A stretch of DNA of 64,000 nucleotides. Origin: Streptomyces sp. NBC_01381. GTDB taxonomy: Bacteria; Actinomycetota; Actinomycetes; Streptomycetales; Streptomycetaceae. The notes under the pieces were generated by a model that saw nothing but the letters and a program-made list of their open reading frames with translations, had not been told where the DNA came from and made no database searches. The first letter of the stretch is position 1, and every line of letters starts with the position of its first letter. Of the stretch, positions 1 to 64,000 are shown one piece after another. The stretch spans positions 1,426,001 through 1,490,000 of the forward strand of contig NZ_JAPEPI010000002.1 in NCBI RefSeq assembly GCF_026340305.1, in the 5' to 3' direction. Made by a program: the position numbers and the translations under genes.

Positions 1-1
1 G

Positions 2-1000
2 CAGCCTGAGGCCGCTGCCCCCCAGGCCACTGCGGCCGACCCGCAACCCCAGACCGCCGTGCCCCCGGCCGCAATGGCCGAGCCGCAGCCTGAGGCCGAA
101 CCCAAGGCCAAGATCATCGTCCCGCTTGCCGCTGAAGCCCCGCAAGCAACCGATTCCGCGCTCGCCCCGTCCGCTCCGCGATCGCAAGCCCCCATGTCTC
201 CTTTGCCGCCCCCCATCTCGGTCCGTCCGTCGCGCGGCCCGCTGCGCCCCCTCCGTTACGAGCTGCGCCGCGCCGCCGGTGTCGGCACCGGCTACCTCGC
301 CGCGGCTGCCGTGCTCGCCGTCTCCGCCATCGTCTGCGTCTTCCTCGCCAGGAGCGGCCACACGCCGCAGTCGCGTCTGCTGGCGGCCTGGCCGCAGGAA
401 CTCCCCTTGCCGCCCGCGGCCCTTGGCGCCGGGCTGCTCGGTGCTCTCGCCTTCGGCGAGGAGTTCCGCCACCCCGCCCTCGCCGCAGACCGGGGCACCG
501 TCCCGCGCCGCCTGGGGCTGCTCTGCGCCAAGTTGCTCGTCGCGGCGGGCACCGCGCTTCTGCTGGGTCTGTTGGTCGTCGCCGCCGATGCCGCGGTGCT
601 CCACTTGGTATACGGATACGCGCTCACGGAAGTTCCCGCCGACTGGCTCTCGCTGAGCGCGAGTTGGGTCGCCCTGGTGGTGGGGTGCGCCTGGGCGGGC
701 GTTCTCGCCGGGGGAGTCTTCCGGTCGACCGCCGCCGGCTTGGCCGCGGTCGTCGCGGTGCCGATCGTCGTCGTACCCCTCGTACAAAAGGCCTTGGAGG
801 GACCATCTGTGCGATCGGCGGCCGGTCTGCCGGGAAGGCTGCGTGATCTCGCTCTGGTGCAGTGGCCGTTCGGCGTCGAGCGGTATCTGGCCGGTGGTGT
901 TCGGATGATCGCTCAACCTGTGGGCAGTGCACTGATGTTGTCGCTGACCGCTCTGCTCTGCGCGTTTCTGCTCACGACGATGCGTAGCCGAGTCCGATAA
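2..1000 (+). CDS. Membrane protein, ABC-2-like permease region (5' end outside window)
   Basis: The reading frame is open from the first base, so the gene begins upstream. The visible part opens with a Pro/Ala/Glu/Gln-rich stretch of about 75 residues, then has about six hydrophobic segments separated by short loops, ending with Arg-rich residues just before the stop. This looks like the membrane half of an ABC-2-type exporter. The low-complexity stretch is typical of a linker, so an N-terminal domain (perhaps the ATPase) may lie upstream; that is inference. It precedes whiH on the same strand with a 161-bp gap that holds a likely WhiG promoter, so the two need not be co-transcribed. The substrate cannot be told. 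Confidence 0.6.
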   Translation, partial: QPEAAAPQATAADPQPQTAVPPAAMAEPQPEAEPKAKIIVPLAAEAPQATDSALAPSAPRSQAPMSPLPPPISVRPSRGPLRPLRYELRRAAGVGTGYLAAAAVLAVSAIVCVFLARSGHTPQSRLLAAWPQELPLPPAALGAGLLGALAFGEEFRHPALAADRGTVPRRLGLLCAKLLVAAGTALLLGLLVVAADAAVLHLVYGYALTEVPADWLSLSASWVALVVGCAWAGVLAGGVFRSTAAGLAAVVAVPIVVVPLVQKALEGPSVRSAAGLPGRLRDLALVQWPFGVERYLAGGVRMIAQPVGSALMLSLTALLCAFLLTTMRSRVR

Positions 1001-1061
1001 CGACCGCCCGGCGCTTCCCTACCCGTGCTGCGCGCAACTCCCCGGAGAACGCCCATTTCTT

Positions 1062-1069
1062 TCCGATAA
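1062..1069 (+). promoter_or_regulatory. Candidate sigma-WhiG -10 element of whiH
   Basis: The octamer TCCGATAA matches seven of eight positions of the motility-class -10 consensus GCCGATAA used by sigma WhiG. It lies 93 bp upstream of the whiH start. whiH transcription by sigma WhiG is established in S. coelicolor. I do not see a good -35 match 15 bp upstream, so the call rests on the -10 and the known biology. Confidence 0.55.
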
Positions 1070-1161
1070 GGCGTCAATTGCGACGGGGTGAGCGATCACC
1101 CTTTCGTGTGCTTTTCACCAAAGACCTCAAGGGACTTGGGGGCCGCGCCGACAAAGGATCC

Positions 1162-2049
1162 GTGAGTACCCTTGCGCACACCATGATGACCGCCGCCCGC
1201 TCCGCAGACTCCGGCCTCGTCGGCCCGGGCGAACTCGACCGCTACCCCTACGCGGAGGCCCCCGGTGCCGACCGCGTAGTCGCGCCCTCGTGGGACGCCG
1301 CCGACCAGGATCTCGGCCGTGTGGGCCGACGCGCCGCCGGCAGCCGCGGCCGCGGGCTGCACGGCCAACTCGTCCAGCAGCTCGGGCAGATGATCGTCTC
1401 CGGGGATCTGGGCGCCGACCGCCCGCTGGTCCCCGAGGAGATCGGCCAGCGCTTCGAGGTCTCCCGCACCGTCGTCCGCGAGTCGCTGCGCGTGCTCGAG
1501 GCCAAGGGTCTGGTCAGCGCCCGTCCCAACGTCGGCACGCGCGTGCGCCCCGTCAGCGACTGGAACCTCCTCGACCCGGACATCATCGAGTGGCGGGCGT
1601 TCGGGCCGCAGCGCGACGACCAGCGGCGTGAGCTCAGCGAGCTGCGCTGGACGATCGAGCCCCTCGCCGCCCGGCTCGCCGCGGGGCACGGCCGTGAGGA
1701 GGTGCAGCAGCGGCTCGCCGACATGGTGGAGATCATGGGCCACTCGCTGAGCCAGGGTGACGCGATCACCTTCTCCCGCGCCGACGCCGAGTTCCACTCG
1801 CTGCTCATCCAGCTCGCCAGCAACCGCATGCTGGAGCACCTGTCCGGCATCGTCTCGGCCGCGCTCCAGGTGTCCGGCGGCCCGGTCACGGGCTGTGATC
1901 GGCCCACCGAGGCGTCCCTGGTCCACCACTCGCGCATCGTCGACGCCCTCGCGGCGGGCGACGGTCCGGGCGCCGAGGCCGCCATGCGGCAGCTGCTCAC
2001 CGTCCACCCGGAGGTGGAGCGCGTCGTGCCCGCCCCGCGCGAGCACTGA
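1162..2049 (+). CDS. whiH: Sporulation regulator WhiH (GntR/FadR family)
   Basis: WhiH is a GntR-family transcription factor needed for sporulation septation in aerial hyphae; in Streptomyces it is a target of sigma WhiG. The GTG at 1162 has a good Shine-Dalgarno (AAAGGA, 1154-1159) and gives 295 residues, the length I recall for WhiH. An N-terminal extension of about 60 residues precedes a winged helix-turn-helix (roughly 66-130, with VSRTVVRESLRVLEAKGL), followed by an all-helical FCD effector domain (about 150-285). The longer upstream open frame lacks a ribosome site. Position immediately before hrdB is the conserved Streptomyces arrangement. A strong hairpin follows the stop. The FCD ligand is unknown. 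Confidence 0.93.
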   Translation: MSTLAHTMMTAARSADSGLVGPGELDRYPYAEAPGADRVVAPSWDAADQDLGRVGRRAAGSRGRGLHGQLVQQLGQMIVSGDLGADRPLVPEEIGQRFEVSRTVVRESLRVLEAKGLVSARPNVGTRVRPVSDWNLLDPDIIEWRAFGPQRDDQRRELSELRWTIEPLAARLAAGHGREEVQQRLADMVEIMGHSLSQGDAITFSRADAEFHSLLIQLASNRMLEHLSGIVSAALQVSGGPVTGCDRPTEASLVHHSRIVDALAAGDGPGAEAAMRQLLTVHPEVERVVPAPREH

Positions 2050-2120
2050 CTGCCCGGGTCTGCGGCAGTACGGCCGGCGCATGCGCCCCGCGGCCTCACC
2101 TCATCACTCCGTTGACGTGA

Positions 2121-2178
2121 CACCGTCGCCGGACCTCTGCGGGTTCCTCGGGGAATCCGGTGGGGTCCGGCGACGGTG
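2121..2178 (+). terminator. Terminator after whiH
   Basis: A perfect 15-bp stem (CACCGTCGCCGGACC at 2121-2135 pairing with 2164-2178) with a 28-nt loop is followed by TTGTTGT. It separates whiH from the hrdB promoter region. Confidence 0.85.
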
Positions 2179-2272
2179 TTGTTGTCCTCGTGGAGACGGC
2201 CAATGCCCTCATGGAGCAGGTCAAGGAATGGATTCTGGTCAGCTTTGACAGTACCTGGACGCTTTTGAGCGC

Positions 2273-2383
2273 TTACGGGGTGTGACTCGGGCCACGTAGA
2301 TTGGGCGTAACGCTCCTCGGGGCAGCGCGATGACCTAAGAGGTGATAGCCGAGGAGGGAATACAGACGTCGTCCGCGACGCTG
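2273..2383 (+). promoter_or_regulatory. hrdB promoter region (two candidate promoters)
   Basis: The 447 bp before hrdB contain no gene. TTACGG (2273-2278), an 18-bp spacer and TAGATT (2297-2302) resemble a vegetative promoter. Further down, GGGAAT (2356-2361) followed by 18 bp and GCTG (2380-2383) resembles a sigma-R promoter (consensus GGAAT-N18-GTT). S. coelicolor hrdB is known to have both a vegetative and a sigma-R promoter; matching them to these sites is my inference. A TTGACA at 2245-2250 has no -10 at proper spacing. Confidence 0.45.
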
Positions 2384-2496
2384 TGTAGCTCCCCGGCCCG
2401 CCTGCGCCGTCGACCCATCCCCAGTCGTCGGTCGTCGGTCCTGGTCCACAATGGACTGGGCCGGAAGCCGTTTTCCAACGTTCCGAGAGGTTGTTC

Positions 2497-4032
2497 GTGT
2501 CGGCCAGCACATCCCGTACGCTCCCGCCGGAGATCGCCGAATCCGTCTCTGTCATGGCGCTCATCGAGCGGGGAAAGGCTGATGGGCAGATCGCCGGCGA
2601 TGACGTGCGTCGTGCCTTCGAAGCTGACCAGATTCCGGCCACTCAGTGGAAGAACGTTCTGCGCAGCCTCAACCAGATCCTCGAGGAAGAGGGTGTGACG
2701 CTGATGGTCAGTGCCGCGGAGCCGAAGCGCCCCCGCAAGAGCGTCGCAGCGAAGAGCCCGGCCAAGCGCACCGCGACCAAGACCGTCGCGGCCAAGACAG
2801 CCACGGCGAAGCAGGCCACCGCGACCGCCGCCCCCGAGGCGTCGGCCGCAGATGTCGCAGCTGAGGACGCGCCCGCGAAGAAGGTCGCTGCCAAGAAGAC
2901 GACGGCAAAGAAGGCCGTCGCCAAGAAGACCGTCGCCAAGAAGGCGACGGCAAAGAAGAGTGCGTCCAAGGACGACGAGATCCTGGACGACGAGGCCACC
3001 GAGGAGACGCCCGCCAAGGGCAAGCCCGGTGAGGGCGAGCCCGCGGAAGAGGGTGCCCAGGGCTTCGTGCTGTCCGACGAGGACGAGGACGACGCCCCGG
3101 CCCAGCAGGTTGCCGCGGCCGGTGCCACCGCCGACCCCGTCAAGGACTACCTGAAGCAGATCGGCAAGGTCCCGCTGCTCAACGCCGAGCAGGAGGTCGA
3201 GCTCGCCAAGCGCATCGAGGCTGGCCTGTTCGCCGAGGACAAGCTGGCGAACGCCGACAAGCTCGCGCCGAAGCTCAAGCGCGAGCTGGAGATCATCGCC
3301 GAGGACGGCCGCCGCGCCAAGAACCACCTCCTGGAGGCCAACCTCCGTCTGGTGGTCTCCCTGGCCAAGCGCTACACCGGCCGCGGCATGCTCTTCCTGG
3401 ACCTCATCCAGGAGGGCAACCTCGGTCTGATCCGCGCGGTCGAGAAGTTCGACTACACCAAGGGCTACAAGTTCTCCACGTACGCCACCTGGTGGATCCG
3501 TCAGGCGATCACCCGCGCCATGGCCGATCAGGCCCGCACCATCCGTATCCCGGTGCACATGGTCGAGGTCATCAACAAGCTCGCGCGCGTGCAGCGCCAG
3601 ATGCTCCAGGACCTGGGCCGCGAGCCCACCCCGGAGGAGTTGGCCAAGGAACTCGACATGACCCCGGAGAAGGTCATCGAGGTCCAGAAGTACGGCCGTG
3701 AGCCGATCTCCCTCCACACCCCCCTGGGTGAGGACGGCGACAGCGAGTTCGGTGACCTCATCGAGGACTCCGAGGCGGTCGTTCCGGCCGACGCGGTCAG
3801 CTTCACGCTCCTCCAGGAGCAGCTGCACTCCGTGCTCGACACCCTGTCCGAGCGTGAGGCGGGCGTGGTCTCCATGCGCTTCGGCCTCACCGACGGCCAG
3901 CCGAAGACCCTCGACGAGATCGGCAAGGTCTACGGAGTGACGCGTGAGCGCATCCGTCAGATCGAGTCGAAGACGATGTCGAAGCTGCGTCACCCGTCGC
4001 GTTCGCAGGTCCTGCGCGACTACCTCGACTAG
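2497..4032 (+). CDS. hrdB: Principal RNA polymerase sigma factor HrdB
   Basis: This is the essential vegetative sigma-70 factor. The GTG at 2497, 6 nt after GAGAGG, gives 511 residues, the length of S. coelicolor HrdB. It has region 1.1 (about 1-70), a long Ala/Lys-rich linker (about 75-165) with AAKK-type repeats, region 1.2 ([21 protein letters not shown]), regions 2.1-2.4 including [16 protein letters not shown], region 3, and region 4.2 ending in [20 protein letters not shown], which contacts the -35 element. The Lys/Ala linker is typical of actinobacterial primary sigmas and is the most variable part. A terminator follows 18 bp after the stop. Confidence 0.98.
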
Positions 4033-4050
4033 TCACCAGCGCTGCACAAA

Positions 4051-4087
4051 GAAGGCCCGAAGTCTCCATGAGAGGTTTCGGGCCTTC
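4051..4087 (+). terminator. Terminator after hrdB
   Basis: Perfect 11-bp stem GAAGGCCCGAA (4051-4061) / TTCGGGCCTTC (4077-4087), followed by TGTTTG. Confidence 0.9.
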
Positions 4088-4184
4088 TGTTTGCCCCGGT
4101 GCGGGCGCGCGTCGGCGCGAATGCGGGGCGTGTCGTGCTGGATCACTGTGGGTGTGACATGACAACCCAGAGTGAGGAGATCGC

Positions 4185-5015
4185 ATGCCTCGTCCTTTCG
4201 CCCCGACCCTGACGGCGGCACTGGCCCTTGCCGCCGCCGCAGCGGCGCTGCCGCTGGCCGCCCCTGCCCCGGCGGCGGCCGACAGCGTGGTCATCGGGGG
4301 CAGCCCGGTCGATGTGGCCGACAGCCCGTGGATGGTGGCGCTGTCCAGTCGTGACCGGTTCGGGGGTACGCGTGCGGGACAGTTCTGCGGAGGTGTGGTG
4401 GTCGGGCGCTCTACGGTCCTCACCGCGGCCCACTGCCTGAGCGAGGAAGTCCTCGGCGTGCCGCTGCGTGAGTTGGGCGACCTGAAGGTGATCGCCGGCC
4501 GCGGGGATCTGGGCACGTCCGAGGGCCGTGAGATTCCGGTGCTTGAGGCATCGGTGAATCCGCGTTACGACAGTTTCACGAACGCCGGTGACATGGCGGT
4601 GCTGAGGCTGGCGCAACCACTACCTGAGGGCTCCGCGATCCGCATGGCGGGGCCGGGGGATCCGGCGTACGAGCCCGGCACGCGGGCGGCCGTCTACGGG
4701 TGGGGTGACACGACGAGTGCAGGCGACTACGCGCGTACGTTGCGCTCCGCGCAGGTGCGCGTACTGTCCGACTCCCTGTGTGAGCAGGCGTATCCGGGCA
4801 GCGCGAACGGAACGTACACGTCCAGATCCATGCTGTGTGCGGGAGAACCTGGCGGCGGGCGTGACGCCTGCCAGGGGGACAGCGGCGGTCCACTGGTCGC
4901 ACAGGGCAGGCTCATCGGCCTGGTGTCGTGGGGCAGTGGCTGCGGGCGGGCCGGGAGCCCCGGGGTCTATACGCGGGTCTCGGAGGTCGCCCGAGCGATG
5001 GGTCTGCGTCGCTGA
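4185..5015 (+). CDS. Secreted trypsin-like serine protease (S1 family)
   Basis: A 276-residue chymotrypsin-fold peptidase. Residues 1-32 form a signal peptide (hydrophobic Ala/Leu core, APAAA cleavage-type end), directly followed by VVIGG, the usual mature N-terminus of S1 proteases, so there is little or no propeptide. The triad is visible: H83 in TAAHC, D136 in DMAVL, S233 in GDSGGPL. D227 sits six residues before the serine, predicting cleavage after Arg/Lys. Six cysteines are placed for disulfides. The ATG at 4185 follows AGTGAGGAGA. It stands alone between two terminators. The substrate is unknown. Confidence 0.93.
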   Translation: MPRPFAPTLTAALALAAAAAALPLAAPAPAAADSVVIGGSPVDVADSPWMVALSSRDRFGGTRAGQFCGGVVVGRSTVLTAAHCLSEEVLGVPLRELGDLKVIAGRGDLGTSEGREIPVLEASVNPRYDSFTNAGDMAVLRLAQPLPEGSAIRMAGPGDPAYEPGTRAAVYGWGDTTSAGDYARTLRSAQVRVLSDSLCEQAYPGSANGTYTSRSMLCAGEPGGGRDACQGDSGGPLVAQGRLIGLVSWGSGCGRAGSPGVYTRVSEVARAMGLRR

Positions 5016-5074
5016 GGGTGCGGAGCGCCAACAGGGGCCGCCGAGGAGGCGCCTGAGCGTCCGCGTAACGAGAG

Positions 5075-5113
5075 CGGGCGGCCGTCCCTGGGATTGGCAG
5101 GGTCGGCCGCCCG
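5075..5113. terminator. Bidirectional terminator between protease and the 75-aa gene
   Basis: Stem CGGGCGGCCG (5075-5084) / CGGCCGCCCG (5104-5113), extended after one T-T mismatch by CCCTG/CAGGG. It lies between convergent genes and can serve both. Confidence 0.85.
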
Positions 5114-5160
5114 ATCGCCGGCCTGGTGTGCGCCGGAGGGCTCGTCGTGGGTGCGAGGTG

Positions 5161-5388
5161 TCAGCGTTCCTCGTCGGGGGTCTCCGGGACGGCCGTCAGC
5201 CGCTCCGTCTCGTCCTGTATCTCAGCGGCGATCTTCTTGAGTTCCGGCTCGAACTTGCGGCCGTGGTGGGCGCAGAAGAGCAGTTCACCGCCGCTCAACA
5301 GGACGACGCGCAGGTATGCCTGGGCGCCGCAGCGGTCGCAGCGATCAGCGGCCGTCAGGGGGCTCGCGGGGGTCAGAACAGTAGTCAC
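5161..5388 (-). CDS. Small conserved Cys/His protein (DUF7455-like)
   Basis: A 75-residue actinobacterial protein of unknown function. It carries CDRCGAQAY near residues 17-25 and CAHHGRKF near 39-46, a Cys/His set able to bind zinc like a small ribbon, followed by an acidic helix. It starts at ATG 5388, opposite strand to its neighbours. Proteins like this sit between the hrdB-linked protease gene and parE in Streptomyces. No catalytic residues are evident; a structural or regulatory role is speculation. Confidence 0.8.
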   Translation of the reverse strand: MTTVLTPASPLTAADRCDRCGAQAYLRVVLLSGGELLFCAHHGRKFEPELKKIAAEIQDETERLTAVPETPDEER

Positions 5389-5828
5389 GTCGCCTCTTCT
5401 CTAGCTCGACGAGCTGTCGTACCAGGGTCAACATCCAACCAGGCCGAAAACGTTCCCGCTCGTGGCTTTTCCTCGAAGTTTTTTCCGAGGCGGCTGTCTG
5501 CTGCCGGTTGGCGGCGAATGTGCCGTATTGCGTCTCTTACGTGTCTTACGGTTTCGCGCTGTCTGTCAGGTCGGTCGTCCGCCGGCTGGCTTGCCGGTTG
5601 TTCATGAGGACGTGCCCGGAGCCTAAATGGTTCATGCCTGGAAGGGAACGTGACGTGCGCTTCACTCCATTGAGGGATCGAACAAGCGTGCGGCTCTGGA
5701 CTAGTCTGAGTTGAGACGAGGGTGGCGTTACAACGGCTCTACCAGGCCTCGGTACCCTCTGACCGGCAACCGAAGCCGGGTCCTTACCCAAAAGGGCCCC
5801 CCTTGAAATTCAGCGAGGAGCGAACCGC
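5389..5828. promoter_or_regulatory. 440-bp divergent promoter region (75-aa gene / parE)
   Basis: No gene is supported here; the open frames are short and lack Streptomyces codon bias. An inverted repeat AGCTCG-A-CGAGCT lies at 5403-5415, close to the start of the 75-aa gene. The parE ribosome site is GCGAGGAGCG (5813-5822), 7-8 nt before its GTG. No promoter could be assigned with confidence. Confidence 0.4.
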
Positions 5829-7952
5829 GTGACCGCCGAGACGTCCGTGCCGTCCACAGCGTTGCTGACCGGAGCAGACCGGGACGGTTCCAACTACACC
5901 GCGCGGCACCTGCTCGTCCTGGAGGGGCTCGAGGCCGTTCGCAAGCGTCCGGGCATGTACATCGGGTCGACGGACAGCCGCGGCCTGATGCACTGCCTCT
6001 GGGAGATCATCGACAACTCCGTCGACGAGGCCCTGGGCGGCTACTGCGACCACATCGAAGTCATCCTCCACGACGACGCCTCCGTAGAGGTCCGGGACAA
6101 CGGCCGAGGCATCCCGGTGGATGTCGAGCCCAAGACCGGCCTCTCCGGAGTCGAGGTCGTCATGACGAAGCTCCACGCGGGCGGAAAGTTCGGCGGTGGC
6201 TCGTACGCCGCCTCCGGCGGTCTGCACGGCGTGGGCGCCTCCGTGGTGAACGCCCTCTCCGCGCGCCTCGACGTGGAGGTGGACCGCGCGGGACACACCC
6301 ACGCCATCAGCTTCCGGCGCGGTGTCCCCGGCGCCTTCGCCAAGTCCGGGCCCGACGCCGACTTCGACTCGTCGGCCAAGCTGCGCAAGGCGAAGAAGAT
6401 CCCCAAGACCCGCACCGGCACCCGTGTGCGCTACTGGGCGGACCGCCAGATCTTCCTCAAGGACGCCAAGCTCAGCCTGGAGACGCTGCACCAGCGCGCC
6501 CGCCAGACCGCGTTCCTGGTGCCGGGCCTGACCATCGTCGTACGCGACGAGTACGGCCTCGGGGAAGGCGGCAGCAAGGGCGAGGAATCCTTCCGCTTCG
6601 ACGGCGGCATCAGCGAGTTCTGCGAGTACCTCGCGCAGGACAAGGCCGTCTGCGACGTCCTCCGCTTCTCCGGCTCGGGCACCTTCAAGGAGACCGTGCC
6701 GGTCCTCGACGACCACGGCCAGATGACGCCCACCGAGGTCACCCGTGAGCTCGGTGTGGACGTGGCGATGCGCTGGGGCACCGGGTACGACACGACGCTC
6801 CGGTCCTTCGTCAACATCATCGCCACCCCCAAGGGCGGCACCCATGTGACCGGCTTCGAGCGCTCCCTCACCAAGACGATGAACGAGGCGCTGCGCACCC
6901 AGAAGGTGCTGCGCGTGGCCGAGGACGACATCGTCAAGGACGACGCTCTCGAAGGCCTGACGGCCGTCGTCACGGTCCGCCTCGCCGAGCCGCAGTTCGA
7001 GGGCCAGACCAAGGAGGTGCTCGGCACCTCGGCGGCCAACCGCATCGTCGCCAACGTCATCGCCAAGGAGCTCAAGGCGTTCCTCACGTCCACCAAGCGT
7101 GACGCGAAGGCCCAGGCGCGCTCCGTCATGGAGAAGGCGGTCGCGGCCGCCCGTACGCGCATCGCGGCCCGCCAGCACAAGGACGCCCAGCGCCGGAAGA
7201 CGGCCCTGGAGTCCTCCTCGCTGCCCGCGAAGCTCGCCGACTGCCGCAGCGACGACGTGGAGCGCAGCGAGCTCTTCATCGTCGAGGGCGACTCCGCGCT
7301 CGGCACCGCCAAGCTGGCGCGGAACTCCGAGTTCCAGGCGCTCCTGCCGATCCGCGGCAAGATCCTCAACGTTCAGAAGGCGTCCGTGACGGACATGCTG
7401 AAGAACGCCGAGTGCGGCGCGATCATCCAGGTCATAGGAGCCGGGTCCGGCCGGACCTTCGACATCGACGCGGCGCGCTACGGAAAGATCATTCTCCTCG
7501 TCGACGCCGATGTCGACGGCGCGCACATCCGCATCCTGCTGCTGACGCTGTTCCAGCGCTATATGCGGCCCATGGTCGAGGCGGGCCGGGTGTTCGCCGC
7601 GGTGCCGCCGCTGCACCGCATCGAGCTCAGCCAGCCCAAGAAGGGCCAGGACAAGTACATCTACACGTATTCGGACCGTGAGCTGCGGGACACGCTGCTG
7701 GAGCTGCAGCGCAAGAACGTCCGGTACAAGGACTCCATCCAGCGGTACAAGGGTCTGGGCGAGATGGACGCCGACCAGCTGGCCGAGACCACGATGGACC
7801 CGCGCTACCGCACCCTGCGCCGCATCAACATCTCCGACCTGGAGTCCTCGGAGCAGGTCTTCGATCTGCTGATGGGCAACGACGTGGCGCCCCGCAAGGA
7901 ATTCATCACGAGCTCCGCGGCGACGCTGGACCGCTCGCGCATCGACGCGTAG
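5829..7952 (+). CDS. parE: Topoisomerase IV subunit B (ParE)
   Basis: A type IIA topoisomerase ATPase subunit, 707 residues. The GHKL ATPase has EIIDNSVDEALGG (about 57-69) and GLHGVGASVVNALS (about 134-147). The TOPRIM domain has FIVEGDSALGTAKLA and DADVDGAHI, the metal-binding acidic residues. EGDSALGTAK replaces the EGDSAGGSAK of typical GyrB. With a parC-type gene 13 kb away (21285-23738), this is the ParE half of topoisomerase IV, which decatenates chromosomes; it is not the oriC-linked gyrB. The GTG start at 5829 follows a GAGGAG site. Gene order after hrdB is as in S. coelicolor. Confidence 0.93.
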   Translation: MTAETSVPSTALLTGADRDGSNYTARHLLVLEGLEAVRKRPGMYIGSTDSRGLMHCLWEIIDNSVDEALGGYCDHIEVILHDDASVEVRDNGRGIPVDVEPKTGLSGVEVVMTKLHAGGKFGGGSYAASGGLHGVGASVVNALSARLDVEVDRAGHTHAISFRRGVPGAFAKSGPDADFDSSAKLRKAKKIPKTRTGTRVRYWADRQIFLKDAKLSLETLHQRARQTAFLVPGLTIVVRDEYGLGEGGSKGEESFRFDGGISEFCEYLAQDKAVCDVLRFSGSGTFKETVPVLDDHGQMTPTEVTRELGVDVAMRWGTGYDTTLRSFVNIIATPKGGTHVTGFERSLTKTMNEALRTQKVLRVAEDDIVKDDALEGLTAVVTVRLAEPQFEGQTKEVLGTSAANRIVANVIAKELKAFLTSTKRDAKAQARSVMEKAVAAARTRIAARQHKDAQRRKTALESSSLPAKLADCRSDDVERSELFIVEGDSALGTAKLARNSEFQALLPIRGKILNVQKASVTDMLKNAECGAIIQVIGAGSGRTFDIDAARYGKIILLVDADVDGAHIRILLLTLFQRYMRPMVEAGRVFAAVPPLHRIELSQPKKGQDKYIYTYSDRELRDTLLELQRKNVRYKDSIQRYKGLGEMDADQLAETTMDPRYRTLRRINISDLESSEQVFDLLMGNDVAPRKEFITSSAATLDRSRIDA

Positions 7953-8018
7953 CGCTCGCGGCGATCGCACCGGGCGCGGAACGTGCGCGCGTTCCGCTCG
8001 GCGGTGCGCACTCCACCC

Positions 8019-8045
8019 GTGGGTGGAGCCTCAGGCTCCACCCAC
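8019..8045 (+). terminator. Hairpin after parE
   Basis: A perfect 12-bp stem GTGGGTGGAGCC (8019-8030) / GGCTCCACCCAC (8034-8045) with a TCA loop, 67 bp past the parE stop. No T-tract follows, as is common in Streptomyces. Confidence 0.75.
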
Positions 8046-8150
8046 GTTCCACCCCTGCTCCGATCCCTCGACCAGGCCCTTTCCGTAGCGTCGAAGGCGT
8101 CGATCCTCACCGGATCGGCTCCGCTCTTCCTCGCACCCACGGAGGCCGTC

Positions 8151-8663
8151 ATGTCCGGGCTCACCAACGCTCTGGTGATCTGCGCCGTCGTCGTCCTGGT
8201 GATCGCGCGTCAGTTCAAGGCGCAGCCGGTCACCGCGGACCGGCGCTGGTGGGCGATACCGGCCGTGCTGGTCTTCCTGGCCGTGCGCGAGCCCGGTCTG
8301 CTGGATCCGCACCACAGCGAGGTGTCCGTCGCCCTGCTCGGCGTGGAACTGCTCGTCGGCCTGGCCATGGGCTTCGGCTGGGCGCGCACCACACACGTGT
8401 GGACAGCGGCGGACGGTGTCGTGTGGAGCAAGGGGACCAAGGCCACCGCCGTCGTTTGGGGGGTCGGGATCGCGCTGCGGCTCGGTCTGTTCGGCATCGG
8501 CGCGATGCTCGGGGTGCGGCAGGGGACTGCCGCGCTGATGCTCGCCCTCGCGGCCACCCTCCTCGTCCGCAGCGGCGTCCTGGCGCAGCGGGCCGGCCTG
8601 CTCCGCCCCGCGTACGGTGTGGCGGACGCGGCGTACGAGCCGATGCGGAAGGACCCCGTGTGA
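8151..8663 (+). CDS. Small multispanning membrane protein (DUF1453/CcdC-like)
   Basis: A 170-residue protein with about five hydrophobic segments and almost no soluble part. The ATG at 8151 is preceded by GGAGG (8141-8145); the longer upstream frame runs through the parE hairpin and is rejected. Its stop overlaps the start of the sensor kinase gene by 4 nt (GTGA), so it is the first gene of an operon with a NarL-type two-component system. It may assist signal sensing, but that is only suggested by position. The family has no established function. Confidence 0.75.
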   Translation: MSGLTNALVICAVVVLVIARQFKAQPVTADRRWWAIPAVLVFLAVREPGLLDPHHSEVSVALLGVELLVGLAMGFGWARTTHVWTAADGVVWSKGTKATAVVWGVGIALRLGLFGIGAMLGVRQGTAALMLALAATLLVRSGVLAQRAGLLRPAYGVADAAYEPMRKDPV

Positions 8664-9802
8664 ACTCGGACCGGTGGATGGAATGGCCGTCCCGGGAAGC
8701 TCTCGCCCGGGAAGGGCTGAGCTTTGCCCGGCTGTGGTTCGTCAGGGTCCTGCGGGTGCTGATCCTCGCCGTTCTGCTGTGGGAGGCGTTCCACCAGGAC
8801 AGAGGCTGGCGTCTGGTCGCCGGGGTCGCGCTGGTCGTGCTCTGCGGCGGGCTCGGCTGGGCCTTCTTCCGTACGTCGTTCGACCACCGGCTCTGGCCGT
8901 CGCTGGTCCTGCTCGTGCTGCTGATCGCGGCGGCGTATGCGGCGGCGCTGGGCGACTGGCGGGCCCTTGCGCTCGTCCTGTGGTGCGGGACGGCGGTCGC
9001 GGCCCTGGAGCGGTTGCCACTGGCGGCGGGCGTGGCCTGTGTCGTTGTCTCGCTGAGTGCCTTCGCCGTGTACAACACGGACAACTGGCTGGTCACCGGC
9101 CTGATCGTCGTCGGGCTCGCGCTCGCCGGGTACACGCTGCGGCTCGACGCCGAGGCGCGCGGGAGCACGCAGCGGATGCTCGCCCAGGAGCGGGCCGCCC
9201 GTGTCGCGGAGGCCGAGACGGCGGCGCTCGCCGAGCGGGCCCGCATCGCACGGGAGATCCATGACGTCCTTGCGCACAGCCTCTCGGCGCAACTCGTCCA
9301 CCTCGAGGCGGCACGTCTGCTGATCGAGGGGGAGGCGACGCGCGAGCAGATACTGGACCGCGTCGTGGCGGCACGGTCCATGGCTCGCGAAGGGCTCGCG
9401 GAGACCCGGCAGGCGCTCTCGGCGCTGCGGGGCGAGCTGACGCCGGTCGAGGACTTCCTGCGCGAGCTGGTCGCGTCGGACGGCGCATCGGTGGCTGTCA
9501 CGGGGGCGCGGCGTGCCCTGCCCGCCGAGGCGTCGCAGGCGGTGCGCAGAGTCGCGCAGGAGGCCGTGACGAATGTGCGCAAGCACGCGCCGGGCGCCAA
9601 GGTGACCGTCCTGCTCGATTACGGCGAGGGCGAAGTGACCCTGGACATACGCGATTCGGGCGCGCCGCCGGGTGAACTGGCCACCTCCGGGGCCGGGTAC
9701 GGTCTGCTCGGGATGCGGGAGCGGGCCGAGTTGCTGGGCGGCTCCCTGATGGCAGGGCCGGGCGAGGAGGGCTTCGTCGTGACGCTGAAGGTGCCCACAT
9801 GA
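8660..9802 (+). CDS. Sensor histidine kinase, NarL/DesK type
   Basis: A 380-residue kinase with about five or six N-terminal membrane segments (residues 25-160), little extracytoplasmic sequence, a short coiled coil (about 162-195), and a HisKA_3 dimerization box REIHDVLAHSLSAQ with phospho-acceptor H201. A compact HATPase domain ends it (AVTNVRKHAPGA N-box; GYGLLGMRERAELLGG G-box). A sensor buried in the membrane suggests detection of a membrane state or a lipophilic signal. The GTG at 8660 overlaps the previous stop, and its own stop overlaps the response regulator (ATGA), giving a three-gene coupled operon. Confidence 0.9.
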   Translation: MNSDRWMEWPSREALAREGLSFARLWFVRVLRVLILAVLLWEAFHQDRGWRLVAGVALVVLCGGLGWAFFRTSFDHRLWPSLVLLVLLIAAAYAAALGDWRALALVLWCGTAVAALERLPLAAGVACVVVSLSAFAVYNTDNWLVTGLIVVGLALAGYTLRLDAEARGSTQRMLAQERAARVAEAETAALAERARIAREIHDVLAHSLSAQLVHLEAARLLIEGEATREQILDRVVAARSMAREGLAETRQALSALRGELTPVEDFLRELVASDGASVAVTGARRALPAEASQAVRRVAQEAVTNVRKHAPGAKVTVLLDYGEGEVTLDIRDSGAPPGELATSGAGYGLLGMRERAELLGGSLMAGPGEEGFVVTLKVPT

Positions 9803-10491
9803 CCGCGGAGAGCGGCGCCAAGGCGCCGGCGCGCGTCGTGGTGGTCGACGATCAGACCGTGGTGCGCGAGGGGATCGTGATGCTGCTCGGGCTGCTGCCC
9901 GGTATCGAGGTCGTGGGCTCCGGGGGCGACGGCGAGGAGGCCGTGCGGCTGGTCGCCGAACTGGCCCCGGACGTCGTCCTGATGGACCTGCGCATGCCCC
10001 GGGTCGACGGTGCGGAGGCCACCCGCCGCATCCGTGCCGAGTACCCGGGAACGCAGGTGGTCGTGCTCACCACATACGCCGACGACGATTCACTCTTCCC
10101 CGCACTGAGGGCGGGCGCGCGCGGCTATCTCACCAAGGACGCGGGCGGGGACGAGATCGTGCGGGCCGTCGAGGACGTGCTCTCGGGGGACGCGGGGCTC
10201 TCGCCGCAGATTCAGCGGCGGCTGCTCGAGCGGCTGGCCGAGTCCGAGCAGCCCCCGGCCGCGCCGGAGCCGCCCGACGGCCTCACCACGCGCGAGACCG
10301 AAGTGCTCGTCCTGATCGCCGAGGGGATGACGAACCAGGAGATCGCCCGTGAGATGCACGTCTCGACGGCGACGGTGAAGACGCACATCAACAACCTCTT
10401 CGCCAAGACAGGCATCAAGGACCGTGCGCAGGCCGTGCGTTACGCCTACCGGCACGGTCTGGCGAAGCCGCCGGGAGCCGCTCTCGCGTGA
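9799..10491 (+). CDS. Response regulator, NarL/LuxR family
   Basis: A 230-residue partner of the preceding kinase (4-nt overlap). The receiver has the acidic pair VVVVDDQ, phospho-acceptor D63 in DVVLMDLRMPR, a conserved Thr (LTTY) and Lys (LTKD). A LuxR-type helix-turn-helix follows (about 158-220: LTTRETEVLVLIAEGMTNQE, then VSTATVKTHINNLF). It is followed 150 bp later by the DUF485/symporter pair, which is a plausible target. Confidence 0.93.
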   Translation: MTAESGAKAPARVVVVDDQTVVREGIVMLLGLLPGIEVVGSGGDGEEAVRLVAELAPDVVLMDLRMPRVDGAEATRRIRAEYPGTQVVVLTTYADDDSLFPALRAGARGYLTKDAGGDEIVRAVEDVLSGDAGLSPQIQRRLLERLAESEQPPAAPEPPDGLTTRETEVLVLIAEGMTNQEIAREMHVSTATVKTHINNLFAKTGIKDRAQAVRYAYRHGLAKPPGAALA

Positions 10492-10644
10492 GTAGGGGCT
10501 TCGGCCGGTCGGCGAACGACACCTCCGGAGCTGATGAGCCTTCACCTGATGGGGTGAAGAGAAGGGAGAGAAGAGTCAGGGATCTTCCCGATCTGTCCAT
10601 CCTTGGGCACGCGGCCGAACAAGGCTGCGGACAAGGAGAGTTCG

Positions 10645-11163
10645 GTGGAGAAGCACGACGGGCGCGACGCCGGGCAGGCACGGACCGGTGATCTCAAAGA
10701 TCCCTGGTACGACGCGCTTGCCTCAGGCTGGGGCGAGTTGGACGGCACGGGCGCGCCGGCCCCCGTGGTGCCGCCCCAGGCCGCGCCGGACCGGAGCGCG
10801 AGCGCGGCCGACATCTATCTGGAGGTCCAGCACAGCGCGGCCTTCCAGGAGGTGCGGGGCCGGTACCGGCGGTTCGTCGTCCCGGCCGTGGCGGTCTTCT
10901 TCACCTGGTACGTCGCCTACGTCGTGACGGCCACGACGGCTCCTGGTCTCATGGCGCGGCCCGTCACGGGGTCCGTGAATGTCGCGATGCTCGCGGGCCT
11001 CGGACAGTTCCTCACGACCTTCCTGCTGACCTGGGCGTATGCCCGGCACGCCCGGCTGCGCAGGGATCGCCCGGCGCTGGACCTGCGCTGGGCCGTGTTC
11101 GAGCAGAAGCGGGAGCAGGACCAGCGAAGAGAACAGGAGCGGGCCCGGGGGAGCGAGCGATGA
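10645..11163 (+). CDS. DUF485 membrane protein, symporter partner
   Basis: A 172-residue protein with a polar N-terminal half and a DUF485 domain (about 65-150): LQHSAAF-type sequence, then two membrane segments (about 85-105 and 115-137) and a charged C-terminal tail. DUF485 proteins are regularly encoded directly before ActP-type cation/solute symporters and probably help their assembly. The GTG at 10645 has AAGGAG at 10633-10638. It overlaps the symporter by 4 nt (ATGA). Confidence 0.85.
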   Translation: MEKHDGRDAGQARTGDLKDPWYDALASGWGELDGTGAPAPVVPPQAAPDRSASAADIYLEVQHSAAFQEVRGRYRRFVVPAVAVFFTWYVAYVVTATTAPGLMARPVTGSVNVAMLAGLGQFLTTFLLTWAYARHARLRRDRPALDLRWAVFEQKREQDQRREQERARGSER

Positions 11164-12752
11164 CCGGCGATCATCAGACACTCGCGCTGCTGCTGTTCGG
11201 CGTGTTCGTGTCCGTCACGCTCGCGATCACGACGTGGGTGAGCCGCAACCGGCATGGCTCGGCGGAAGAGTTCTATGCCGGCGGGCGGCTCTTCTCGCCC
11301 ATGGAGAATGGTTTCGCCATCGCGGGCGACTACATGTCGGCCGCCTCCTTCCTCGGCATCTCCGGGCTGATCGCGCTGTTCGGCTACGACGGGCTGCTGT
11401 ACTCGGTGGGGTTCCTCGTCGCGTGGCTCGTCGTGCTCTTCCTCGTGGCCGAACTGGTGCGCAACTGCGGTCGGTTCACGCTCGCCGACGTCGTCGCCGC
11501 CCGGATGAGGGAGCGGCCCGTGCGCATCGCCGCGGGAACTTCCTCGGTGACCGTGTCCGTTCTCTATCTGGTGGCGCAGATGGTGGGGGCCGGCTCACTG
11601 GTGGCGCTGCTGCTGGGCGGGACGAGCGGGGCGGCGCAGGCCTGGACGGTGATCGGCGTCGGCGCGCTCATGGTCATCTATGTGTCGTTGGGAGGGATGC
11701 GGGCCACCACCTGGATCCAGATCGTCAAGGCGGTCCTGCTGATGTGTGGCGCGATCGCACTGACCGTGCTCGTGCTTGTGAGGTTCCACGGCGACTTCGA
11801 CCAGTTGCTGCGGACGGCGGCCGATCGCAGCGGGCACGGCAGCCAGTTCCTCGCGCCCGGGCTGAAGTACGGCGGCGACTGGACCGCGCGCCTCGACTTC
11901 ATCAGCCTCGGCCTCGCGCTCGTCCTCGGCACGGCCGGGCTGCCACACATCCTGTCCCGCTTCTACACGGTGCCGACCGCGCGGGCCGCGCGCCGCTCGG
12001 TCGTCTGGTCCATCGGGCTCATCGGCAGCTTCTACCTGATGACGATCGTGCTCGGCTTCGGTGCCGCCGCGATCGTGGGCTCCGATGCCGTCCGCGGGTC
12101 GAACGCCGCGGGCAACACGGCGGTTCCGCTGCTCGCGCTCGATCTGGGAGGTGGTGCGGATTCCACAGGCGGAACGGTTCTCTTCGCGATGGTCGCCGCC
12201 ATCGCCTTCGCCACGATCCTCGCCGTGGTCGCCGGGATCACGCTCGCCTCCTCGGCGTCCGTGGCCCACGATCTGTACGCGTCGCTGCGGCGCAAGCACG
12301 CCAAGCCGCGCAGCGAGGTGGCGGTGGCGCGGGTCGCCGCGGCCGGGATCGGCGTGGTCGCGATCGGCCTGGGGCTGCTCGCGCGTGACCTCAATGTGGC
12401 GTTCCTGGTTGGCCTGGCCTTCGCCGTCGCCGCGTCCGCCAATCTGCCTGTGCTGCTCTACTCGCTGTTCTGGCGGAACTTCACCACACGGGGCGCCGTC
12501 TGGTCGGTGTACGGGGGCCTGCTGCCCTCCCTGGTGCTGGTTCTGCTGTCACCCGTCGTCTCCGGCGGCCCGAACTCGCTCTTCCCTGGGGTGGACTTCC
12601 AGTACTTCCCCCTGGAGAACCCGGGGCTCGCCTCCATCCCGCTGGGCTTCCTCGCCGGATGGCTGGGCACCGTCACCTCGTCGGAGCCCGCGGACGAGGC
12701 CAAGCACGCGGAGACGGAAGTACGGTCGCTCACCGGGGCGGGAGCGGTGTAG
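11160..12752 (+). CDS. Sodium:solute symporter (acetate/ActP-like)
   Basis: A 530-residue SSS-family transporter with about 13 membrane helices and the family's early motif (SRNRHGSAEEFYAGGR, then FAIAGDYMSAASFLG). With its DUF485 partner it resembles acetate/monocarboxylate permeases of the ActP group. Substrate is inferred from family only. It lies downstream of a NarL-type two-component system and converges with a CitA/CitB-type pair whose homologues sense C4-dicarboxylates or citrate, so an organic-acid substrate is reasonable. Confidence 0.85.
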   Translation: MTGDHQTLALLLFGVFVSVTLAITTWVSRNRHGSAEEFYAGGRLFSPMENGFAIAGDYMSAASFLGISGLIALFGYDGLLYSVGFLVAWLVVLFLVAELVRNCGRFTLADVVAARMRERPVRIAAGTSSVTVSVLYLVAQMVGAGSLVALLLGGTSGAAQAWTVIGVGALMVIYVSLGGMRATTWIQIVKAVLLMCGAIALTVLVLVRFHGDFDQLLRTAADRSGHGSQFLAPGLKYGGDWTARLDFISLGLALVLGTAGLPHILSRFYTVPTARAARRSVVWSIGLIGSFYLMTIVLGFGAAAIVGSDAVRGSNAAGNTAVPLLALDLGGGADSTGGTVLFAMVAAIAFATILAVVAGITLASSASVAHDLYASLRRKHAKPRSEVAVARVAAAGIGVVAIGLGLLARDLNVAFLVGLAFAVAASANLPVLLYSLFWRNFTTRGAVWSVYGGLLPSLVLVLLSPVVSGGPNSLFPGVDFQYFPLENPGLASIPLGFLAGWLGTVTSSEPADEAKHAETEVRSLTGAGAV

Positions 12753-12776
12753 CAGTCATGTAGCGGCCCGGTGCGT

Positions 12777-13457
12777 CTAGGAGTGGCTGGACGTCCACTC
12801 ATAGCGGTGCTCCGGGCGGCCCGTGTCGCCGTACTTGAGACTCAGCCGCACGCGGCCCGAGCGCTCCAGGAGCTTCAGATAGCGCTGCGCCGTCTGCCGG
12901 CTCAGCCGGGTGCGGTTGGCCAACTCCTGTGCGGAGAGCGGCCCTTCGGCGCCCATCAGCGCCCTGCGGACCAGCTCGGCCGTCGTAGGGGAGTGCCCTT
13001 TGGGCAGCTCCGGAGCGGGAGTCGCCGACAGGGCGCCGAAGATCCGGTCGACCTCGGCCTGTTCGGCCTCGCCGCCGCCGTCCAGGGTGCGCCGCAGCGT
13101 CGCGTACGCCTCGAGCTTGGCGCGAAGCCCCGCGTAGGAGAACGGCTTGACCAGGTACTGCAGGGCACCGTGCCGCATCGCGGCCTGGACCGTGGCGACA
13201 TCGCGTGCGGCCGTCACCATGATCACGTCGGTCTGGTGGCCGCGCTCGCGCAACGTACGGACGACCGAGAGCCCCGTCTCGTCCGGCAGATAGTGGTCGA
13301 GCAGCACCAGGTCGATGGGGAGCTCCTCGACGATCCGCAGCGCCTCGGCGGCACTGTGGGCCTTCGCGGCCACACGGAAGCCGGGGACCTTCGCCACGTA
13401 GGCGGCGTTGACATCCGCGACGCGGACGTCGTCGTCCACGACGAGCACCTCGATCAT
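12777..13457 (-). CDS. Response regulator, CitB/DcuR type
   Basis: A 226-residue regulator. The receiver contains DDD at 8-10, phospho-acceptor D54 in VLLDHYLPDE, and K in YLVKPF. The C-terminal half carries a helix-turn-helix (LSAQELANRTRLSRQTAQRY, about 173-192), as in CitB/DpiA/DcuR. Its ATG (13457) overlaps the stop of the kinase gene (ATGA). These systems usually control organic-acid uptake or catabolism; the convergent neighbour is an organic-acid-type symporter. The longer open frame upstream is out of phase with the family start. Confidence 0.92.
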   Translation of the reverse strand: MIEVLVVDDDVRVADVNAAYVAKVPGFRVAAKAHSAAEALRIVEELPIDLVLLDHYLPDETGLSVVRTLRERGHQTDVIMVTAARDVATVQAAMRHGALQYLVKPFSYAGLRAKLEAYATLRRTLDGGGEAEQAEVDRIFGALSATPAPELPKGHSPTTAELVRRALMGAEGPLSAQELANRTRLSRQTAQRYLKLLERSGRVRLSLKYGDTGRPEHRYEWTSSHS

Positions 13458-15094
13458 CGTGCCTCCTCCGTGGGGGCCAGCTCGGCCTGGGCGAGCGCTT
13501 CGGGCAGGACGACGGTGAACTCGGCGCCCCCGTCGGGCGAGGCGCCGGCCCGCACGCTGCCGCCCTGGCGCTCGGCGAGCCTGCGCACCAGAGCGAGCCC
13601 GATGCCGCGCTTGCCGTGCGCCGGAGGCTCCTTGGTGGACCACCCCTCAGTGAAGATCGTCTCGCGTCGGTCGGCGGGCACGCCAGGGCCCGTGTCGCGC
13701 ACCTGGAGGACGACGGCACGTCCCTCGGAACGGACATCGACCTCCACGCGCGCGTGCGGGGTGCCCGCCGCGGCGTCGAGCGCGTTGTCCACGAGGTTGC
13801 CGACGGTGGTGACGAGGCCGCCCGGGTCGATCAGCCGGTCGGGCAGTGCGGTGTCGCGCGGGACGGCGAGCACGACGCCGCGCTCGGCGGCGACGGTGGC
13901 CTTGCCCACCAGGAGGGCGGCGAGCAGCGGATCGCCGATCTTCTCCGTGATCTGCTCGGCGGTCACCCGGTGCGCGCCGGCCACCTCGCCGACGAACTCC
14001 GCCGCCTCCTCGTACATCTCGAGCTCCAGGAGGCCGAGCAGCGTGTGCATGCGGTTGGCATGCTCGTGGTCCTGGGCGCGCAGCGCGTCGATGAGGCCGC
14101 GGGTGGAGTCCAGTTCACGGCCCAGCTGCTCCAGTTCGGTGCGGTCACGCAGGGTGGCCACGGCGCCGCCGTCGTCCGTGGGCATGCGGTTGGCGACCAG
14201 TACGCGCTGACCGCGGACGGTCAGCAGGTCGGTGCCGCTGACCCGTCCGGCGAGCACATCGGTCGTACGCCCTGGGCCGAGCGCGGTGTCCAGGGGCTGT
14301 CCGATGGCCTCGGGACCGAGGCCGAGGAGGCGCTGGGCCTCGTCGTTCAGGAGGCGGATCCGGCCGGCGCGGTCCAGGGCGACCACGCCCTCACGGATGC
14401 TGTGCAGCATGGCCTCGCGTTCCGCGAGGAGCGCTGAAATATCGGAGAAGGCCAGGTCACGGGTCTGTCGCTGCACTCGGCGTGAGATCAGGTAGGCGGC
14501 GAGCGCCCCCACGGCGAGCGCGCCGCCCGCGTAGGCGAAGAGGCCGGGGATCGCATGGATGAGCCGGGCGCGGACACTGTCGTACTCGATGCCTACGGAG
14601 ACGGCGCCCACGATGTTCCCGTCGATGTCCCGCAGCGGCACCTTGCCGCGGGCCGAGCGGCCCAGGGTGCCGTTGTCGATCTCCATGACCTCGTCGCCTG
14701 CGAGCGCTTCGCTGGGGTCGGTCGAGACGACCCTGCCGATCTCGTCGCGGTCGGTGTGGGACCAGCGCACCCCGTCCTTGTTCATGATCACGACGTACTC
14801 GGCGCCGCTTGCGCGCCGGATCCGTTCCGCTTCCGTCTGCACGGGCCCGTCGGCCGTGGGCCTGGAGGAGCTCAGGTCGTCGGCGATCTGCGGCTGGGCC
14901 GCCGTCGTCTGCGCGATGGCGAGCGCGCGGCGCATCGCCTGGTCGTCCAGCTGATCGCTGAGCGGTGCGAGGAAGAGCCCGGTGGCCAGCACGGCGACCC
15001 CGGCGGCGATCGCCAACTGCATCAGCAGGACCTGCGAGAAGACGCGCCGGGGCAGGCCTAGGCGGAGTCGTCGGGCAGGGGAGGTCGGGCTCAT
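13454..15094 (-). CDS. Sensor histidine kinase, CitA/DcuS type
   Basis: A 546-residue kinase with the CitA architecture: a membrane helix (about 20-43), an extracytoplasmic PAS-like sensor (about 44-182), a second membrane helix (about 183-204), a cytoplasmic PAS (about 222-325), the phospho-acceptor box QDHEHANRMHTLLGLLEL (H343), and an HATPase domain (VGNLVDNALDA; DTGPGVP; GKRGIGLALVRRLA). CitA/DcuS sensors bind citrate or C4-dicarboxylates directly; the ligand here is not determined. It is cotranscribed with its regulator through a 4-nt overlap. Confidence 0.92.
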   Translation of the reverse strand: MSPTSPARRLRLGLPRRVFSQVLLMQLAIAAGVAVLATGLFLAPLSDQLDDQAMRRALAIAQTTAAQPQIADDLSSSRPTADGPVQTEAERIRRASGAEYVVIMNKDGVRWSHTDRDEIGRVVSTDPSEALAGDEVMEIDNGTLGRSARGKVPLRDIDGNIVGAVSVGIEYDSVRARLIHAIPGLFAYAGGALAVGALAAYLISRRVQRQTRDLAFSDISALLAEREAMLHSIREGVVALDRAGRIRLLNDEAQRLLGLGPEAIGQPLDTALGPGRTTDVLAGRVSGTDLLTVRGQRVLVANRMPTDDGGAVATLRDRTELEQLGRELDSTRGLIDALRAQDHEHANRMHTLLGLLELEMYEEAAEFVGEVAGAHRVTAEQITEKIGDPLLAALLVGKATVAAERGVVLAVPRDTALPDRLIDPGGLVTTVGNLVDNALDAAAGTPHARVEVDVRSEGRAVVLQVRDTGPGVPADRRETIFTEGWSTKEPPAHGKRGIGLALVRRLAERQGGSVRAGASPDGGAEFTVVLPEALAQAELAPTEEAR

Positions 15095-15122
15095 GTGTAC
15101 GAACGGTACGGCGACGGGTGGG

Positions 15123-16073
15123 CTACTCCGAAGTCACTGTGGTGGGGATCTCGCCCCAGGCCCCGTGCATCGCGACCTCGCGCACCGCCACCACGTCCAT
15201 CCGGGCCGGGGCCGCCGGCGCCGCGCCGCAGCTCTCGGGGCGTGGCGGCAGCGAGGCGCCCTGGGCGACGGTCACTCGCCAGCGACGGCCGTCGGTGTGG
15301 GCGACGGTCACCTCCCAGCGCGGGGCCGAGCCGTCCGTCCTGGCCACGCTCAGCGCGCCCACGGCGTCCTCGCCGGTCGAGGTGCGCACCGCGAGCTCGG
15401 CGGCCTGTCCGGGGCGGTCCCAGGCGGACCTGCCCCGGCATCCCTCGGTGACGACGCGTCCCGTACGCACCGCTTCGAGGATCTCCTTGACGGAGTGCGT
15501 CTCGGACCGGCCGTACGCGTACCCGTGCGGCAGGACGAGCAGCGTGGGGGAGAAGCGGTGACCACCCAGATGAGTGACTTCCCAGACGCCCTGTTCACCG
15601 GCGGCGGCGAGCTGGGCGGCGAGGGGCCTGCCGAGGAGCGCGCAGCAGCGGTCGCGTTTGCCGTTCGTGCAGACCAGGGCCAGCGGGGCGCCCGTGTGCG
15701 GGGTGCCGAACCCGCCGTGGTCGCCCGCGCCCAGTGCGGTGAAGTCGAGGTCGAGCAATCGTGCCGGTTCGTCGGTGACGTGGCCGCGCAGCCAGGCGTT
15801 GCCCGGCGTGGTGTGGGCCACGTACACCCGGCGCCGGGCGGGCTCGTGGCAGTCGGCGTGGCGCCCCGGGCGCCGGATGAGGGCGACCCGTACGCCGGTC
15901 CCCTCGGCGGCCGCCTCGAGGGCGCGGCCGACCTCCGGGTCCAGATGGCTGGATGTGAGCGCTTTGGCGCCCCAGGGGCCCGGCTGTTCAAGCAGCAGCC
16001 AGGTCCTGGCGGTGGCCGCGGTACCCGCGAGAGGCTCGTCCAGATCCCGCGAAGCGGTGGCGCACGTACTCAC
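15123..16073 (-). CDS. Sucrase/ferredoxin-like protein (thioredoxin-fold 2Fe-2S family)
   Basis: A 316-residue protein of the sucraseferredoxin-like family. Visible marks are CTNGKRDRCCALLGRPL (about 134-150) and HLGGHRFSPTLLVLPHGYAY (about 168-187), where cysteines and histidines could ligate an iron-sulfur cluster. The N-terminal part has the family's WLLLEQPGPWG. The C-terminal 90 residues (VARTDGSAPRWEVTVAHTDG) look like a separate small domain. Function is unknown despite the family name; no sugar-cleaving role is implied. The gene lies alone between the citA-like kinase and a citrate synthase. Confidence 0.8.
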   Translation of the reverse strand: MSTCATASRDLDEPLAGTAATARTWLLLEQPGPWGAKALTSSHLDPEVGRALEAAAEGTGVRVALIRRPGRHADCHEPARRRVYVAHTTPGNAWLRGHVTDEPARLLDLDFTALGAGDHGGFGTPHTGAPLALVCTNGKRDRCCALLGRPLAAQLAAAGEQGVWEVTHLGGHRFSPTLLVLPHGYAYGRSETHSVKEILEAVRTGRVVTEGCRGRSAWDRPGQAAELAVRTSTGEDAVGALSVARTDGSAPRWEVTVAHTDGRRWRVTVAQGASLPPRPESCGAAPAAPARMDVVAVREVAMHGAWGEIPTTVTSE

Positions 16074-16108
16074 AGAGGGGAGCCTAACCCGCGCTGCTCG
16101 AGTGCGAT

Positions 16109-17368
16109 TCAGCCGTCCTGGGGCGTGGGCACCGGCTGGGGCGGCCGCAGTCCGACGTACTGCCCGCTGGGGCGCATGCGCAGCGGCCGCTCGCCGTACT
16201 CCTCCAGGGCATGGGCGATCCAGCCGGCCGTGCGCGCCACCGCGAAGATCGTCTCGCCGGCCTCGGCGGGCATCCCGGAGGACGCGGTCAGGACGGCGAG
16301 GGCGAGGTCGACATTGGCGTGCAGGTCCGTGTGGCGCGCGGTGGTGGCCACCACGTCACGGGCCGCCGCCAGGGCGGGACCGGCCTTGGGGATCTCCTCC
16401 AGGAGGGCGAACAGGGCCACCGCGCGCGGGTCGTCGCCCGGATAGAGGCGGTGGCCGAGCCCCGGTACGCGGCGTCCGGCGCGGAGTTCGTCCGCCACTA
16501 CAGGGGCCGCGCTGCCGCGGTCGAGCACGTCGAGGAGCATGCGGTGGGCGAGGCCGCTGGCGGCGCCGTGCAGCGGGCCCTCCAGGACGCCGAGGCCGGC
16601 CGAGACGGCCGCGTACGGGTGGGCGCGCGCGGAGGCGGCGACGCGGACGGCGAGCGTCGACGCGGCGAGGTCGTGGTCGACGAGGAGCGCGAGTGCGGTG
16701 TCCAGGACGCGCAGGGTGGCTTCGTCGGGCTTCCGGCCGGTCAGGCGTGCCCAGAGGCGGCGGGCCAGGGGGCCCTCGTCCTGGTACGTGCGTGGGATCG
16801 GTGGGAGCGCGGTCACGAGGGTGGGGATGAGGGTGCGCGCGGTGCCGATGACGGCTTCTTCGGAGAGGTCGAAGCGGAGGGGGTCCGCGGCCGCGGCCGA
16901 GATGGCGGCGACCCGCAGGCGGTCGGTCGGGCCGCTGTGCTCGGGCAGCGCGTCGACGGCTCGGCGCGCCGCGAGAGCGGTCTCCTCGGGGGCCGTGAAA
17001 CGGATCCCGGGGCGCAGGGTGCCGGTCCAGAGCCACTCGGCGACCTCTTCGTAGGAGTACGCCAGGGCGAGCTCCACCGCGTCGACGCCGCGGAAGTAGT
17101 AGCGGTCCTTGTCGATGAGCGTGATGCGGGTCCGTACGGAGAGTTCGCTGCTCGCGGAGGCCGCGGCGGGCTCCCTGCGGTTCTTGCGGGCCAGCGACTC
17201 GACCTCCTTGGCGTCGAAGGTGCTGCCCCGGGAGCCGGGGCCACGACGGCTGCTGAGCTGGCCGCGGCTCACGTACGCGTACACCGTCTCTGGCTTCACG
17301 CCGAGCAGCTCCGCGGCTTCCCGGGTGTTCAGCCGGCGGCCTTCGCGGGCGGCTTCCTGATCCGTCAT
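16109..17368 (-). CDS. Citrate synthase-like protein with N-terminal helix-turn-helix
   Basis: A 419-residue protein. Residues 12-60 are a MerR/excisionase-type helix-turn-helix (LNTREAAELLGVKPETVYAYVSRG), followed by a citrate synthase fold (about 75-405). Catalytic positions are kept: H232 (DHDLAAST), H267 (PLHGAAS), H306 (GLGHRLYP), D353 (NVDLA), though the usual Phe-Tyr after the Asp is absent. The start is taken at ATG 17368; the 13 codons upstream lack a ribosome site. It is divergent from a second citrate synthase, and a perfect palindrome lies in the gap. It may sense a tricarboxylic-cycle metabolite and regulate both genes; that is inference. Confidence 0.85.
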   Translation of the reverse strand: MTDQEAAREGRRLNTREAAELLGVKPETVYAYVSRGQLSSRRGPGSRGSTFDAKEVESLARKNRREPAAASASSELSVRTRITLIDKDRYYFRGVDAVELALAYSYEEVAEWLWTGTLRPGIRFTAPEETALAARRAVDALPEHSGPTDRLRVAAISAAAADPLRFDLSEEAVIGTARTLIPTLVTALPPIPRTYQDEGPLARRLWARLTGRKPDEATLRVLDTALALLVDHDLAASTLAVRVAASARAHPYAAVSAGLGVLEGPLHGAASGLAHRMLLDVLDRGSAAPVVADELRAGRRVPGLGHRLYPGDDPRAVALFALLEEIPKAGPALAAARDVVATTARHTDLHANVDLALAVLTASSGMPAEAGETIFAVARTAGWIAHALEEYGERPLRMRPSGQYVGLRPPQPVPTPQDG

Positions 17369-17402
17369 GGGCGACACCGTATCCACATCGAGCAGACATT
17401 GA

Positions 17403-17418
17403 GTCAATCAATATTGAC
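17403..17418. promoter_or_regulatory. 16-bp palindrome between divergent citrate synthases
   Basis: GTCAATCAATATTGAC is a perfect inverted repeat (arms GTCAAT/ATTGAC, 4-bp centre). A further half-site pair, TTGAC (17414-17418) and GTCAA (17428-17432), extends it. It is notably AT-rich for this genome and lies in the 109-bp gap shared by the two promoters. It is a good operator candidate, possibly for the helix-turn-helix citrate synthase encoded beside it. Confidence 0.6.
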
Positions 17419-17477
17419 AGCTACTAAGTCAAGCATGGACAGTCGAATCAAGTCCAGGGAGGAAGTCGAGGAAGAAC

Positions 17478-18659
17478 ATGCCGATCAATGGCTCCACCAC
17501 CACCCCCACCGGTCCCGTGGAGGTCCCCCGCGGACTCGCCGGCGTCGTCGTGACCGAGACCCGGCTCGGAGACGTCAGGGGATCCGAGGGCTTCTACCAC
17601 TACCGCCAGTACTCGGCCGTCGAACTCGCGCAGACCCGCGGCTTCGAGGACGTATGGCACCTGATGTTCCACGGCGAGCTGCCGGACGCGGCGCACCGGA
17701 CGGCCTTCGCCGCGCGGACCGCTTCCCTGCGGCACCTGCCCGACGAGGTGCGCGCCGCGCTGCCCGCCATAGCCAGCGCCAGTGCCCTGTCGGGGCCGCT
17801 CTCCGGGCTGCGCACCGCGCTCTCGCTCTTCGGGGCGGCGCGGGGCTTCCGCCCGGTGTACGACATCGACGGTGACCGGCGCCGTGCGGACGCCATGGCC
17901 GCGTCCGCCGTGGTGCCGACCCTGCTCACCGCGCTGTACCGCCTTGGCCAGGGCCTCGACCCCGTCGAGCCGCGCGAAGACCTCTCCTATGCCGCCAACT
18001 ACCTCTACATGCTGACTGGTTCGGAGCCGGAGCCGGACCGCGCGCGGGCGATCGAGCAGTACTTGATCTCAACCATTGACCACGGCTTCAACGCGTCAAC
18101 CTTCACGGCCCGGGTCATCACATCGACCGGCGCGGATGTGGCGGCCTGCCTGGTGGGAGCCGTCGGCGCGCTGTCCGGGCCGCTGCACGGCGGGGCGCCG
18201 AGCCGGGCCCTCGACACCCTCGATGCGATCGGCACCCCCGACCGCATCGACGGCTGGATCCGCGAGCGGGTCCTCGCGGGGGACCGCATCATGGGCTTCG
18301 GGCACCCCGTCTACCGCACCGAGGACCCGCGCTCGCGCATGCTGCGGGGCATCGCGCGGCAATTCGGCGGGCCGATGGTGGAGTTCGCGGTCGAGGTCGA
18401 GCGCCAGGTCGAGGCGATCCTCGCCGAGCTGAAGCCGGGACGTGAGCTGCACACGAACGTGGAGTTCTACGCGGGCGTCGTCATGGAGCTGTGCGGCCTG
18501 CCTCGCGAGATGTTCACGCCGACGTTCGCGGCGGCGCGGGTGGTGGGCTGGGGGGCCAACATCCTGGAGCAAGCGGAGGACTCGAAGATCATTCGGCCTG
18601 CGGCGCGGTATGTGGGGCCTGTTCCGCCGGAGCCGGTGCCGGTAGTGCCGGTGGCCTGA
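17478..18659 (+). CDS. Citrate synthase (CitA/citrate synthase 2 type)
   Basis: A 393-residue citrate synthase-fold enzyme, which would condense oxaloacetate and acetyl-CoA (or a related acyl-CoA). Motifs: H202 (DHGFNASTF), H237 (PLHGGAPS), H276 (GFGHPVYR), and NVEFYAGVVMELCGL, where E329 occupies the position of the usual catalytic Asp (NVDFY). The start ATG 17478 follows GAGGAAGAAC. It is divergent from the helix-turn-helix citrate synthase. The Glu may lower activity or reflect a different acyl-CoA preference. A terminator follows 11 bp after the stop. Confidence 0.9.
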   Translation: MPINGSTTTPTGPVEVPRGLAGVVVTETRLGDVRGSEGFYHYRQYSAVELAQTRGFEDVWHLMFHGELPDAAHRTAFAARTASLRHLPDEVRAALPAIASASALSGPLSGLRTALSLFGAARGFRPVYDIDGDRRRADAMAASAVVPTLLTALYRLGQGLDPVEPREDLSYAANYLYMLTGSEPEPDRARAIEQYLISTIDHGFNASTFTARVITSTGADVAACLVGAVGALSGPLHGGAPSRALDTLDAIGTPDRIDGWIRERVLAGDRIMGFGHPVYRTEDPRSRMLRGIARQFGGPMVEFAVEVERQVEAILAELKPGRELHTNVEFYAGVVMELCGLPREMFTPTFAAARVVGWGANILEQAEDSKIIRPAARYVGPVPPEPVPVVPVA

Positions 18660-18670
18660 CGCACATATGA

Positions 18671-18697
18671 GGTCCGGCGGCGATCGCGCGCCGGACC
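18671..18697 (+). terminator. Terminator after citrate synthase
   Basis: Perfect stem GGTCCGGCG (18671-18679) / CGCCGGACC (18689-18697) with a 9-nt loop, followed by CCAACTTT. Confidence 0.8.
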
Positions 18698-18844
18698 CCA
18701 ACTTTGGTGAATGGGGGGGAAGGGTGAGGCCCCCGTCCTCGCAGGTGGAGAGCTTTCCGGAGGTGGGTCTCAACGGGGTGACCGGAGTGCCGACCTCGAC
18801 GGAGAGGCCGGGGCGAATGCCGATCTCGGCACCTCGCCCCAGTC

Positions 18845-19081
18845 TCACTTGCTGGGGATGTCCGCTTTTGCGCGGACGAGTGTCTCCCTGCTGACGATGA
18901 CAATGCGTTCGTGATCGGCACGTGCGGCGTCCGCGGGCAGCTCGTTCTCGAGCGCCGCTGTGGCCTCTGTCCCGATCACGGCGAAGTTGCCGTCGCTGAG
19001 CTCGAAGATGTCGGGGCAGGTGTCGCCGGTGAGACTTCCGCGTTCGCGTGGAGACGCACCGATGCGGCGCACGATCTTCAA
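18845..19081 (-). CDS. Small conserved Streptomyces protein of unknown function
   Basis: A 78-residue protein with TCPDIFELSDGNFAVIGTEAT in the middle and ERIVIVSRETLVRAKADIPS at the end. I recognise this pattern from many Streptomyces genomes, where such genes lie beside XRE-type regulators or lineage-specific genes; none is adjacent here. The start is uncertain: TTG at 19081 or an in-frame GTG at 19072, both with weak ribosome sites. It has no membrane segment or catalytic motif. Its G+C and codon use look ordinary. Confidence 0.65.
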   Translation of the reverse strand: MKIVRRIGASPRERGSLTGDTCPDIFELSDGNFAVIGTEATAALENELPADAARADHERIVIVSRETLVRAKADIPSK

Positions 19082-19175
19082 GGGGGATCCCGGTCCTTAG
19101 GTTTGAATAGGGTAAGGGCGGGGTAAGGGTAGCCTCCTGATACCCGGGATCCTCGCCCGCCTCATCCAACTGGCC

Positions 19176-19742
19176 CTATGGAACGGGTGGTTGACCCTCG
19201 GATGGCGGTTCCCCGATGACCCACCACTCGTCGGATTCGGACTCCTCCAGGTCATGGATGATGGCGTCCGTCATGTGCCCCACCTTGGCCTCGTCGGACG
19301 AGTCCTTCAGGCTGGCCCGCTGGTGACGGGTGGCGTGCCAGTACTGTCGGAAAATGGGATTGGCGCACATCACGCGAAGGTGGCCGTGCAGTTCCTCCCA
19401 GTTGACGACACCGATGCGGTACGCCAGCAGGGCGTTCGTGTAGAGCGCGTTGGCGAACAGGAACTGCCGCTGCTGAGCGGGCGAATCCGCCTCCGCGATG
19501 CTGAAGACGGCGGCCAGATCGGGATCGTCGATCGCCTTGCGCAGCAGGTAGAGCTGGAGTTCCTGCTGTTCCGCCATCATGGTGCGGCGCCAGTCGGCCC
19601 GCTCCGCGCGGTCGACCTGTATGCGGAGTTCCGCATAGCGTCGCTGCTGCGCGGCGAGCAGGGCGAAGGCCCCCGCCGCGAACGCGAGTCCCGCCCCGGT
19701 GGCGGAACTCAGTCCCCGTATGCCAAAAATCTGTGTGGCCAT
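19176..19742 (-). CDS. DUF6082-like membrane-anchored protein
   Basis: A 188-residue protein. Residues 10-32 form one membrane segment (Ala/Gly-rich), followed by a helical, charged domain with LQLYLLRKAIDDPDLAAVF and NALLAYRIGVVNWEELHGHL. The family is common and lineage-specific in Streptomyces, with no known function. The start is set at ATG 19742; the open frame extends upstream but without a ribosome site. Together with the preceding 78-residue gene it forms a small lineage-specific block in an otherwise core region. Confidence 0.7.
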   Translation of the reverse strand: MATQIFGIRGLSSATGAGLAFAAGAFALLAAQQRRYAELRIQVDRAERADWRRTMMAEQQELQLYLLRKAIDDPDLAAVFSIAEADSPAQQRQFLFANALYTNALLAYRIGVVNWEELHGHLRVMCANPIFRQYWHATRHQRASLKDSSDEAKVGHMTDAIIHDLEESESDEWWVIGEPPSEGQPPVP

Positions 19743-20209
19743 GTCAACCCCCGAATCAGGCGACCGTCCGCCGGTCGTCGGGTGCGGGTCGACAGGGAGC
19801 GGACCGGCGAGCGGTGGGCGGCGCGCTTGCCGTCTCCCAGGGTGCCGAGCGGCGCTGATCGGCAGGGAGGCGGAGAGGAGGCGCACAGGAGGATGCGGTG
19901 GCCGCGCGTCCCGACGCCGTGCCCAATGTGTGCCCCGCGAGCGCCGCTAACAATCGTTCACTTCGCGGCGCTTCTACGCGCACATATCCTGGGGCCGTCT
20001 TCATTCGTCGTACGGGATCCGGAGCACCGATTCGGAGTGCGGAATTCGGGCGCTGGGCGCGGACGCCGGCGAGCGCCGGTACGGACGCCGAGCGCCGGGT
20101 GCGGGCGCCGATGTGCGCCGGGCGCGGCTGTCGGCGCGGCCTGGCTGCCGAGCCCGGCGCCGATGAGTGCGGGACGCCGACATGAACGTACGGATGCGAG
20201 AGGTCGCAC
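19743..20209. other. 467-bp non-coding gap before the CobW-type gene
   Basis: No gene is supported. An inverted repeat AGCGCCGC (19940-19947) / GCGGCGCT (19965-19972) flanks an AT-richer loop. From about 20040 to 20180 the DNA is a run of imperfect GCGCCGG and GACGCCG words. The ribosome site of the next gene (GAGAGG, 20198-20203) closes the region. Confidence 0.4.
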
Positions 20210-21262
20210 GTGAGCAAGCAGCAGATCCCGGTCATCGTCCTCACCGGCTTCCTGGGCTCCGGCAAGACGACCCTGCTCAATCATCTGCTGCACCGCAGCG
20301 GAGGGAGCCGTATCGGGGCCATCGTCAACGACTTCGGGTCCATCGAGATCGACGCCATGGCGGTCGCCGGGCAGCTCGGTGACTCGACCGTCTCGCTCGG
20401 CAACGGGTGTCTTTGCTGTGCCGTGGATGCCAGTGAGCTTGACGTCTATCTGGAGAAGCTTGCTCAGCCGTCCGCCCGAATCGACGTCATCGTCATCGAG
20501 GCAAGCGGGCTCGCCGAGCCGCAGGAGCTGGTGAAGATGGTGCTCGCCAGCGAGAATCCGCACATCGTGTACGGGGGGCTCGTCGAGGTCGTCGATGCCG
20601 CCGAGTTCGACTCCACCAGGGAGCGGCATCCCGAAGTCGACCGGCATCTGGGGATCGCCGATCTTGTCGTGGTCAACAAGGCCGACCGGGTGCCCGAGGC
20701 GGAGCGGGAGCGGATTCTCGGTGTCGTCCGGGGCTTCACCGATCGCGCCGCCGTGGTCCCCGCCTCGTACGGGCGCGTCGATGTGGAGCTGCTCCTCGAT
20801 CGCAGGCCCGTGGGGGAGCGGGTCGGGCAGCTGTCCTTCGATGATCTGCACAGTCATCAGCAGGATGACGGCCACCACGATCACCATGACCACCTGCATG
20901 CGGGCTACGAAAGCCTCGCCTTCACCTCCGAAGTGCCTCTGGCCCCCCGCCCCTTGATGGCTCTCCTGGACAGCAGGCCGGAGGGGCTCTACCGCATCAA
21001 GGGGTACGTCGATTTCGGCGCCGCCGACCCGCGCAACAAGTACGCCGTGCACGCCGTGGGGCGGTTTCTGCGCTTCTACCCCGAGCCGTGGGCCGCGGGT
21101 GAGGTCCGGCTCAGTCAGCTCGTGCTCATCGGGTCCGGCATCGACGTACCCGCTCTGGAGAAGGAGCTTGAGGCGTGTCGTGAGTACGCCCCACAGGCCG
21201 GTGCCGATGAGCACAGCATGTGGGGCGTACTGCGGTACGTGCAGGAACCGCAGGGCGACTGA
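20210..21262 (+). CDS. CobW/ZNG-type metal-chaperone GTPase
   Basis: A 350-residue COG0523 GTPase. The Walker A is GFLGSGKT (13-20), the metal-binding CLCC lies at 67-70, the NKAD guanine motif is present, and a His/Asp-rich loop (about 216-235) lies before the C-terminal CobW domain (about 240-345). Members of this family deliver zinc or cobalt to client proteins, often under zinc limitation. The GTG start follows GAGAGG. It converges with parC across a 22-bp gap. No Zur-like operator was recognised in the long upstream gap, so the metal is not assigned. Confidence 0.88.
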   Translation: MSKQQIPVIVLTGFLGSGKTTLLNHLLHRSGGSRIGAIVNDFGSIEIDAMAVAGQLGDSTVSLGNGCLCCAVDASELDVYLEKLAQPSARIDVIVIEASGLAEPQELVKMVLASENPHIVYGGLVEVVDAAEFDSTRERHPEVDRHLGIADLVVVNKADRVPEAERERILGVVRGFTDRAAVVPASYGRVDVELLLDRRPVGERVGQLSFDDLHSHQQDDGHHDHHDHLHAGYESLAFTSEVPLAPRPLMALLDSRPEGLYRIKGYVDFGAADPRNKYAVHAVGRFLRFYPEPWAAGEVRLSQLVLIGSGIDVPALEKELEACREYAPQAGADEHSMWGVLRYVQEPQGD

Positions 21263-21284
21263 CCTGACCAGAGACCAGACCTGA

Positions 21285-23738
21285 CTACACCGGGCCCGCC
21301 ACCGCCGCCACCGGCTTCGCCAGCGACACCCCGGAGCCGTCTCGGCGCGGGTCGATCTCCGGCAGCTCGGCCGGCAGGCCGGTGCGCTGGGCCGCGAGCG
21401 GCGGAGTCGGGCCCGCCCACGCGAAGCTCAGGCAGTCCTCGCCCTTCAGGAAGCGCTGGACGCGTACGCCACCCGTGGCCCGGCCCTTGCGGGGGTACTG
21501 GTCGAACGGCGTCACCTTGGCCGTCGTCTGCACCGAGTCGTCGAGCGTGCCGCGCGAGCCCGCCACCGTGAAGACCACGGCGTCCACGGCGGGATCCACC
21601 GCCACGAAGGAGATGACCTTGACGCCCTCCGCGAGCTTGATGCCCGTCATGCCGCCCGCCGGGCGGCCCTGCGGACGGACCTGCGAGGCCTGGTAGCGCA
21701 GCAGTTGGGCGTCGTCCGTGATGAAGACGAGGTCCTCCTCGCCCGTGCGCAGCTCGGCCGCGCCGACGATCCGGTCACCGTCCTTGAGGGTGATGACCTC
21801 CAGCTCGTCCTTGTTGGACGGATAGTCCGGGACCACTCGCTTGACCACGCCCTGTTCGGTGCCGAGTGCGAGGCCGGGCGAGGACTCGTCCAGGGTCATC
21901 AGACAGATCAGCTTCTCGTCCGCCTCCAGGGAGAGCAGCTCCGAAACCGGCGCGCCCCCGGAGAGGTTGGGTGCCGCAGCCGTCTCGGGAAGCTGCGGGA
22001 GGTCCACCACGGCGAGGCGCAGCAGCCGTCCCCCGGACGTCACCGCGCCCACCTCGCCGCGCGCGGTCGCCGGCACGGCCGAGACGATCACGTCGTGCTT
22101 GACGCGCTTGGTGTCGCCGTCGGAGAAGGGCTCCCCATTGGCCGTACGGGCGAGCAGGCCGGTCGAGGAGAGCAGCACGCGGCACGGGTCGTCCGCGACC
22201 TGCAGCGAGACCGTGGGGGCGGGGGTGCCCGCCGACTCCAGGAGGACCGTGCGCCGGTCCGTGCCGAACTTCTTGGCCACGGCGGCCAGTTCGGAGGAGA
22301 CCAGCTTGCGCAGCTCGGCGTCCGACTCCAGGATGCGGGTCAGCTCCTCGATCTCGGCCTTGAGCTTGTCGCGCTCGGACTCCAGCTCGATGCGGTCGAA
22401 CTTGGTGAGGCGGCGCAGCGGCGTGTCCAGGATGTACTGCGTCTGGACGTCGCTCAGCGAGAAGCGCTCCATCAGGCGCTCCTTGGCCTGCGCGGAGTTC
22501 TCACTGGAGCGGATGAGGCGGATGACCTCGTCGATGTCCAGGAGGGCGACGAGCAGCCCCTCCACCAGGTGCAGTCGGGCCTGCTTCTTGCTGCGGCGGA
22601 ACTCGCTGCGGCGGCGCACCACGTTGAACCGGTGGTCGAGATAGACCTCGAGGAGCTCCTTGAGGCCGAGCGTGAGGGGCTGGCCGTCGACCAGTGCCAC
22701 GTTGTTGATGCCGAAGGACTCCTCCATCGGCGTGAGCTTGTAGAGCTGCTCCAGGACGGCCTCGGGGACGAAGCCGTTCTTGATCTCGATGACCAGACGC
22801 AGACCGTGCGCGCGGTCGGTGAGGTCCTTGACGTCCGCGATGCCCTGCAGCTTCTTCGAGCCGACCAGGTCCTTGATCTTGGAGATGACCTTCTCGGGGC
22901 CCACCGTGAAGGGCAGTTCGGTGACGACCAGGCCCTTGCGGCGCGCTGTCACGTTCTCCACGGCGACCGTCGCGCGGATCTTGAAGGTGCCACGGCCCGA
23001 CGCGTACGCGTCCTTGATGCCGCCAAGTCCGACGATCCGGCCGCCCGTGGGCAGGTCGGGGCCCGGCACGAACTTCATCAGCGTCTCGAGGTCGGCCCCC
23101 GGGTGCCTGATCAGGTGGCGGGCGGCCGCGATCACCTCGCCCAGGTTGTGCGGCGGCATGTTCGTCGCCATGCCGACCGCGATGCCTGACGCGCCGTTGA
23201 CCAGGAGGTTCGGGTACGCCGCCGGGAGGGCGACGGGCTCCATCTCCTGGCCGTCGTAGTTTGGCTCGAAGTCGACCGTGTTCTCGTCGATCGACTCCGT
23301 CATCAGGGACGTCGCGTCGGCCATCCGGCACTCGGTGTACCGCATGGCGGCCGGCGGGTCGTCGTTGCCCAGCGAACCGAAGTTGCCGTGCCCGTCCACC
23401 AGCGGAAGCCGCATGGAGAAGGGCTGGGCCATGCGCACCAGGGCGTCGTAGATCGACGCGTCGCCGTGCGGGTGCAACTTACCCATGACCTCGCCGACGA
23501 CACGGGCACACTTCACATAGCCGCGGTCGGGGCGCAGGCCCATCTCGTTCATCTGGTACACGATCCGGCGGTGCACCGGCTTCATGCCGTCGCGGGCGTC
23601 CGGCAGGGCGCGCGAGTAGATGACCGAATACGCGTACTCGAGGAAGGAGCCCTGCATCTCGTCGACGACGTCGATGTCGAGGATCTTCTCCTCGAACGAG
23701 TCGTCGGGCTGCGGGGTCTTCGTGCTGCGGCGGGCCAT
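21285..23738 (-). CDS. parC: Topoisomerase IV subunit A (ParC)
   Basis: An 817-residue type IIA topoisomerase cleavage subunit. The active-site tyrosine is Y134 in [10 protein letters not shown]. The quinolone region reads [17 protein letters not shown]; the position equivalent to E. coli GyrA S83 is A94, while D98 is kept. The C-terminal beta-propeller (about 520-810) lacks a recognisable GyrA box (QRRGGKG), which is needed for gyrase to introduce supercoils and supports ParC over GyrA. Its partner is parE at 5829. The ATG at 23738 is followed by a 214-bp gap to the divergent peptidase gene. Confidence 0.93.
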
Positions 23739-23952
23739 CGCTGCTGCGGCTCCTTCACGGTGTCTGCCAGGGCATCAACGGGATCTGACGCCGACCATTG
23801 TGGACTGTCCCACTGACAACGCCGACCACGACCCGGACTTCGGACCCGACTACGCCGAGCGCGGAGCGGGAACTTCACAGGTTGTCGGCACGCTTGCATA
23901 CAGTGGCAGGACTGGCTGAACATCCAGCTTTTCCGCGATCGAAGGGACGTAC

Positions 23953-25308
23953 ATGCCCATGGGTCACACGGCCACGGCCGAGGCCGGCTCAGGCGGCCTG
24001 ACAGCGACCGAGCACCGGCTGGCCAACGGCCTGCGCGTGGTGCTCTCCGAGGACCACCTGACCCCGGTCGCCGCGGTCTGCCTCTGGTACGACGTCGGCT
24101 CGCGCCACGAGGTCAAGGGCCGTACGGGCCTCGCGCACCTCTTCGAGCACCTCATGTTCCAAGGCTCGAAGCAGGTGCCCGGCAACGGTCACTTCGAGCT
24201 GGTGCAGGGAGCCGGCGGTTCGCTGAACGGCACCACCAGCTTCGAGCGCACCAACTACTTCGAGACGATGCCCACGCACCAGCTCGAGCTGGCCCTGTGG
24301 CTGGAAGCCGACCGGATGGGCTCCCTGCTCACCACGCTCGACGACGAGTCGATGGAGAATCAGCGGGACGTCGTCAAGAACGAGCGCCGCCAGCGCTACG
24401 ACAACGTCCCGTACGGCACGGCCTTCGAGAAGCTGACCGCTCTCTCGTACCCCGAGGGCCACCCGTACCACCACACCCCGATCGGCTCCATGGCCGACCT
24501 GGACGCGGCGACGCTGGAGGACGCGCGGAACTTCTTCCGTACGTACTACGCGCCCAACAACGCGGTCCTCTCCGTGGTCGGCGACATCGACCCGGAGCAG
24601 ACGCTCGCCTGGGTCGAGAAGTACTTCGGGTCCATCCCCTCGCACGACGGCAAGCAGCCGCCCCGCGACGGCGCGCTGCCCGACACCATCGGCAAGGAGC
24701 TGCGCGAGGTCGTCGAGGAAGAGGTCCCGGCCCGCGCCCTGATGGCCGCCTACCGCCTCCCGGAGGACGGCACGCGCGCGTGCGACGCGGCCGACCTGGC
24801 GCTCACGGTCCTCGGCAGCGGCGAGTCGTCCCGGCTCTACAACCGGCTCGTACGCCGCGACCGCACGGCCGTGGCAGCCGGGTTCGGCCTGCTGCGCCTC
24901 GCCGGTGCCCCCTCGCTGGGCTGGCTGGACGTGAAGACGTCCGGCGATGTCGAGGTCCCCGTCATCGAGGCGGCCGTCGACGAGGAGCTCGCCCGCTTCG
25001 CGGAGGAGGGCCCCACCGCCGAGGAGATGGAGCGCGCCCAGGCGCAGCTGGAGCGCGAGTGGCTCGACCGGCTCGGCACGGTCGCGGGACGCGCGGACGA
25101 ACTGTGCCGGTACGCCGTCCTGTTCGGCGACCCGCAGCTCGCCCTGACCGCCGTGCAGCGGGTCCTCGACGTGACCGCTGAGGAGGTCCAGGCGGCCGCC
25201 GCGGCCCGCCTGCGCCCGGACAACCGCGCGGTGCTCGTGTACGAGCCCATCGCGGCACCTGAAGCCGCCGAAGCCACCGACGAGGACGAAGAGGAGGCGG
25301 CGCAGTGA
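23953..25308 (+). CDS. M16 zinc peptidase, active subunit
   Basis: A 451-residue M16B-type protease with the inverted zinc motif HLFEH (62-66); E144 in the following helix is the likely third ligand. A second M16 domain (about 190-430) follows. It has no signal peptide, so it is cytoplasmic. Its stop overlaps the start of a second M16 gene by 4 nt (ATGA) that lacks the zinc motif; such pairs form heterodimers like mitochondrial processing peptidase. The ATG at 23953 lies 5 nt from GAAGGGA; an in-frame ATG at 23959 is also possible. Its substrate may be short peptides. Confidence 0.9.
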   Translation: MPMGHTATAEAGSGGLTATEHRLANGLRVVLSEDHLTPVAAVCLWYDVGSRHEVKGRTGLAHLFEHLMFQGSKQVPGNGHFELVQGAGGSLNGTTSFERTNYFETMPTHQLELALWLEADRMGSLLTTLDDESMENQRDVVKNERRQRYDNVPYGTAFEKLTALSYPEGHPYHHTPIGSMADLDAATLEDARNFFRTYYAPNNAVLSVVGDIDPEQTLAWVEKYFGSIPSHDGKQPPRDGALPDTIGKELREVVEEEVPARALMAAYRLPEDGTRACDAADLALTVLGSGESSRLYNRLVRRDRTAVAAGFGLLRLAGAPSLGWLDVKTSGDVEVPVIEAAVDEELARFAEEGPTAEEMERAQAQLEREWLDRLGTVAGRADELCRYAVLFGDPQLALTAVQRVLDVTAEEVQAAAAARLRPDNRAVLVYEPIAAPEAAEATDEDEEEAAQ

Positions 25309-26690
25309 CCGAGGCCGCGACGATGCAGTTCCACCCGCAGCCCCAGGCGGGCACCGCACGGCCGTGGGCCTTCCCCGCGCCCGAGCGCTCGGCCCTGGAC
25401 AACGGCCTCACGGTGCTGCGCTGCCACCGCCCCGGCCAGCAGGTCGTCGCCGTGGAGATCCACCTGGAGGCGCCGCTCGACGCCGAGCCCGCGGGCCTCG
25501 ACGGTGTCGCCACGATCATGGCGAGGGCCTTCAACGAAGGCACCGACAAGCACTCCGCCGAGGAGTTCGCCGCCGAACTCGACCGCTGCGGCGCCTCGTT
25601 GGACGCGCACGCCGACCACCCCGGTGTGCGGGTGTCCCTCGAAGTCCCGGTCTCCCGGCTCCCGAAGGCGCTCGGCCTGGTCGCCGACGCCCTGCGGGCC
25701 CCCGCCTTCGCGGACAGCGAGGTCGAGCGCCTCGTGAGCAACCGCCTGGACGAGATCCCGCACGAGAGCGCCAACCCGGCGCGCCGCGCTGCCAAGGAGC
25801 TCTCCAAGCAGCTCTTCCCGGCGACCTCGCGGATGTCGCGCCCCCGCCAGGGCACCGAGGAGACGGTCGCGGCCATCGACTCGGCGGCCGTGCGCGCCTT
25901 CTACGAGAAGCATGTCCGTCCCGCCACGGCCACCGCCGTCGTCGTGGGCGACCTGACCGGCACGGACCTTGACGCCGTACTCGCCGACACCCTCGGCGCC
26001 TGGACGGGCGGCACGGCCGAGCCGCGTCCGGTGCCCCCGGTGACCGCCGACGACACCGGCCGTGTGGTCATCGTGGACCGCCCCGGAGCCGTCCAGACGC
26101 AGCTTCTGATCGGCCGCATCGGCGCGGACCGGCACGACCGCGTCTGGCCCGCCCAGGTGCTCGGCACGTACTGCCTGGGCGGCACCCTCACCTCGCGCCT
26201 CGACCGCGTCCTGCGCGAGGAGAAGGGATACACCTACGGCGTACGGGCGTTCGCCCAGGTCCTGCGCTCCGCACCGGACGGCACGGGCGCCGCGATGCTC
26301 GCCATCAGCGGCTCCGTGGACACGGAGTCGACGGGCCCGGCTCTCGACGACCTGTGGAAGGTGCTGCGCACCCTGGCCGCCGAAGGCCTCACGGACGCCG
26401 AGCGCGATGTCGCCGTACAGAACCTGGTGGGTGTGGCCCCGCTCAAGTTCGAGATGGCGGCGTCCGTCGCGGCGACCCTCGCCGACCAGGTCGAGCAGCA
26501 CCTGCCGGACGACTTCCAGGCGCAGCTGTACCGGCAGTTGGCCGCGACCGGCACCGTGGAGGCCACCGCCGCCGTCGTGAACGCCTTCCCGGGCGACCGG
26601 CTCGTGACGATCCTCGTCGGCGACGCGGCGCAGATCGAGGAGCCCGTCAAGGCCCTCGGCATCGGTGAAGTGAGTGTGGTCACGGGCTGA
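25305..26690 (+). CDS. M16 family protein, non-catalytic partner
   Basis: A 461-residue M16 homologue in which the zinc motif is lost: the position of HxxEH reads GVATIMARAFNEG (about residues 66-78). It keeps the C-terminal substrate-binding pair in VLREEKGYTYGVRAF. It is therefore probably the regulatory or substrate-binding half of a heterodimer with the preceding gene, with which it is translationally coupled. A long hairpin terminator follows 28 bp after the stop. Confidence 0.9.
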   Translation: MTEAATMQFHPQPQAGTARPWAFPAPERSALDNGLTVLRCHRPGQQVVAVEIHLEAPLDAEPAGLDGVATIMARAFNEGTDKHSAEEFAAELDRCGASLDAHADHPGVRVSLEVPVSRLPKALGLVADALRAPAFADSEVERLVSNRLDEIPHESANPARRAAKELSKQLFPATSRMSRPRQGTEETVAAIDSAAVRAFYEKHVRPATATAVVVGDLTGTDLDAVLADTLGAWTGGTAEPRPVPPVTADDTGRVVIVDRPGAVQTQLLIGRIGADRHDRVWPAQVLGTYCLGGTLTSRLDRVLREEKGYTYGVRAFAQVLRSAPDGTGAAMLAISGSVDTESTGPALDDLWKVLRTLAAEGLTDAERDVAVQNLVGVAPLKFEMAASVAATLADQVEQHLPDDFQAQLYRQLAATGTVEATAAVVNAFPGDRLVTILVGDAAQIEEPVKALGIGEVSVVTG

Positions 26691-26718
26691 ATGACGGTCA
26701 CGGGCTGAGGGACAGTCA

Positions 26719-26772
26719 GGACATATCGGGACCCCAGTGGCGGGAATTGGCTGCTGGGGTCCTCATATGTCC
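26719..26772 (+). terminator. Long terminator after the M16 pair
   Basis: Outer stem GGACATAT (26719-26726) / ATATGTCC (26765-26772) and inner stem GACCCCAG / CTGGGGTC, with a roughly 13-nt loop. It separates the M16 operon from the riboswitch transcript beginning shortly after. Confidence 0.85.
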
Positions 26773-26903
26773 GAATTGCTATGGAGGTTACGTGTCTGAC
26801 CTGTGGCGTGCGCTACAAAACCTCTGATCCGTTTGGCGATGGAAAGACGCCCCGCTTAGCGTCTGGTCCGGCTGTTCGTCATGCAGTACGCCGCGTCCGC
26901 GGC

Positions 26904-27056
26904 ACCGGACAGTCATCGCCGAGTCCCCGTACGGCGCGAGCCAGGGGAGCCGGGGACCCACATGTCCCCTGGGGTGAATCGGGCACCTTGCCGCGAGGCG
27001 AGGAACCCGTAGGAGACCTTCCTGCTCCGAACCCGTCAGCTAACCCGGTAGGCGAG
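26904..27056 (+). ncRNA. Cyclic di-AMP riboswitch (ydaO/yuaA class)
   Basis: The leader of the M23 peptidase gene carries the conserved blocks of the ydaO motif in order: CCGAGTCCCC, GAGCCAGGGGAGCCGGGGAC, GGGGTGAATCGGGC, TAGGAGACCTTCC, then GAACCCGTCAGCTAACCCGG near the 3' end. In Streptomyces this class controls cell-wall hydrolase genes such as rpfA; c-di-AMP binding generally lowers expression. The ribosome site AAGGAAAGGA (27060-27069) follows directly. Boundaries are approximate to about 10 nt. Confidence 0.88.
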
Positions 27057-27081
27057 AAGGAAGGAAAGGATCAGCCGCTTC

Positions 27082-27882
27082 ATGGCGTTCACCCGTGCCA
27101 CCGGGAAGCACCGTCGCCCGAGCCGCCTCACGCGTACCACCGCGAACGTGGCGGGCGTCGCCGCCCTCACCACCACCGGTGTCATCGGAGGCCTCGCCGC
27201 TCCGGCGCTCGCCGCCGATGAGGCCGCCGTCGAGAAGACGGGCCTGACCCAGGCGATCTCCGTCGGCGACTCGCTCGCCGCCAGCATCGACGCCCAGGCT
27301 GCCGCCCAGCAGCAGGCCGCCGACGACGCCGCTGCCGCCAAGAAGGCCGAAGAGGCCGCCAAGAAGAAGGCCGCCGAGGCCAAGCGCAAGGCCGAGGCCG
27401 AGGCGAAGGCGAAGGCCAAGAAGGAGCGCGAGGCCAAGGAGCGCGCCGCCCGCGAGGCCGAGCGCAAGCGCCTCAACAGCTACGTCTCCCCGATCACCGG
27501 CTCGTCCATCTCCACGGGCTACCAGACCGGCGGCGCCATGTGGTCCTCCGGCAGCCACTCCGGCGTCGACTTCCACGCCGCGTCCGGCACCACGGTCCAC
27601 GCGGTCGGCTCCGGCACCGTCGTCGAGGCCGGCTGGGGCGGTGCCTACGGCAACAACGTGGTCATCCAGATGAACGACGGCACGTACACGCAGTACGGCC
27701 ACATGTCGTCCCTCAGCGTCACCGTCGGCCAGGCGGTCACCCCGGGCCAGCAGATAGGCCTCTCCGGCTCCACCGGCAACTCGACCGGCCCGCACCTCCA
27801 CTTCGAGGCCCGCACCGGTCCGGACTACGGCTCGGACATCGACCCGGTCGCCTACCTCCGGTCGCACGGCGTCAACGTCTGA
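27082..27882 (+). CDS. Secreted M23 cell-wall endopeptidase
   Basis: A 266-residue LytM/M23 metallopeptidase. A twin-stretch signal region (about 1-45; basic N-terminus, hydrophobic core, ALA-AD cleavage) is followed by an Ala/Lys/Glu-rich helix (about 72-132) that probably forms a coiled coil. The catalytic domain (about 133-262) has H and D in GSHSGVDFH, and HLHFE. It would cleave peptide cross-links in peptidoglycan. A c-di-AMP riboswitch precedes it, tying its synthesis to osmotic or wall signalling. It is monocistronic, with a terminator 10 bp past the stop. Confidence 0.93.
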   Translation: MAFTRATGKHRRPSRLTRTTANVAGVAALTTTGVIGGLAAPALAADEAAVEKTGLTQAISVGDSLAASIDAQAAAQQQAADDAAAAKKAEEAAKKKAAEAKRKAEAEAKAKAKKEREAKERAAREAERKRLNSYVSPITGSSISTGYQTGGAMWSSGSHSGVDFHAASGTTVHAVGSGTVVEAGWGGAYGNNVVIQMNDGTYTQYGHMSSLSVTVGQAVTPGQQIGLSGSTGNSTGPHLHFEARTGPDYGSDIDPVAYLRSHGVNV

Positions 27883-27892
27883 TCTGATTCAT

Positions 27893-27927
27893 CGAAAGCC
27901 CCGGCTCATAGAGAGCCGGGGCTTTCG
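27893..27927 (+). terminator. Terminator after the M23 peptidase
   Basis: Perfect 14-bp stem CGAAAGCCCCGGCT (27893-27906) / AGCCGGGGCTTTCG (27914-27927) followed by TCGTT. Confidence 0.9.
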
Positions 27928-28064
27928 TCGTTCCAGGCTCGCCTTTGGCCAAAAAATATCCATGGATTCCGACCCGCCGTCGGAAATTCACACGCTCTGC
28001 AATAGAGTCACTGAATGAGCGTCAATCGACCGCGTTTCGCGGGGATTAAGGCGGAGGTCAGGTC

Positions 28065-28769
28065 ATGCGCATTCCTGCGCACTCGGTATGCACGGCCATC
28101 CGGGACGACATCGTCTCCGGTGTCTACGAACGGGGTGGCCGGCTCACCGAGGAACTGCTCGCGCGCCGCTACGGAGTCTCCCGCGTCCCGGTGCGCGAAG
28201 CGCTGCGCACCCTGGAGGCCGAGGGGTTCGTCGTCACGCGCAGGCACGCGGGCGCGTGCGTCGCCGAGCCGACCGAGCAGGAGGCGGCCGACCTCCTGGA
28301 GATCCGCATGCTCCTCGAACCGCTCGCCGCGGCCCGTGCCGCGCAGCGCCGCACCGAGGCCCATCTGAAGGTCCTGCGCGGCCTCGTCAGGCTCGGCCAG
28401 GAGCGTTCGAGGCGCGGTCAGAGCGAGGATCTGCGCTCGCTGGGCGGCTGGTTCCACGAGACGCTCGCCCAGTCGTCCGGCAGCCCCGGCCTCACCGCGC
28501 TGCTCACCCAGCTGCGGCACAAGATCGCCTGGATGTATGTCGTCGAGACGCCGGCCGCCCCCGCGGAGTCCTGGGCGGAGCACGCGGCGATCGTCGACGC
28601 GGTGGCGCGCGGCGACGCGGAGCGGGCCCGTGCGCTCACCGCGCAGCACACGGAGCGGGCGACGGCCGCGCACCGGCTGCGGTTCGTGCCGCGGGGCGAG
28701 CGCGAGCGGGAACGCGATCGCGTGAGGGGTTCGCAACATGTCGTAAACACGGTGAGCCTGCAGAATTAA
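28065..28769 (+). CDS. GntR/FCD-family transcriptional regulator
   Basis: A 234-residue regulator. The winged helix-turn-helix is at about 5-70 (LTEELLARRYGVSRVPVREA, then LRTLEAEGFV) and an FCD effector domain at about 80-210, with the Asp/His positions that usually bind a metal and an organic acid. The ATG at 28065 follows GGAGGTCAG. A likely -10 TAGAGT lies at 28001-28006. It stands next to ptsH but on the other strand, convergent, so no direct target can be named. The C-terminus is Arg/Glu-rich. Confidence 0.87.
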   Translation: MRIPAHSVCTAIRDDIVSGVYERGGRLTEELLARRYGVSRVPVREALRTLEAEGFVVTRRHAGACVAEPTEQEAADLLEIRMLLEPLAAARAAQRRTEAHLKVLRGLVRLGQERSRRGQSEDLRSLGGWFHETLAQSSGSPGLTALLTQLRHKIAWMYVVETPAAPAESWAEHAAIVDAVARGDAERARALTAQHTERATAAHRLRFVPRGERERERDRVRGSQHVVNTVSLQN

Positions 28770-28901
28770 CAGGGGCGCCGTATACAAAGAAGTGCTATTC
28801 GACGGGGGATTGCGAGGCGGCTATTTCTGCTGCCCGCATTCGGCGATATCCCCTGCCTTTATTCGGTTGCGTTCGGCGGTGCTCGGGAAGCGGACGCAAA
28901 T

Positions 28902-28946
28902 ATGCCGAAGGACCCGCCCCCTGTTCCGGGCGGGCCCTTCGGCGTA
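28902..28946. terminator. Bidirectional terminator between GntR gene and ptsH
   Basis: Near-perfect long hairpin: CCGAAGGACCCGCCC pairs with GGGCGGGCCCTTCGG, with flanking AT.C/G.AT pairing (28902-28946). It lies between convergent genes. Confidence 0.85.
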
Positions 28947-28964
28947 TGCGTGCGACAGTCGCTG

Positions 28965-29246
28965 TCAGACGGTCTCGGGGAGTTCCTCGAGGCCGTCGGC
29001 GACCAGCTTCGCCAGACGGTCGAGGGCGGCGTCCGCACCCTCGGCGTCGGAGGCGAGCACGATCTCCTCGTTGCCCTGCGCGCCCAGGCCGAGCACCGCG
29101 AGCATGGAGGCGGCGTTGACCGGGTTGCCGCCGACCTTGGCGATCGTCACGGGGACGCCGGCGGCCGTGGCCGCGCGGACGAAGATGGAGGCGGGTCGGG
29201 CGTGAAGGCCCTCGGCCCAGCCGACGTTGACGCGGCGCTCAGCCAT
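28965..29246 (-). CDS. ptsH: Phosphocarrier protein HPr
   Basis: HPr carries phosphate from enzyme I to the EIIA components of the sugar phosphotransferase system. The 93-residue protein has the active-site H15 in GLHARPAS and S47 in NPVNAASMLAVLGLGA, the site that HPr kinase modifies in Firmicutes; Streptomyces lacks that kinase, so S47 is probably unused. The start at ATG 29246 matches the family start. A DasR-type operator lies 28 bp upstream, in agreement with known control of the GlcNAc phosphotransferase system by DasR in S. coelicolor. Confidence 0.96.
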   Translation of the reverse strand: MAERRVNVGWAEGLHARPASIFVRAATAAGVPVTIAKVGGNPVNAASMLAVLGLGAQGNEEIVLASDAEGADAALDRLAKLVADGLEELPETV

Positions 29247-29273
29247 GTGTTGCTGCCCTTCCAGGTGTCTCAC

Positions 29274-29289
29274 AGTTGTCTAGACCAGT
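29274..29289 (-). promoter_or_regulatory. DasR operator (dre) upstream of ptsH
   Basis: AGTTGTCTAGACCAGT matches the DasR consensus ACTGGTCTAGACCAGT at 14 of 16 positions around the TCTAGA core. It lies just before ptsH. DasR is the GlcNAc-responsive repressor of chitin and phosphotransferase genes; a dre site at ptsH is established for S. coelicolor. The divergent Pat-like gene starts 74 bp away and might also feel it. Confidence 0.85.
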
Positions 29290-29362
29290 CTCTCATGCCG
29301 TCGTGAGTGCTCCGCCGACCGAGGGACCGTGCTCCAACGACCGTACGTCGTACCCTGGCCCC

Positions 29363-32221
29363 ATGCAGACCCCGTCGGACCGGCACGCATACCCCTCCCA
29401 CTGGGAAGCCGACGTCGTGCTCCGTGACGGGGGAACCGCCCGGATCAGGCCCATCACGGCCGAGGACGCGGACCGCCTGGTCAGCTTCTACGAACAGGTC
29501 TCGGACGAGTCGAAGTACTACCGCTTCTTCGCCCCCTACCCCCGGCTGTCCGCCAAGGACGTGCACCGCTTCACCCATCACGACCAGGTGGACCGGGTGG
29601 GCCTCGCGGCCACGGTGGGCGGCGAGTTCATCGCCACCGTGCGCTTCGACCGCATCGACGAGCGCGGCATGTCCGCGAGCGCGCCCGCCGACGAGGCGGA
29701 GGTCGCCTTCCTCGTGCAGGACGCCCACCAGGGCCGGGGCGTGGCCTCGACTCTCCTCGAACACATCGCGGCCGTCGCCAGGGAGCGCGGCATCCGTCGC
29801 TTCGCCGCCGAGGTGCTGCCCGCCAACACCAAGATGATCAAGGTGTTCACGGATGCGGGCTACCAGCAGAAGCGCAGCTTCGAGGACGGTGTCGTACGCC
29901 TCGAATTCGACCTGGAGCCGACCGACCGCTCGCTCGCCGTGCAGCGCGCCCGTGAGCAGCGCGCCGAGGCGCGGTCCGTGCAGCGGCTGCTGACACCGGG
30001 CTCGGTCGCCGTGATCGGCGTCGGCCGCACACCCGGCGGCGTGGGGCGCAGCGTGCTGCGCAATCTGCGCGACGCGGGCTTCACGGGGCGCCTGTACGCG
30101 GTGAACACCGCCTTCGAGGAGGGCACCGAGGTCGACGGGGTGCCCGCGTACCGCTCCGTCCTTGACATCGACGAGCCCGTCGAGCTCGCCGTCGTCACCG
30201 TGCCCGCCGAGCGGGTGCCGCAGGCCGTCGCCGACTGCGGTGAGCGCGGGGTGCTCGGCCTCGTCGTGATCTCCGCCGGGTACGCGGAGAGCGGCGCCGA
30301 GGGGCGTGAGCGGCAGCGGGGGCTGGTGCGGCAGGCGCGGTCGTACGGCATGCGCATCCTCGGCCCGAACGCCTTCGGGGTCATCAACACGTCCCCGGAG
30401 GTGCGGCTCAACGCCTCGCTGGCTCCGCATCCCCCCGAGCGCGGCCGGATCGGCCTGTTCACCCAGTCCGGCGCGATCGGCATCGCCCTGCTGTCCGGGC
30501 TGCACCGGCGAGGCGCCGGCCTCGCGACGTTCGTCGGATCCGGGAACCGCGCGGACGTGTCCGGGAACGACGTCCTTCAGTACTGGTACGAGGACCCCGA
30601 CACCGATGTCGCCCTGATGTACCTCGAATCCATCGGCAACCCGCGCAAGTTCACCCGCCTCGCGCGCCGCGCCGCGACCGCGAAGCCGCTGGTCGTGGTG
30701 CAGGGGGCCCGGCACAGCGGGATCGCGCCCACGGGGCACGCGGTGCAGGCGACGCGGCTTCCGCACGCCACGGTGTCGGCGCTGCTGCGGCAGGCGGGCG
30801 TGATCCGGGTCGACACCGTCACGGAGATGGTCGACGCGGGGCTGCTGCTCGCGGGGCAGCCGTTGCCCTCCGGGCCGCGGGTCGCCATCCTCGGCAACTC
30901 CGAATCCCTCGGACTTCTTACGTACGACGCGTGTGTCGCCGACGGGCTGCGGCCGCTCCCTCCGCGGGATCTCACCACGGGGGCGACCCCGGCGGACTTC
31001 CGCGCCGCGCTTGCCGAGGCTTTGTCGGACGAGTCCTGCGATGCCGTGATCGTCACCGCGATTCCCTGGGTGGGGGAGGACGGGGTCACGGGGTCGCCCG
31101 AGGGCGAGGAGCTGGCCACTGCGCTGCGCGCTGCGACTGTCGGTTGCCCCGCGAAGCCGGTAGCCGTGGTCCACGTAGAGCTGGGCGGGCTCGCCGAGGC
31201 GTTGGCCGCTGCTACGAGGACTCGCCCTGACGCCGCTGTTTCGGCACCCGGCAGCGGCGGTTGTGCCCACCCGTTCCGCCCTGCGGAACGTCTGCCCACA
31301 ACCGAGACAACCAGGACAAGCGGGGCAACCGAAGCGCCCCCCGCGGAGCAGTACCGCATCCCCGCCTACCCCGCCGCCGAGCGCGCAGTCCGTGCCCTCG
31401 CCGAAGCCGTCAAGTACGCGCAGTGGCGGCGCGAGGCCGCCGAGCCGGGGAAAGTGCACGAGTACGACGACATCGACGAGAGTGGGGCCGCCGGCCGCAT
31501 CGCCGAGCTGCTCGCCAAGGACGAGGACCCGCGCGGTGCCACCCTCGCCCCGGCCGACGCCCATGAACTGCTCGGGCGGTACGGCATCGCCGTACGCGAG
31601 GCGCTGCCCGCGCCGGATCCGGACGCGGCCGTGGCCGCCGCCCGCACGCTCGGCTACCCCGTGGCCCTGAAGACCACAGCCCCGCACCTGCGGCACCGCG
31701 CCGACCTCGGCGGTGTGCGGCTCGACCTCGCGGACGAGGAGCAACTGCGCCGGGCGTACCGCGAATTGACCGACGCCTTCGGCAGGCCCGCCGAGCTGCG
31801 GCCGGTCGTCCAGGGCATGGTGCCGCGCGGAGTGGACACCGTCGTCCGCGCGGTCATCGACCCGGCGGCCGGAGCGGTGCTCTCGTTCGGACTCGCCGGC
31901 GCCGCGTCCGAGCTGCTCGGCGACACCGCGCACCGCCTGATCCCGGTCACCGACCGCGACGCGGGCTCCCTGGTCAGATCCATCCGGACCGCCCCGCTCC
32001 TGTTCGGCTGGCGCGGCTCGGCGCCCGTGGACACACCGGCCCTGGAGGAGCTCCTGCAGCGGGTGTCCCGGCTCGTGGACGATCACCCCGAAGTGGTCGC
32101 CGTCTCCCTGGAGCCCGTGGTCGTCGCCCAGCGAGGCCTCTCCGTGCTCGGCGCGTCCGTCCGGCTCGCACCGCCACCCGTGCGCAGCGACCTCGGCCCG
32201 CGCACGCTTCCCGGGTACTGA
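29363..32221 (+). CDS. GNAT acetyltransferase fused to NDP-forming acyl-CoA ligase (PatA-like)
   Basis: A 952-residue fusion. The GNAT domain is N-terminal (about 15-185; acetyl-CoA motif HQGRGVAS at 122-129), followed by a CoA-binding and succinyl-CoA-ligase-like part (about 205-630) and an ATP-grasp domain (about 695-945). This order, reversed relative to Salmonella Pat, matches PatA described from S. lividans, which acetylates an acyl-CoA synthetase. The ligase part is probably regulatory. A Pro/Thr-rich linker of about 45 residues separates the ligase halves. The ATG at 29363 has no ribosome site; TACCCT (29351-29356) lies 6 nt before it, so a leaderless mRNA is likely. Confidence 0.85.
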   Translation: MQTPSDRHAYPSHWEADVVLRDGGTARIRPITAEDADRLVSFYEQVSDESKYYRFFAPYPRLSAKDVHRFTHHDQVDRVGLAATVGGEFIATVRFDRIDERGMSASAPADEAEVAFLVQDAHQGRGVASTLLEHIAAVARERGIRRFAAEVLPANTKMIKVFTDAGYQQKRSFEDGVVRLEFDLEPTDRSLAVQRAREQRAEARSVQRLLTPGSVAVIGVGRTPGGVGRSVLRNLRDAGFTGRLYAVNTAFEEGTEVDGVPAYRSVLDIDEPVELAVVTVPAERVPQAVADCGERGVLGLVVISAGYAESGAEGRERQRGLVRQARSYGMRILGPNAFGVINTSPEVRLNASLAPHPPERGRIGLFTQSGAIGIALLSGLHRRGAGLATFVGSGNRADVSGNDVLQYWYEDPDTDVALMYLESIGNPRKFTRLARRAATAKPLVVVQGARHSGIAPTGHAVQATRLPHATVSALLRQAGVIRVDTVTEMVDAGLLLAGQPLPSGPRVAILGNSESLGLLTYDACVADGLRPLPPRDLTTGATPADFRAALAEALSDESCDAVIVTAIPWVGEDGVTGSPEGEELATALRAATVGCPAKPVAVVHVELGGLAEALAAATRTRPDAAVSAPGSGGCAHPFRPAERLPTTETTRTSGATEAPPAEQYRIPAYPAAERAVRALAEAVKYAQWRREAAEPGKVHEYDDIDESGAAGRIAELLAKDEDPRGATLAPADAHELLGRYGIAVREALPAPDPDAAVAAARTLGYPVALKTTAPHLRHRADLGGVRLDLADEEQLRRAYRELTDAFGRPAELRPVVQGMVPRGVDTVVRAVIDPAAGAVLSFGLAGAASELLGDTAHRLIPVTDRDAGSLVRSIRTAPLLFGWRGSAPVDTPALEELLQRVSRLVDDHPEVVAVSLEPVVVAQRGLSVLGASVRLAPPPVRSDLGPRTLPGY

Positions 32222-32272
32222 CGCGGCCACTGGGGCACCGTGCGCCCTCCGGCGGGTCGTAGGATGGACGGC

Positions 32273-32860
32273 ATGGCAAAGACCGGTACGACGACCCAGG
32301 GGCTGCGCGCGGCGATCGAGCGCAGCGGCTACTACCCGGCCCTCGTGGCCGAGGCGGTGGAGGCCGCGATCGGCGGCGAGCCCATCGGGTCGTACCTGGT
32401 CCACCAGGAGACCACGTTCGACGCGAACGAAGTGCGCCGGCATGTGACCGTCCTCGTCCTGACCGGTACGCGCTTCATCGTCAGCCACACGGACGAGCAG
32501 GCGGCGGACAGCACGTCCCCGACGCCGTACGCGACGACCTCCACGGAGTCCGTGAAAATCGGCCGGATCTCGTCGGTCGTCGTCAGCCGAGTCGTCGCCA
32601 ACCCGGAGAAGTACGTGCCGGGGTCGCTGCCCCGTGAGGTCGTTCTCACCATCGGCTGGGGCGCCGTCTCGCGCCTCGATCTTGAGCCCGCCGCGTGCGG
32701 CGACCCCAACTGCGAGGCGGACCACGGCTACACGGGCAGCTCGACCGCCGACGACCTGAGCCTGCGGGTCAGCGAGGCCGGTGACGGCCCGGACGCCGTG
32801 CGCCAGACCCTGGCCTTCGCCCAGGCCCTGTCCGAGGCGACCGCGGACACCACGCGCTGA
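32273..32860 (+). CDS. Conserved actinobacterial protein (DUF5998)
   Basis: A 195-residue cytoplasmic protein found next to the PatA-like and phosphodiesterase genes in Streptomyces. It reads as a beta-rich domain (HVTVLVLTGTRFIVSHTDEQ; KIGRISSVVVSRVVANPEKY) with a CGDPNCEADH motif (about 142-151) that could hold a metal, and a helical C-terminus. Function is unknown. Start ATG 32273 lies 7 nt after TAGGAT, so it may be leaderless; an in-frame ATG at 32264 is less likely. Its stop overlaps the next start by one base (TGATG). Confidence 0.82.
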   Translation: MAKTGTTTQGLRAAIERSGYYPALVAEAVEAAIGGEPIGSYLVHQETTFDANEVRRHVTVLVLTGTRFIVSHTDEQAADSTSPTPYATTSTESVKIGRISSVVVSRVVANPEKYVPGSLPREVVLTIGWGAVSRLDLEPAACGDPNCEADHGYTGSSTADDLSLRVSEAGDGPDAVRQTLAFAQALSEATADTTR

Positions 32861-34053
32861 TGTCCCTGCCCGCCTGGGACGACGTAGAGCCGCTCGCCCT
32901 CGACACCGCGCCCCTGCCCGAGTACGGCGCGGGCTCGCTCGCCGATCTGCTGCCCACACTGGTCGCCCACCAGGGAGTGGAGGGCTTCGCACCCGTCATC
33001 GGCGAGCTCGCCCCGGCCGACCGGAACTGCGTCTTCCTGATCGACGGCCTCGGCTGGCAGCAGCTCATCGCCCACCCCGAAGAGGCCCCCTTCATGGCCT
33101 CGCTCATCAGCTCCTCCCGTGGTGGCACGGGACGCCCGATCACCGCCGGGTTCCCCGCGACCACCGCCACGTCCCTGGCCTCGGTCGGCACGGGCCTGCC
33201 GCCCGCCGCGCACGGCCTGCCCGGCTACACCGCCCGCAACCCCGCCACCGGCGAGCTGATGAACCAGCTTCGCTGGTACCCCTGGACGGACCCGCGCAAG
33301 TGGCAGCCGTACCCCACGGTGTTCCAGCAGGCCCACGCGGCGGGCGTGCACACCGCCCAGGTCTCGTCGCCCACCTTCGAGAACACCCCGCTCACCAAGA
33401 TCGCCCTGAGCGGCGGCAGCTTCCGCGGCAGGCTCTCCGGAGAGGACCGCATGGACCTCGCCGCCGAGCAACTGGCCGCCGGTGACCGCTCCTTGGTCTA
33501 CACGTACTACGCGGAGGTGGACGGCAAGGGCCACCGCTTCGGTGTCGACTCCGACGCCTGGCGCGGCCAGCTCATGTACGTCGACCGCCTGGTCCAGCGC
33601 CTGGCCGAGCAACTCCCGCCGCGCAGCGCCCTGTACGTCACCGCCGACCACGGCATGGTCGACATCCCCTTCGACGAGCAGTCCCGCATCGACTTCGACG
33701 AGGACTGGGAGCTGCGCGCGGGCGTGGCCCTCCTCGGCGGCGAGGGCCGAGCCCGCCATGTGTACGCGGTGCCGGGCGCCGAGAACGACGTACTGACCGT
33801 CTGGCGCGAGGTGCTCGGCGAGCAGTTCTGGGTGGCGAGCCGCGACGAGGCGATCGCGGCGGGCTGGTTCGGCGCGCCCGGCGTCTGTGACGAGCGGGTG
33901 TACGGGCGCATCGGCGACGTCATCGCGGCGGCCCACGACGACGTGGCGATCATCGCCACCGAGAGGGAGCCGAAGGAGTCCGCCCTGGTGGGCATGCACG
34001 GCTCCATGACCCCCGTCGAGCAGCTCGTCCCGCTGCTCGAAGTACGCTCCTGA
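32860..34053 (+). CDS. Type I phosphodiesterase/nucleotide pyrophosphatase-like protein
   Basis: A 397-residue member of the alkaline phosphatase superfamily (PF01663 type). The metal-binding D is in VFLIDGLGWQQL (about 54-65); the nucleophile Thr is in ATTATSLASVGTG; YYAEVDGKGHRFG and VTADHGMVDIP supply the other metal ligands. No signal peptide is present, so it acts in the cytoplasm. It would hydrolyse phosphodiester or pyrophosphate bonds; the substrate is not evident. It is coupled to the DUF5998 gene (TGATG) and followed 52 bp later by tdk. Confidence 0.85.
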   Translation: MSLPAWDDVEPLALDTAPLPEYGAGSLADLLPTLVAHQGVEGFAPVIGELAPADRNCVFLIDGLGWQQLIAHPEEAPFMASLISSSRGGTGRPITAGFPATTATSLASVGTGLPPAAHGLPGYTARNPATGELMNQLRWYPWTDPRKWQPYPTVFQQAHAAGVHTAQVSSPTFENTPLTKIALSGGSFRGRLSGEDRMDLAAEQLAAGDRSLVYTYYAEVDGKGHRFGVDSDAWRGQLMYVDRLVQRLAEQLPPRSALYVTADHGMVDIPFDEQSRIDFDEDWELRAGVALLGGEGRARHVYAVPGAENDVLTVWREVLGEQFWVASRDEAIAAGWFGAPGVCDERVYGRIGDVIAAAHDDVAIIATEREPKESALVGMHGSMTPVEQLVPLLEVRS

Positions 34054-34105
34054 ACGACCCGCCCCGCCCCAACACTTCGTACGCCTCGAAAGGCCTCAAC
34101 TCCCC

Positions 34106-34765
34106 ATGCCCGAGCTGGTGTTCTTCTCCGGAACGATGGACTGCGGAAAGAGCACCCTGGCTCTGCAGATCGAGCACAACCGCTCGGCACGCGGCCTGCA
34201 GGGGATGATCTTCACTCGTGACGACCGCGCGGGCGAGGGCAAGCTCTCCTCGCGGCTCGGGCTCGTCACGGACGCGGTCGAGGCCGCCGACGACTTCGAC
34301 TTCTACGCCCATCTGGTCGACCATCTCTCGCAGGGCGGCCGCGCGGACTATGTGATCGCCGACGAGGCGCAGTTCCTCGCCCCCGAGCAGATCGACCAGC
34401 TCGCCCGGGTCGTCGACGACCTGGGCCTCGACGTCTTCGCCTTCGGGATCACCACGGACTTCCGCTCCAAGCTCTTCCCCGGCTCGCAGCGCCTGGTCGA
34501 ACTCGCCGACCGTGTCGAGGTGTTGCAGGTCGAGGCGCTGTGCTGGTGCGGCGCGCGTGCCACGCACAACGCCCGCACCATAGGCGGCGCGATGGTCGTC
34601 GAAGGCGCGCAGGTCGTCGTCGGCGACGTCAACCAGGCGGAGGACGAGGTGGGTTACGAGGTGCTCTGCCGCCGTCACCACAGGCGCCGGATGACGGCGG
34701 CGACCTCGCGCGCCGGTGCCCTGTCGCCGGACGTGCTTCCGGTCGACACGGCAGCCGGCGGCTGA
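34106..34765 (+). CDS. tdk: Thymidine kinase
   Basis: Type II thymidine kinase, 219 residues, which phosphorylates thymidine to dTMP in salvage. The P-loop is SGTMDCGKST (6-15), the DEAQF Walker B is at about 89-93, and a zinc-binding set is formed by CWCG (about 148-151) and the CRRHH near the C-terminus. The ribosome site is weak (AAAGG, about 14 nt away), so translation may be modest. It ends one base before the stop of the convergent VOC gene; no terminator separates them. Confidence 0.93.
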   Translation: MPELVFFSGTMDCGKSTLALQIEHNRSARGLQGMIFTRDDRAGEGKLSSRLGLVTDAVEAADDFDFYAHLVDHLSQGGRADYVIADEAQFLAPEQIDQLARVVDDLGLDVFAFGITTDFRSKLFPGSQRLVELADRVEVLQVEALCWCGARATHNARTIGGAMVVEGAQVVVGDVNQAEDEVGYEVLCRRHHRRRMTAATSRAGALSPDVLPVDTAAGG

Positions 34766-34766
34766 G

Positions 34767-35585
34767 TCAGGACTCCGGGCGCAGGTCCGAACGTACGAGG
34801 GTGAAGACCGCGCCCTCCGGGTCGGCGACCGTCGCCACCCGGCCATGGGTGCCGACCCGTGCGGGGTTGATGACATGGCCGCCGAGTTCGATGACCCGGT
34901 CCACCGACTCGTCCACATCGGCGACTTCGAAGTACGTCATCCAGTGCGCGCCCCGGTCCTGCGGCAACGCCTGGCCCACGCCGTGCACGGAGGCGACGGC
35001 CTGGTCGTCGACCTTGAGCGTCACATAGTCGAAGTCGGCCGAGACGACCGCCTCCTCCTCGTGGCCGAACACGGCTTGGTAGAACTTGACGACACCCGCC
35101 GTCTCCGGTGTCACCAGCTCGTTCCAGGCGGGCGCGCCGGGCTCCCCGACGATCGCGGCGCCCAGATGCTCGGCCGCCTGCCAGATCCCGAACACCGCAC
35201 CGGCCGGGTCGACGGCGATGGCGAGCCGTCCGGCCGGGCCCGCGTCCAGCGGGCCGACGCCGATGGTGCCGCAACAGTGCCGCACCGACTCGGCGGTGGC
35301 GTCCACGTCGTCCGACGCCAGATACGGCGTCCAGGCGATCGGCAGATGGTGGTCGGGCGGCAGCTGGCCGATCCCGGCGACCTCGTGGCCGTTGAGCAGC
35401 GCCCGCACATAGGGCCCGAGCTGCTCGGGCCCCGGCTGGAACTCCCAGCCGAACAACGCTCCGTAGAACTCCTGGGTCGTGGCCAGGTCGTGCGCCATCA
35501 GGCTCACCCAGCAGGGTGTGCCGGGCGCGCGGCGGACGGCCCCCGCGCCGTCACGCTGACCCGTCGACCCCCGTGCCTCCGTCAT
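34767..35585 (-). CDS. Two-domain VOC (glyoxalase/dioxygenase-fold) protein
   Basis: A 272-residue protein made of two vicinal-oxygen-chelate modules (about 18-135 and 145-265). Each carries the family pattern: VSLMAHDLATTQEFYGALFG in the first, and WNELVTPETAGVVKFYQAVF in the second. The PDPAGAVF-type endings (VDPAGAVFGIWQ; ADPEGAVFTLV) are also repeated. Such proteins may act as lyases, dioxygenases or ligand binders; metal-ligand residues are incomplete, so binding is as likely as catalysis. The start at ATG 35585 follows GAGGAGAG. Upstream open frame is not used. Confidence 0.85.
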   Translation of the reverse strand: MTEARGSTGQRDGAGAVRRAPGTPCWVSLMAHDLATTQEFYGALFGWEFQPGPEQLGPYVRALLNGHEVAGIGQLPPDHHLPIAWTPYLASDDVDATAESVRHCCGTIGVGPLDAGPAGRLAIAVDPAGAVFGIWQAAEHLGAAIVGEPGAPAWNELVTPETAGVVKFYQAVFGHEEEAVVSADFDYVTLKVDDQAVASVHGVGQALPQDRGAHWMTYFEVADVDESVDRVIELGGHVINPARVGTHGRVATVADPEGAVFTLVRSDLRPES

Positions 35586-35907
35586 CGTCACTCTCTCCTC
35601 GGCCCGTCGTGGTGGCCGCTCGGCTCCGCTGTCGACCGCGCGTGCCTGTGCCGCGCGTGTGCCCGCCCGTGCAGATGCTCGCACCACCTGAGTCGCCGCG
35701 CGTCCCGGCCGCGCCGTCATGCCGCGGCTCCGCACGCAGAATGCCCGGTTCGCCGTCCCTCTTCCGTTGACGCGTGATGGCTCGGTGGTGTCGATCGACT
35801 GCACACGGCGTGCCCGGGTCCGTACGCCGCGTGTTCGGCGGTCGTCCGGCGGAGCAGGGTAGCCGGACCGGGGCGATGCGGCCACCCTGTACGCAAGGAT
35901 GGTGCCT
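35586..35907. other. 322-bp divergent gap (VOC gene / rhodanese)
   Basis: No gene or strong hairpin is seen. It contains TCGATCGA near 35793 and promoters for both neighbours, which I could not place with confidence. Confidence 0.35.
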
Positions 35908-36759
35908 ATGAATGCCATCATCTCCGCATCCGAACTCGCGAGCGACTTGGCGGGCGAGAACCCGCCAGTGCTGCTCGACATCCGCTGGCAGCTCAGCATG
36001 GCCAAGGCGGCGGGCGCCCCCGCCTTCGACGGACGGGCCGAGTACCGGGCAGGGCACATCCCGGGCGCCGTCTTCGTCGACCTCGACGCCGATCTCGCGG
36101 GAAAGGCCGGCTCCGCGGGGCGGCACCCGCTGCCGGACGTGGAGCACTTCGGAGCGGTGATGCGGGCGGCCGGGGTCTCGGCGGACCGCGACGTCGTCGT
36201 GTACGACGGCGGGCAGGGCTGGGCCGCGGCACGCGCCTGGTGGCTGCTGCGCTGGACGGGTCACCCCTCGGTGCGTGTCCTTGACGGTGGGCTCGCCGCG
36301 TGGGCCGGGCCGCTGGAGCCGGGCGATGAGCACCCGGCCGAGGGAACCTTCGCCCCCGTCACGAACACCACGGACCTCCTCGACGCCGACGCCGCGGCGG
36401 CGCTTGCCCGCTCCGGCCTCCTCCTGGACGCCCGCGCGGCCGAGCGCTACCGCGGTGACGTCGAGCCGATCGACCGCGTGGGCGGCCACATCCCGGGCGC
36501 CGTCTCCGCGCCGACCACGGAGAACGTCACGGCGGACGGCACCTTCAGGCCCGCCGCCGAACTGGCGGACCGCTTCAACTCCCTGGGCGCGTCCGGCACT
36601 TCCGAGGTGGGCGTGTACTGCGGCTCGGGCGTCTCCGGGGCGCACGAGGTGCTGGCGCTCGCGGTGGCGGGCATCCCGGCCTCGCTGTACGTCGGTTCGT
36701 GGTCGGAGTGGTCGTCGGACGAGTCCCGTCCGGTGGCCAAGGGCCCGGACCCGCAGTAG
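35908..36759 (+). CDS. Sulfurtransferase with two rhodanese domains
   Basis: A 283-residue thiosulfate/3-mercaptopyruvate sulfurtransferase-type protein. The first rhodanese domain (about 8-135) has Asp (VVVYDGGQG, D100) where the catalytic Cys would be; the second (about 155-278) has the active loop with C238 in VYCGSGVSG. This inactive-active arrangement is standard. It would transfer sulfane sulfur to thiols or cyanide. The ATG at 35908 lies 8 nt after AAGGA; an in-frame ATG at 35899 overlaps that site and is less likely. It converges with sepH across a strong terminator. Confidence 0.92.
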   Translation: MNAIISASELASDLAGENPPVLLDIRWQLSMAKAAGAPAFDGRAEYRAGHIPGAVFVDLDADLAGKAGSAGRHPLPDVEHFGAVMRAAGVSADRDVVVYDGGQGWAAARAWWLLRWTGHPSVRVLDGGLAAWAGPLEPGDEHPAEGTFAPVTNTTDLLDADAAAALARSGLLLDARAAERYRGDVEPIDRVGGHIPGAVSAPTTENVTADGTFRPAAELADRFNSLGASGTSEVGVYCGSGVSGAHEVLALAVAGIPASLYVGSWSEWSSDESRPVAKGPDPQ

Positions 36760-36772
36760 CGGCTCGGAACGC

Positions 36773-36811
36773 CGCTGGGGCCCCGCACTTGAACGGTGCG
36801 GGGCCCCAGCG
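36773..36811. terminator. Bidirectional terminator between rhodanese and sepH
   Basis: Perfect 16-bp stem CGCTGGGGCCCCGCAC (36773-36788) / GTGCGGGGCCCCAGCG (36796-36811) with a 7-nt loop. Confidence 0.9.
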
Positions 36812-36837
36812 ACGTACTACGAGACGTGCTACGAGAA

Positions 36838-37950
36838 CTACTCCTGCTTCTTGCGGCGCGTGCCGAAGACGATCTCGTCCCAGGACGGCACCGCCGCGCG
36901 ACGGCCGGGCCGTACGCCGTCGGCCTCCGCCTGACGGTCCGTGGAGCCGACGAGACGGTCGCGGTGGCTGGCCACCGAGCGGGGCATCAGGACGTCCGCG
37001 TACGCCGAACCGGCGCCCGCCGACGCAGCCGGGGGCTCCTCGGCCTCCGGCTCCTGCTCGGGCTCCTCCGCCGCCGGCGGGAGCTCCGTCGTCGAGGGTG
37101 CGGGGCGCTCCGGCACGACCATGTCGCCGCGGAAGCTGGGCACCGCCTCCAGGAGGCTGGTGAGCGAGTCGCGCTCCGCCTCGGAGACGGATGCCGTCGC
37201 GGCGGTGGCTGTGCTCTCCTCGGGCGGCTCCGGCGACGGGCCGGGCACCATCGGGCGCTCCAACTGCCGGTCCAGGGCACGGTCCATGGGGCGGTCGATC
37301 GGCCGGTCGAGCGGCCTGTCCCGGGGCAGCCTGGCGATCCGCGGCACGAACGGGAAGCTGGGCTCGGGCGCGGCGATGTCGTCCGTCTCGCCGATCAGCG
37401 AGCGGGCCTCGTCGTCGACGGCCTGTACGAGGCGCCGTGGCGGGTCGTACGTCCAGCTCGCGGAGTGCGGTTCGGTCGCCACGCGGTAGACGAGCAGGAC
37501 CTCCCAGGTGCCGTCGTCGCGGCGCCAGGAGTCCCACTGGACGGTGTCCTTGTCCGCGCCGCGCAGCAGCAGCCGCTCCGAGACGGCCTCGCCGAGCTGG
37601 GGTCCGGTGTTCTCGCCGGGACGGCGCACGGGGGTCTTCCGGGCCCGCTCCGCCATGAAGGCGCGCTCCGCGAGCACGGGGCCTTCGAAGCGGCGGACGC
37701 GATCGACGGGGATTCCGGCGAGCGAGGCGACTTCCTCCGCGCTGGCACCGGCACGTATCCGTGCCTGGATGTCGCGGGGGCGGAGGTGGCTCTCCACCTC
37801 GATCTCGATCTGGCCGAGGCGCGGACGGTCGCCACGCACCGCGGCGCGCAGCCGCTCGTCGATCGGAAGCGTGTACTCCGTGCTGTCCGCAGCCTTCAGC
37901 ACCAGCCGTGTGCCGTCGTTGCTGACGGCCACGACACGCAGTTCGGGCAT
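36838..37950 (-). CDS. sepH: Cell division protein SepH
   Basis: SepH is an actinobacterial division protein that binds FtsZ and promotes its assembly during vegetative and sporulation septation. The 370-residue protein has the conserved N-terminal domain (1-100) with a helix-turn-helix-like segment (about 60-90: RIRAGASAEEVASLAGIPVD). It is followed by a central domain (VQWDSWRRDDGTWEVLLVY) and a disordered Pro/Glu-rich tail ending in a short conserved patch (VPSWDEIVFGTRRKK). A run of RPLDRPIDRPMDRALDRQ repeats lies near residue 240. The ATG at 37950 has GGAGGT upstream; the ORF extends further but without support. Confidence 0.93.
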   Translation of the reverse strand: MPELRVVAVSNDGTRLVLKAADSTEYTLPIDERLRAAVRGDRPRLGQIEIEVESHLRPRDIQARIRAGASAEEVASLAGIPVDRVRRFEGPVLAERAFMAERARKTPVRRPGENTGPQLGEAVSERLLLRGADKDTVQWDSWRRDDGTWEVLLVYRVATEPHSASWTYDPPRRLVQAVDDEARSLIGETDDIAAPEPSFPFVPRIARLPRDRPLDRPIDRPMDRALDRQLERPMVPGPSPEPPEESTATAATASVSEAERDSLTSLLEAVPSFRGDMVVPERPAPSTTELPPAAEEPEQEPEAEEPPAASAGAGSAYADVLMPRSVASHRDRLVGSTDRQAEADGVRPGRRAAVPSWDEIVFGTRRKKQE

Positions 37951-38116
37951 CGGGACCTCCCGGGTGGTGCCTGCCGACGTCACGTGCGTCGCTGCTTCCG
38001 CTAGTCGAGTGTGGCCTGCCCGGGTGCAGCCTGCCACAACCTTGCCGAGTTGCCCGGCGTGTCGGGCATGGGCCCGGGGTCGCCGTTATGGCACGGTTAC
38101 CTTTTCGCAACTCTCA

Positions 38117-38133
38117 GTGACCAATTTGGTCAC
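38117..38133. promoter_or_regulatory. 17-bp perfect palindrome upstream of sepH
   Basis: GTGACCAATTTGGTCAC is a perfect inverted repeat (arms of 8, single central T) in the 462-bp gap between divergent sepH and a membrane-protein gene. It has the form of a dimeric-regulator operator. It lies 167 bp from sepH and 280 bp from the other start. The regulator is unknown. Confidence 0.6.
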
Positions 38134-38369
38134 CCTGTGCAGCGAGCCCCCTCCCGGCGGTCCTGGAAGGCCCCGGGCACCCAGGTGGGAGACCGGACCC
38201 AGGGCTCGCAACAGTACTCCATTCGGGCCACGCGGGTGGTCCGCCGCGCCGCCGAACTTCTCACGGGGGACGGGAGTTGGCGCCTCTGGATACCCGGGCG
38301 GGGTGCCGCGCGAGTGGCGCACTTCACGGAATCACCAGAAACGGAACTAACGACTTCGCCCATACGTCC

Positions 38370-38395
38370 CTTTCTCGTGCAGTCAGTCGAGAAAG
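38370..38395 (+). promoter_or_regulatory. Inverted repeat in the 5' leader of the 373-aa gene
   Basis: CTTTCTCG (38370-38377) / CGAGAAAG (38388-38395), 10-nt loop, ending 18 bp before the ATG. It could be an operator or an RNA hairpin close to the ribosome site AGGCAAGG (38398-38405). Confidence 0.45.
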
Positions 38396-38412
38396 GTAGG
38401 CAAGGTTCACAG

Positions 38413-39534
38413 ATGGGTGAAAAGCCGGAAGCCGACGAGGATGCGAAGGGGAAGCGGCGCCTCGATCTGAGCGTGCCTCAGGTCGCGGGAAGTGCCGTGG
38501 CCGCCGTCGTGGCGGCGAAGCTCGCGTCGAGCTTCGGTGTGTACGGAACGATCCTCGGCGCCGGTGTGGTGAGTGCGGTCGCCACCTGTGGGGGCACGGT
38601 CTTCCAGCACTTCTTCTCCCGCACGGGCGAGCAGATACGCGACGTCGCGGTGCAGGCCAAGCCGAAGGCGCAGCAGGTCCCGGTGACCGATGCCGCGGGG
38701 GCGCCGGTCGCGGACACCTTCAGGGCTTCTGCCTTCACGGGGGCCGTTTCCGGTAAGGGGGTTGCTTCCGCCACGGGGCCGGTCACCACGACGTGGGGAA
38801 GAGCGGCCGACGCGGACGCGACCACCGTGCTGCCCGTCGCCGGGGACGCCGACCGCACGACGGTACTGCCCGTGGCGGACGCCGACGCCGAGCGGACCCA
38901 GCTCCTAGGCTCGGTCGACGCGACGCAGCTGGTGCCCCGGGACGACGCGACACGGGTGCTGCGTCAGACGGCACCACCCGCCGAGCCGGCCGAACCTCCG
39001 CTTCCGCCGGACGAGTTCACCGACGGCACCACCCATCGCACGCAAGTCCGGAGCTGGAAGCGGCCGTTGGTCGCGGCCGCGCTGGTCTTCGGCGTGTCGA
39101 TGGCGGGGATCACCACGTACGAACTCGTCTCCGGCGAGGACTTCAGCGGGGGGAGCGGCACCACGCTCACCAACAGCGTCACGGGCAACAACACCTCGCC
39201 GAAGAAGCCCTCCACGCACTCGACCGATCCCTCTGACCAGCCGTCGGACGGCGCTTCCACGGGTTCGGACGACGGTTCGCAGAAGGGCGACGGCGCCACG
39301 CGGGACCCGGACGGCGGCGCCTCGCAGACGCCCGGCAAGGACAGCGGATCGGACTCAGGATCGAAGCCGGACCCGGGCAAGGGCACGGACTCGGGCACCG
39401 ACTCCGGAGACGACGGTTCGCAGACGGACCCGACGCCCACTCCGACGCCCACCCCGACCCCGACGCCGACCCAGACCGGCGGCAGCGTGGACGGAGGCGA
39501 CGCACAGCAGCAGGGGGAGACGCCCAATCCGTAG
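38413..39534 (+). CDS. Single-pass membrane protein with Ser/Thr/Pro-rich tail
   Basis: A 373-residue protein not recognised as a characterised family. The N-terminal part has a hydrophobic region (about 20-65: VAGSAVAAVVAAKLASSFGV) and then a polar stretch with repeated TTVLP(V) words (about 135-165). A membrane helix at about 218-236 is followed by a long Gly/Ser/Asp/Thr-rich tail, including a (PT)n run near residue 350. This tail looks disordered and probably lies outside the cell, like a wall-spanning linker. The start at ATG 38413 is chosen by the ribosome site. It diverges from sepH. Confidence 0.7.
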   Translation: MGEKPEADEDAKGKRRLDLSVPQVAGSAVAAVVAAKLASSFGVYGTILGAGVVSAVATCGGTVFQHFFSRTGEQIRDVAVQAKPKAQQVPVTDAAGAPVADTFRASAFTGAVSGKGVASATGPVTTTWGRAADADATTVLPVAGDADRTTVLPVADADAERTQLLGSVDATQLVPRDDATRVLRQTAPPAEPAEPPLPPDEFTDGTTHRTQVRSWKRPLVAAALVFGVSMAGITTYELVSGEDFSGGSGTTLTNSVTGNNTSPKKPSTHSTDPSDQPSDGASTGSDDGSQKGDGATRDPDGGASQTPGKDSGSDSGSKPDPGKGTDSGTDSGDDGSQTDPTPTPTPTPTPTPTQTGGSVDGGDAQQQGETPNP

Positions 39535-39543
39535 TGGGCGGTT

Positions 39544-40875
39544 TCAGGCGCCCAGGACGCGACGCAGGTAGTCGTTGCCGAACAGACGGTCCGGATCCAG
39601 GCGGTCGCGCACGGCCGTGAACTCCCCGAAGCGCGGATAGGCCTGCGCGAAGTAATCGGCGTCGCGGGTGTGGATCTTGCCCCAGTGCGGGCGGCCCTCA
39701 TGCGCGGTGAAGATGCGCTCGGCCGCGGTGAAGTACGCCTGGTAGGGCGTGCCCCGGTACATGTGGACGGCGATGTACGCGGTCTCCCGGCCCGAGGCGG
39801 TGGAGAGCGCGATGTCGTCGGCGGGCGCCGTGCGGACCTCCACGGGGAAGCTGATCCGCAGCCGGGAGCGTTCGACCATCGTCTTCAGCTCGCGCAGCGT
39901 CTCGACGAGGGCCTCGCGCGGAACGGCGTACTCCATCTCCACGAAGCGCACCCGGCGGGGACTTGTGAAGACCTTGTAGGGAATGTCCGTGTATGTACGG
40001 GCGGAGAGCGCCTTGCTGGAGATCTTGGCGATGCCGGGGATGGTCGCGGGGACGGCCCTGCCGAGGGAATTGACCACCTGGAAGAGGCCGTTGGAGAGGA
40101 CTTCGTCCTCGATGAAGGCGCTCACCTTGCCGGGTGGCGCCGCCGGGCCCGCGCTGCGGTTGTTGCGCTTGGTGGTGCAGTTGCCGGTGTGCGGGAACCA
40201 GTAGAACTCGAAGTGCTCGTTCTCGGCGAAGAGCGCGTCGAACTCCCTGGTGACCCTGTCGAAGGTCATCGGCTCCTCACGGGCGGTGAGGAAGAAGACG
40301 GGCTCTACGGAGAAGGTGATCGCGCTGATCACACCGAGCGCGCCGAGGCCGATCCTGGCCGCCGCGAAGACCTCGGGATTCTCCTTCTCGGAGCAGGTGA
40401 GGACCGAGCCGTCCGCCGTGACCAGCTCAAGTGCCGTGATCTGGGCGGAGATCGACGCCGATTCGCGGCCCGTGCCGTGGGTTCCGGTGCTGGTCGCTCC
40501 GGAGACCGTCTGCGACATGATGTCGCCCATGTTCGTGAGCGAGAGGCCCTCGCGGGCGAGGGCCTCGTTCAGGCGCTTGAGCGGAGTGCCCGCTTCCACA
40601 GTGACGGTGCCGGCCTCGCGGTCGATCTTGCGGATGCCGGTGAGGAGTTCGGGGCGTACGAGGACGCCGTCGGTCGCGGCGGCCGCCGTGAAGGAGTGTC
40701 CGGTGCCCACCGGCTTCACCTTGAGGCCGTCCGCCTTGGCCCTGCGCACTTCGGCGGCGAGTTCCTCGACCGACGCGGGGGTGACCTCCCTGGCCGGCCG
40801 TGCGCTGACGTTGCCCGCCCAGTTACGCCATGCCGCTGTGCTCTTCCCGCTGCCCGTGCCCGTTCCCGTGCTCAT
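39544..40875 (-). CDS. FAD-linked sugar/lactone oxidase (ALO family)
   Basis: A 443-residue oxidase of the D-arabinono-1,4-lactone oxidase/alditol oxidase group. The N-terminal FAD-binding PCMH domain (about 15-185) has KPVGTGHSFTAAAATDG, where the His of GTGHS is the usual covalent FAD site, and TGTHGTG. The C-terminal ALO domain (about 190-440) ends with HWGKIHTRDADYFAQAYPRF. It would oxidise a sugar alcohol or lactone and reduce oxygen. The start at ATG 40875, after GGAGGG, overlaps the end of the MFS gene by 53 bp, which implies cotranscription. Confidence 0.88.
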   Translation of the reverse strand: MSTGTGTGSGKSTAAWRNWAGNVSARPAREVTPASVEELAAEVRRAKADGLKVKPVGTGHSFTAAAATDGVLVRPELLTGIRKIDREAGTVTVEAGTPLKRLNEALAREGLSLTNMGDIMSQTVSGATSTGTHGTGRESASISAQITALELVTADGSVLTCSEKENPEVFAAARIGLGALGVISAITFSVEPVFFLTAREEPMTFDRVTREFDALFAENEHFEFYWFPHTGNCTTKRNNRSAGPAAPPGKVSAFIEDEVLSNGLFQVVNSLGRAVPATIPGIAKISSKALSARTYTDIPYKVFTSPRRVRFVEMEYAVPREALVETLRELKTMVERSRLRISFPVEVRTAPADDIALSTASGRETAYIAVHMYRGTPYQAYFTAAERIFTAHEGRPHWGKIHTRDADYFAQAYPRFGEFTAVRDRLDPDRLFGNDYLRRVLGA

Positions 40876-42073
40876 GGGTCCCTCCCCGTTGCGGAACCGG
40901 CTTCTTCAGCCGGCGATACCCCAGGAACCCGACCGCCACCGCGACGGCCCCGGAGATCCCGGGAACCCCGTACCCGGCGTCCGAACCGGCGGCGTCGATG
41001 ACCCAGCCGGCCGCGGACGAGCCGAGCGCGATGCCGACCGCGAGTCCGGTGCTCACCCAGGTCATGCCCTCGGTCAGCTTCGCGCGTGGTACGTGCTGTT
41101 CGACGAGGGCCATCGTCGTGATCATGGTCGGCGCGATGGACAGGCCCGCGATGAACAACGCCACGGCCAGAAACGGAAGGTTCCCGACCAGTTGAAGCGG
41201 GATCATACTCACGGCCATCGCGCAGACACCCAGCAGCCACCTCGGGGCGGGAGCCCCCTTGAAGTGCATGAGCCCGAAGGCCGCTCCGGCCACGCAGGAG
41301 CCGAGGGCGTAGACCGCAAGCACGAGGCTGGCCGCCGCCTTGTGGCCCTGGTCCTCGGCGTACGCGACGGTCACCACGTCGATCGACCCGAAGATCGCCC
41401 CCGTCGCCACGAAGGTCGCGACCAGGACCTGCAGCCCTCCGGAGCGCAGCGCCGAGCCCTTGGTGTGATGCTCCCGCGGATGCGGCACCGGCTCGGTGGC
41501 CCGCTGGGCGGTCAGCCAGAAGACGCCGACGGCGAGGAAGACCCCGGCGAGCAGCGGCCCGGCCTCGGGGAACCACACCGTGGAGAGGCCGATCGAGATG
41601 ATCGGCCCGAAGATGAAGCAGACCTCGTCCACCACGGACTCGAAGGAGTACGCGGTGTGCAGCTGCGGGGTGTCCCGGTAGATGGCCGCCCAGCGGGCCC
41701 TGATCATCGAGCCCACGCTCGGCACGCAGCCGACGAGGGCGGCGAAGACGAAGAGCGTCCAGTCCGGGAACTCGAACTTCGCGGCCAGCAGCAGCCCGGC
41801 GACCGCGGCCAGGGACACCAGGGTCGCGGGCCGAAGCACCCGGCGCTGACCGTGCCGGTCGACGAGGCGGGAGATCTGCGGGCCGATCGCCGCGGCGGAC
41901 AGCGCGACGGTCGCCGAGAGTGCGCCCGCGAGGCCGTACCGCCCGGTGAGCTGCGACACCATCGTCACGATGCCGATGCCCATCATCGACAGCGGCATCC
42001 GCCCGAGGAAGCCCGCCGTGGAGAACCCCTTGGTGCCGGGGGCGGCGAAGATGGCGCGGTAGGGGCTTGGCAC
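40823..42073 (-). CDS. MFS transporter
   Basis: A 416-residue major-facilitator protein with 12 predicted helices and the loop 2-3 motif RLVDRHGQRRVLRP. The C-terminal tail is His/Gly-rich (GTHEHGNGHGQREEHS). Sequence suggests an efflux-type carrier, with no clear substrate. It is the upstream gene of a two-gene operon; its 3' end overlaps the oxidase gene by 53 bp in a different frame. The ATG at 42073 lies 166 bp from the divergent hemH. Confidence 0.85.
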   Translation of the reverse strand: MPSPYRAIFAAPGTKGFSTAGFLGRMPLSMMGIGIVTMVSQLTGRYGLAGALSATVALSAAAIGPQISRLVDRHGQRRVLRPATLVSLAAVAGLLLAAKFEFPDWTLFVFAALVGCVPSVGSMIRARWAAIYRDTPQLHTAYSFESVVDEVCFIFGPIISIGLSTVWFPEAGPLLAGVFLAVGVFWLTAQRATEPVPHPREHHTKGSALRSGGLQVLVATFVATGAIFGSIDVVTVAYAEDQGHKAAASLVLAVYALGSCVAGAAFGLMHFKGAPAPRWLLGVCAMAVSMIPLQLVGNLPFLAVALFIAGLSIAPTMITTMALVEQHVPRAKLTEGMTWVSTGLAVGIALGSSAAGWVIDAAGSDAGYGVPGISGAVAVAVGFLGYRRLKKPVPQRGGTHEHGNGHGQREEHSGMA

Positions 42074-42239
42074 GTGGACTCCGCTGAGGCGACGGGGCGG
42101 CTCCTGTGCGGGAGGGCTCCGGTAAGGCGTAAAGGTGGCCGATACAGCTTACGGCTGCGGCGGGTCCGGCCGCACGGTGTTTTTCCGGTCGGCGGAGGCC
42201 GTTTTCCGGCTGTCGGTGACGGGTGGCAGGATCGGAGAC

Positions 42240-43367
42240 ATGTCCGATGCGCTGGATCCCACTCCCTACGACGCCCTGCTGCTGCTCTCGTTCGGCGGCC
42301 CCGAAGGCCCGGACGACGTCGTCCCGTTCCTGGAGAACGTGACGCGGGGCCGCGGCATCCCCAAGGAGCGGCTCAAGGAGGTGGGGCAGCACTACTTCCT
42401 GTTCGGCGGGGTCAGCCCGATCAACGACCAGAACCGCGCCCTGCTCGACGCCCTGCGCAAGGACTTCGTGGAGCACGGCCTCGACCTGCCGGTCTACTGG
42501 GGCAACCGCAACTGGGCGCCGTACCTGACCGACACCCTGCGCGAGCTGGTCCAGGACGGCCACCGCCGGGTGCTGGTCCTGGCGACCAGCGCGTACGCCT
42601 CGTACTCGGGCTGCCGGCAGTACCGCGAGAACCTGGCGGAGTCCCTCGCCGTCCTTGAGGCCGAGGGCCTTGAGCTGCCGCGCGTCGACAAGCTGCGGCA
42701 CTACTTCAACCACCCCGGCTTCGTCCGCCCCATGATCGACGGCGTCCTGAAGTCCCTGGCCGAGCTCCCCGACGACGTCCGTGAGGGCGCGCACCTCGCG
42801 TTCACGACGCACTCCATCCCGACCGCGGCCGCCGACAGCTCGGGGCGCGTCGAGGACCACGGGGACGGCGGTGCGTACGTCAAGGAGCATCTCGACGTGG
42901 CCAGGGTCATCGCCGACGCGGTGCGCGACGAGACGGGCGTCGAGCACCCCTGGCAGCTCGTCTACCAGTCGCGCAGCGGCGCCCCGCACATCCCGTGGCT
43001 GGAGCCCGACATCTGCGACCACCTGGAGGAGCGGCACGCCGCCGGGGCGCCCGCCGTGGTGATGGTCCCGATCGGCTTCGTCTCGGACCACATGGAGGTC
43101 CTGTACGACCTCGACACCGAGGCCGACGCGAAGGCCGCCGAGCTGGGCCTGCCGGTCCGCCGCTCGGCCACCGTGGGGGCCGACCCGCGGTTCGCCGGGG
43201 CGATCAGGGAGCTCGTCCTTGAGCGGGCCGCGGCGGAGAGCGGCAAGGCCGTCACCCCCTGCGCGCTGGGATCCCTCGGCGCGAGCCACAACCTCTGCCC
43301 GGTCGGCTGCTGCCCGGCGCGCGCCCCGAAGCCCGCGGCCGCGGGCGCCGACAGCACGTACGCGTAA
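42240..43367 (+). CDS. hemH: Coproporphyrin ferrochelatase
   Basis: Inserts iron into coproporphyrin III in the actinobacterial haem pathway (also named CpfC). The 375-residue protein has the family motifs [47 protein letters not shown], the metal-site His in AFTTHSIP, and [17 protein letters not shown]. Cysteines C125, C341, C353, C357 and C358 could ligate a 2Fe-2S cluster, as known for mycobacterial ferrochelatase. The ATG at 42240 lies 7 nt after CAGGAT and lacks a strong ribosome site, so a leaderless mRNA is possible. The longer ORF upstream is rejected. It is followed 10 bp later by an IMPase-like gene. Confidence 0.95.
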
Positions 43368-43377
43368 GGACCTTGAC

Positions 43378-44175
43378 GTGACCGACCTGAAAACAGAACT
43401 CCTCGGCGTCGCCCTGGAGGCCGCGCACCGCGCCGGAGCCTTCCTGCGCGACGGCCGCCCGGACGACCTGGGCGTCGCCGCCACCAAGTCCAGCGCGGTC
43501 GACGTCGTCACCGAGATGGACATCGCATCCGAGAAGCTGATCACCGACTTCTTCGCCGAGCGCAGGCCGGACGACGGCGTGCTCGGCGAGGAGGGCGCGA
43601 GCTCCGAGGGCAGCAGCGGCGTCCAGTGGGTGATCGACCCGATCGACGGCACCGTCAACTACCTGTACGGGCGCCCCGACTGGTCGGTGTCCATCGCGGC
43701 CCGCAAGGACGGCGAGACGCTCGTCGGCGTCGTGTACGCGCCGATGCGCGGCGAGACCTACCGGGCGGTCCTCGGGGAGGGCGCCTTCGTCAACGACAAG
43801 CCCGCACACACCCGCCCGGCACCTCCGTTCGGACAGGCCCTGGTCGGCACCGGATTCGGCTACGTCGCCGAGCGCCGCGCCCACCAGGCCGAGGTGGCCC
43901 GCCAGCTCATCCCGCTGGTCAGGGACATCCGCCGGGGCGGCTCGGCCGCGATCGACCTGTGCGACGTGGCGATGGGCCGCCTGGACGCGTACTACGAGCG
44001 CGGCCTCAACCCCTGGGACCTCGCGGCCGGTGACCTCATCGCCCGGGAAGCAGGCGCGCTGACCGGTGGACGCCCCGGAGAGGTCCCCTCGGGCGAGCTG
44101 ACGATCGCCGCCCCGCCCGGCCTCTTCGAGGACCTCCAGGCCCGCCTGGAGCAGCTCGGCGCCTGGCACGACTGA
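43378..44175 (+). CDS. Inositol monophosphatase-family phosphatase
   Basis: A 265-residue lithium-sensitive phosphatase-family protein. Metal-binding motifs are GEEGA (about 68-72), WVIDPIDGTVNY (about 84-95) and NPWDLAAGDLIAREAG (about 212-227). It could dephosphorylate inositol phosphate, histidinol phosphate or PAP; the sequence alone does not decide. The GTG at 43378 has AAGGA 8 nt upstream, overlapping the hemH stop region, so it is in the hemH operon. A terminator follows at 24 bp. Confidence 0.9.
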   Translation: MTDLKTELLGVALEAAHRAGAFLRDGRPDDLGVAATKSSAVDVVTEMDIASEKLITDFFAERRPDDGVLGEEGASSEGSSGVQWVIDPIDGTVNYLYGRPDWSVSIAARKDGETLVGVVYAPMRGETYRAVLGEGAFVNDKPAHTRPAPPFGQALVGTGFGYVAERRAHQAEVARQLIPLVRDIRRGGSAAIDLCDVAMGRLDAYYERGLNPWDLAAGDLIAREAGALTGGRPGEVPSGELTIAAPPGLFEDLQARLEQLGAWHD

Positions 44176-44198
44176 CGCGCGGAGCGACCGACACAGAC

Positions 44199-44241
44199 GG
44201 AAGGGCCCCGGCATCTCGTCCACAGATGCCGGGGCCCTTCC
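44199..44241. terminator. Terminator after the IMPase-like gene
   Basis: Perfect 17-bp stem GGAAGGGCCCCGGCATC (44199-44215) / GATGCCGGGGCCCTTCC (44225-44241), 9-nt loop, between convergent genes. Confidence 0.92.
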
Positions 44242-44256
44242 GCGTTCGTGGCTGGA

Positions 44257-44430
44257 TCAGGCGCGCAACGCGCCGACCTCCACGCCGTGCTCGGCGGCCA
44301 GCCGGTGGAGGTCCTCCAGCTCGGCCTGCTCGACCTCGGCAAGGAAGTCGTCGCCCGTCTCACGGGCCTTCGTGAGGTCGGACTCCGTGGCCTTTATGCG
44401 CTGCAGGAGTCCTGCGGTGAATGCGTCCAT
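44257..44430 (-). CDS. 57-residue helical protein, conserved-looking small gene
   Basis: A short reading frame with ATG at 44430, a GAGGGGG ribosome site about 10 nt upstream, and strong third-position G/C bias. The protein starts MDAFTAGLLQRIKATESDLT and is acidic and helical throughout, with heptad-like spacing, ending HGVEVGALRA. No membrane segment. It lies between the hemH-operon terminator and cutR, in the place of a small hypothetical gene in S. coelicolor (from memory). Function unknown; a coiled-coil partner protein is possible. Confidence 0.75.
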   Translation of the reverse strand: MDAFTAGLLQRIKATESDLTKARETGDDFLAEVEQAELEDLHRLAAEHGVEVGALRA

Positions 44431-44686
44431 GGTTGCGCCCCCTCGGCTGGGTCGTGGGTCGATGGCACGGGGGTGTGCCCTCAGAAGGGGCGATCACGTC
44501 TCTCGCCGCGCTGGGACAGCAGTTCGTGGCGTGCCACATACAAAGCGTGATCGCGGGTGTGAGGTCGTCCTCCCCGGGCTCCCTTCCACGGAAACCTAAC
44601 CGGCGGAGAAAATCCCGCATTCCCGGGCCGACAGACCGCCTTACAGCCGGTTTATGACCGAAAGGGGCAGGATAGAGGCCACACCC

Positions 44687-44710
44687 CACGAACAGACTCA
44701 CGAACAGACC
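44687..44710 (+). repeat. 12-bp tandem direct repeat upstream of cutR
   Basis: CACGAACAGACT (44687-44698) is repeated as CACGAACAGACC (44699-44710), ending 32 bp before the cutR GTG. OmpR-type regulators bind direct repeats, so this may be a CutR site, or a leader element. The rest of the 312-bp gap (44431-44742) holds no gene. Confidence 0.45.
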
Positions 44711-44742
44711 TGCCCGAAGGGGCACAGAGGAAGGACAGCGCC

Positions 44743-45396
44743 GTGCGCGTACTCGTCGTCGAGGACGAGCAGCTGCTCGCCGATGCGGTGGCCACCGGAC
44801 TGCGCCGGGAGGCCATGGCCGTCGACGTCGTGTACGACGGAGCGGCTGCCCTGGAGCGCATCGGGGTCAATGACTACGACGTCGTGGTGCTCGACCGGGA
44901 CCTCCCGCTCGTGCACGGCGACGACGTCTGCCGCAAGATCGTCGAGCTCGGCATGCCGACCCGCGTCCTGATGCTCACCGCGTCGGGCGACGTCAGCGAC
45001 CGTGTCGAGGGCCTGGAGATCGGCGCCGACGACTATCTCCCCAAGCCCTTCGCGTTCAGCGAGCTCACGGCACGCGTGCGTGCCCTCGGCCGGCGTACGA
45101 GCGTGCCGCTGCCGCCCGTCCTGGAGCGCGCCGGCATCAAGCTCGACCCCAACCGCCGCGAGATCTTCCGGGACGGCAAGGAGATCCAGCTTGCGCCCAA
45201 GGAGTTCGCGGTCCTCGAAGTGCTGCTGCGCAGCGAGGGAGCGGTCGTCTCCGCCGAGCAGCTCCTGGAGAAGGCCTGGGACGAGAACACGGACCCGTTC
45301 ACGAACGTGGTCCGGGTGACCGTCATGACGCTGCGCCGGAAGCTCGGCGAGCCCGCCGTCATCGTGACGGTGCCCGGCTCCGGTTACCGGATCTGA
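44743..45396 (+). CDS. cutR: Response regulator CutR (OmpR family)
   Basis: CutR with CutS forms a conserved Streptomyces two-component system, first linked to repression of actinorhodin and later to secretion or redox stress. The 217-residue protein has a receiver with phospho-acceptor D51 (VVVLDRDLPL), T (LTAS) and K (LPKPF), and a winged-helix DNA-binding domain (about 125-215; VVRVTVMTLRRKLG, GSGYRI). GTG start with AGGAAGG site upstream. cutS begins 6 bp after its stop. Confidence 0.93.
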   Translation: MRVLVVEDEQLLADAVATGLRREAMAVDVVYDGAAALERIGVNDYDVVVLDRDLPLVHGDDVCRKIVELGMPTRVLMLTASGDVSDRVEGLEIGADDYLPKPFAFSELTARVRALGRRTSVPLPPVLERAGIKLDPNRREIFRDGKEIQLAPKEFAVLEVLLRSEGAVVSAEQLLEKAWDENTDPFTNVVRVTVMTLRRKLGEPAVIVTVPGSGYRI

Positions 45397-45402
45397 TCCC
45401 CG

Positions 45403-46647
45403 GTGGCCGCGACCCCGGCGCCACCGGCAGCGCCCCCGAAACCCGCCTGGGACCCCAGGAAGGTCGAGGTGCCCTTCCCGTGGCTGCGTCCCACGATCCG
45501 CATAAGGCTCACGCTCCTGTACGGCGGCATGTTCCTCATCGCGGGCATCCTGCTGCTTTCGATCATCTATCTGCTCGCCGCGCAGGCGCTCAACGTGGGC
45601 AGTGACCTGCCGTTCGCCATCGAGGGCGGGTCCACGGTGAGCAGCAAGACCTGCCACAACCTGCCGACCGGGTCCCGGATTCCCGCGGACGAGCTCAACT
45701 CCGCGCTGAACGAGTGCGTCAACCAGATGCGCCAGAGCGCCCTGGACAACCTCCTGAGCCGTTCACTGCTCGCCCTGCTCGGCCTCGCCGTGATCGCCTT
45801 CGCCTTCGGGTACGCGATGGCGGGCCGCGTCCTGTCGCCGCTCGGCCGCATCACGCGCACCGCGCGCCGCGTGGCAGGCACGGACCTGTCCCGGCGCATC
45901 GAACTGGACGGTCCCGACGACGAGTTGAAGGAGCTCTCGGACACCTTCGACGAGATGCTGGACCGCCTGGAGCGGGCCTTCACCGCCCAGCAGCGGTTCG
46001 TCGGCAACGCCTCGCACGAGCTGCGCACACCGCTGGCGATCAACCGCACGCTCCTGGAGGTGCAGCTCTCCGACCCGGCGGCGCCGCCGGAGCTCCATCA
46101 GCTCGGCAAGACGCTGCTCGCCACCAACGAGCGCAGCGAGCAGCTCGTGGAGGGCCTGCTGCTGCTCGCCCGCAGCGACAACCAGATCGTGGAGCGCAAG
46201 CCGGTGGACCTCGCCGAGGTCGCCAACCGCGCCGTCGACCAGGTGCGGTCGGAGGCCGACGCCAAGGGCGTGGAGATCCGCGGGGAGCGGGGCCTGGCCA
46301 TCGTGCAGGGCAACGGCGTCCTCCTGGAGCGGATCGCCCTGAACCTCGTACAGAACGCCGTCAGGTACAACGTGAAGGAGGACGGCTGGGTCGAGGTCAC
46401 CACGGAGGCCCAGCACGGTCAGGCGGTCCTGGTGGTGTCCAACACCGGACCCGTCGTCCCGGCGTACGAGATCGACAACCTCTTCGAGCCGTTCCGGCGG
46501 CTGCGGACGGAGCGCACGGGCAGCGACAAGGGCGTCGGACTCGGCCTGTCGATCGCCCGGTCGGTGGCGCGGGCCCACGGGGGCCGTATCATCGCGGAGC
46601 CGCGCGAGGGGGGTGGGCTCGTGATGCGAGTCACCCTGCCCCTCTGA
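45403..46647 (+). CDS. cutS: Sensor histidine kinase CutS
   Basis: A 414-residue kinase: membrane helix (about 36-60), an extracytoplasmic loop of about 55 residues, second helix (about 120-140), HAMP (about 141-193), HisKA box with H205 (NASHELRTPLA), and HATPase (NLVQNAVRYN; DKGVGLGLSIARSVA). The sensor loop contains exactly two cysteines, C84 (KTCHN) and C105 (NECVN), which could form a disulfide and read extracellular redox state; this fits what has been proposed for CutS. GTG start at 45403. It is cotranscribed with cutR. Confidence 0.93.
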   Translation: MAATPAPPAAPPKPAWDPRKVEVPFPWLRPTIRIRLTLLYGGMFLIAGILLLSIIYLLAAQALNVGSDLPFAIEGGSTVSSKTCHNLPTGSRIPADELNSALNECVNQMRQSALDNLLSRSLLALLGLAVIAFAFGYAMAGRVLSPLGRITRTARRVAGTDLSRRIELDGPDDELKELSDTFDEMLDRLERAFTAQQRFVGNASHELRTPLAINRTLLEVQLSDPAAPPELHQLGKTLLATNERSEQLVEGLLLLARSDNQIVERKPVDLAEVANRAVDQVRSEADAKGVEIRGERGLAIVQGNGVLLERIALNLVQNAVRYNVKEDGWVEVTTEAQHGQAVLVVSNTGPVVPAYEIDNLFEPFRRLRTERTGSDKGVGLGLSIARSVARAHGGRIIAEPREGGGLVMRVTLPL

Positions 46648-47040
46648 GATGCTGCCGCGGACGCGCCGCGATGTTCGCTTTGCGCTGAATTTTCGGGACC
46701 TGATCCTGGAGATTTCATGTGTGATCGATCACAGGGGCGAATTTTCGGCCATCTACTCTCCGTGATCGTGAAAGTCGTTGGAAAGCCGGGAAAATCCGGG
46801 TTTTCGGGGGTCTTGATCACGGGAAGTACACGGGGTGGCGCCTGTGAAGTGCAACATTCGGACCGTGTACGGTCCCGATCGCCATCCAAACCGATCGCCT
46901 CTTCAGGGGTGCGGTTGGGTGTCGATTGAGTAACAGACCTTGATGTGAGGCAAAATCTCCGCCTCAGGTCGGGCACAAGTCCGGCCTCTCACGCGTTACG
47001 TGCGCTGAGACACCGCAGACACCCAGAGGGGGAGAGCGAC
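46648..47040. promoter_or_regulatory. 393-bp non-coding region with a 14-bp palindrome
   Basis: No gene is supported. TGTGATCGATCACA (46720-46733) is a perfect palindrome. A GAAAA/TTTTC inverted repeat lies near 46792-46805. The region is less GC-rich than its surroundings and probably contains the promoter of the DUF4193 gene, whose ribosome site is GAGGGGGAGAG (47026-47036). Confidence 0.45.
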
Positions 47041-47337
47041 ATGGCAACGGACTACGACACCCCACGTAAGACCGACGATGACGTCAATGAGGACAGCATC
47101 GAGGAGCTGAAGGCTCGGCGTAACGACAAGTCGACCTCGGCGGTCGACGTCGACGAGTTCGAGGCCGCAGAGGGCCTTGAGCTGCCCGGCGCGGACCTTT
47201 CCAACGAGGAGCTCGCCGTTCGGGTGCTCCCGAAGCAGCAGGACGAGTTCACCTGCATGAGCTGCTTCCTGGTGCACCACCGCAGCCAGCTGGCCAGGGA
47301 GAAGAACGGCCAGCCGATCTGCCGCGACTGCGACTAG
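47041..47337 (+). CDS. DUF4193 zinc-ribbon-like protein
   Basis: A 98-residue acidic actinobacterial protein. The C-terminal part has two CxxC pairs, FTCMSC (about 70-75) and ICRDC (about 93-97), likely binding zinc. The N-terminal 60 residues are acidic and probably flexible (DDDVNEDSIEELKARR). Homologues occur throughout actinobacteria, often near dut, and have no assigned function; a link to transcription or translation is guesswork. The ATG follows a strong ribosome site and a 393-bp leader region. Confidence 0.9.
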   Translation: MATDYDTPRKTDDDVNEDSIEELKARRNDKSTSAVDVDEFEAAEGLELPGADLSNEELAVRVLPKQQDEFTCMSCFLVHHRSQLAREKNGQPICRDCD

Positions 47338-47350
47338 GGCAGGGTCGGCC

Positions 47351-48289
47351 GTGACCGGCTCGACCCCGCCCAGGAAGCGCCGCTTCCGCAAGCGCGGGGC
47401 GGACGAAGGAATCGCCGTCTTCGACGGCGTACGTGACGACGAGCGGGGCTCTTCCCCCACAGGAACGGCCTCGCTCGAACCGACGAACGCCATCGAGGTG
47501 GCACACGACGAGGCGGCGGCCGACAAGGCGTCCAGGACCAGGACCGATACGTCCAAGGGCCGCCGCGTTGCCGCCGTCACCGGCGGAGTCATGGCGGGCG
47601 TGCGCAAGAGCGGGCGCGGCGCCAAGGCCGGCATCGGCTATCTCGCCGACCGGATCATGGAGAACGCCCCGCGGATCCCGATCCGCGATCTGGGCACCCT
47701 CCGCAAGCAGTTCCCGGGCCTTGGCCCCGAGCAGCTCGCGGACAAACTCATCGCCGGCGCGGCCAACGCGACCTCCACGGTCGGGGCCGGAGTCGGCGCT
47801 GCGGCGATGCTGCCCATGCCGCCCGCGATGCCCGCGGAGCTGGCCGCCGAGATCACCGGCGTGGCGGCCATCGAGCTCAAGCTCGTCGCCGAACTCCACG
47901 AGGTCTACGGCTTGCGCCCGCCGGGGAACCTGAAACAGCGCAGCACCGCCTACCTCACCGCGTGGACCGAGGAGCGTGGCATCGACGTCGCGAAGCCCGC
48001 GTCGATCAACGCGGCCCTCGGCGGTCAGATGAAGCGCGAACTGCGCCAGCAGATCATGAAGCGCATGGTGCGGAACCTGCCGAACCTGATGCCTTTCATG
48101 GTGGGCGCCGCGGTCGGGGCGGTCATGAACCGCCGTGACACCAAGAAGCTGGCTGAGCGGGTCCGTGCGGACCTGCGGAAGTCGCAGGTGCCCTGGGACG
48201 CCCTGCCCGAGCTGCCGCCCCTGGAGAGGCCGGAGAGGCCTTTGGACCCCCTGCACCCGGACGGGCTGCCCAAGGAGCTGGGGTACTGA
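47351..48289 (+). CDS. Conserved actinobacterial protein of unknown function
   Basis: A 312-residue protein. The N-terminal 75 residues are charged and disordered; the middle (about 95-185) has GAGVGAAAMLPMPPAMPAEL-type Gly/Ala/Pro hydrophobic sequence, followed by LVAELHEVYGLRP and a basic amphipathic part. MPFMVGAAVGAVMNRRDTKK (about 246-265) could be a membrane hairpin. It has some resemblance in pattern to EcsC-type proteins, not enough to name it. The GTG start lies 13 bp after DUF4193, so the two are an operon. Confidence 0.7.
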   Translation: MTGSTPPRKRRFRKRGADEGIAVFDGVRDDERGSSPTGTASLEPTNAIEVAHDEAAADKASRTRTDTSKGRRVAAVTGGVMAGVRKSGRGAKAGIGYLADRIMENAPRIPIRDLGTLRKQFPGLGPEQLADKLIAGAANATSTVGAGVGAAAMLPMPPAMPAELAAEITGVAAIELKLVAELHEVYGLRPPGNLKQRSTAYLTAWTEERGIDVAKPASINAALGGQMKRELRQQIMKRMVRNLPNLMPFMVGAAVGAVMNRRDTKKLAERVRADLRKSQVPWDALPELPPLERPERPLDPLHPDGLPKELGY

Positions 48290-48293
48290 CGCG

Positions 48294-48315
48294 TGAGGCC
48301 CCCGCGAGGGCCTCA
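48294..48315. terminator. Short bidirectional terminator
   Basis: Perfect 8-bp stem TGAGGCCC (48294-48301) / GGGCCTCA (48308-48315) between convergent genes. Confidence 0.7.
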
Positions 48316-48335
48316 GGCCGCCCCTACGAAGCCCG

Positions 48336-48782
48336 TTACGAAGTCCGTACGGCCGTCAGCGCCGCCGCAAGACCCTCGGGGTCCCTCGTCGACACGTACA
48401 CGTACGGGGTCGGGTCCTGCGGGTCCGTGATCTCCACGCGCAGCGCCGTCGGGATGTAGGCGCGCAGCAGCATGAAGGCGCGCGGGTCGGCCTTCTGGCC
48501 GCGCCAGGCGCGCGCCTCTTCCGGGTCGAGCACCTGGGGCTCGCCCAGGGCGGACACCGGGATCTTCGCGTCGCCGACGACCAGGGAGTCGGCCATCACG
48601 CGGATGCGGGGAGAGCCGTACGAACTGGTCACGACCGCGGCGACCGCCGTCCCTGCAACCAGGCCGCCGAGCAGCGGCAGGGTGCCGAAGGGGAGCATGA
48701 TCAGGGCCATCGCGATGCCGACCAGGAGCGAGACAAGCCACCAGGAACGGGGAGCCGTCAGGCGTTCTTCGTAAGGCTGCAT
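48336..48782 (-). CDS. DUF3093 membrane protein
   Basis: A 148-residue actinobacterial protein with two adjacent membrane helices (about 14-34 and 36-55) and a cytoplasmic beta-rich domain (RIRVMADSLVVGDAKIPVSA; LRVEITDPQDPTPYVYVSTRDP). It starts at ATG 48782 (MQPYEERLTAPRSWW), the family start; the longer frame upstream reaches into the divergent thioesterase promoter. Members of this family lie beside dut across actinobacteria. No function is known. Confidence 0.85.
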   Translation of the reverse strand: MQPYEERLTAPRSWWLVSLLVGIAMALIMLPFGTLPLLGGLVAGTAVAAVVTSSYGSPRIRVMADSLVVGDAKIPVSALGEPQVLDPEEARAWRGQKADPRAFMLLRAYIPTALRVEITDPQDPTPYVYVSTRDPEGLAAALTAVRTS

Positions 48783-48840
48783 GTTCCCCAGCTTGGCACG
48801 ATGAGCTGAGTCACTGGACTCGCGGGTAAGGTCTGCGGCT

Positions 48841-49425
48841 GTGAGTGGTACTTCAGCAGCTCTGACGCCCCCGGCCGACGCCATAGCGCCCGTCCGTCAC
48901 CCCGACGCGCCCGCCCCCGGTGAGCTCATCGGAGCCCATTACGAACACTGTTTCGGCTGCGGCGAAGGGCAGGCCCACGGGCTGCACCTGGCGGCACGTG
49001 CCGGTGAAGGCGTCCGCGTCACCGCCGAGTTCACGGTCCGGCAGGCACACCAGGGCGCGCCGGGCCTCGCCCACGGCGGCGTCCTCGCCACCGCGCTCGA
49101 CGAGACGCTCGGCTCGCTGAACTGGCTGCTCCGGGTGATCGCGGTGACCGGACGGCTTGAGACCGACTTCGTACGGCCCGTTCCGGTGGACACGGTGCTC
49201 TTCCTTGAGGCCGAGGTGACCGCCGTCGCCGGCCGGAAGATCTACTCCACGGCCACCGGACGGATCGGCGGCCCCGACGGGCCCGTGGCCGTCCGCGCCG
49301 ACGCACTCTTCATCGAGGTCAAGGTCGACCACTTCATCGAGAACGGCCGCCCGGAGGAGATCCGGGCCGCCATGGAAGACCCCGACCAGATCCGCCGCGT
49401 ACGCGCCTTCGAGGTGAACCCGTGA
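48841..49425 (+). CDS. PaaI/hotdog-fold thioesterase
   Basis: A 194-residue hotdog-fold protein. NHYEHCFGCG-type sequence (HYEHCFGCGEGQAHGLHL, about 34-51), then HQGAPGLAHGGVLATALDETLG (about 66-87), which carries the catalytic acidic residue of the PaaI group. It probably hydrolyses an acyl-CoA thioester of unknown identity. The GTG start lies 8 nt after TAAGGT with no ribosome site, suggesting a leaderless transcript. Its stop overlaps dut by 4 nt (GTGA). Confidence 0.85.
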   Translation: MSGTSAALTPPADAIAPVRHPDAPAPGELIGAHYEHCFGCGEGQAHGLHLAARAGEGVRVTAEFTVRQAHQGAPGLAHGGVLATALDETLGSLNWLLRVIAVTGRLETDFVRPVPVDTVLFLEAEVTAVAGRKIYSTATGRIGGPDGPVAVRADALFIEVKVDHFIENGRPEEIRAAMEDPDQIRRVRAFEVNP

Positions 49426-49958
49426 CCCCCGCACCCCGCCCGGAGCTCGACGTCCTGATCCGTCGCGTCGACTCCGAAGTGCCGCTGCCCGCGTACGCGC
49501 AGCCCGGTGACGCCGGGGCGGATCTACGGACCACCGAGGCGTGCGAACTCGCCCCGGGTGAGCGGGTGGTGCTGCCCACCGGGGTGTCCATCGCGCTCCC
49601 CGAGGGGTACGCGGCCTTCGTGCACCCGCGTTCCGGCCTCGCCGCCCGCTGCGGTGTCGCTCTGGTGAATGCCCCAGGGACGGTGGATGCCGGGTACCGT
49701 GGAGAGATCAAGGTGATCGTGGTGAATCTCGACCCGCGCGAGCGTGTGCGGTTCGAGCGCTTCGACCGGATTGCCCAACTGGTCGTCCAGCAGGTCGAGA
49801 AGGTGCGCTTCCGGGAGGTGGCACAGCTTCCCGACTCGGCGCGGGCCGAGGGGGGCTTCGGGTCCACCGGCGGCCATGCCGCCGTGGGCGCCGGCTCGGG
49901 TGAAAAAACGGGTGGGAATCGATACGCATCGGTCGTATCTGACCGGGAAGGACAGTGA
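49422..49958 (+). CDS. dut: dUTP pyrophosphatase
   Basis: Trimeric dUTPase, which cleaves dUTP to dUMP and pyrophosphate, keeping uracil out of DNA. All five motifs are seen: DAGADLRT (1), HPRSGLAARCG (2), GTVDAGYRGEIKV (3), RIAQLVVQQV (4) and FGSTGGH (5). At 178 residues it is slightly longer than the usual 140-160 because of a C-terminal tail after motif 5. It is coupled to the thioesterase gene and followed by the DUF3710 gene one base later. Confidence 0.95.
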   Translation: MTPAPRPELDVLIRRVDSEVPLPAYAQPGDAGADLRTTEACELAPGERVVLPTGVSIALPEGYAAFVHPRSGLAARCGVALVNAPGTVDAGYRGEIKVIVVNLDPRERVRFERFDRIAQLVVQQVEKVRFREVAQLPDSARAEGGFGSTGGHAAVGAGSGEKTGGNRYASVVSDREGQ

Positions 49959-49959
49959 C

Positions 49960-50718
49960 GTGTTCGGACGTCGCAAGAAGGACAGTGCCGCCGAGGACGC
50001 GGCGGGCGAGGCCGAGCAGGTCGTCGACAGCGGCGACGCAGCGGAACCGCAGTCCGAGCGTGTGAGGCTCGAGCCCGAGCCGCGGCCCGACGGACCCTGG
50101 GACGCCTCCGAGGTCCGTGAGCCCGGCGAGGGCAGGGTGGACCTGGGCGGCCTCTTCGTACCGGGTGTCGAGGGCATGGAGCTGCGGGTGGAGGTCGCGG
50201 GTGACGCGATCGTCGCGGCGACCGTCGTGCTCCAGGACAGCGCCATCCAGCTGCAGGGCTTCGCCGCCCCCAAGAAGCAGGGCATCTGGGGCGAGGTCCG
50301 CGAGGAGATCGCTTCGGGCATCACCCAGCAGGGCGGCGTGATCGACGAGGTCGAGGGCCCCCTCGGCTGGGAGCTGCGCGCGCAGGTCCCGGTGCAGCTG
50401 CCGGACGGCACGGGCGGGGTGCAGGTCGTGCGCTTCATCGGTGTCGACGGCCCGCGGTGGTTCCTGCGCGGAGTCATCTCCGGCCAGGGTGCGGTGCAGC
50501 CGCAGGCGGCCGGGCTGCTCGAGCAGATCTTCCGGGACACGGTCGTGGTGCGCGGTGAGGGCCCGATGGCTCCCCGTGACCCGATCGTCCTGAAGCTGCC
50601 GGACGACGCGCAGATGGTCGCCGAGGGAACCGTTCAGCAGGAGCAGCAGGAGGGCTCGCGGTTCTCGGGCGGCATGGGCCAGCTCGCGCGCGGTCCTGAG
50701 ATCACCGAGGTGCGCTGA
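49960..50718 (+). CDS. DUF3710 protein
   Basis: A 252-residue conserved actinobacterial protein typically encoded just after dut. A charged N-terminal tail (about 1-50) precedes a single domain (about 55-235) with LGGLFVPGVEGMELRVEV, APKKQGIWGEVREEI and VRFIGVDGPRWFLRGVISG. No membrane segment or catalytic pattern is clear. The GTG at 49960 follows AAGGA; the upstream extension of the frame overlaps dut and is rejected. A strong terminator follows 43 bp after the stop. Confidence 0.88.
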   Translation: MFGRRKKDSAAEDAAGEAEQVVDSGDAAEPQSERVRLEPEPRPDGPWDASEVREPGEGRVDLGGLFVPGVEGMELRVEVAGDAIVAATVVLQDSAIQLQGFAAPKKQGIWGEVREEIASGITQQGGVIDEVEGPLGWELRAQVPVQLPDGTGGVQVVRFIGVDGPRWFLRGVISGQGAVQPQAAGLLEQIFRDTVVVRGEGPMAPRDPIVLKLPDDAQMVAEGTVQQEQQEGSRFSGGMGQLARGPEITEVR

Positions 50719-50761
50719 GGCGCTCCGAGGGGCGCAGAGATGCGCCGGTCATGAGTTGCGA

Positions 50762-50803
50762 GCCGATGGGCCGCACCCCTTCACGGGGGTGCGGCCCATC
50801 GGC
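50762..50803 (+). terminator. Terminator after the DUF3710 gene
   Basis: Perfect stem GCCGATGGGCCGCACCCC (50762-50779) / GGGGTGCGGCCCATCGGC (50786-50803), followed by GTTTTCG. Confidence 0.92.
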
Positions 50804-50836
50804 GTTTTCGCAGGCGGGAGGGGCGTGGCGGAGGAA

Positions 50837-50890
50837 GCCGTAAGAGAGTCGTCAATGGAGTGCCAAGGGCCGTAAGGGAGGCGTCAACGG
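50837..50890 (+). repeat. Two 22-bp direct repeats upstream of kdp (KdpE-type operator)
   Basis: 50837-50858 and 50869-50890 share 19 of 22 bases, with the common core GCCGTAAG-GAG-CGTCAA. Their starts are 32 bp apart, about three helical turns, so dimers would bind on one face. They lie about 70 bp before the first kdp-locus ORF. Direct repeats of this kind suit an OmpR-family regulator such as KdpE. No promoter element was firmly placed. Confidence 0.65.
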
Positions 50891-50961
50891 CGGTCGAATC
50901 CGGCCAGGGAGGGGGTTTGCTCAAGAGGTCAGGAAACCCGAATCTCTCCTAGGAGCACACG

Positions 50962-51045
50962 ATGGCCGACGTGGCCTTCGTCGTCACCACGATCGCGGTG
51001 TTCGCGCTGGTGGCCTCTGTCGCCAAGGGGGTGGCGAAGCTGTGA
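50962..51045 (+). CDS. 27-residue membrane peptide at the head of kdp
   Basis: ATG at 50962 with a good ribosome site (AGGAG, 50951-50955). The peptide begins [20 protein letters not shown] and ends with Lys residues (AKGVAKL), so it is one membrane helix with a basic end. Its stop overlaps the kdpF start by 4 nt (GTGA), and codon third positions are G/C-rich. It resembles KdpF in size and topology but not in sequence. It could be an extra small subunit of the Kdp complex or a leader peptide that drives kdpF translation. Both are inference. Confidence 0.65.
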
Positions 51046-51131
51046 CTGCCGAGAACATCGTCGGTCTTGTCGTGGCCGTCGCTCTGCTGGGCTATCTCGT
51101 TCTCGCTCTTGTGTTCCCGGAGAGGTTCTGA
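51042..51131 (+). CDS. kdpF: KdpF, small subunit of the potassium ATPase
   Basis: A 29-residue single-helix protein starting at GTG 51042. The sequence [20 protein letters not shown] followed by ERF is the typical actinobacterial KdpF pattern. It stabilises the KdpFABC complex in the membrane. It overlaps the preceding 27-residue ORF by 4 nt and ends 8 bp before kdpA. Confidence 0.9.
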
Positions 51132-51139
51132 GTACGGAT

Positions 51140-52804
51140 ATGAGCCCTGTTCTTTCCGGTGTGCTCCAGCTGCTCGCGCTGATAGTGGCGCTGGGCCTTG
51201 CATACCGTCCGCTCGGCGATTACATGGCCAAGGTCTACGGCTCGAAGAAGCATCTTCGTGGCGAGAAGTGGATCTACAAGGCCATCGGCGCCAATCCCGA
51301 CACCGAGATGCGCTGGCCGGCGTATCTGCGCGGAGTGCTCGCCTTCTCCGCGGTCGGCGTGCTCTTCCTCTATCTGCTGCAGCGGCTGCAAGGTTCGCTA
51401 CCTGGATCGCTGGGCTTCAAGTCGATCGATCCGGACCAGGCATTCAACACCGCCGCCTCTTTCGTGGCGAACACCAACTGGCAGTCGTACTCAGGCGAAC
51501 AGGCCATGGGCCACGTCGTGCAGACCGGTGGTCTGGCGGTGCAGAACTTCGTGTCGGCCGCCGTGGGCATTGCGGTCGCCGTCGCGCTGGTGCGGGGCTT
51601 CGCCCGTTCCCGTACGGGGGAGTTGGGCAACTTCTGGGCCGACCTGGTGCGTGGTGTCGTACGCATTCTGATCCCGATCGCGGTGATCGGCGCGATCGTG
51701 CTGGTGGCCTGTGGCGCGATCCAGAACTTCTCCGGCATTCATGAGGTCGGGCAGTTCACGGGCGGCAGCCAGGAGTGGAACGGCGGGGTGGTGGCCTCGC
51801 AGGAGGTCATCAAGGAGCTGGGCACCAACGGTGGCGGTTACTTCAACGCCAACTCGGCCCATCCCTTTGAGAATCCCAACGCCTTCTCGAACCTCTTCGA
51901 GGTGTTCTTGATCCTGGTGATCCCCTTCGCGTTGACGCGGACCTTCGGCAAGATGGTCGGCAGTGTGAAGCAGGGATACGCGATTCTCGCCACGATGGCG
52001 ACAATCTGGATCGGCTTCACCGCGTTGATGATGTGGACCGAATTCCACCACGGCGGCCCGGCGTTCGATGTCGCGGGCGGGGCCCTGGAGGGCAAGGAGA
52101 CGCGGTTCGGGATCGGTGGTTCGGCGATCTTCTCGGTGGCCACGACGCTGACCTCGACGGGCGCGGTCAACTCCTTCCACTCGTCGAACACAGGTTTCGG
52201 TGGCGGACTGGATCTGCTGGGCATGCAGTTGGGCGAGATCGCGCCCGGTGGTACGGGTTCTGGTCTCTACGGCATGCTGATCATGGCGATCATCGCGGTG
52301 TTCATCGCGGGTCTGATGGTCGGTCGTACGCCGGAGTACCTGGGCAAGAAGATCGGCACCCGTGAGATCAAGCTGGCGGCCTGCTACATCCTGATCACGC
52401 CCGCTCTGGTGCTCGGGTTCACGGCGGTGTCGATGGCGCTGCCGACGCCGAAGGACTCGATGCTGAATTCCGGGGCGCATGGTTTCTCGGAGATTCTGTA
52501 CGCGTTCACGTCCGGGGCGAACAACAACGGTTCGGCCTTCGCGGGGCTGAGCGCGGACACCAACTGGTTCAACACCACGATCGGGCTTGCGATGCTGCTC
52601 GGCCGGTTCCTGCCGATGGTGTTCGTGCTCGCGCTTGCGGGTTCGCTGGCCGAGCAGAAGCCGGTTCCGGAGACGGCGGGCACGCTGCGTACCGAAAAGC
52701 CGCTGTTCACCGGGTTGTTGGTCGGCACCATCATGATCATCACCGGTCTGACCTACTTCCCCGCACTGGCCCTTGGGCCATTGGCCGAGGGGCTCGCGTC
52801 ATGA
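51140..52804 (+). CDS. kdpA: KdpA, potassium-binding channel-like subunit
   Basis: The 554-residue membrane subunit that binds and conducts potassium in the high-affinity KdpFABC pump. It has about ten helices and the four degenerate selectivity-filter repeats, including [35 protein letters not shown] and [13 protein letters not shown]. Length is normal for the family. Its stop overlaps kdpB by 4 nt (ATGA). The ribosome site is weak, which suggests coupling to kdpF. Confidence 0.97.
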
Positions 52805-54948
52805 CCACCGACATAGAGAAGCAAGAGGAGCCCGGCTCCATGTCCACCGCTACTCCCACCCGTGCACCGCACCAGGACCTGCCCGGCGGGCACAAGGACG
52901 GTGGCGGCCGGGTCGGCGGGGGTCTGTTCGACCCCAAGCAGCTGCTGAAGTCCTTCCCGGACGCGATGAAGAAGCTCGACCCGCGGGTGATGGTCAAGTC
53001 GCCCGTCATGTTCGTCGTCCTGATCGGCTCGGTGATCACCACCGTGCTCGCGGTCAAGGACCCGGGCGACTGGTTCGGCTGGGCGATCGCGGTGTGGCTC
53101 TGGCTGACCACGATCTTCGCCAACCTGGCGGAGGCGGTGGCCGAGGGCCGCGGCAAGGCGCAGGCCGACACCTTGCGCAAGGCCAAGACCGACACCGTCG
53201 CGCGCCGCCTCAACGGCAGCACCGAAGAGTCGGTGCCGGGCACGGAGCTGCGCATCGGCGATCTGGTGGTCTGCGAGGCGGGCGATGTGATCCCCGGCGA
53301 CGGTGACGTCGTCGAGGGAGTCGCGAGCGTCGACGAGTCGGCGATCACCGGTGAATCGGCCCCGGTCATCCGGGAGTCGGGCGGTGACCGGTCCGCCGTC
53401 ACGGGCGGCACGAAGGTGCTCTCGGACCGCATCGTCATCAAGATCACGACGAAGCCCGGCGAGACGTTCATCGACCGCATGATCAACCTGGTCGAGGGCG
53501 CCGCCCGGCAGAAGACGCCCAACGAGATCGCGCTGAACATCCTTCTCGCGTCCCTCACGATCGTCTTCCTGCTCGCCGTCGTGACGCTCCAGCCGTTCGC
53601 CGTGTACGCCGGTGCCGAGCAGTCCATGATCGTGCTGGCCGCGCTCCTGGTGTGCCTCATTCCGACGACAATCGGTGCGCTGCTCTCGGCGATCGGCATC
53701 GCCGGCATGGACCGTCTGGTCCAGCGCAATGTCCTTGCCATGTCCGGCAGGGCGGTCGAGGCCGCCGGTGACGTCTCGACGCTGCTCCTGGACAAGACCG
53801 GCACCATCACGCTGGGCAACCGGCAGGCGTCCGAGTTCGTGCCGGTGCGCGGCACCACGGCCGCCGAGCTCGCGGACGCCGCCCAGCTCTCGTCGCTGGC
53901 CGACGAGACGCCCGAGGGCCGCTCCATCGTCGTACTGGCGAAGGAGAAGTACGGGCTTCGCGAGCGGCACCAGGGTGAGTTGGAGGGGGCCGAGTGGGTC
54001 GCCTTCACCGCGCAGACCCGGATGTCCGGTGTGGACCTCGTCGAGAACGGGGCCGGGCGCAAGGTCCGCAAGGGCGCGACCGGTTCGGTCGTCGCCTGGG
54101 TCACCGAGAACGGCGGCACCGTCTCCGACGACGCCCAGGAGCTGACCGACACGATCTCGCAGGCCGGTGGCACGCCACTCCTTGTCGCCGCCAAGGACGA
54201 GAAGGGGGCGCGGGTCCTCGGTGTCATCCACCTGAAGGATGTCGTCAAGGAGGGCATGCGGGAGCGGTTCGACGAGCTGCGGCGCATGGGCATCAAGACG
54301 GTCATGATCACGGGTGACAACCCGCTGACCGCCAAGGCGATCGCGGACGAGGCGGGCGTGGACGACTTCCTCGCCGAAGCCACGCCCGAGGACAAGATGG
54401 CGCTGATCAAGCGCGAGCAGGCCGGTGGCAAGCTCGTCGCGATGACCGGTGACGGCACCAATGACGCGCCCGCGCTCGCGCAGGCCGATGTGGGTGTGGC
54501 GATGAACACCGGGACCTCGGCCGCCAAGGAGGCCGGGAACATGGTGGACCTGGACTCCAACCCCACCAAGCTGATCGAGATCGTGGAGATCGGCAAGCAA
54601 CTGCTGATCACCCGGGGTGCGTTGACGACGTTCTCGATCGCCAACGACGTCGCGAAGTACTTCGCGATCATCCCGGCCATGTTCGCCGTGGTCTATCCGG
54701 GCCTGGACAAGCTCAACATCATGAACCTGTCCTCTCCGGAGTCGGCCATCCTGTCGGCCGTCATCTTCAACGCGCTAATCATCATCGCCCTTGTGCCGCT
54801 GGCCCTGAAGGGCGTGCAGTACCGGCCGATGAGCGCGGACAAGATGCTGCGGCGCAACCTCGGCATCTATGGGCTCGGCGGTCTCATCGCCCCGTTCATC
54901 GGCATCAAGATCATCGACCTCGTCATCTCCCTCATCCCCGGGCTGTAA
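52801..54948 (+). CDS. kdpB: KdpB, P-type ATPase subunit
   Basis: The 715-residue catalytic subunit. Phosphorylated D331 lies in [14 protein letters not shown] (183-186) is the dephosphorylation loop, with S186 at the place of the inhibitory phosphoserine described in E. coli; [20 protein letters not shown] is the hinge motif. An N-terminal extension of about 40 residues is Pro/Gly-rich. ATG 52801 overlaps kdpA; an in-frame ATG at 52840 with GAGGAG about 8 nt upstream is an alternative start. Confidence 0.97.
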
Positions 54949-54972
54949 TTTCTTGAAAGCGTGTTGATCACC

Positions 54973-55644
54973 ATGAACAACTCGGTAGGAAACACCGGCC
55001 GGTTGCTGTGGGCGGGCCTGCGGGCCCTGCTCGTCCTGACCGTGATCTGCGGCGTCATCTACCCGCTCGCCGTCACCGGGATCGCCCAGGCCCTGTTCAA
55101 CGACAAGGCCAACGGCTCGGAGATCAAGAGCGAGGGCAAGGTCGTCGGCTCCGAACTCATCGGCCAGCGTTACGACTTGCCCCTGAAGAAGGGCCAGGAG
55201 ACGGCCGAGCCGGACCTCAAGTGGTTCCAGCCGCGGCCCTCCAACGGCCTGGGCGAGAACAGCGTCAACACGCAGTACCAGTTGATCCTGTCCGGCGCCA
55301 CCAATCTCGCCGGTGACAACAAGGACCTGATCAAGCAGGTGAAGGACGCGCAGGCGGCCGTCGTCAAGGACAACTCCACGGCCGACTTCAAGGTCAAGCC
55401 ATCGGATGTGCCGGCCGAGGCGGTCACCTCGTCCGGCTCGGGTCTGGACCCGCACATCTCCCCGGACTACGCCGATCTTCAGGTGCACCGCATCGCGGAG
55501 AAGAACCACCTGGGCGTCGCGCAGGTCCAGAAGCTGGTCGACGAGCATGTCGACGGGCGGATCCTCGGCTTCATGGGCGAGCCGCGCGTCAATGTTCTCC
55601 AGCTCAACGTCGCGCTCAAGGAGCTTGTCGCTGACAAGAACTGA
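54973..55644 (+). CDS. kdpC: KdpC, chaperone subunit of the potassium ATPase
   Basis: A 223-residue protein with one N-terminal membrane helix (about 13-35) and an extracytoplasmic domain, the KdpC layout: GSELIGQ, FQPRPSNGLGENS, SGSGLDPHISP, and VNVLQLN near the end. It raises nucleotide affinity of KdpB. ATG 54973 gives the family start MNNSVG; an upstream GTG (54961) or TTG (54964) is closer to the weak GAAAG site. Three 18-bp tandem repeats begin at its stop codon. No kdpD or kdpE follows. Confidence 0.95.
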   Translation: MNNSVGNTGRLLWAGLRALLVLTVICGVIYPLAVTGIAQALFNDKANGSEIKSEGKVVGSELIGQRYDLPLKKGQETAEPDLKWFQPRPSNGLGENSVNTQYQLILSGATNLAGDNKDLIKQVKDAQAAVVKDNSTADFKVKPSDVPAEAVTSSGSGLDPHISPDYADLQVHRIAEKNHLGVAQVQKLVDEHVDGRILGFMGEPRVNVLQLNVALKELVADKN

Positions 55645-55694
55645 CGTCGGCTCAACTCCTGACGTCAGCTCAACTCCTGACGTCGACTCAATTC
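55641..55694 (+). repeat. Three 18-bp tandem repeats directly after kdpC
   Basis: Units at 55641-55658, 55659-55676 and 55677-55694 read CTGACGTCRRCTCAAYTC, differing at three positions. Each contains GACGTC. The first unit includes the kdpC stop codon. They may be a slippage product or a binding array; a terminator follows four bases later. Confidence 0.85.
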
Positions 55695-55698
55695 CCGT

Positions 55699-55741
55699 GT
55701 GGCTCGCGGCGATCCGGTCTGTCCGGACCGTTGCGAGCCAC
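55699..55741 (+). terminator. Terminator of the kdp operon
   Basis: Outer stem GTGGCTCGC (55699-55707) / GCGAGCCAC (55733-55741) and inner CGGTC/GACCG, followed by ATTTGCG. Confidence 0.85.
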
Positions 55742-55790
55742 ATTTGCGTACGTCCATACTGTGCCGGTCACGCGGGGGGAGACCGGTGCG

Positions 55791-58700
55791 GTGAGTGGAC
55801 GGCGCGTGCCCGCGGCGGTGCGGAGCGGCCGGTATCACGGGATGGTGCTCGGGGCCGCCGGTCTTGCCGTCCTCCTTGCTGCCACGGTGCTCGCCGCGCT
55901 CGCCGCGTTGACCGAGAAGGCGGTCGAGGGCGGGGTGCGGCAGCGGCTCGCCGCGGACCGGGAGGCCGTCGTCGAGGTGGCCGGGCGCTACCGGTCCGAT
56001 CATGTGCGGCAGTGGGACGCGGACGTGCGGGCCGCGGTCGGGCGCACCTATGGCGACGTACCTCATCGGACCCGTCTAGCGCTGCGGGCGCCCGCGGCGC
56101 GCAACGACGAGCTCGCCGTGACCGAGGCCGCGGGGCGCCGCCGCGAGGACGCCACGGTGTCCGTGGTCGCGCTGGAAGGGGCGCGGCGCCATGCCGACCT
56201 GGTGGCGGGACGGTGGCCGCGCGGCGGCTCTGCGGGCTCCTCGGGCTCTGCGGGCTCCTCTGGCTCCTCAGGTTCCTCAGCTTCCTCTGGCTCCTCAGGT
56301 TCCGGCCCCGAGGTCATGGAGACCGTCCTGACCAAGGCGTTTGCGGCGGAACTCGCGGTGCGGACCGGTGACGAGCTGCGCGTGAGCGGCGCCGGTGGGC
56401 GGCCGGTGCGGATGCGGGTGGTCGGGCTCTACGCGACCGAGGGGCACGGGCCCGCGCTGTGGGCCGGCCTGAGCAGCACGTTCGGGACGGCCGACTCCAT
56501 CGCCCTTGTGCCGCGCGGTGTGTTCACGGCGCGGCCGGCGCTCGCGAAGGACGCAGCGGCGCTGTGGCTCGGCGTGCCCGATGTGCGGGGGCTGCGGCTC
56601 GGTGACATCGACCCCTTGGGGGAGCGCGCCCGGAAGTTCGGCGGCAGCGATGCCTCCCTGTCGGTGCTGCGGGGGAAGGGGCCCGCGGGCGATCTGACCG
56701 TGTCGGCGGGGCTGCGCAGGGCCGTGGACCGGCTGACGACGCCCATCGCCGTGGCCCGCGCCGGTCTTTACGTCCCGGCCACGCTCCTTGCCGCCCTCGC
56801 GGTCGCGGCCCTCGTGCTCACCGGGCGCCAGCTCTCCGAACACCGGCGCCCGGAGCTGGCGTTGCTCGCCGCAAGGGGTGCGGGGACGCGGCGGCTCGTG
56901 GTGTCGGCCGGAGTGCAGTGGGCGGCGATCGCCCTGCCGATGGGGGTCGCCGCGCCCTTCCTCGCCGGGCCGCTGCTGCGGCTGCTCGCAGGGGCCGGGC
57001 TGCTGGACGGTGACGTACCGGACACGGCCGCGATCACCGCCGGATGGGTGGCCGCCGGGCTCGCCGTCCTGGTGCACGGGGCCGCGGTGCTGCTGCCCAC
57101 GGCGCGGGCGGTGCGGGACCGGCGGGCGGTGAGCCGGCTCCGGCTGCGGGTGGGGAGGTTCGCGGGGGCGCAGCGGGTCGGGGCCGATGGGGCGCTGGCG
57201 GCGGTAGCGGTCCTCGGGTGGCTGCAGCTGCGGCAGTACCGCTCACCGGTGACCGGCGGCAGCGTCGACCCGGTGCTCGTCTTCGCGCCCGTGGTGATGA
57301 CCACCGCGGCCGCGCTCCTTGTGCTGCGGCTGCTGCCCCTGCTCACGCGGGCCATCGACCCGCTGGCCCGGCGCGGCAAGGGACTTGTGCTGCCGCTCGG
57401 CGGGTGGCAGATCGGGCGGCGGGCTGCCCGGCACGCGGGGCCCGCCCTGGTGGTGACGCTGGCCCTGGCCGTCGCGGGGCTGAGCAGCACCGCCTTGGCC
57501 ATTCTCGACCGGGGGGACCAGGACCAGGCCGCCTTCCAGGTGGGCGCCGACCTGCGGATCGAGCCGGGCGAGGGCGTGCCGTCCGGGGAGCGGCGCGTGA
57601 CGTACGGCGCGCTGCCCGGGGTCACCGCGGTCACTCCCGTGGTGACCACGGAGGGCTATGCGGGGCAGGACGCGGTGGCCGTCACGGGGATCAACACCGG
57701 GCGTGGTCCGGTGCCTTCGCTGCGGGGCGATCTCGCGGACCGGCCCCTGCGGGAGCTTGTCGCGCCGCTGGGGAAGGGGATTCCGTCGCATGGGCTTCCG
57801 GTTGCCCGTTCCGAGGGCCGGCTCCCGCTCCGGGTGGGGCTTTCGGCCGATGGGCCGGGTCGCGCCGTGCCCGTGCGGCTCACCGTCTTCTTCGAGGACG
57901 ACGACGGTCTGGTCCACTCAAGTGCCGCTCTTCTTAAAGAAGGTGGCTCCAGGACGCTTCCCTTGAAGGTGCCGGTACGCAGTGGCGGCGTACGGATCTT
58001 GCAGATCGACCTGAGCATGGTGGGCGAGACGGTGCGGCGCACCTACCGGCTCCGCGTCGACCGGGTGCCCGGTCTCACCCGGGCGGCTCGCTGGCACGAC
58101 CTGCGTGCGGACGCGCCCGACCGGTACGGGGCGGGGTGTCCCGGGGCCGAGAAGCCGCGCGGGGTGGTGGGCGAGGCGCCGGGCCCGGTCCTTTGCGCGG
58201 ACCGGGCCGGCGAGGGGGCTGGCGTGCTGCTCGACGCGGTGCTCCGGGGGCCCGATACGCGGCTCAAGTACCCGACGCGGAGCGTCCGCCTCGGCACCGA
58301 CAGCGCCAAAGGGCGCCCTGCCGCGCCAGCGCTCGCCGATCGTGCGCTGCTCGACTCGGGGGCGGTGCGGGTCGGGGACACGGTGACGGTGCGGCGGAGC
58401 ACGGGTGGCGATGCGCGGCTGAAGATCGTCGGGCGGATCGCGGCGGTGCCGGGCCTCGCGCGTGACCGGCCCCGACTGCTCGCCGACTCGCGGGCCATGG
58501 CCGCCCAGTTGGTGCTGAGCGGGGCGCTGCCGGGGTCGGAGAGCATGTGGTGGGCGGGGGCGGAGCGGGGTCACGCCACTGCCGCGTGGGAGGCGGTGCG
58601 GGACGAGCCGCGCCTCGGCACGGCCGTGGACGTGCCCCACGCGCGCGTGGAGCTCGCCGAGGACCCCTTGCGGCGTGGGGCGCGGGCGGGGCTCGTGCTG

Positions 58701-59105
58701 TGCCTGGCGCTGGCACCGGCGTTCGCCGTCATCGCCTTCACCCTGCACACGGTGCTCTCGGCACGGGCCAGAGGACGGGAGTTCGCGTTGCTGAGGGCCT
58801 TGGGCGTACGTCGGGGCCAGCTCGCCGCATACCTCTGGACGGAGCAGCTGACGCTGGCCGGCGCGGCAGCGATCCTGGGCACGGCTCTCGGAGCGGGCCT
58901 AGCCGCGCTGATCATGCCGGTGGTGACGGTGGACGCGGAGGGCGCCCCGGTCTTCCCCGGCCTGCTCACGGAGGTTCCGTGGGGCCGGGTCGGCCTGGCG
59001 GCGGCGGGCGTGACGGCGGTGATCTGCGCGGTGGTGAGCGGGGCGGCACGGGTGGTGGCACGGGTGGATCTGGGGCGGGTGCTGCGGGCGGGGGAGGACG
59101 TGTGA
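55791..59105 (+). CDS. FtsX-type ABC transporter permease 1 (large)
   Basis: A 1104-residue permease with the MacB/FtsX double layout: an N-terminal membrane helix (about 14-40), a large extracytoplasmic region, a membrane block (about 325-560), a second long extracytoplasmic region (about 580-960), and a final membrane block (about 965-1090). An inserted Gly/Ser repeat (about 145-172, SGS/SSG words) lies in the first external region. GTG 55791 follows GGGGGAGA. With the next permease and ATPase it forms an exporter or a mechanotransmission complex; the substrate is unknown. Its GTGTGA end begins a chain of coupled mini-ORFs. Confidence 0.85.
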   Translation: MSGRRVPAAVRSGRYHGMVLGAAGLAVLLAATVLAALAALTEKAVEGGVRQRLAADREAVVEVAGRYRSDHVRQWDADVRAAVGRTYGDVPHRTRLALRAPAARNDELAVTEAAGRRREDATVSVVALEGARRHADLVAGRWPRGGSAGSSGSAGSSGSSGSSASSGSSGSGPEVMETVLTKAFAAELAVRTGDELRVSGAGGRPVRMRVVGLYATEGHGPALWAGLSSTFGTADSIALVPRGVFTARPALAKDAAALWLGVPDVRGLRLGDIDPLGERARKFGGSDASLSVLRGKGPAGDLTVSAGLRRAVDRLTTPIAVARAGLYVPATLLAALAVAALVLTGRQLSEHRRPELALLAARGAGTRRLVVSAGVQWAAIALPMGVAAPFLAGPLLRLLAGAGLLDGDVPDTAAITAGWVAAGLAVLVHGAAVLLPTARAVRDRRAVSRLRLRVGRFAGAQRVGADGALAAVAVLGWLQLRQYRSPVTGGSVDPVLVFAPVVMTTAAALLVLRLLPLLTRAIDPLARRGKGLVLPLGGWQIGRRAARHAGPALVVTLALAVAGLSSTALAILDRGDQDQAAFQVGADLRIEPGEGVPSGERRVTYGALPGVTAVTPVVTTEGYAGQDAVAVTGINTGRGPVPSLRGDLADRPLRELVAPLGKGIPSHGLPVARSEGRLPLRVGLSADGPGRAVPVRLTVFFEDDDGLVHSSAALLKEGGSRTLPLKVPVRSGGVRILQIDLSMVGETVRRTYRLRVDRVPGLTRAARWHDLRADAPDRYGAGCPGAEKPRGVVGEAPGPVLCADRAGEGAGVLLDAVLRGPDTRLKYPTRSVRLGTDSAKGRPAAPALADRALLDSGAVRVGDTVTVRRSTGGDARLKIVGRIAAVPGLARDRPRLLADSRAMAAQLVLSGALPGSESMWWAGAERGHATAAWEAVRDEPRLGTAVDVPHARVELAEDPLRRGARAGLVLCLALAPAFAVIAFTLHTVLSARARGREFALLRALGVRRGQLAAYLWTEQLTLAGAAAILGTALGAGLAALIMPVVTVDAEGAPVFPGLLTEVPWGRVGLAAAGVTAVICAVVSGAARVVARVDLGRVLRAGEDV

Positions 59106-59248
59106 AGGACGGCTGGGGTGGGGGAGTTGGGGCTGTTCGGGTGTCTCGCGGGGGTTGTGGCTGTGCTCGGCGGGGGCGTGTGCGGGGTGGCCCGGGTGGT
59201 GGCGCGGGTGATTTGGGCTGGGTGTTGCGGGCGCGGGAGGACGTGTGA
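59102..59248 (+). pseudogene. Mini-ORF 1 (48 codons), chimeric permease remnant
   Basis: GTG 59102 overlaps the stop of permease 1 (GTGA). The last 11 residues, LGWVLRAREDV, copy the C-terminus of permease 1 (LGRVLRAGEDV). A second frame through the same DNA (from GTG 59118) reads GELGLFGCLAGVVAVLGGGV, resembling the N-terminus of permease 2. The DNA is therefore a fusion of a permease start and a permease end, offset about 143 bp from the originals. It ends by overlapping the next mini-ORF (GTGA). Confidence 0.6.
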
Positions 59249-59316
59249 AGGGCCGGGGGTGCGGGGAGTTGGGGCAGAAGCGCTGGCGGGCGCGGACTGG
59301 GCGTGGTGGCGTGTGA
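59245..59316 (+). pseudogene. Mini-ORF 2 (23 codons) in the permease array
   Basis: GTG AAG start identical in context to the previous unit (GACGTGTGAAG). It reads V-K-G-R-G-C-G-E-L-G and then Arg-rich sequence, and stops overlapping the next GTG by 4 nt. It is probably the shortest remnant of the same duplicated start region. Expression is unlikely to give a functional protein, but the overlaps would keep ribosomes moving through. Confidence 0.5.
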
Positions 59317-59495
59317 AGTGGCTGGTGCGGGGGGAGTTCGCGCTGCTCGGATGTCTTGCGGTGCTTGTGGCTGTGCCCGGTGGGGTCGTTGTGGCCGGGC
59401 CGGGGGTGCTTGAGCGGTTGTCCGGGGGTGTCGGGGGCCTGTTGGCGTCGCGCGGGTGGTGCCGACGGGTGCGGGCTTGGCGTGGTGGCATATGA
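59313..59495 (+). pseudogene. Mini-ORF 3 (60 codons), truncated copy of permease 2 N-terminus
   Basis: Starts V-K-W-L then VRGEFALLGCLAVLVAVPGG, VVVAGPGVLERLSGG, matching the first 40 residues of permease 2 (MKRSVRGELTLLGCLAVLVA, then VLSGVVVAGPGMLERSSG) at most positions. After that it diverges into Arg/Gly sequence and stops, overlapping the next ATG (ATGA). It could still make a single-helix peptide. Confidence 0.65.
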
Positions 59496-59665
59496 AGCGG
59501 CTGGTGCAGGGGGAGCTGATGCTGTTCGGGCGTCTCGCGGTGGTTGTGGCCGTGCTCGTCGGGGTTGTGGTGGCCGGGCGCGGGATGTTTGAGGGGGCGT
59601 CCGGAGGTGCGTTCGTGTCGCGTCGGCGGTGTCGGTGGGCGCCAGCTCTGCGTGGTGGCGTATGA
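59492..59665 (+). pseudogene. Mini-ORF 4 (57 codons), truncated copy of permease 2 N-terminus
   Basis: Starts MKRLVQGELMLFGRLAVVVA, then VLVGVVVAGRGMFEGASGG, again matching the permease 2 start, then ends in Arg-rich sequence. Its stop overlaps the permease 2 ATG by 4 nt. The spacing to the flanking starts is 179 and 170 bp. Like the previous unit it might be translated as a small membrane peptide. Confidence 0.65.
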
Positions 59666-62418
59666 AGCGGTCGGTGCGGGGGGAGTTGACGCTGCTCGGA
59701 TGTCTCGCGGTGCTTGTCGCCGTGCTCAGTGGGGTCGTTGTGGCCGGGCCGGGGATGCTCGAGCGGTCCTCCGGGGACGCGTTGGCGGCGCGGCTCGAGC
59801 AGGAGCAGCGGGACGCGCCCGGGATCACGCACCGGATGCGGTTCGATCCGGAGGTGGAGCGGCCCGGTGAGACGAGTGTGCTGGGTGCCGATCTTGGGCG
59901 GTTTTCGACCCTCATCGAGAATGCCGCTCCCGCCGCCCTGCGGGGTGACCTCGTCCGCGACTCCACCCGGATCGCGCTGCCCGGTGTGCGGACCGGCGAG
60001 GGGACCACTCTGTCGTTGCTGTATGCCTCCGACGCGCCGCCCGCCGCCGCCTACGCCGCAGGGCGGCCCCCACGCGCGCGTGGCGGCGTGGTCGAGATCG
60101 CCGTCTCCACCCGCACCCGTGACGCGCTGAAGCTGCGGCTCGGGCAGGAACTCCGGCTCGGGCCCGGCGCGTTGGAGAACGTGGACGCACCGGCACGGGT
60201 GGTCGGGTTCTTCGCCGCCGATGACGGGCGGCGGCTCTGGCGCGAGCAGCCGCTGCTCGCGCGCACGGCACGGGATCCGCGCGGCGGGGCCGACGACGCG
60301 GTGCGGTATGCCGGCGCACTCCTCGCGCCGCGCGGCGTCGAAGTGCTGCAGAACCAGTCGCGCGCCGAGCTCACCGTGGTCTGGGGCATGCGGCTCGACC
60401 CCGGCGCGGACGCCGCCCGCTTCGTCGGCGATCAGGGGCAGCGCGACTTCGAGCGCCTCATGTTCCGCTATCCGGAGTCCGTGCAGGGCGTCACCTGTGA
60501 CTTCGGGACGTACGGCGGCATGGCCTGCGCCCTCGGCTCGCATCCGGCCACCGAGGTGGAGACCGCGACCCAACTGCCGGACACCCTGGACGAGTTCCAG
60601 CGGCAGTGGCGCCAGGGGAGTGTCGTGATCTCCTTCGCGCTCGCCTCGGTGACAGCGGTGGGCCTTGCCGCCGTCGTGGTCGCCTCTCTGCTCTCCGTAC
60701 GCCGTCGGCTTGACGTTCATCGGCTGCAACGCGCGCGTGGAGCGTCGGCCTCGGGGATCGCCCTGGGGCGCGCGCTGTGGACCGCGCCGGCCGTGGTGCT
60801 GGGGTTCGTGGCCGGCTGCGCGGGCGCCTCGCTGCTGCCGGGTGCGGCGTCCGCGTCGTCTGCGGCGTCCACTGCGTCCGCGTCGGCCGCGTACGGGCGT
60901 GGGGTGCTTGTCGCGCTGTGCGCCTGGCTGTTGCTGCCCCTGCTCACATGGTGGGCCGTGCGGGACCGGGCCCTCCTTCGGGACAGGGGATCCGGTGGCG
61001 GCCGCCGTGCCGTCGCCGAGGCGGGTGTGCTGGTGGTCGCGGCGGGGGGTGTCCTCGCGCTGCGGGCCCGTGGCACCACGGGCGGCTCGGGAGACGATCC
61101 GCTGCTGGCCGCCGTGCCCGTGCTGCTCGGGCTCGCCACGGTGGTGGTGCTCGTGCGCCTCTACCCCCTGCCGGTACGCCTTGTCGCGCGCTGGTCGGCC
61201 CGGTGGCGCGGAGCCGTGGTCCTCATCGCGCTGTCCCGTGCCGCCAAGGAGGCCCCCGCCCGGGCGCTCGCGCTGCTCGTCCTGGTCGTGACGCTCGCCG
61301 GTGCCGTGTTCGGCGGTCTGGTCACCGGGACGCTGACGGAGGGGCGGCGGGACGCGGCCGCCTGGCGGGTGGGTGCCGATGCCTCCTTCCTGGGGGCCGG
61401 GCGTGACCCCGAGACCGCGGAGCGCCTGGCACGCGCGCGTGGGGTGCGGGAGACGGTGACGGTGCGGCAGCTGCGGGTCGACCCGATGAGCGGGACGGAC
61501 GGCGGGCGGTACGGGATCGCGAGCCTGGTCGGCGTCGACGGCCTGAAACTGCGCTCAGCGGCGGGGAGTTCACCAGCGGCCCGCGCGCTCATCGGCGCGG
61601 GCATCAGCGGGGGCGGTGGCAGCCGTGACATCCGGGTGCTCGCCGACGCCGCCGACGCGGGCGACGTACTCACCGTCACCGTGCACGGCAAGGAGCGGCG
61701 TCTGCGCGTCGTGGGCCCCCTGCCCGACGCGGTGCGGAGCGACCCCGCCCTCGGCCCCGTACGCGACGGCACCGAGGGCAGCGAACGACTCCTGCTCGCC
61801 GACAACCGGGACCTCGAGGCCTTCGAAGCGAGCGAGTTCGAGGAGTCCGCCCTGCTCCTGTACGGGCCACGCCTGGACCCGGACCGGCTGCGTTCCGTCG
61901 TCCCGCGCACCGCGCCGGGCATCGGCGCCGGGGAGCTGCGGATCCGTGCCGAGGAGCAGGCCGAGGCCGACGAGGACGGCCTGATCGCGGCGGTGACCGC
62001 CGCGCACACCGCGTGCACCGCCGTGGCCGTGCTCCTCGCGCTGCTCGCTCTCGTACTCGAACTCCTGCTGTCCGCCCCCGCACGCGGCAGCACCGCAGCC
62101 CGGCTGCGCACGCTCGGCCTGGGCGGCCGCGGAGTCGCCGGACTGCATCTGCTCCAGCTCATTCCGCTGGTCCTCGCGGCAGTGGCGGGCGGCGTCACGC
62201 TCGGCCTCACCCTGCCCGAGCTGCTCGGACCCGCCCTCGACCTGCGGGAGTTCACCGGCGGGCCCACCGCGCCCGCCCTGCGGACCGACGCGCTGTTCAC
62301 CGCGGTGCCGGCCGCCGGGGCCATCGCCCTGGTGGCGGCCGCGGTGGGCGTGGAGACATGGCTCGGACGGCGACGGGGCCTCGGCGCCGTCCTGCGACTG
62401 GGGAGGAACGATGACTGA
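59662..62418 (+). CDS. FtsX-type ABC transporter permease 2
   Basis: A 918-residue permease of the same type as permease 1: N-terminal helix (about 8-32), external region, membrane block (about 325-560) with the FtsX-like RARGASASGIALGRALW segment, a second external region (about 565-770), and a final membrane block (about 775-905). ATG 59662 is chosen because it heads the homology shared with the upstream truncated copies and overlaps the last of them. It overlaps the ATPase gene by 8 nt, so the three proteins are made together. Confidence 0.87.
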   Translation: MKRSVRGELTLLGCLAVLVAVLSGVVVAGPGMLERSSGDALAARLEQEQRDAPGITHRMRFDPEVERPGETSVLGADLGRFSTLIENAAPAALRGDLVRDSTRIALPGVRTGEGTTLSLLYASDAPPAAAYAAGRPPRARGGVVEIAVSTRTRDALKLRLGQELRLGPGALENVDAPARVVGFFAADDGRRLWREQPLLARTARDPRGGADDAVRYAGALLAPRGVEVLQNQSRAELTVVWGMRLDPGADAARFVGDQGQRDFERLMFRYPESVQGVTCDFGTYGGMACALGSHPATEVETATQLPDTLDEFQRQWRQGSVVISFALASVTAVGLAAVVVASLLSVRRRLDVHRLQRARGASASGIALGRALWTAPAVVLGFVAGCAGASLLPGAASASSAASTASASAAYGRGVLVALCAWLLLPLLTWWAVRDRALLRDRGSGGGRRAVAEAGVLVVAAGGVLALRARGTTGGSGDDPLLAAVPVLLGLATVVVLVRLYPLPVRLVARWSARWRGAVVLIALSRAAKEAPARALALLVLVVTLAGAVFGGLVTGTLTEGRRDAAAWRVGADASFLGAGRDPETAERLARARGVRETVTVRQLRVDPMSGTDGGRYGIASLVGVDGLKLRSAAGSSPAARALIGAGISGGGGSRDIRVLADAADAGDVLTVTVHGKERRLRVVGPLPDAVRSDPALGPVRDGTEGSERLLLADNRDLEAFEASEFEESALLLYGPRLDPDRLRSVVPRTAPGIGAGELRIRAEEQAEADEDGLIAAVTAAHTACTAVAVLLALLALVLELLLSAPARGSTAARLRTLGLGGRGVAGLHLLQLIPLVLAAVAGGVTLGLTLPELLGPALDLREFTGGPTAPALRTDALFTAVPAAGAIALVAAAVGVETWLGRRRGLGAVLRLGRNDD

Positions 62419-63313
62419 ACTCGCCGACCTGGAGGCACGGGCGACCGCCGCGCGCCGCCCCGCCGGTGACGAAGGTCTGGTCGTCTGCGACAACCTCGTA
62501 CGCGTCTATCGCACCGACGCGGTGGAGGTGCAGGCGCTCCAGGGGCTCGACCTGGTGGTCCGGGAAGGGGAGTGCGTGGCCCTCGTGGGCGCGTCGGGCT
62601 CCGGCAAGTCCACCCTTCTGTCGATCCTCTCGGGGCTCGATCTGCCGACCGCGGGACGGGCGAGCGTCGCCGGCCACGACCTGCTCGCCATGGGCCGCCG
62701 CGAACGCCTCGGCTATCGCAGGAAGACCGTCGGCTTCGTCTGGCAGCAGACCGGGCGCAACCTCCTCCCGTACCTCACCGCCCTGGAGAACGTCGCGCTG
62801 CCGATGAAGTACGCGCGCGTGCCCCGTCGCGAGCGGACGGCGCGGGCCGCCGAACTGCTCGGCGTGCTCGGCGTCGCGCACTGCCGCGACCGGCGCCCCG
62901 CCGAGCTGTCCGGCGGCGAGCAGCAGCGGATCGCCGTCGCGGTCGCCACCGCCAACGCGCCGCGCGTCCTGCTGGCCGACGAGCCCACCGGAGAGCTGGA
63001 CACGGCCGGCGGCGAGGAGGTGTTCGCAGCGCTGCGCCGCGCCAACGAGGAGCTCGGCGCGACCGTCCTGGTCGTCACGCACGACCCGCTGGTCTCCGGG
63101 CAGGTCCGCCGCACCGTGCGCATCCGGGACGGTCGTACGTCTACGGAGACGCTGCGTGAACAGGGCGGCGCGGGAGAGGAGTTCACGGTTCTGGACCGGG
63201 CGGGGCGGTTGCAGCTGCCGCGGGAGTACGTCGAGCGCTATGGGCTGCAGGGGCGGGTGCGGCTCACGGAGGAGACGGACCACATCGGGGTCTGGGGTGA
63301 CTTCACGCCTTGA
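62411..63313 (+). CDS. ABC transporter ATPase with C-terminal strand-rich extension
   Basis: A 300-residue LolD/MacB-type ATPase: Walker A GASGSGKST (60-68), Q-loop QQTGRNLLPY, signature LSGGEQQ (166-172), Walker B VLLADEPTGELD, and H-loop VTHDP. It energises the two FtsX-type permeases. After the normal domain end (about 245) it has an extra 45 residues, EEFTVLDRAGRLQLPREYVE and then RVRLTEETDHIGVW, whose pattern resembles an AbrB/SpoVT swapped-hairpin half. It may dimerise or bind a regulator. It starts at ATG 62411 inside the end of permease 2. Confidence 0.93.
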   Translation: MTELADLEARATAARRPAGDEGLVVCDNLVRVYRTDAVEVQALQGLDLVVREGECVALVGASGSGKSTLLSILSGLDLPTAGRASVAGHDLLAMGRRERLGYRRKTVGFVWQQTGRNLLPYLTALENVALPMKYARVPRRERTARAAELLGVLGVAHCRDRRPAELSGGEQQRIAVAVATANAPRVLLADEPTGELDTAGGEEVFAALRRANEELGATVLVVTHDPLVSGQVRRTVRIRDGRTSTETLREQGGAGEEFTVLDRAGRLQLPREYVERYGLQGRVRLTEETDHIGVWGDFTP

Positions 63314-63392
63314 CGGAAGGCTGGTCCGTACCTATGGTCTCGGGCCAACACGCGTGTTCAGAAAGGCACTTGAAGTTCACATACGAGAATGG

Positions 63393-64000
63393 ATGGCCCT
63401 TCGCATGGCCGACACCCCCACACCCGTGCGTCACCGCCGCAGACGTCGCACCACCGTCCTCGCGACCGTCGCCTCCGTAGTGACCGCCTTGGTCGCCACC
63501 GCCCTCGCCTGGCCCGGCGCCGAGCGCGCCGACGCCGCGCCCAGCACCTTCGCCCACCCCGGAGTCACCGTCTCCCGCGGCCAGTTGGACTTCACCAGGG
63601 AGAAGGTCAACGCGGGCGCCCAGCCCTGGAAGGGCGCCTACGACCAGATGATGGGGAGCAAGTACGCCTCCCTGTCGCGCACGCCCAAGCCCCGCGCGGT
63701 CGTCGAGTGCGGCTCCTACTCGGACCCCAACTACGGCTGCACCGACGAGCGCGAGGACGCGATAGCCGCGTACACCACCGCTCTCGCCTGGTACATCACC
63801 CGCGACGAGCGCTACGCGAAGAAGTCCATCGAGCTGATGGACGCCTGGTCCGGCACCATCAAGGACCACACCAACAGCAACGCCCCGCTGCAGACCGGCT
63901 GGGCCGGCTCGTCCTGGCCCAGGGCCGCCGAGATCATCAAGCACACGTACAGCGGCAGTTGGGGCAACTCGGGCCGGTTCGCGACGATGCTGCGCAACGT
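63393..64000 (+). CDS. Secreted alginate-lyase-family protein (3' end outside window)
   Basis: The frame stays open to the window edge (about 200 residues seen). A signal peptide (basic start, RHRRRRR, then a hydrophobic core and ADAAPS) is followed by the start of an alginate-lyase-type alpha/alpha toroid: FAHPGVTVSRGQLDFTREKV, ALAWYITRDERYAKKSIELM, and NSNAPLQTGWAGSSWPRAAE, the last being the usual substrate-site signature. It would act on polyuronides outside the cell; the exact substrate is unknown. In-frame ATGs are at 63393 and 63405; neither has a strong ribosome site. Confidence 0.8.
   Translation, partial: MALRMADTPTPVRHRRRRRTTVLATVASVVTALVATALAWPGAERADAAPSTFAHPGVTVSRGQLDFTREKVNAGAQPWKGAYDQMMGSKYASLSRTPKPRAVVECGSYSDPNYGCTDEREDAIAAYTTALAWYITRDERYAKKSIELMDAWSGTIKDHTNSNAPLQTGWAGSSWPRAAEIIKHTYSGSWGNSGRFATMLRN

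Follow-up and report, generated by a model that had tools for sequence, protein, structure and literature searches.

Our analysis suggests that a citrate synthase (CS) carrying a helix-turn-helix (HTH) domain at its amino terminus, here called HTH-CS, is very probably a widespread, uncharacterised gene switch that senses a metabolite and derives from an enzyme of central metabolism. We give a probability of roughly 0.8 to the reading that HTH-CS is a one-component regulator derived from CS, which acts at a local operator, likely represses itself and its divergent partner gene, and uses its CS domain as the sensor. The gene lies in a 64,000-nucleotide stretch of a Streptomyces genome (the window; Table 1) and is separated from its partner, a CS of the Bacillus subtilis CitA-like type, by a gap of 109 bp (17369-17477). 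The open reading frames and Pfam domains confirm the arrangement described in the earlier note, namely the fusion of a MerR-type head to a CS that is divergent from a second CS gene. Judged by sequence comparison, HTH-CS, the candidate operator and the partner form a genuine regulatory unit with deep conservation. In the open-access papers searched, we found no published description of a CS-HTH fusion as a regulator.

Table 1. Coordinates of the features of the HTH-CS locus in the window.
Feature	Position	Strand	Basis or remark
HTH-CS (HTH-citrate synthase fusion gene; proposed regulator)	16109..17368	-	419 aa; Pfam HTH_17 + Citrate_synt
CS domain of HTH-CS	16169..17140	-	residues 77-400; Pfam; predicted fold like solved citrate synthases
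Catalytic Asp354 (NVDL)	16307..16309	-	Asp in 120/126 HTH-CS
Catalytic His306 (GLGHRLY)	16451..16453	-	His in 123/126 HTH-CS
Catalytic His267 (GPLHG)	16568..16570	-	His in 124/126 HTH-CS
MerR-like/excisionase-type HTH domain	17180..17332	-	residues 13-63; HTH_17, alignments, AlphaFold
Likely -10 of HTH-CS promoter, TACGGT	17376..17381	-	7 nt before ATG; predicted
Candidate operator, TTGAG-N3-ATCAA-TA-TTGAC	17399..17418	.	three half-sites, conserved by comparison
Operator half-sites	TTGAG 17399-17403; ATCAA 17407-17411; TTGAC 17414-17418		
Operator core, 12 bp, ATCAATATTGAC	17407-17418		
Likely partner CS promoter	17414..17443	+	-35 TTGACA 17414-17419, 18-bp spacer, -10-like GACAGT 17438-17443; predicted
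Divergent partner, CS of the B. subtilis CitA-like type	17478..18659	+	393 aa; Pfam; best solved relative 2c6x
Glu329 of partner, at the catalytic Asp position	18462..18464	+	Glu in 74/78 partners

The gene order at the window locus matches the reported order of SCO5828-SCO5831 (response regulator, sensor kinase, sucrase/ferredoxin-like, citrate synthase-like; PMC9739823), and SCO5832 is a putative CS (PMC12323332). An MctC-like monocarboxylate transporter and a DcuS/DcuR-like two-component system (HK 13454-15094, RR around 12777-13556) adjoin the pair (window 11160-15094), and an organic-acid uptake context is plausible for these neighbours.

HTH-CS starts at the ATG at 17366-17368, the same place at which its Streptomyces relatives start with MTDQ or MRDQ; a longer, TTG-started open reading frame was dropped because the extension lacks conservation in relatives. 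Pfam recognises HTH_17 above its cut-off (E 6.6e-8) and a complete CS domain (Citrate_synt, PF00285; E 4.9e-63) in the window protein, in which MerR and MerR_1 score just under the cut-off. Across the family, HTH_17 is matched in 41 of 42 members, MerR_1 in 38 and MerR in 31, and the YAYVSRG motif of the HTH domain is near-invariant in two alignments of HTH-CS members. The AlphaFold model consists of a confident HTH (residues 11-60, pLDDT 87-96 in blocks), a linker of low confidence that is predicted to be disordered (residues 67-73), and then the CS fold (mean pLDDT 92), for which Foldseek finds 1ixe as the best match among solved citrate synthases (E 2e-15). The catalytic His/His/Asp residues, together with the substrate arginines (R315, R379 and R399, near-invariant), are retained in 120-126 of 126 HTH-CS members; His267 we take to be a catalytic residue from established CS enzymology. 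HTH-CS sequences form a single clade in the tree, apart from all other CS (support 100/100), and this clade takes in relatives from about ten phyla. The HTH-CS family has a single origin. In one Streptomyces genome a frameshift (G019:C1:6842312-6842367) seems to split HTH-CS while the operator and partner are intact; this is either an assembly error or a broken regulator.

The gap between the two genes was described in the earlier note as holding a perfect palindrome, GTCAATCAATATTGAC (17403-17418), which occurs only once in the window even when three mismatches are allowed (0.01 expected). This description does not hold: the reverse complement is GTCAATATTGATTGAC, and pairing is limited to the 6-bp arms GTCAAT/ATTGAC, which flank CAAT. 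Inside this 16-mer, the perfect palindrome is TCAATATTGA (17408-17417), and the left arm of the 16-mer straddles two half-sites of the unit that is actually conserved, a set of three half-sites whose Streptomyces form is TTGATTNAATCAAYRTTGAC. The aligned intergenic DNA of Streptomyces reads TTGATTNAATCAATATTGACA, with 3 bp between the first two half-sites; elsewhere the same core is found with a gap of 6 or 7 bp (N6/N7). Such variable spacing (3, 6 or 7) needs a flexible or multimeric reader, and the conservation excludes a chance origin of the window site. Another strongly conserved Streptomyces stretch, agTCAA.caTGGACAGT, lies at 17425-17443 and possibly overlaps a reported MtrA site.

The operator and the two genes are closely linked within the genus. 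Among 101 Streptomyces genomes, HTH-CS is present in 62 and the partner in 62; 61 have both, one has HTH-CS alone, one has the partner alone and 38 have neither (p 1.6e-25). A genome-wide pattern search locates the operator at the locus in 59 of the 62 HTH-CS genomes; two of the other three (G031 and G084) retain the core, and the third (G013) has neither partner nor core. The core is present in 61/61 genomes that have both genes. Pattern matches occur in only 2 of the 39 genomes that lack HTH-CS, at sites unlike the consensus, and off-locus matches in Streptomyces are few, with 11 sites spread over 10 genomes, and likewise differ from it. Broad off-locus matches in other actinobacterial genomes resemble chance and were excluded from the evidence.

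Several natural variants are informative. One genome (G287) has HTH-CS with no neighbouring partner and also no core; another (G027) has the partner with no HTH-CS, and the core is absent nearby; in a third (G032), an inversion of the segment containing CS and operator has placed CS and HTH-CS in tandem behind the operator, all in one direction. Together with G013, these variants fit a single operator that would serve both genes.

The source genome (9.87 Mb) carries five CS-domain genes and two copies of the core, one at this locus and one at an unrelated MerR gene. The second copy (L063:1501-1512; G000:C4:172424-172435) has the MerR-like gene on one side and, on the other, a divergent gene for an NAD-binding reductase-like protein. 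As the only further core match is at a MerR gene's own promoter, the idea of a larger regulon in the source genome was dismissed.

Loci were also gathered by protein pattern or similarity alone, without use of the operator sequence. The protein-pattern scan gave 80 loci from Actinomycetota, Chloroflexota, Deinococcota, Acidobacteriota, Gemmatimonadota, Verrucomicrobiota, Rhodothermota, Myxococcota, Pseudomonadota and a Candidatus Eremiobacteraeota bin; many of these are metagenome bins, and isolates back at least Chloroflexota, Deinococcota and Pseudomonadota, besides Streptomyces. The full operator rule, read toward HTH-CS, is RTCAA-N2-TTGAY-Nx-RTCAA. Of 127 loci, 109 match this rule upstream of HTH-CS and 116 match the core, compared with 0.0 and 0.15, respectively, in dinucleotide shuffles. 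The distance from HTH-CS ranges from -11 to -226, and the operator is kept where the divergent neighbour is a CoA-transferase or an HMGL-like enzyme and not a CS. Two Chloroflexota loci (L068 and L074) have no site directly at HTH-CS; here the site is found before a dehydratase-HTH-CS operon that faces a CS. A fresh sample of 190 Alphaproteobacteria genomes contains 21 HTH-bearing loci, with the full operator at 16 and the core at 20, and the divergent HTH-CS/CS arrangement recurs in distant families among 198 Actinomycetota genomes. The earlier note would have counted its proposal as refuted if the site were missing elsewhere in species that have the gene pair; this refutation did not come about: operator-bearing loci span about ten phyla, and the site tracks the pair.

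The genes that face HTH-CS provide some indication of what it may sense. The window partner is a CS (Pfam Citrate_synt, E 1e-108), and the Glu at its catalytic Asp position is also found in B. subtilis CitA (2c6x). In the sampled loci, a CitA-like CS is the divergent neighbour in Actinomycetota, Acidobacteriota, Myxococcota, Chloroflexota Anaerolineae and most Alphaproteobacteria; a CoA-transferase III takes this place in most Betaproteobacteria; and a homocitrate/isopropylmalate-synthase-like HMGL protein does so in Ktedonobacteria, Calidithermus, Verrucomicrobiota and one proteobacterial bin. Since every one of these partner types either acts on acyl-CoA or produces or consumes citrate-like acids, they suggest that the HTH-CS ligand is an acyl-CoA or citrate-like compound.

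Some partner genes have unusual structures. Three CoA-transferase III partners (L102:2456-3862, L113:2488-3882 and L110:2466-3893) have an additional amino-terminal region of about 205 residues with no Pfam match. In two Streptomyces genomes (G095, locus L012; and G012, at G012:C1:3427055 / G012:C1:7966165), the partner CS gene is interrupted close to its 5' end; in G095 its initial 44 or so codons remain beside HTH-CS, and in both genomes the remainder is far off on the same contig, a pattern that points to large rearrangements whose breakpoints fell within the gene.

In the proposed mechanism, the MerR-like HTH of HTH-CS would read the TTGAY half-sites of the operator between the two genes and, by overlapping the predicted -35 of the partner, would repress both. 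The CS domain, with its complete active site, would act as a sensor of oxaloacetate, acyl-CoA or product, and the ligand would change the dimer via the open/closed motion known for citrate synthases, leading to release of the DNA. We infer from the sequence data that HTH-CS itself is the protein that binds the operator. The retained active-site residues suggest that it probably senses a metabolite; they would also be compatible with an ordinary enzyme whose extra domain tethers it to DNA. Of the metabolite-sensing repressor of itself and its partner that had been proposed in the earlier note, the enzyme-derived regulator of both genes is strongly supported by the conservation of the site and by its tracking of the gene pair, and the sensing and the repression are each probable.

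HTH-CS could conceivably be a trigger enzyme, one that combines (methyl)citrate synthase activity with binding of the operator, with turnover or substrate occupancy setting the repression, as in PutA-type bifunctional proteins. We consider this possible and rather unlikely: the near-complete retention of the catalytic and substrate residues argues for it, but these residues may be retained for sensing alone. The adjacent citB and citC genes of Caulobacter encode CS-like proteins, and E. coli gltA was complemented by CitB and not by CitC (PMC7083601). CitC (CCNA_03758) is a candidate HTH-CS member; if it is one, its failure would speak against catalysis and for a pure sensor. The wider proposal that HTH-CS is an ancient, pan-bacterial trigger-enzyme family, in which a competent CS serves as both sensor and regulator of condensing-enzyme and CoA-transferase genes, is similarly tentative; if true, TCA-cycle entry flux would be linked directly to transcription.

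The sign of regulation can be approached through the predicted promoters. The elements of the likely partner promoter are conserved in 29 aligned Streptomyces loci, and its -35 TTGACA coincides with the third half-site. Because the operator overlaps this putative -35, repression is the simplest reading, and HTH-CS is probably a repressor. The opposite sign, in which HTH-CS would be a MerR-like activator, seems improbable: the HTH is indeed MerR-like and no convincing -35 can be seen for HTH-CS itself, but the operator covers the predicted partner -35 and not the spacer that separates it from the -10, and this spacer is predicted at 18 bp compared with the 19-20 bp usual for MerR activation (PMC8113463). 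On the other side of the gap, CACCGTATCC (+ strand), which contains the predicted -10 region of HTH-CS, recurs in most Streptomyces relatives, and the position of this -10 suggests that the HTH-CS transcript may be leaderless. A sigma-70 scan with a strict consensus and a terminator scan of the gap gave no matches.

It is very unlikely that another regulator, such as MtrA, owns the conserved element, or that it represents back-to-back -35 boxes, with the HTH serving otherwise: TTGAC looks like a -35 hexamer, and MtrA is reported to bind the orthologous SCO5831-SCO5832 intergenic region of S. coelicolor by EMSA (PMC12323332), so other regulators act at this region, but three half-sites whose inner spacing is fixed reappear in Proteobacteria, Chloroflexota, Deinococcota and others, even with a different neighbour, and vanish where the gene pair is broken up. 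MtrA was rejected as the motif owner because the motif also occurs outside Actinomycetota, beyond the reach of actinobacterial MtrA, and the three-half-site pattern in unrelated promoters rules out two back-to-back -35 boxes only.

Bacteria often have several CS genes, and the division of work among them is poorly understood. A regulator family derived from the enzyme itself, whose one well-defined operator is shared by about ten phyla, would act as a direct sensor where the TCA cycle is entered. HTH-CS and its operator make a protein-DNA pair that can be tested at once in many organisms, and the regulator reading would correct the annotation of many genes that are now named citrate synthase.

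HTH-CS shares the fold and the complete catalytic residues of the CS family (TIGR01800-like type II; B. subtilis CitA, 2c6x; Metallosphaera, 6abx), but scores far under all NCBIfam CS cut-offs (158.9 versus 421.3 bits for TIGR01800), has an amino-terminal HTH and forms its own clade. With the MerR family, and with BldC-like small MerR proteins, it shares a MerR-like winged HTH at the amino terminus; in its predicted model, however, a full enzyme domain takes the place of the coiled-coil dimerisation helix and MerR effector domain, and its operator overlaps a predicted -35. In B. subtilis, the gene for CitR, a LysR-type regulator, is divergent from that of a CitA-type (Glu) CS; HTH-CS is likewise encoded divergently from a CitA-type CS, but is itself a CS fusion. 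The MocR/GabR, ROK (NagC/Mlc) and PutA proteins combine an enzyme fold with a DNA-binding domain, a presumed metabolite input and, often, a local target. Two traits of such enzyme-derived regulators, a DNA-binding domain fused to an enzyme fold and a dedicated, conserved operator, are both present in HTH-CS, which differs from these proteins in that its enzyme fold is that of a citrate synthase.
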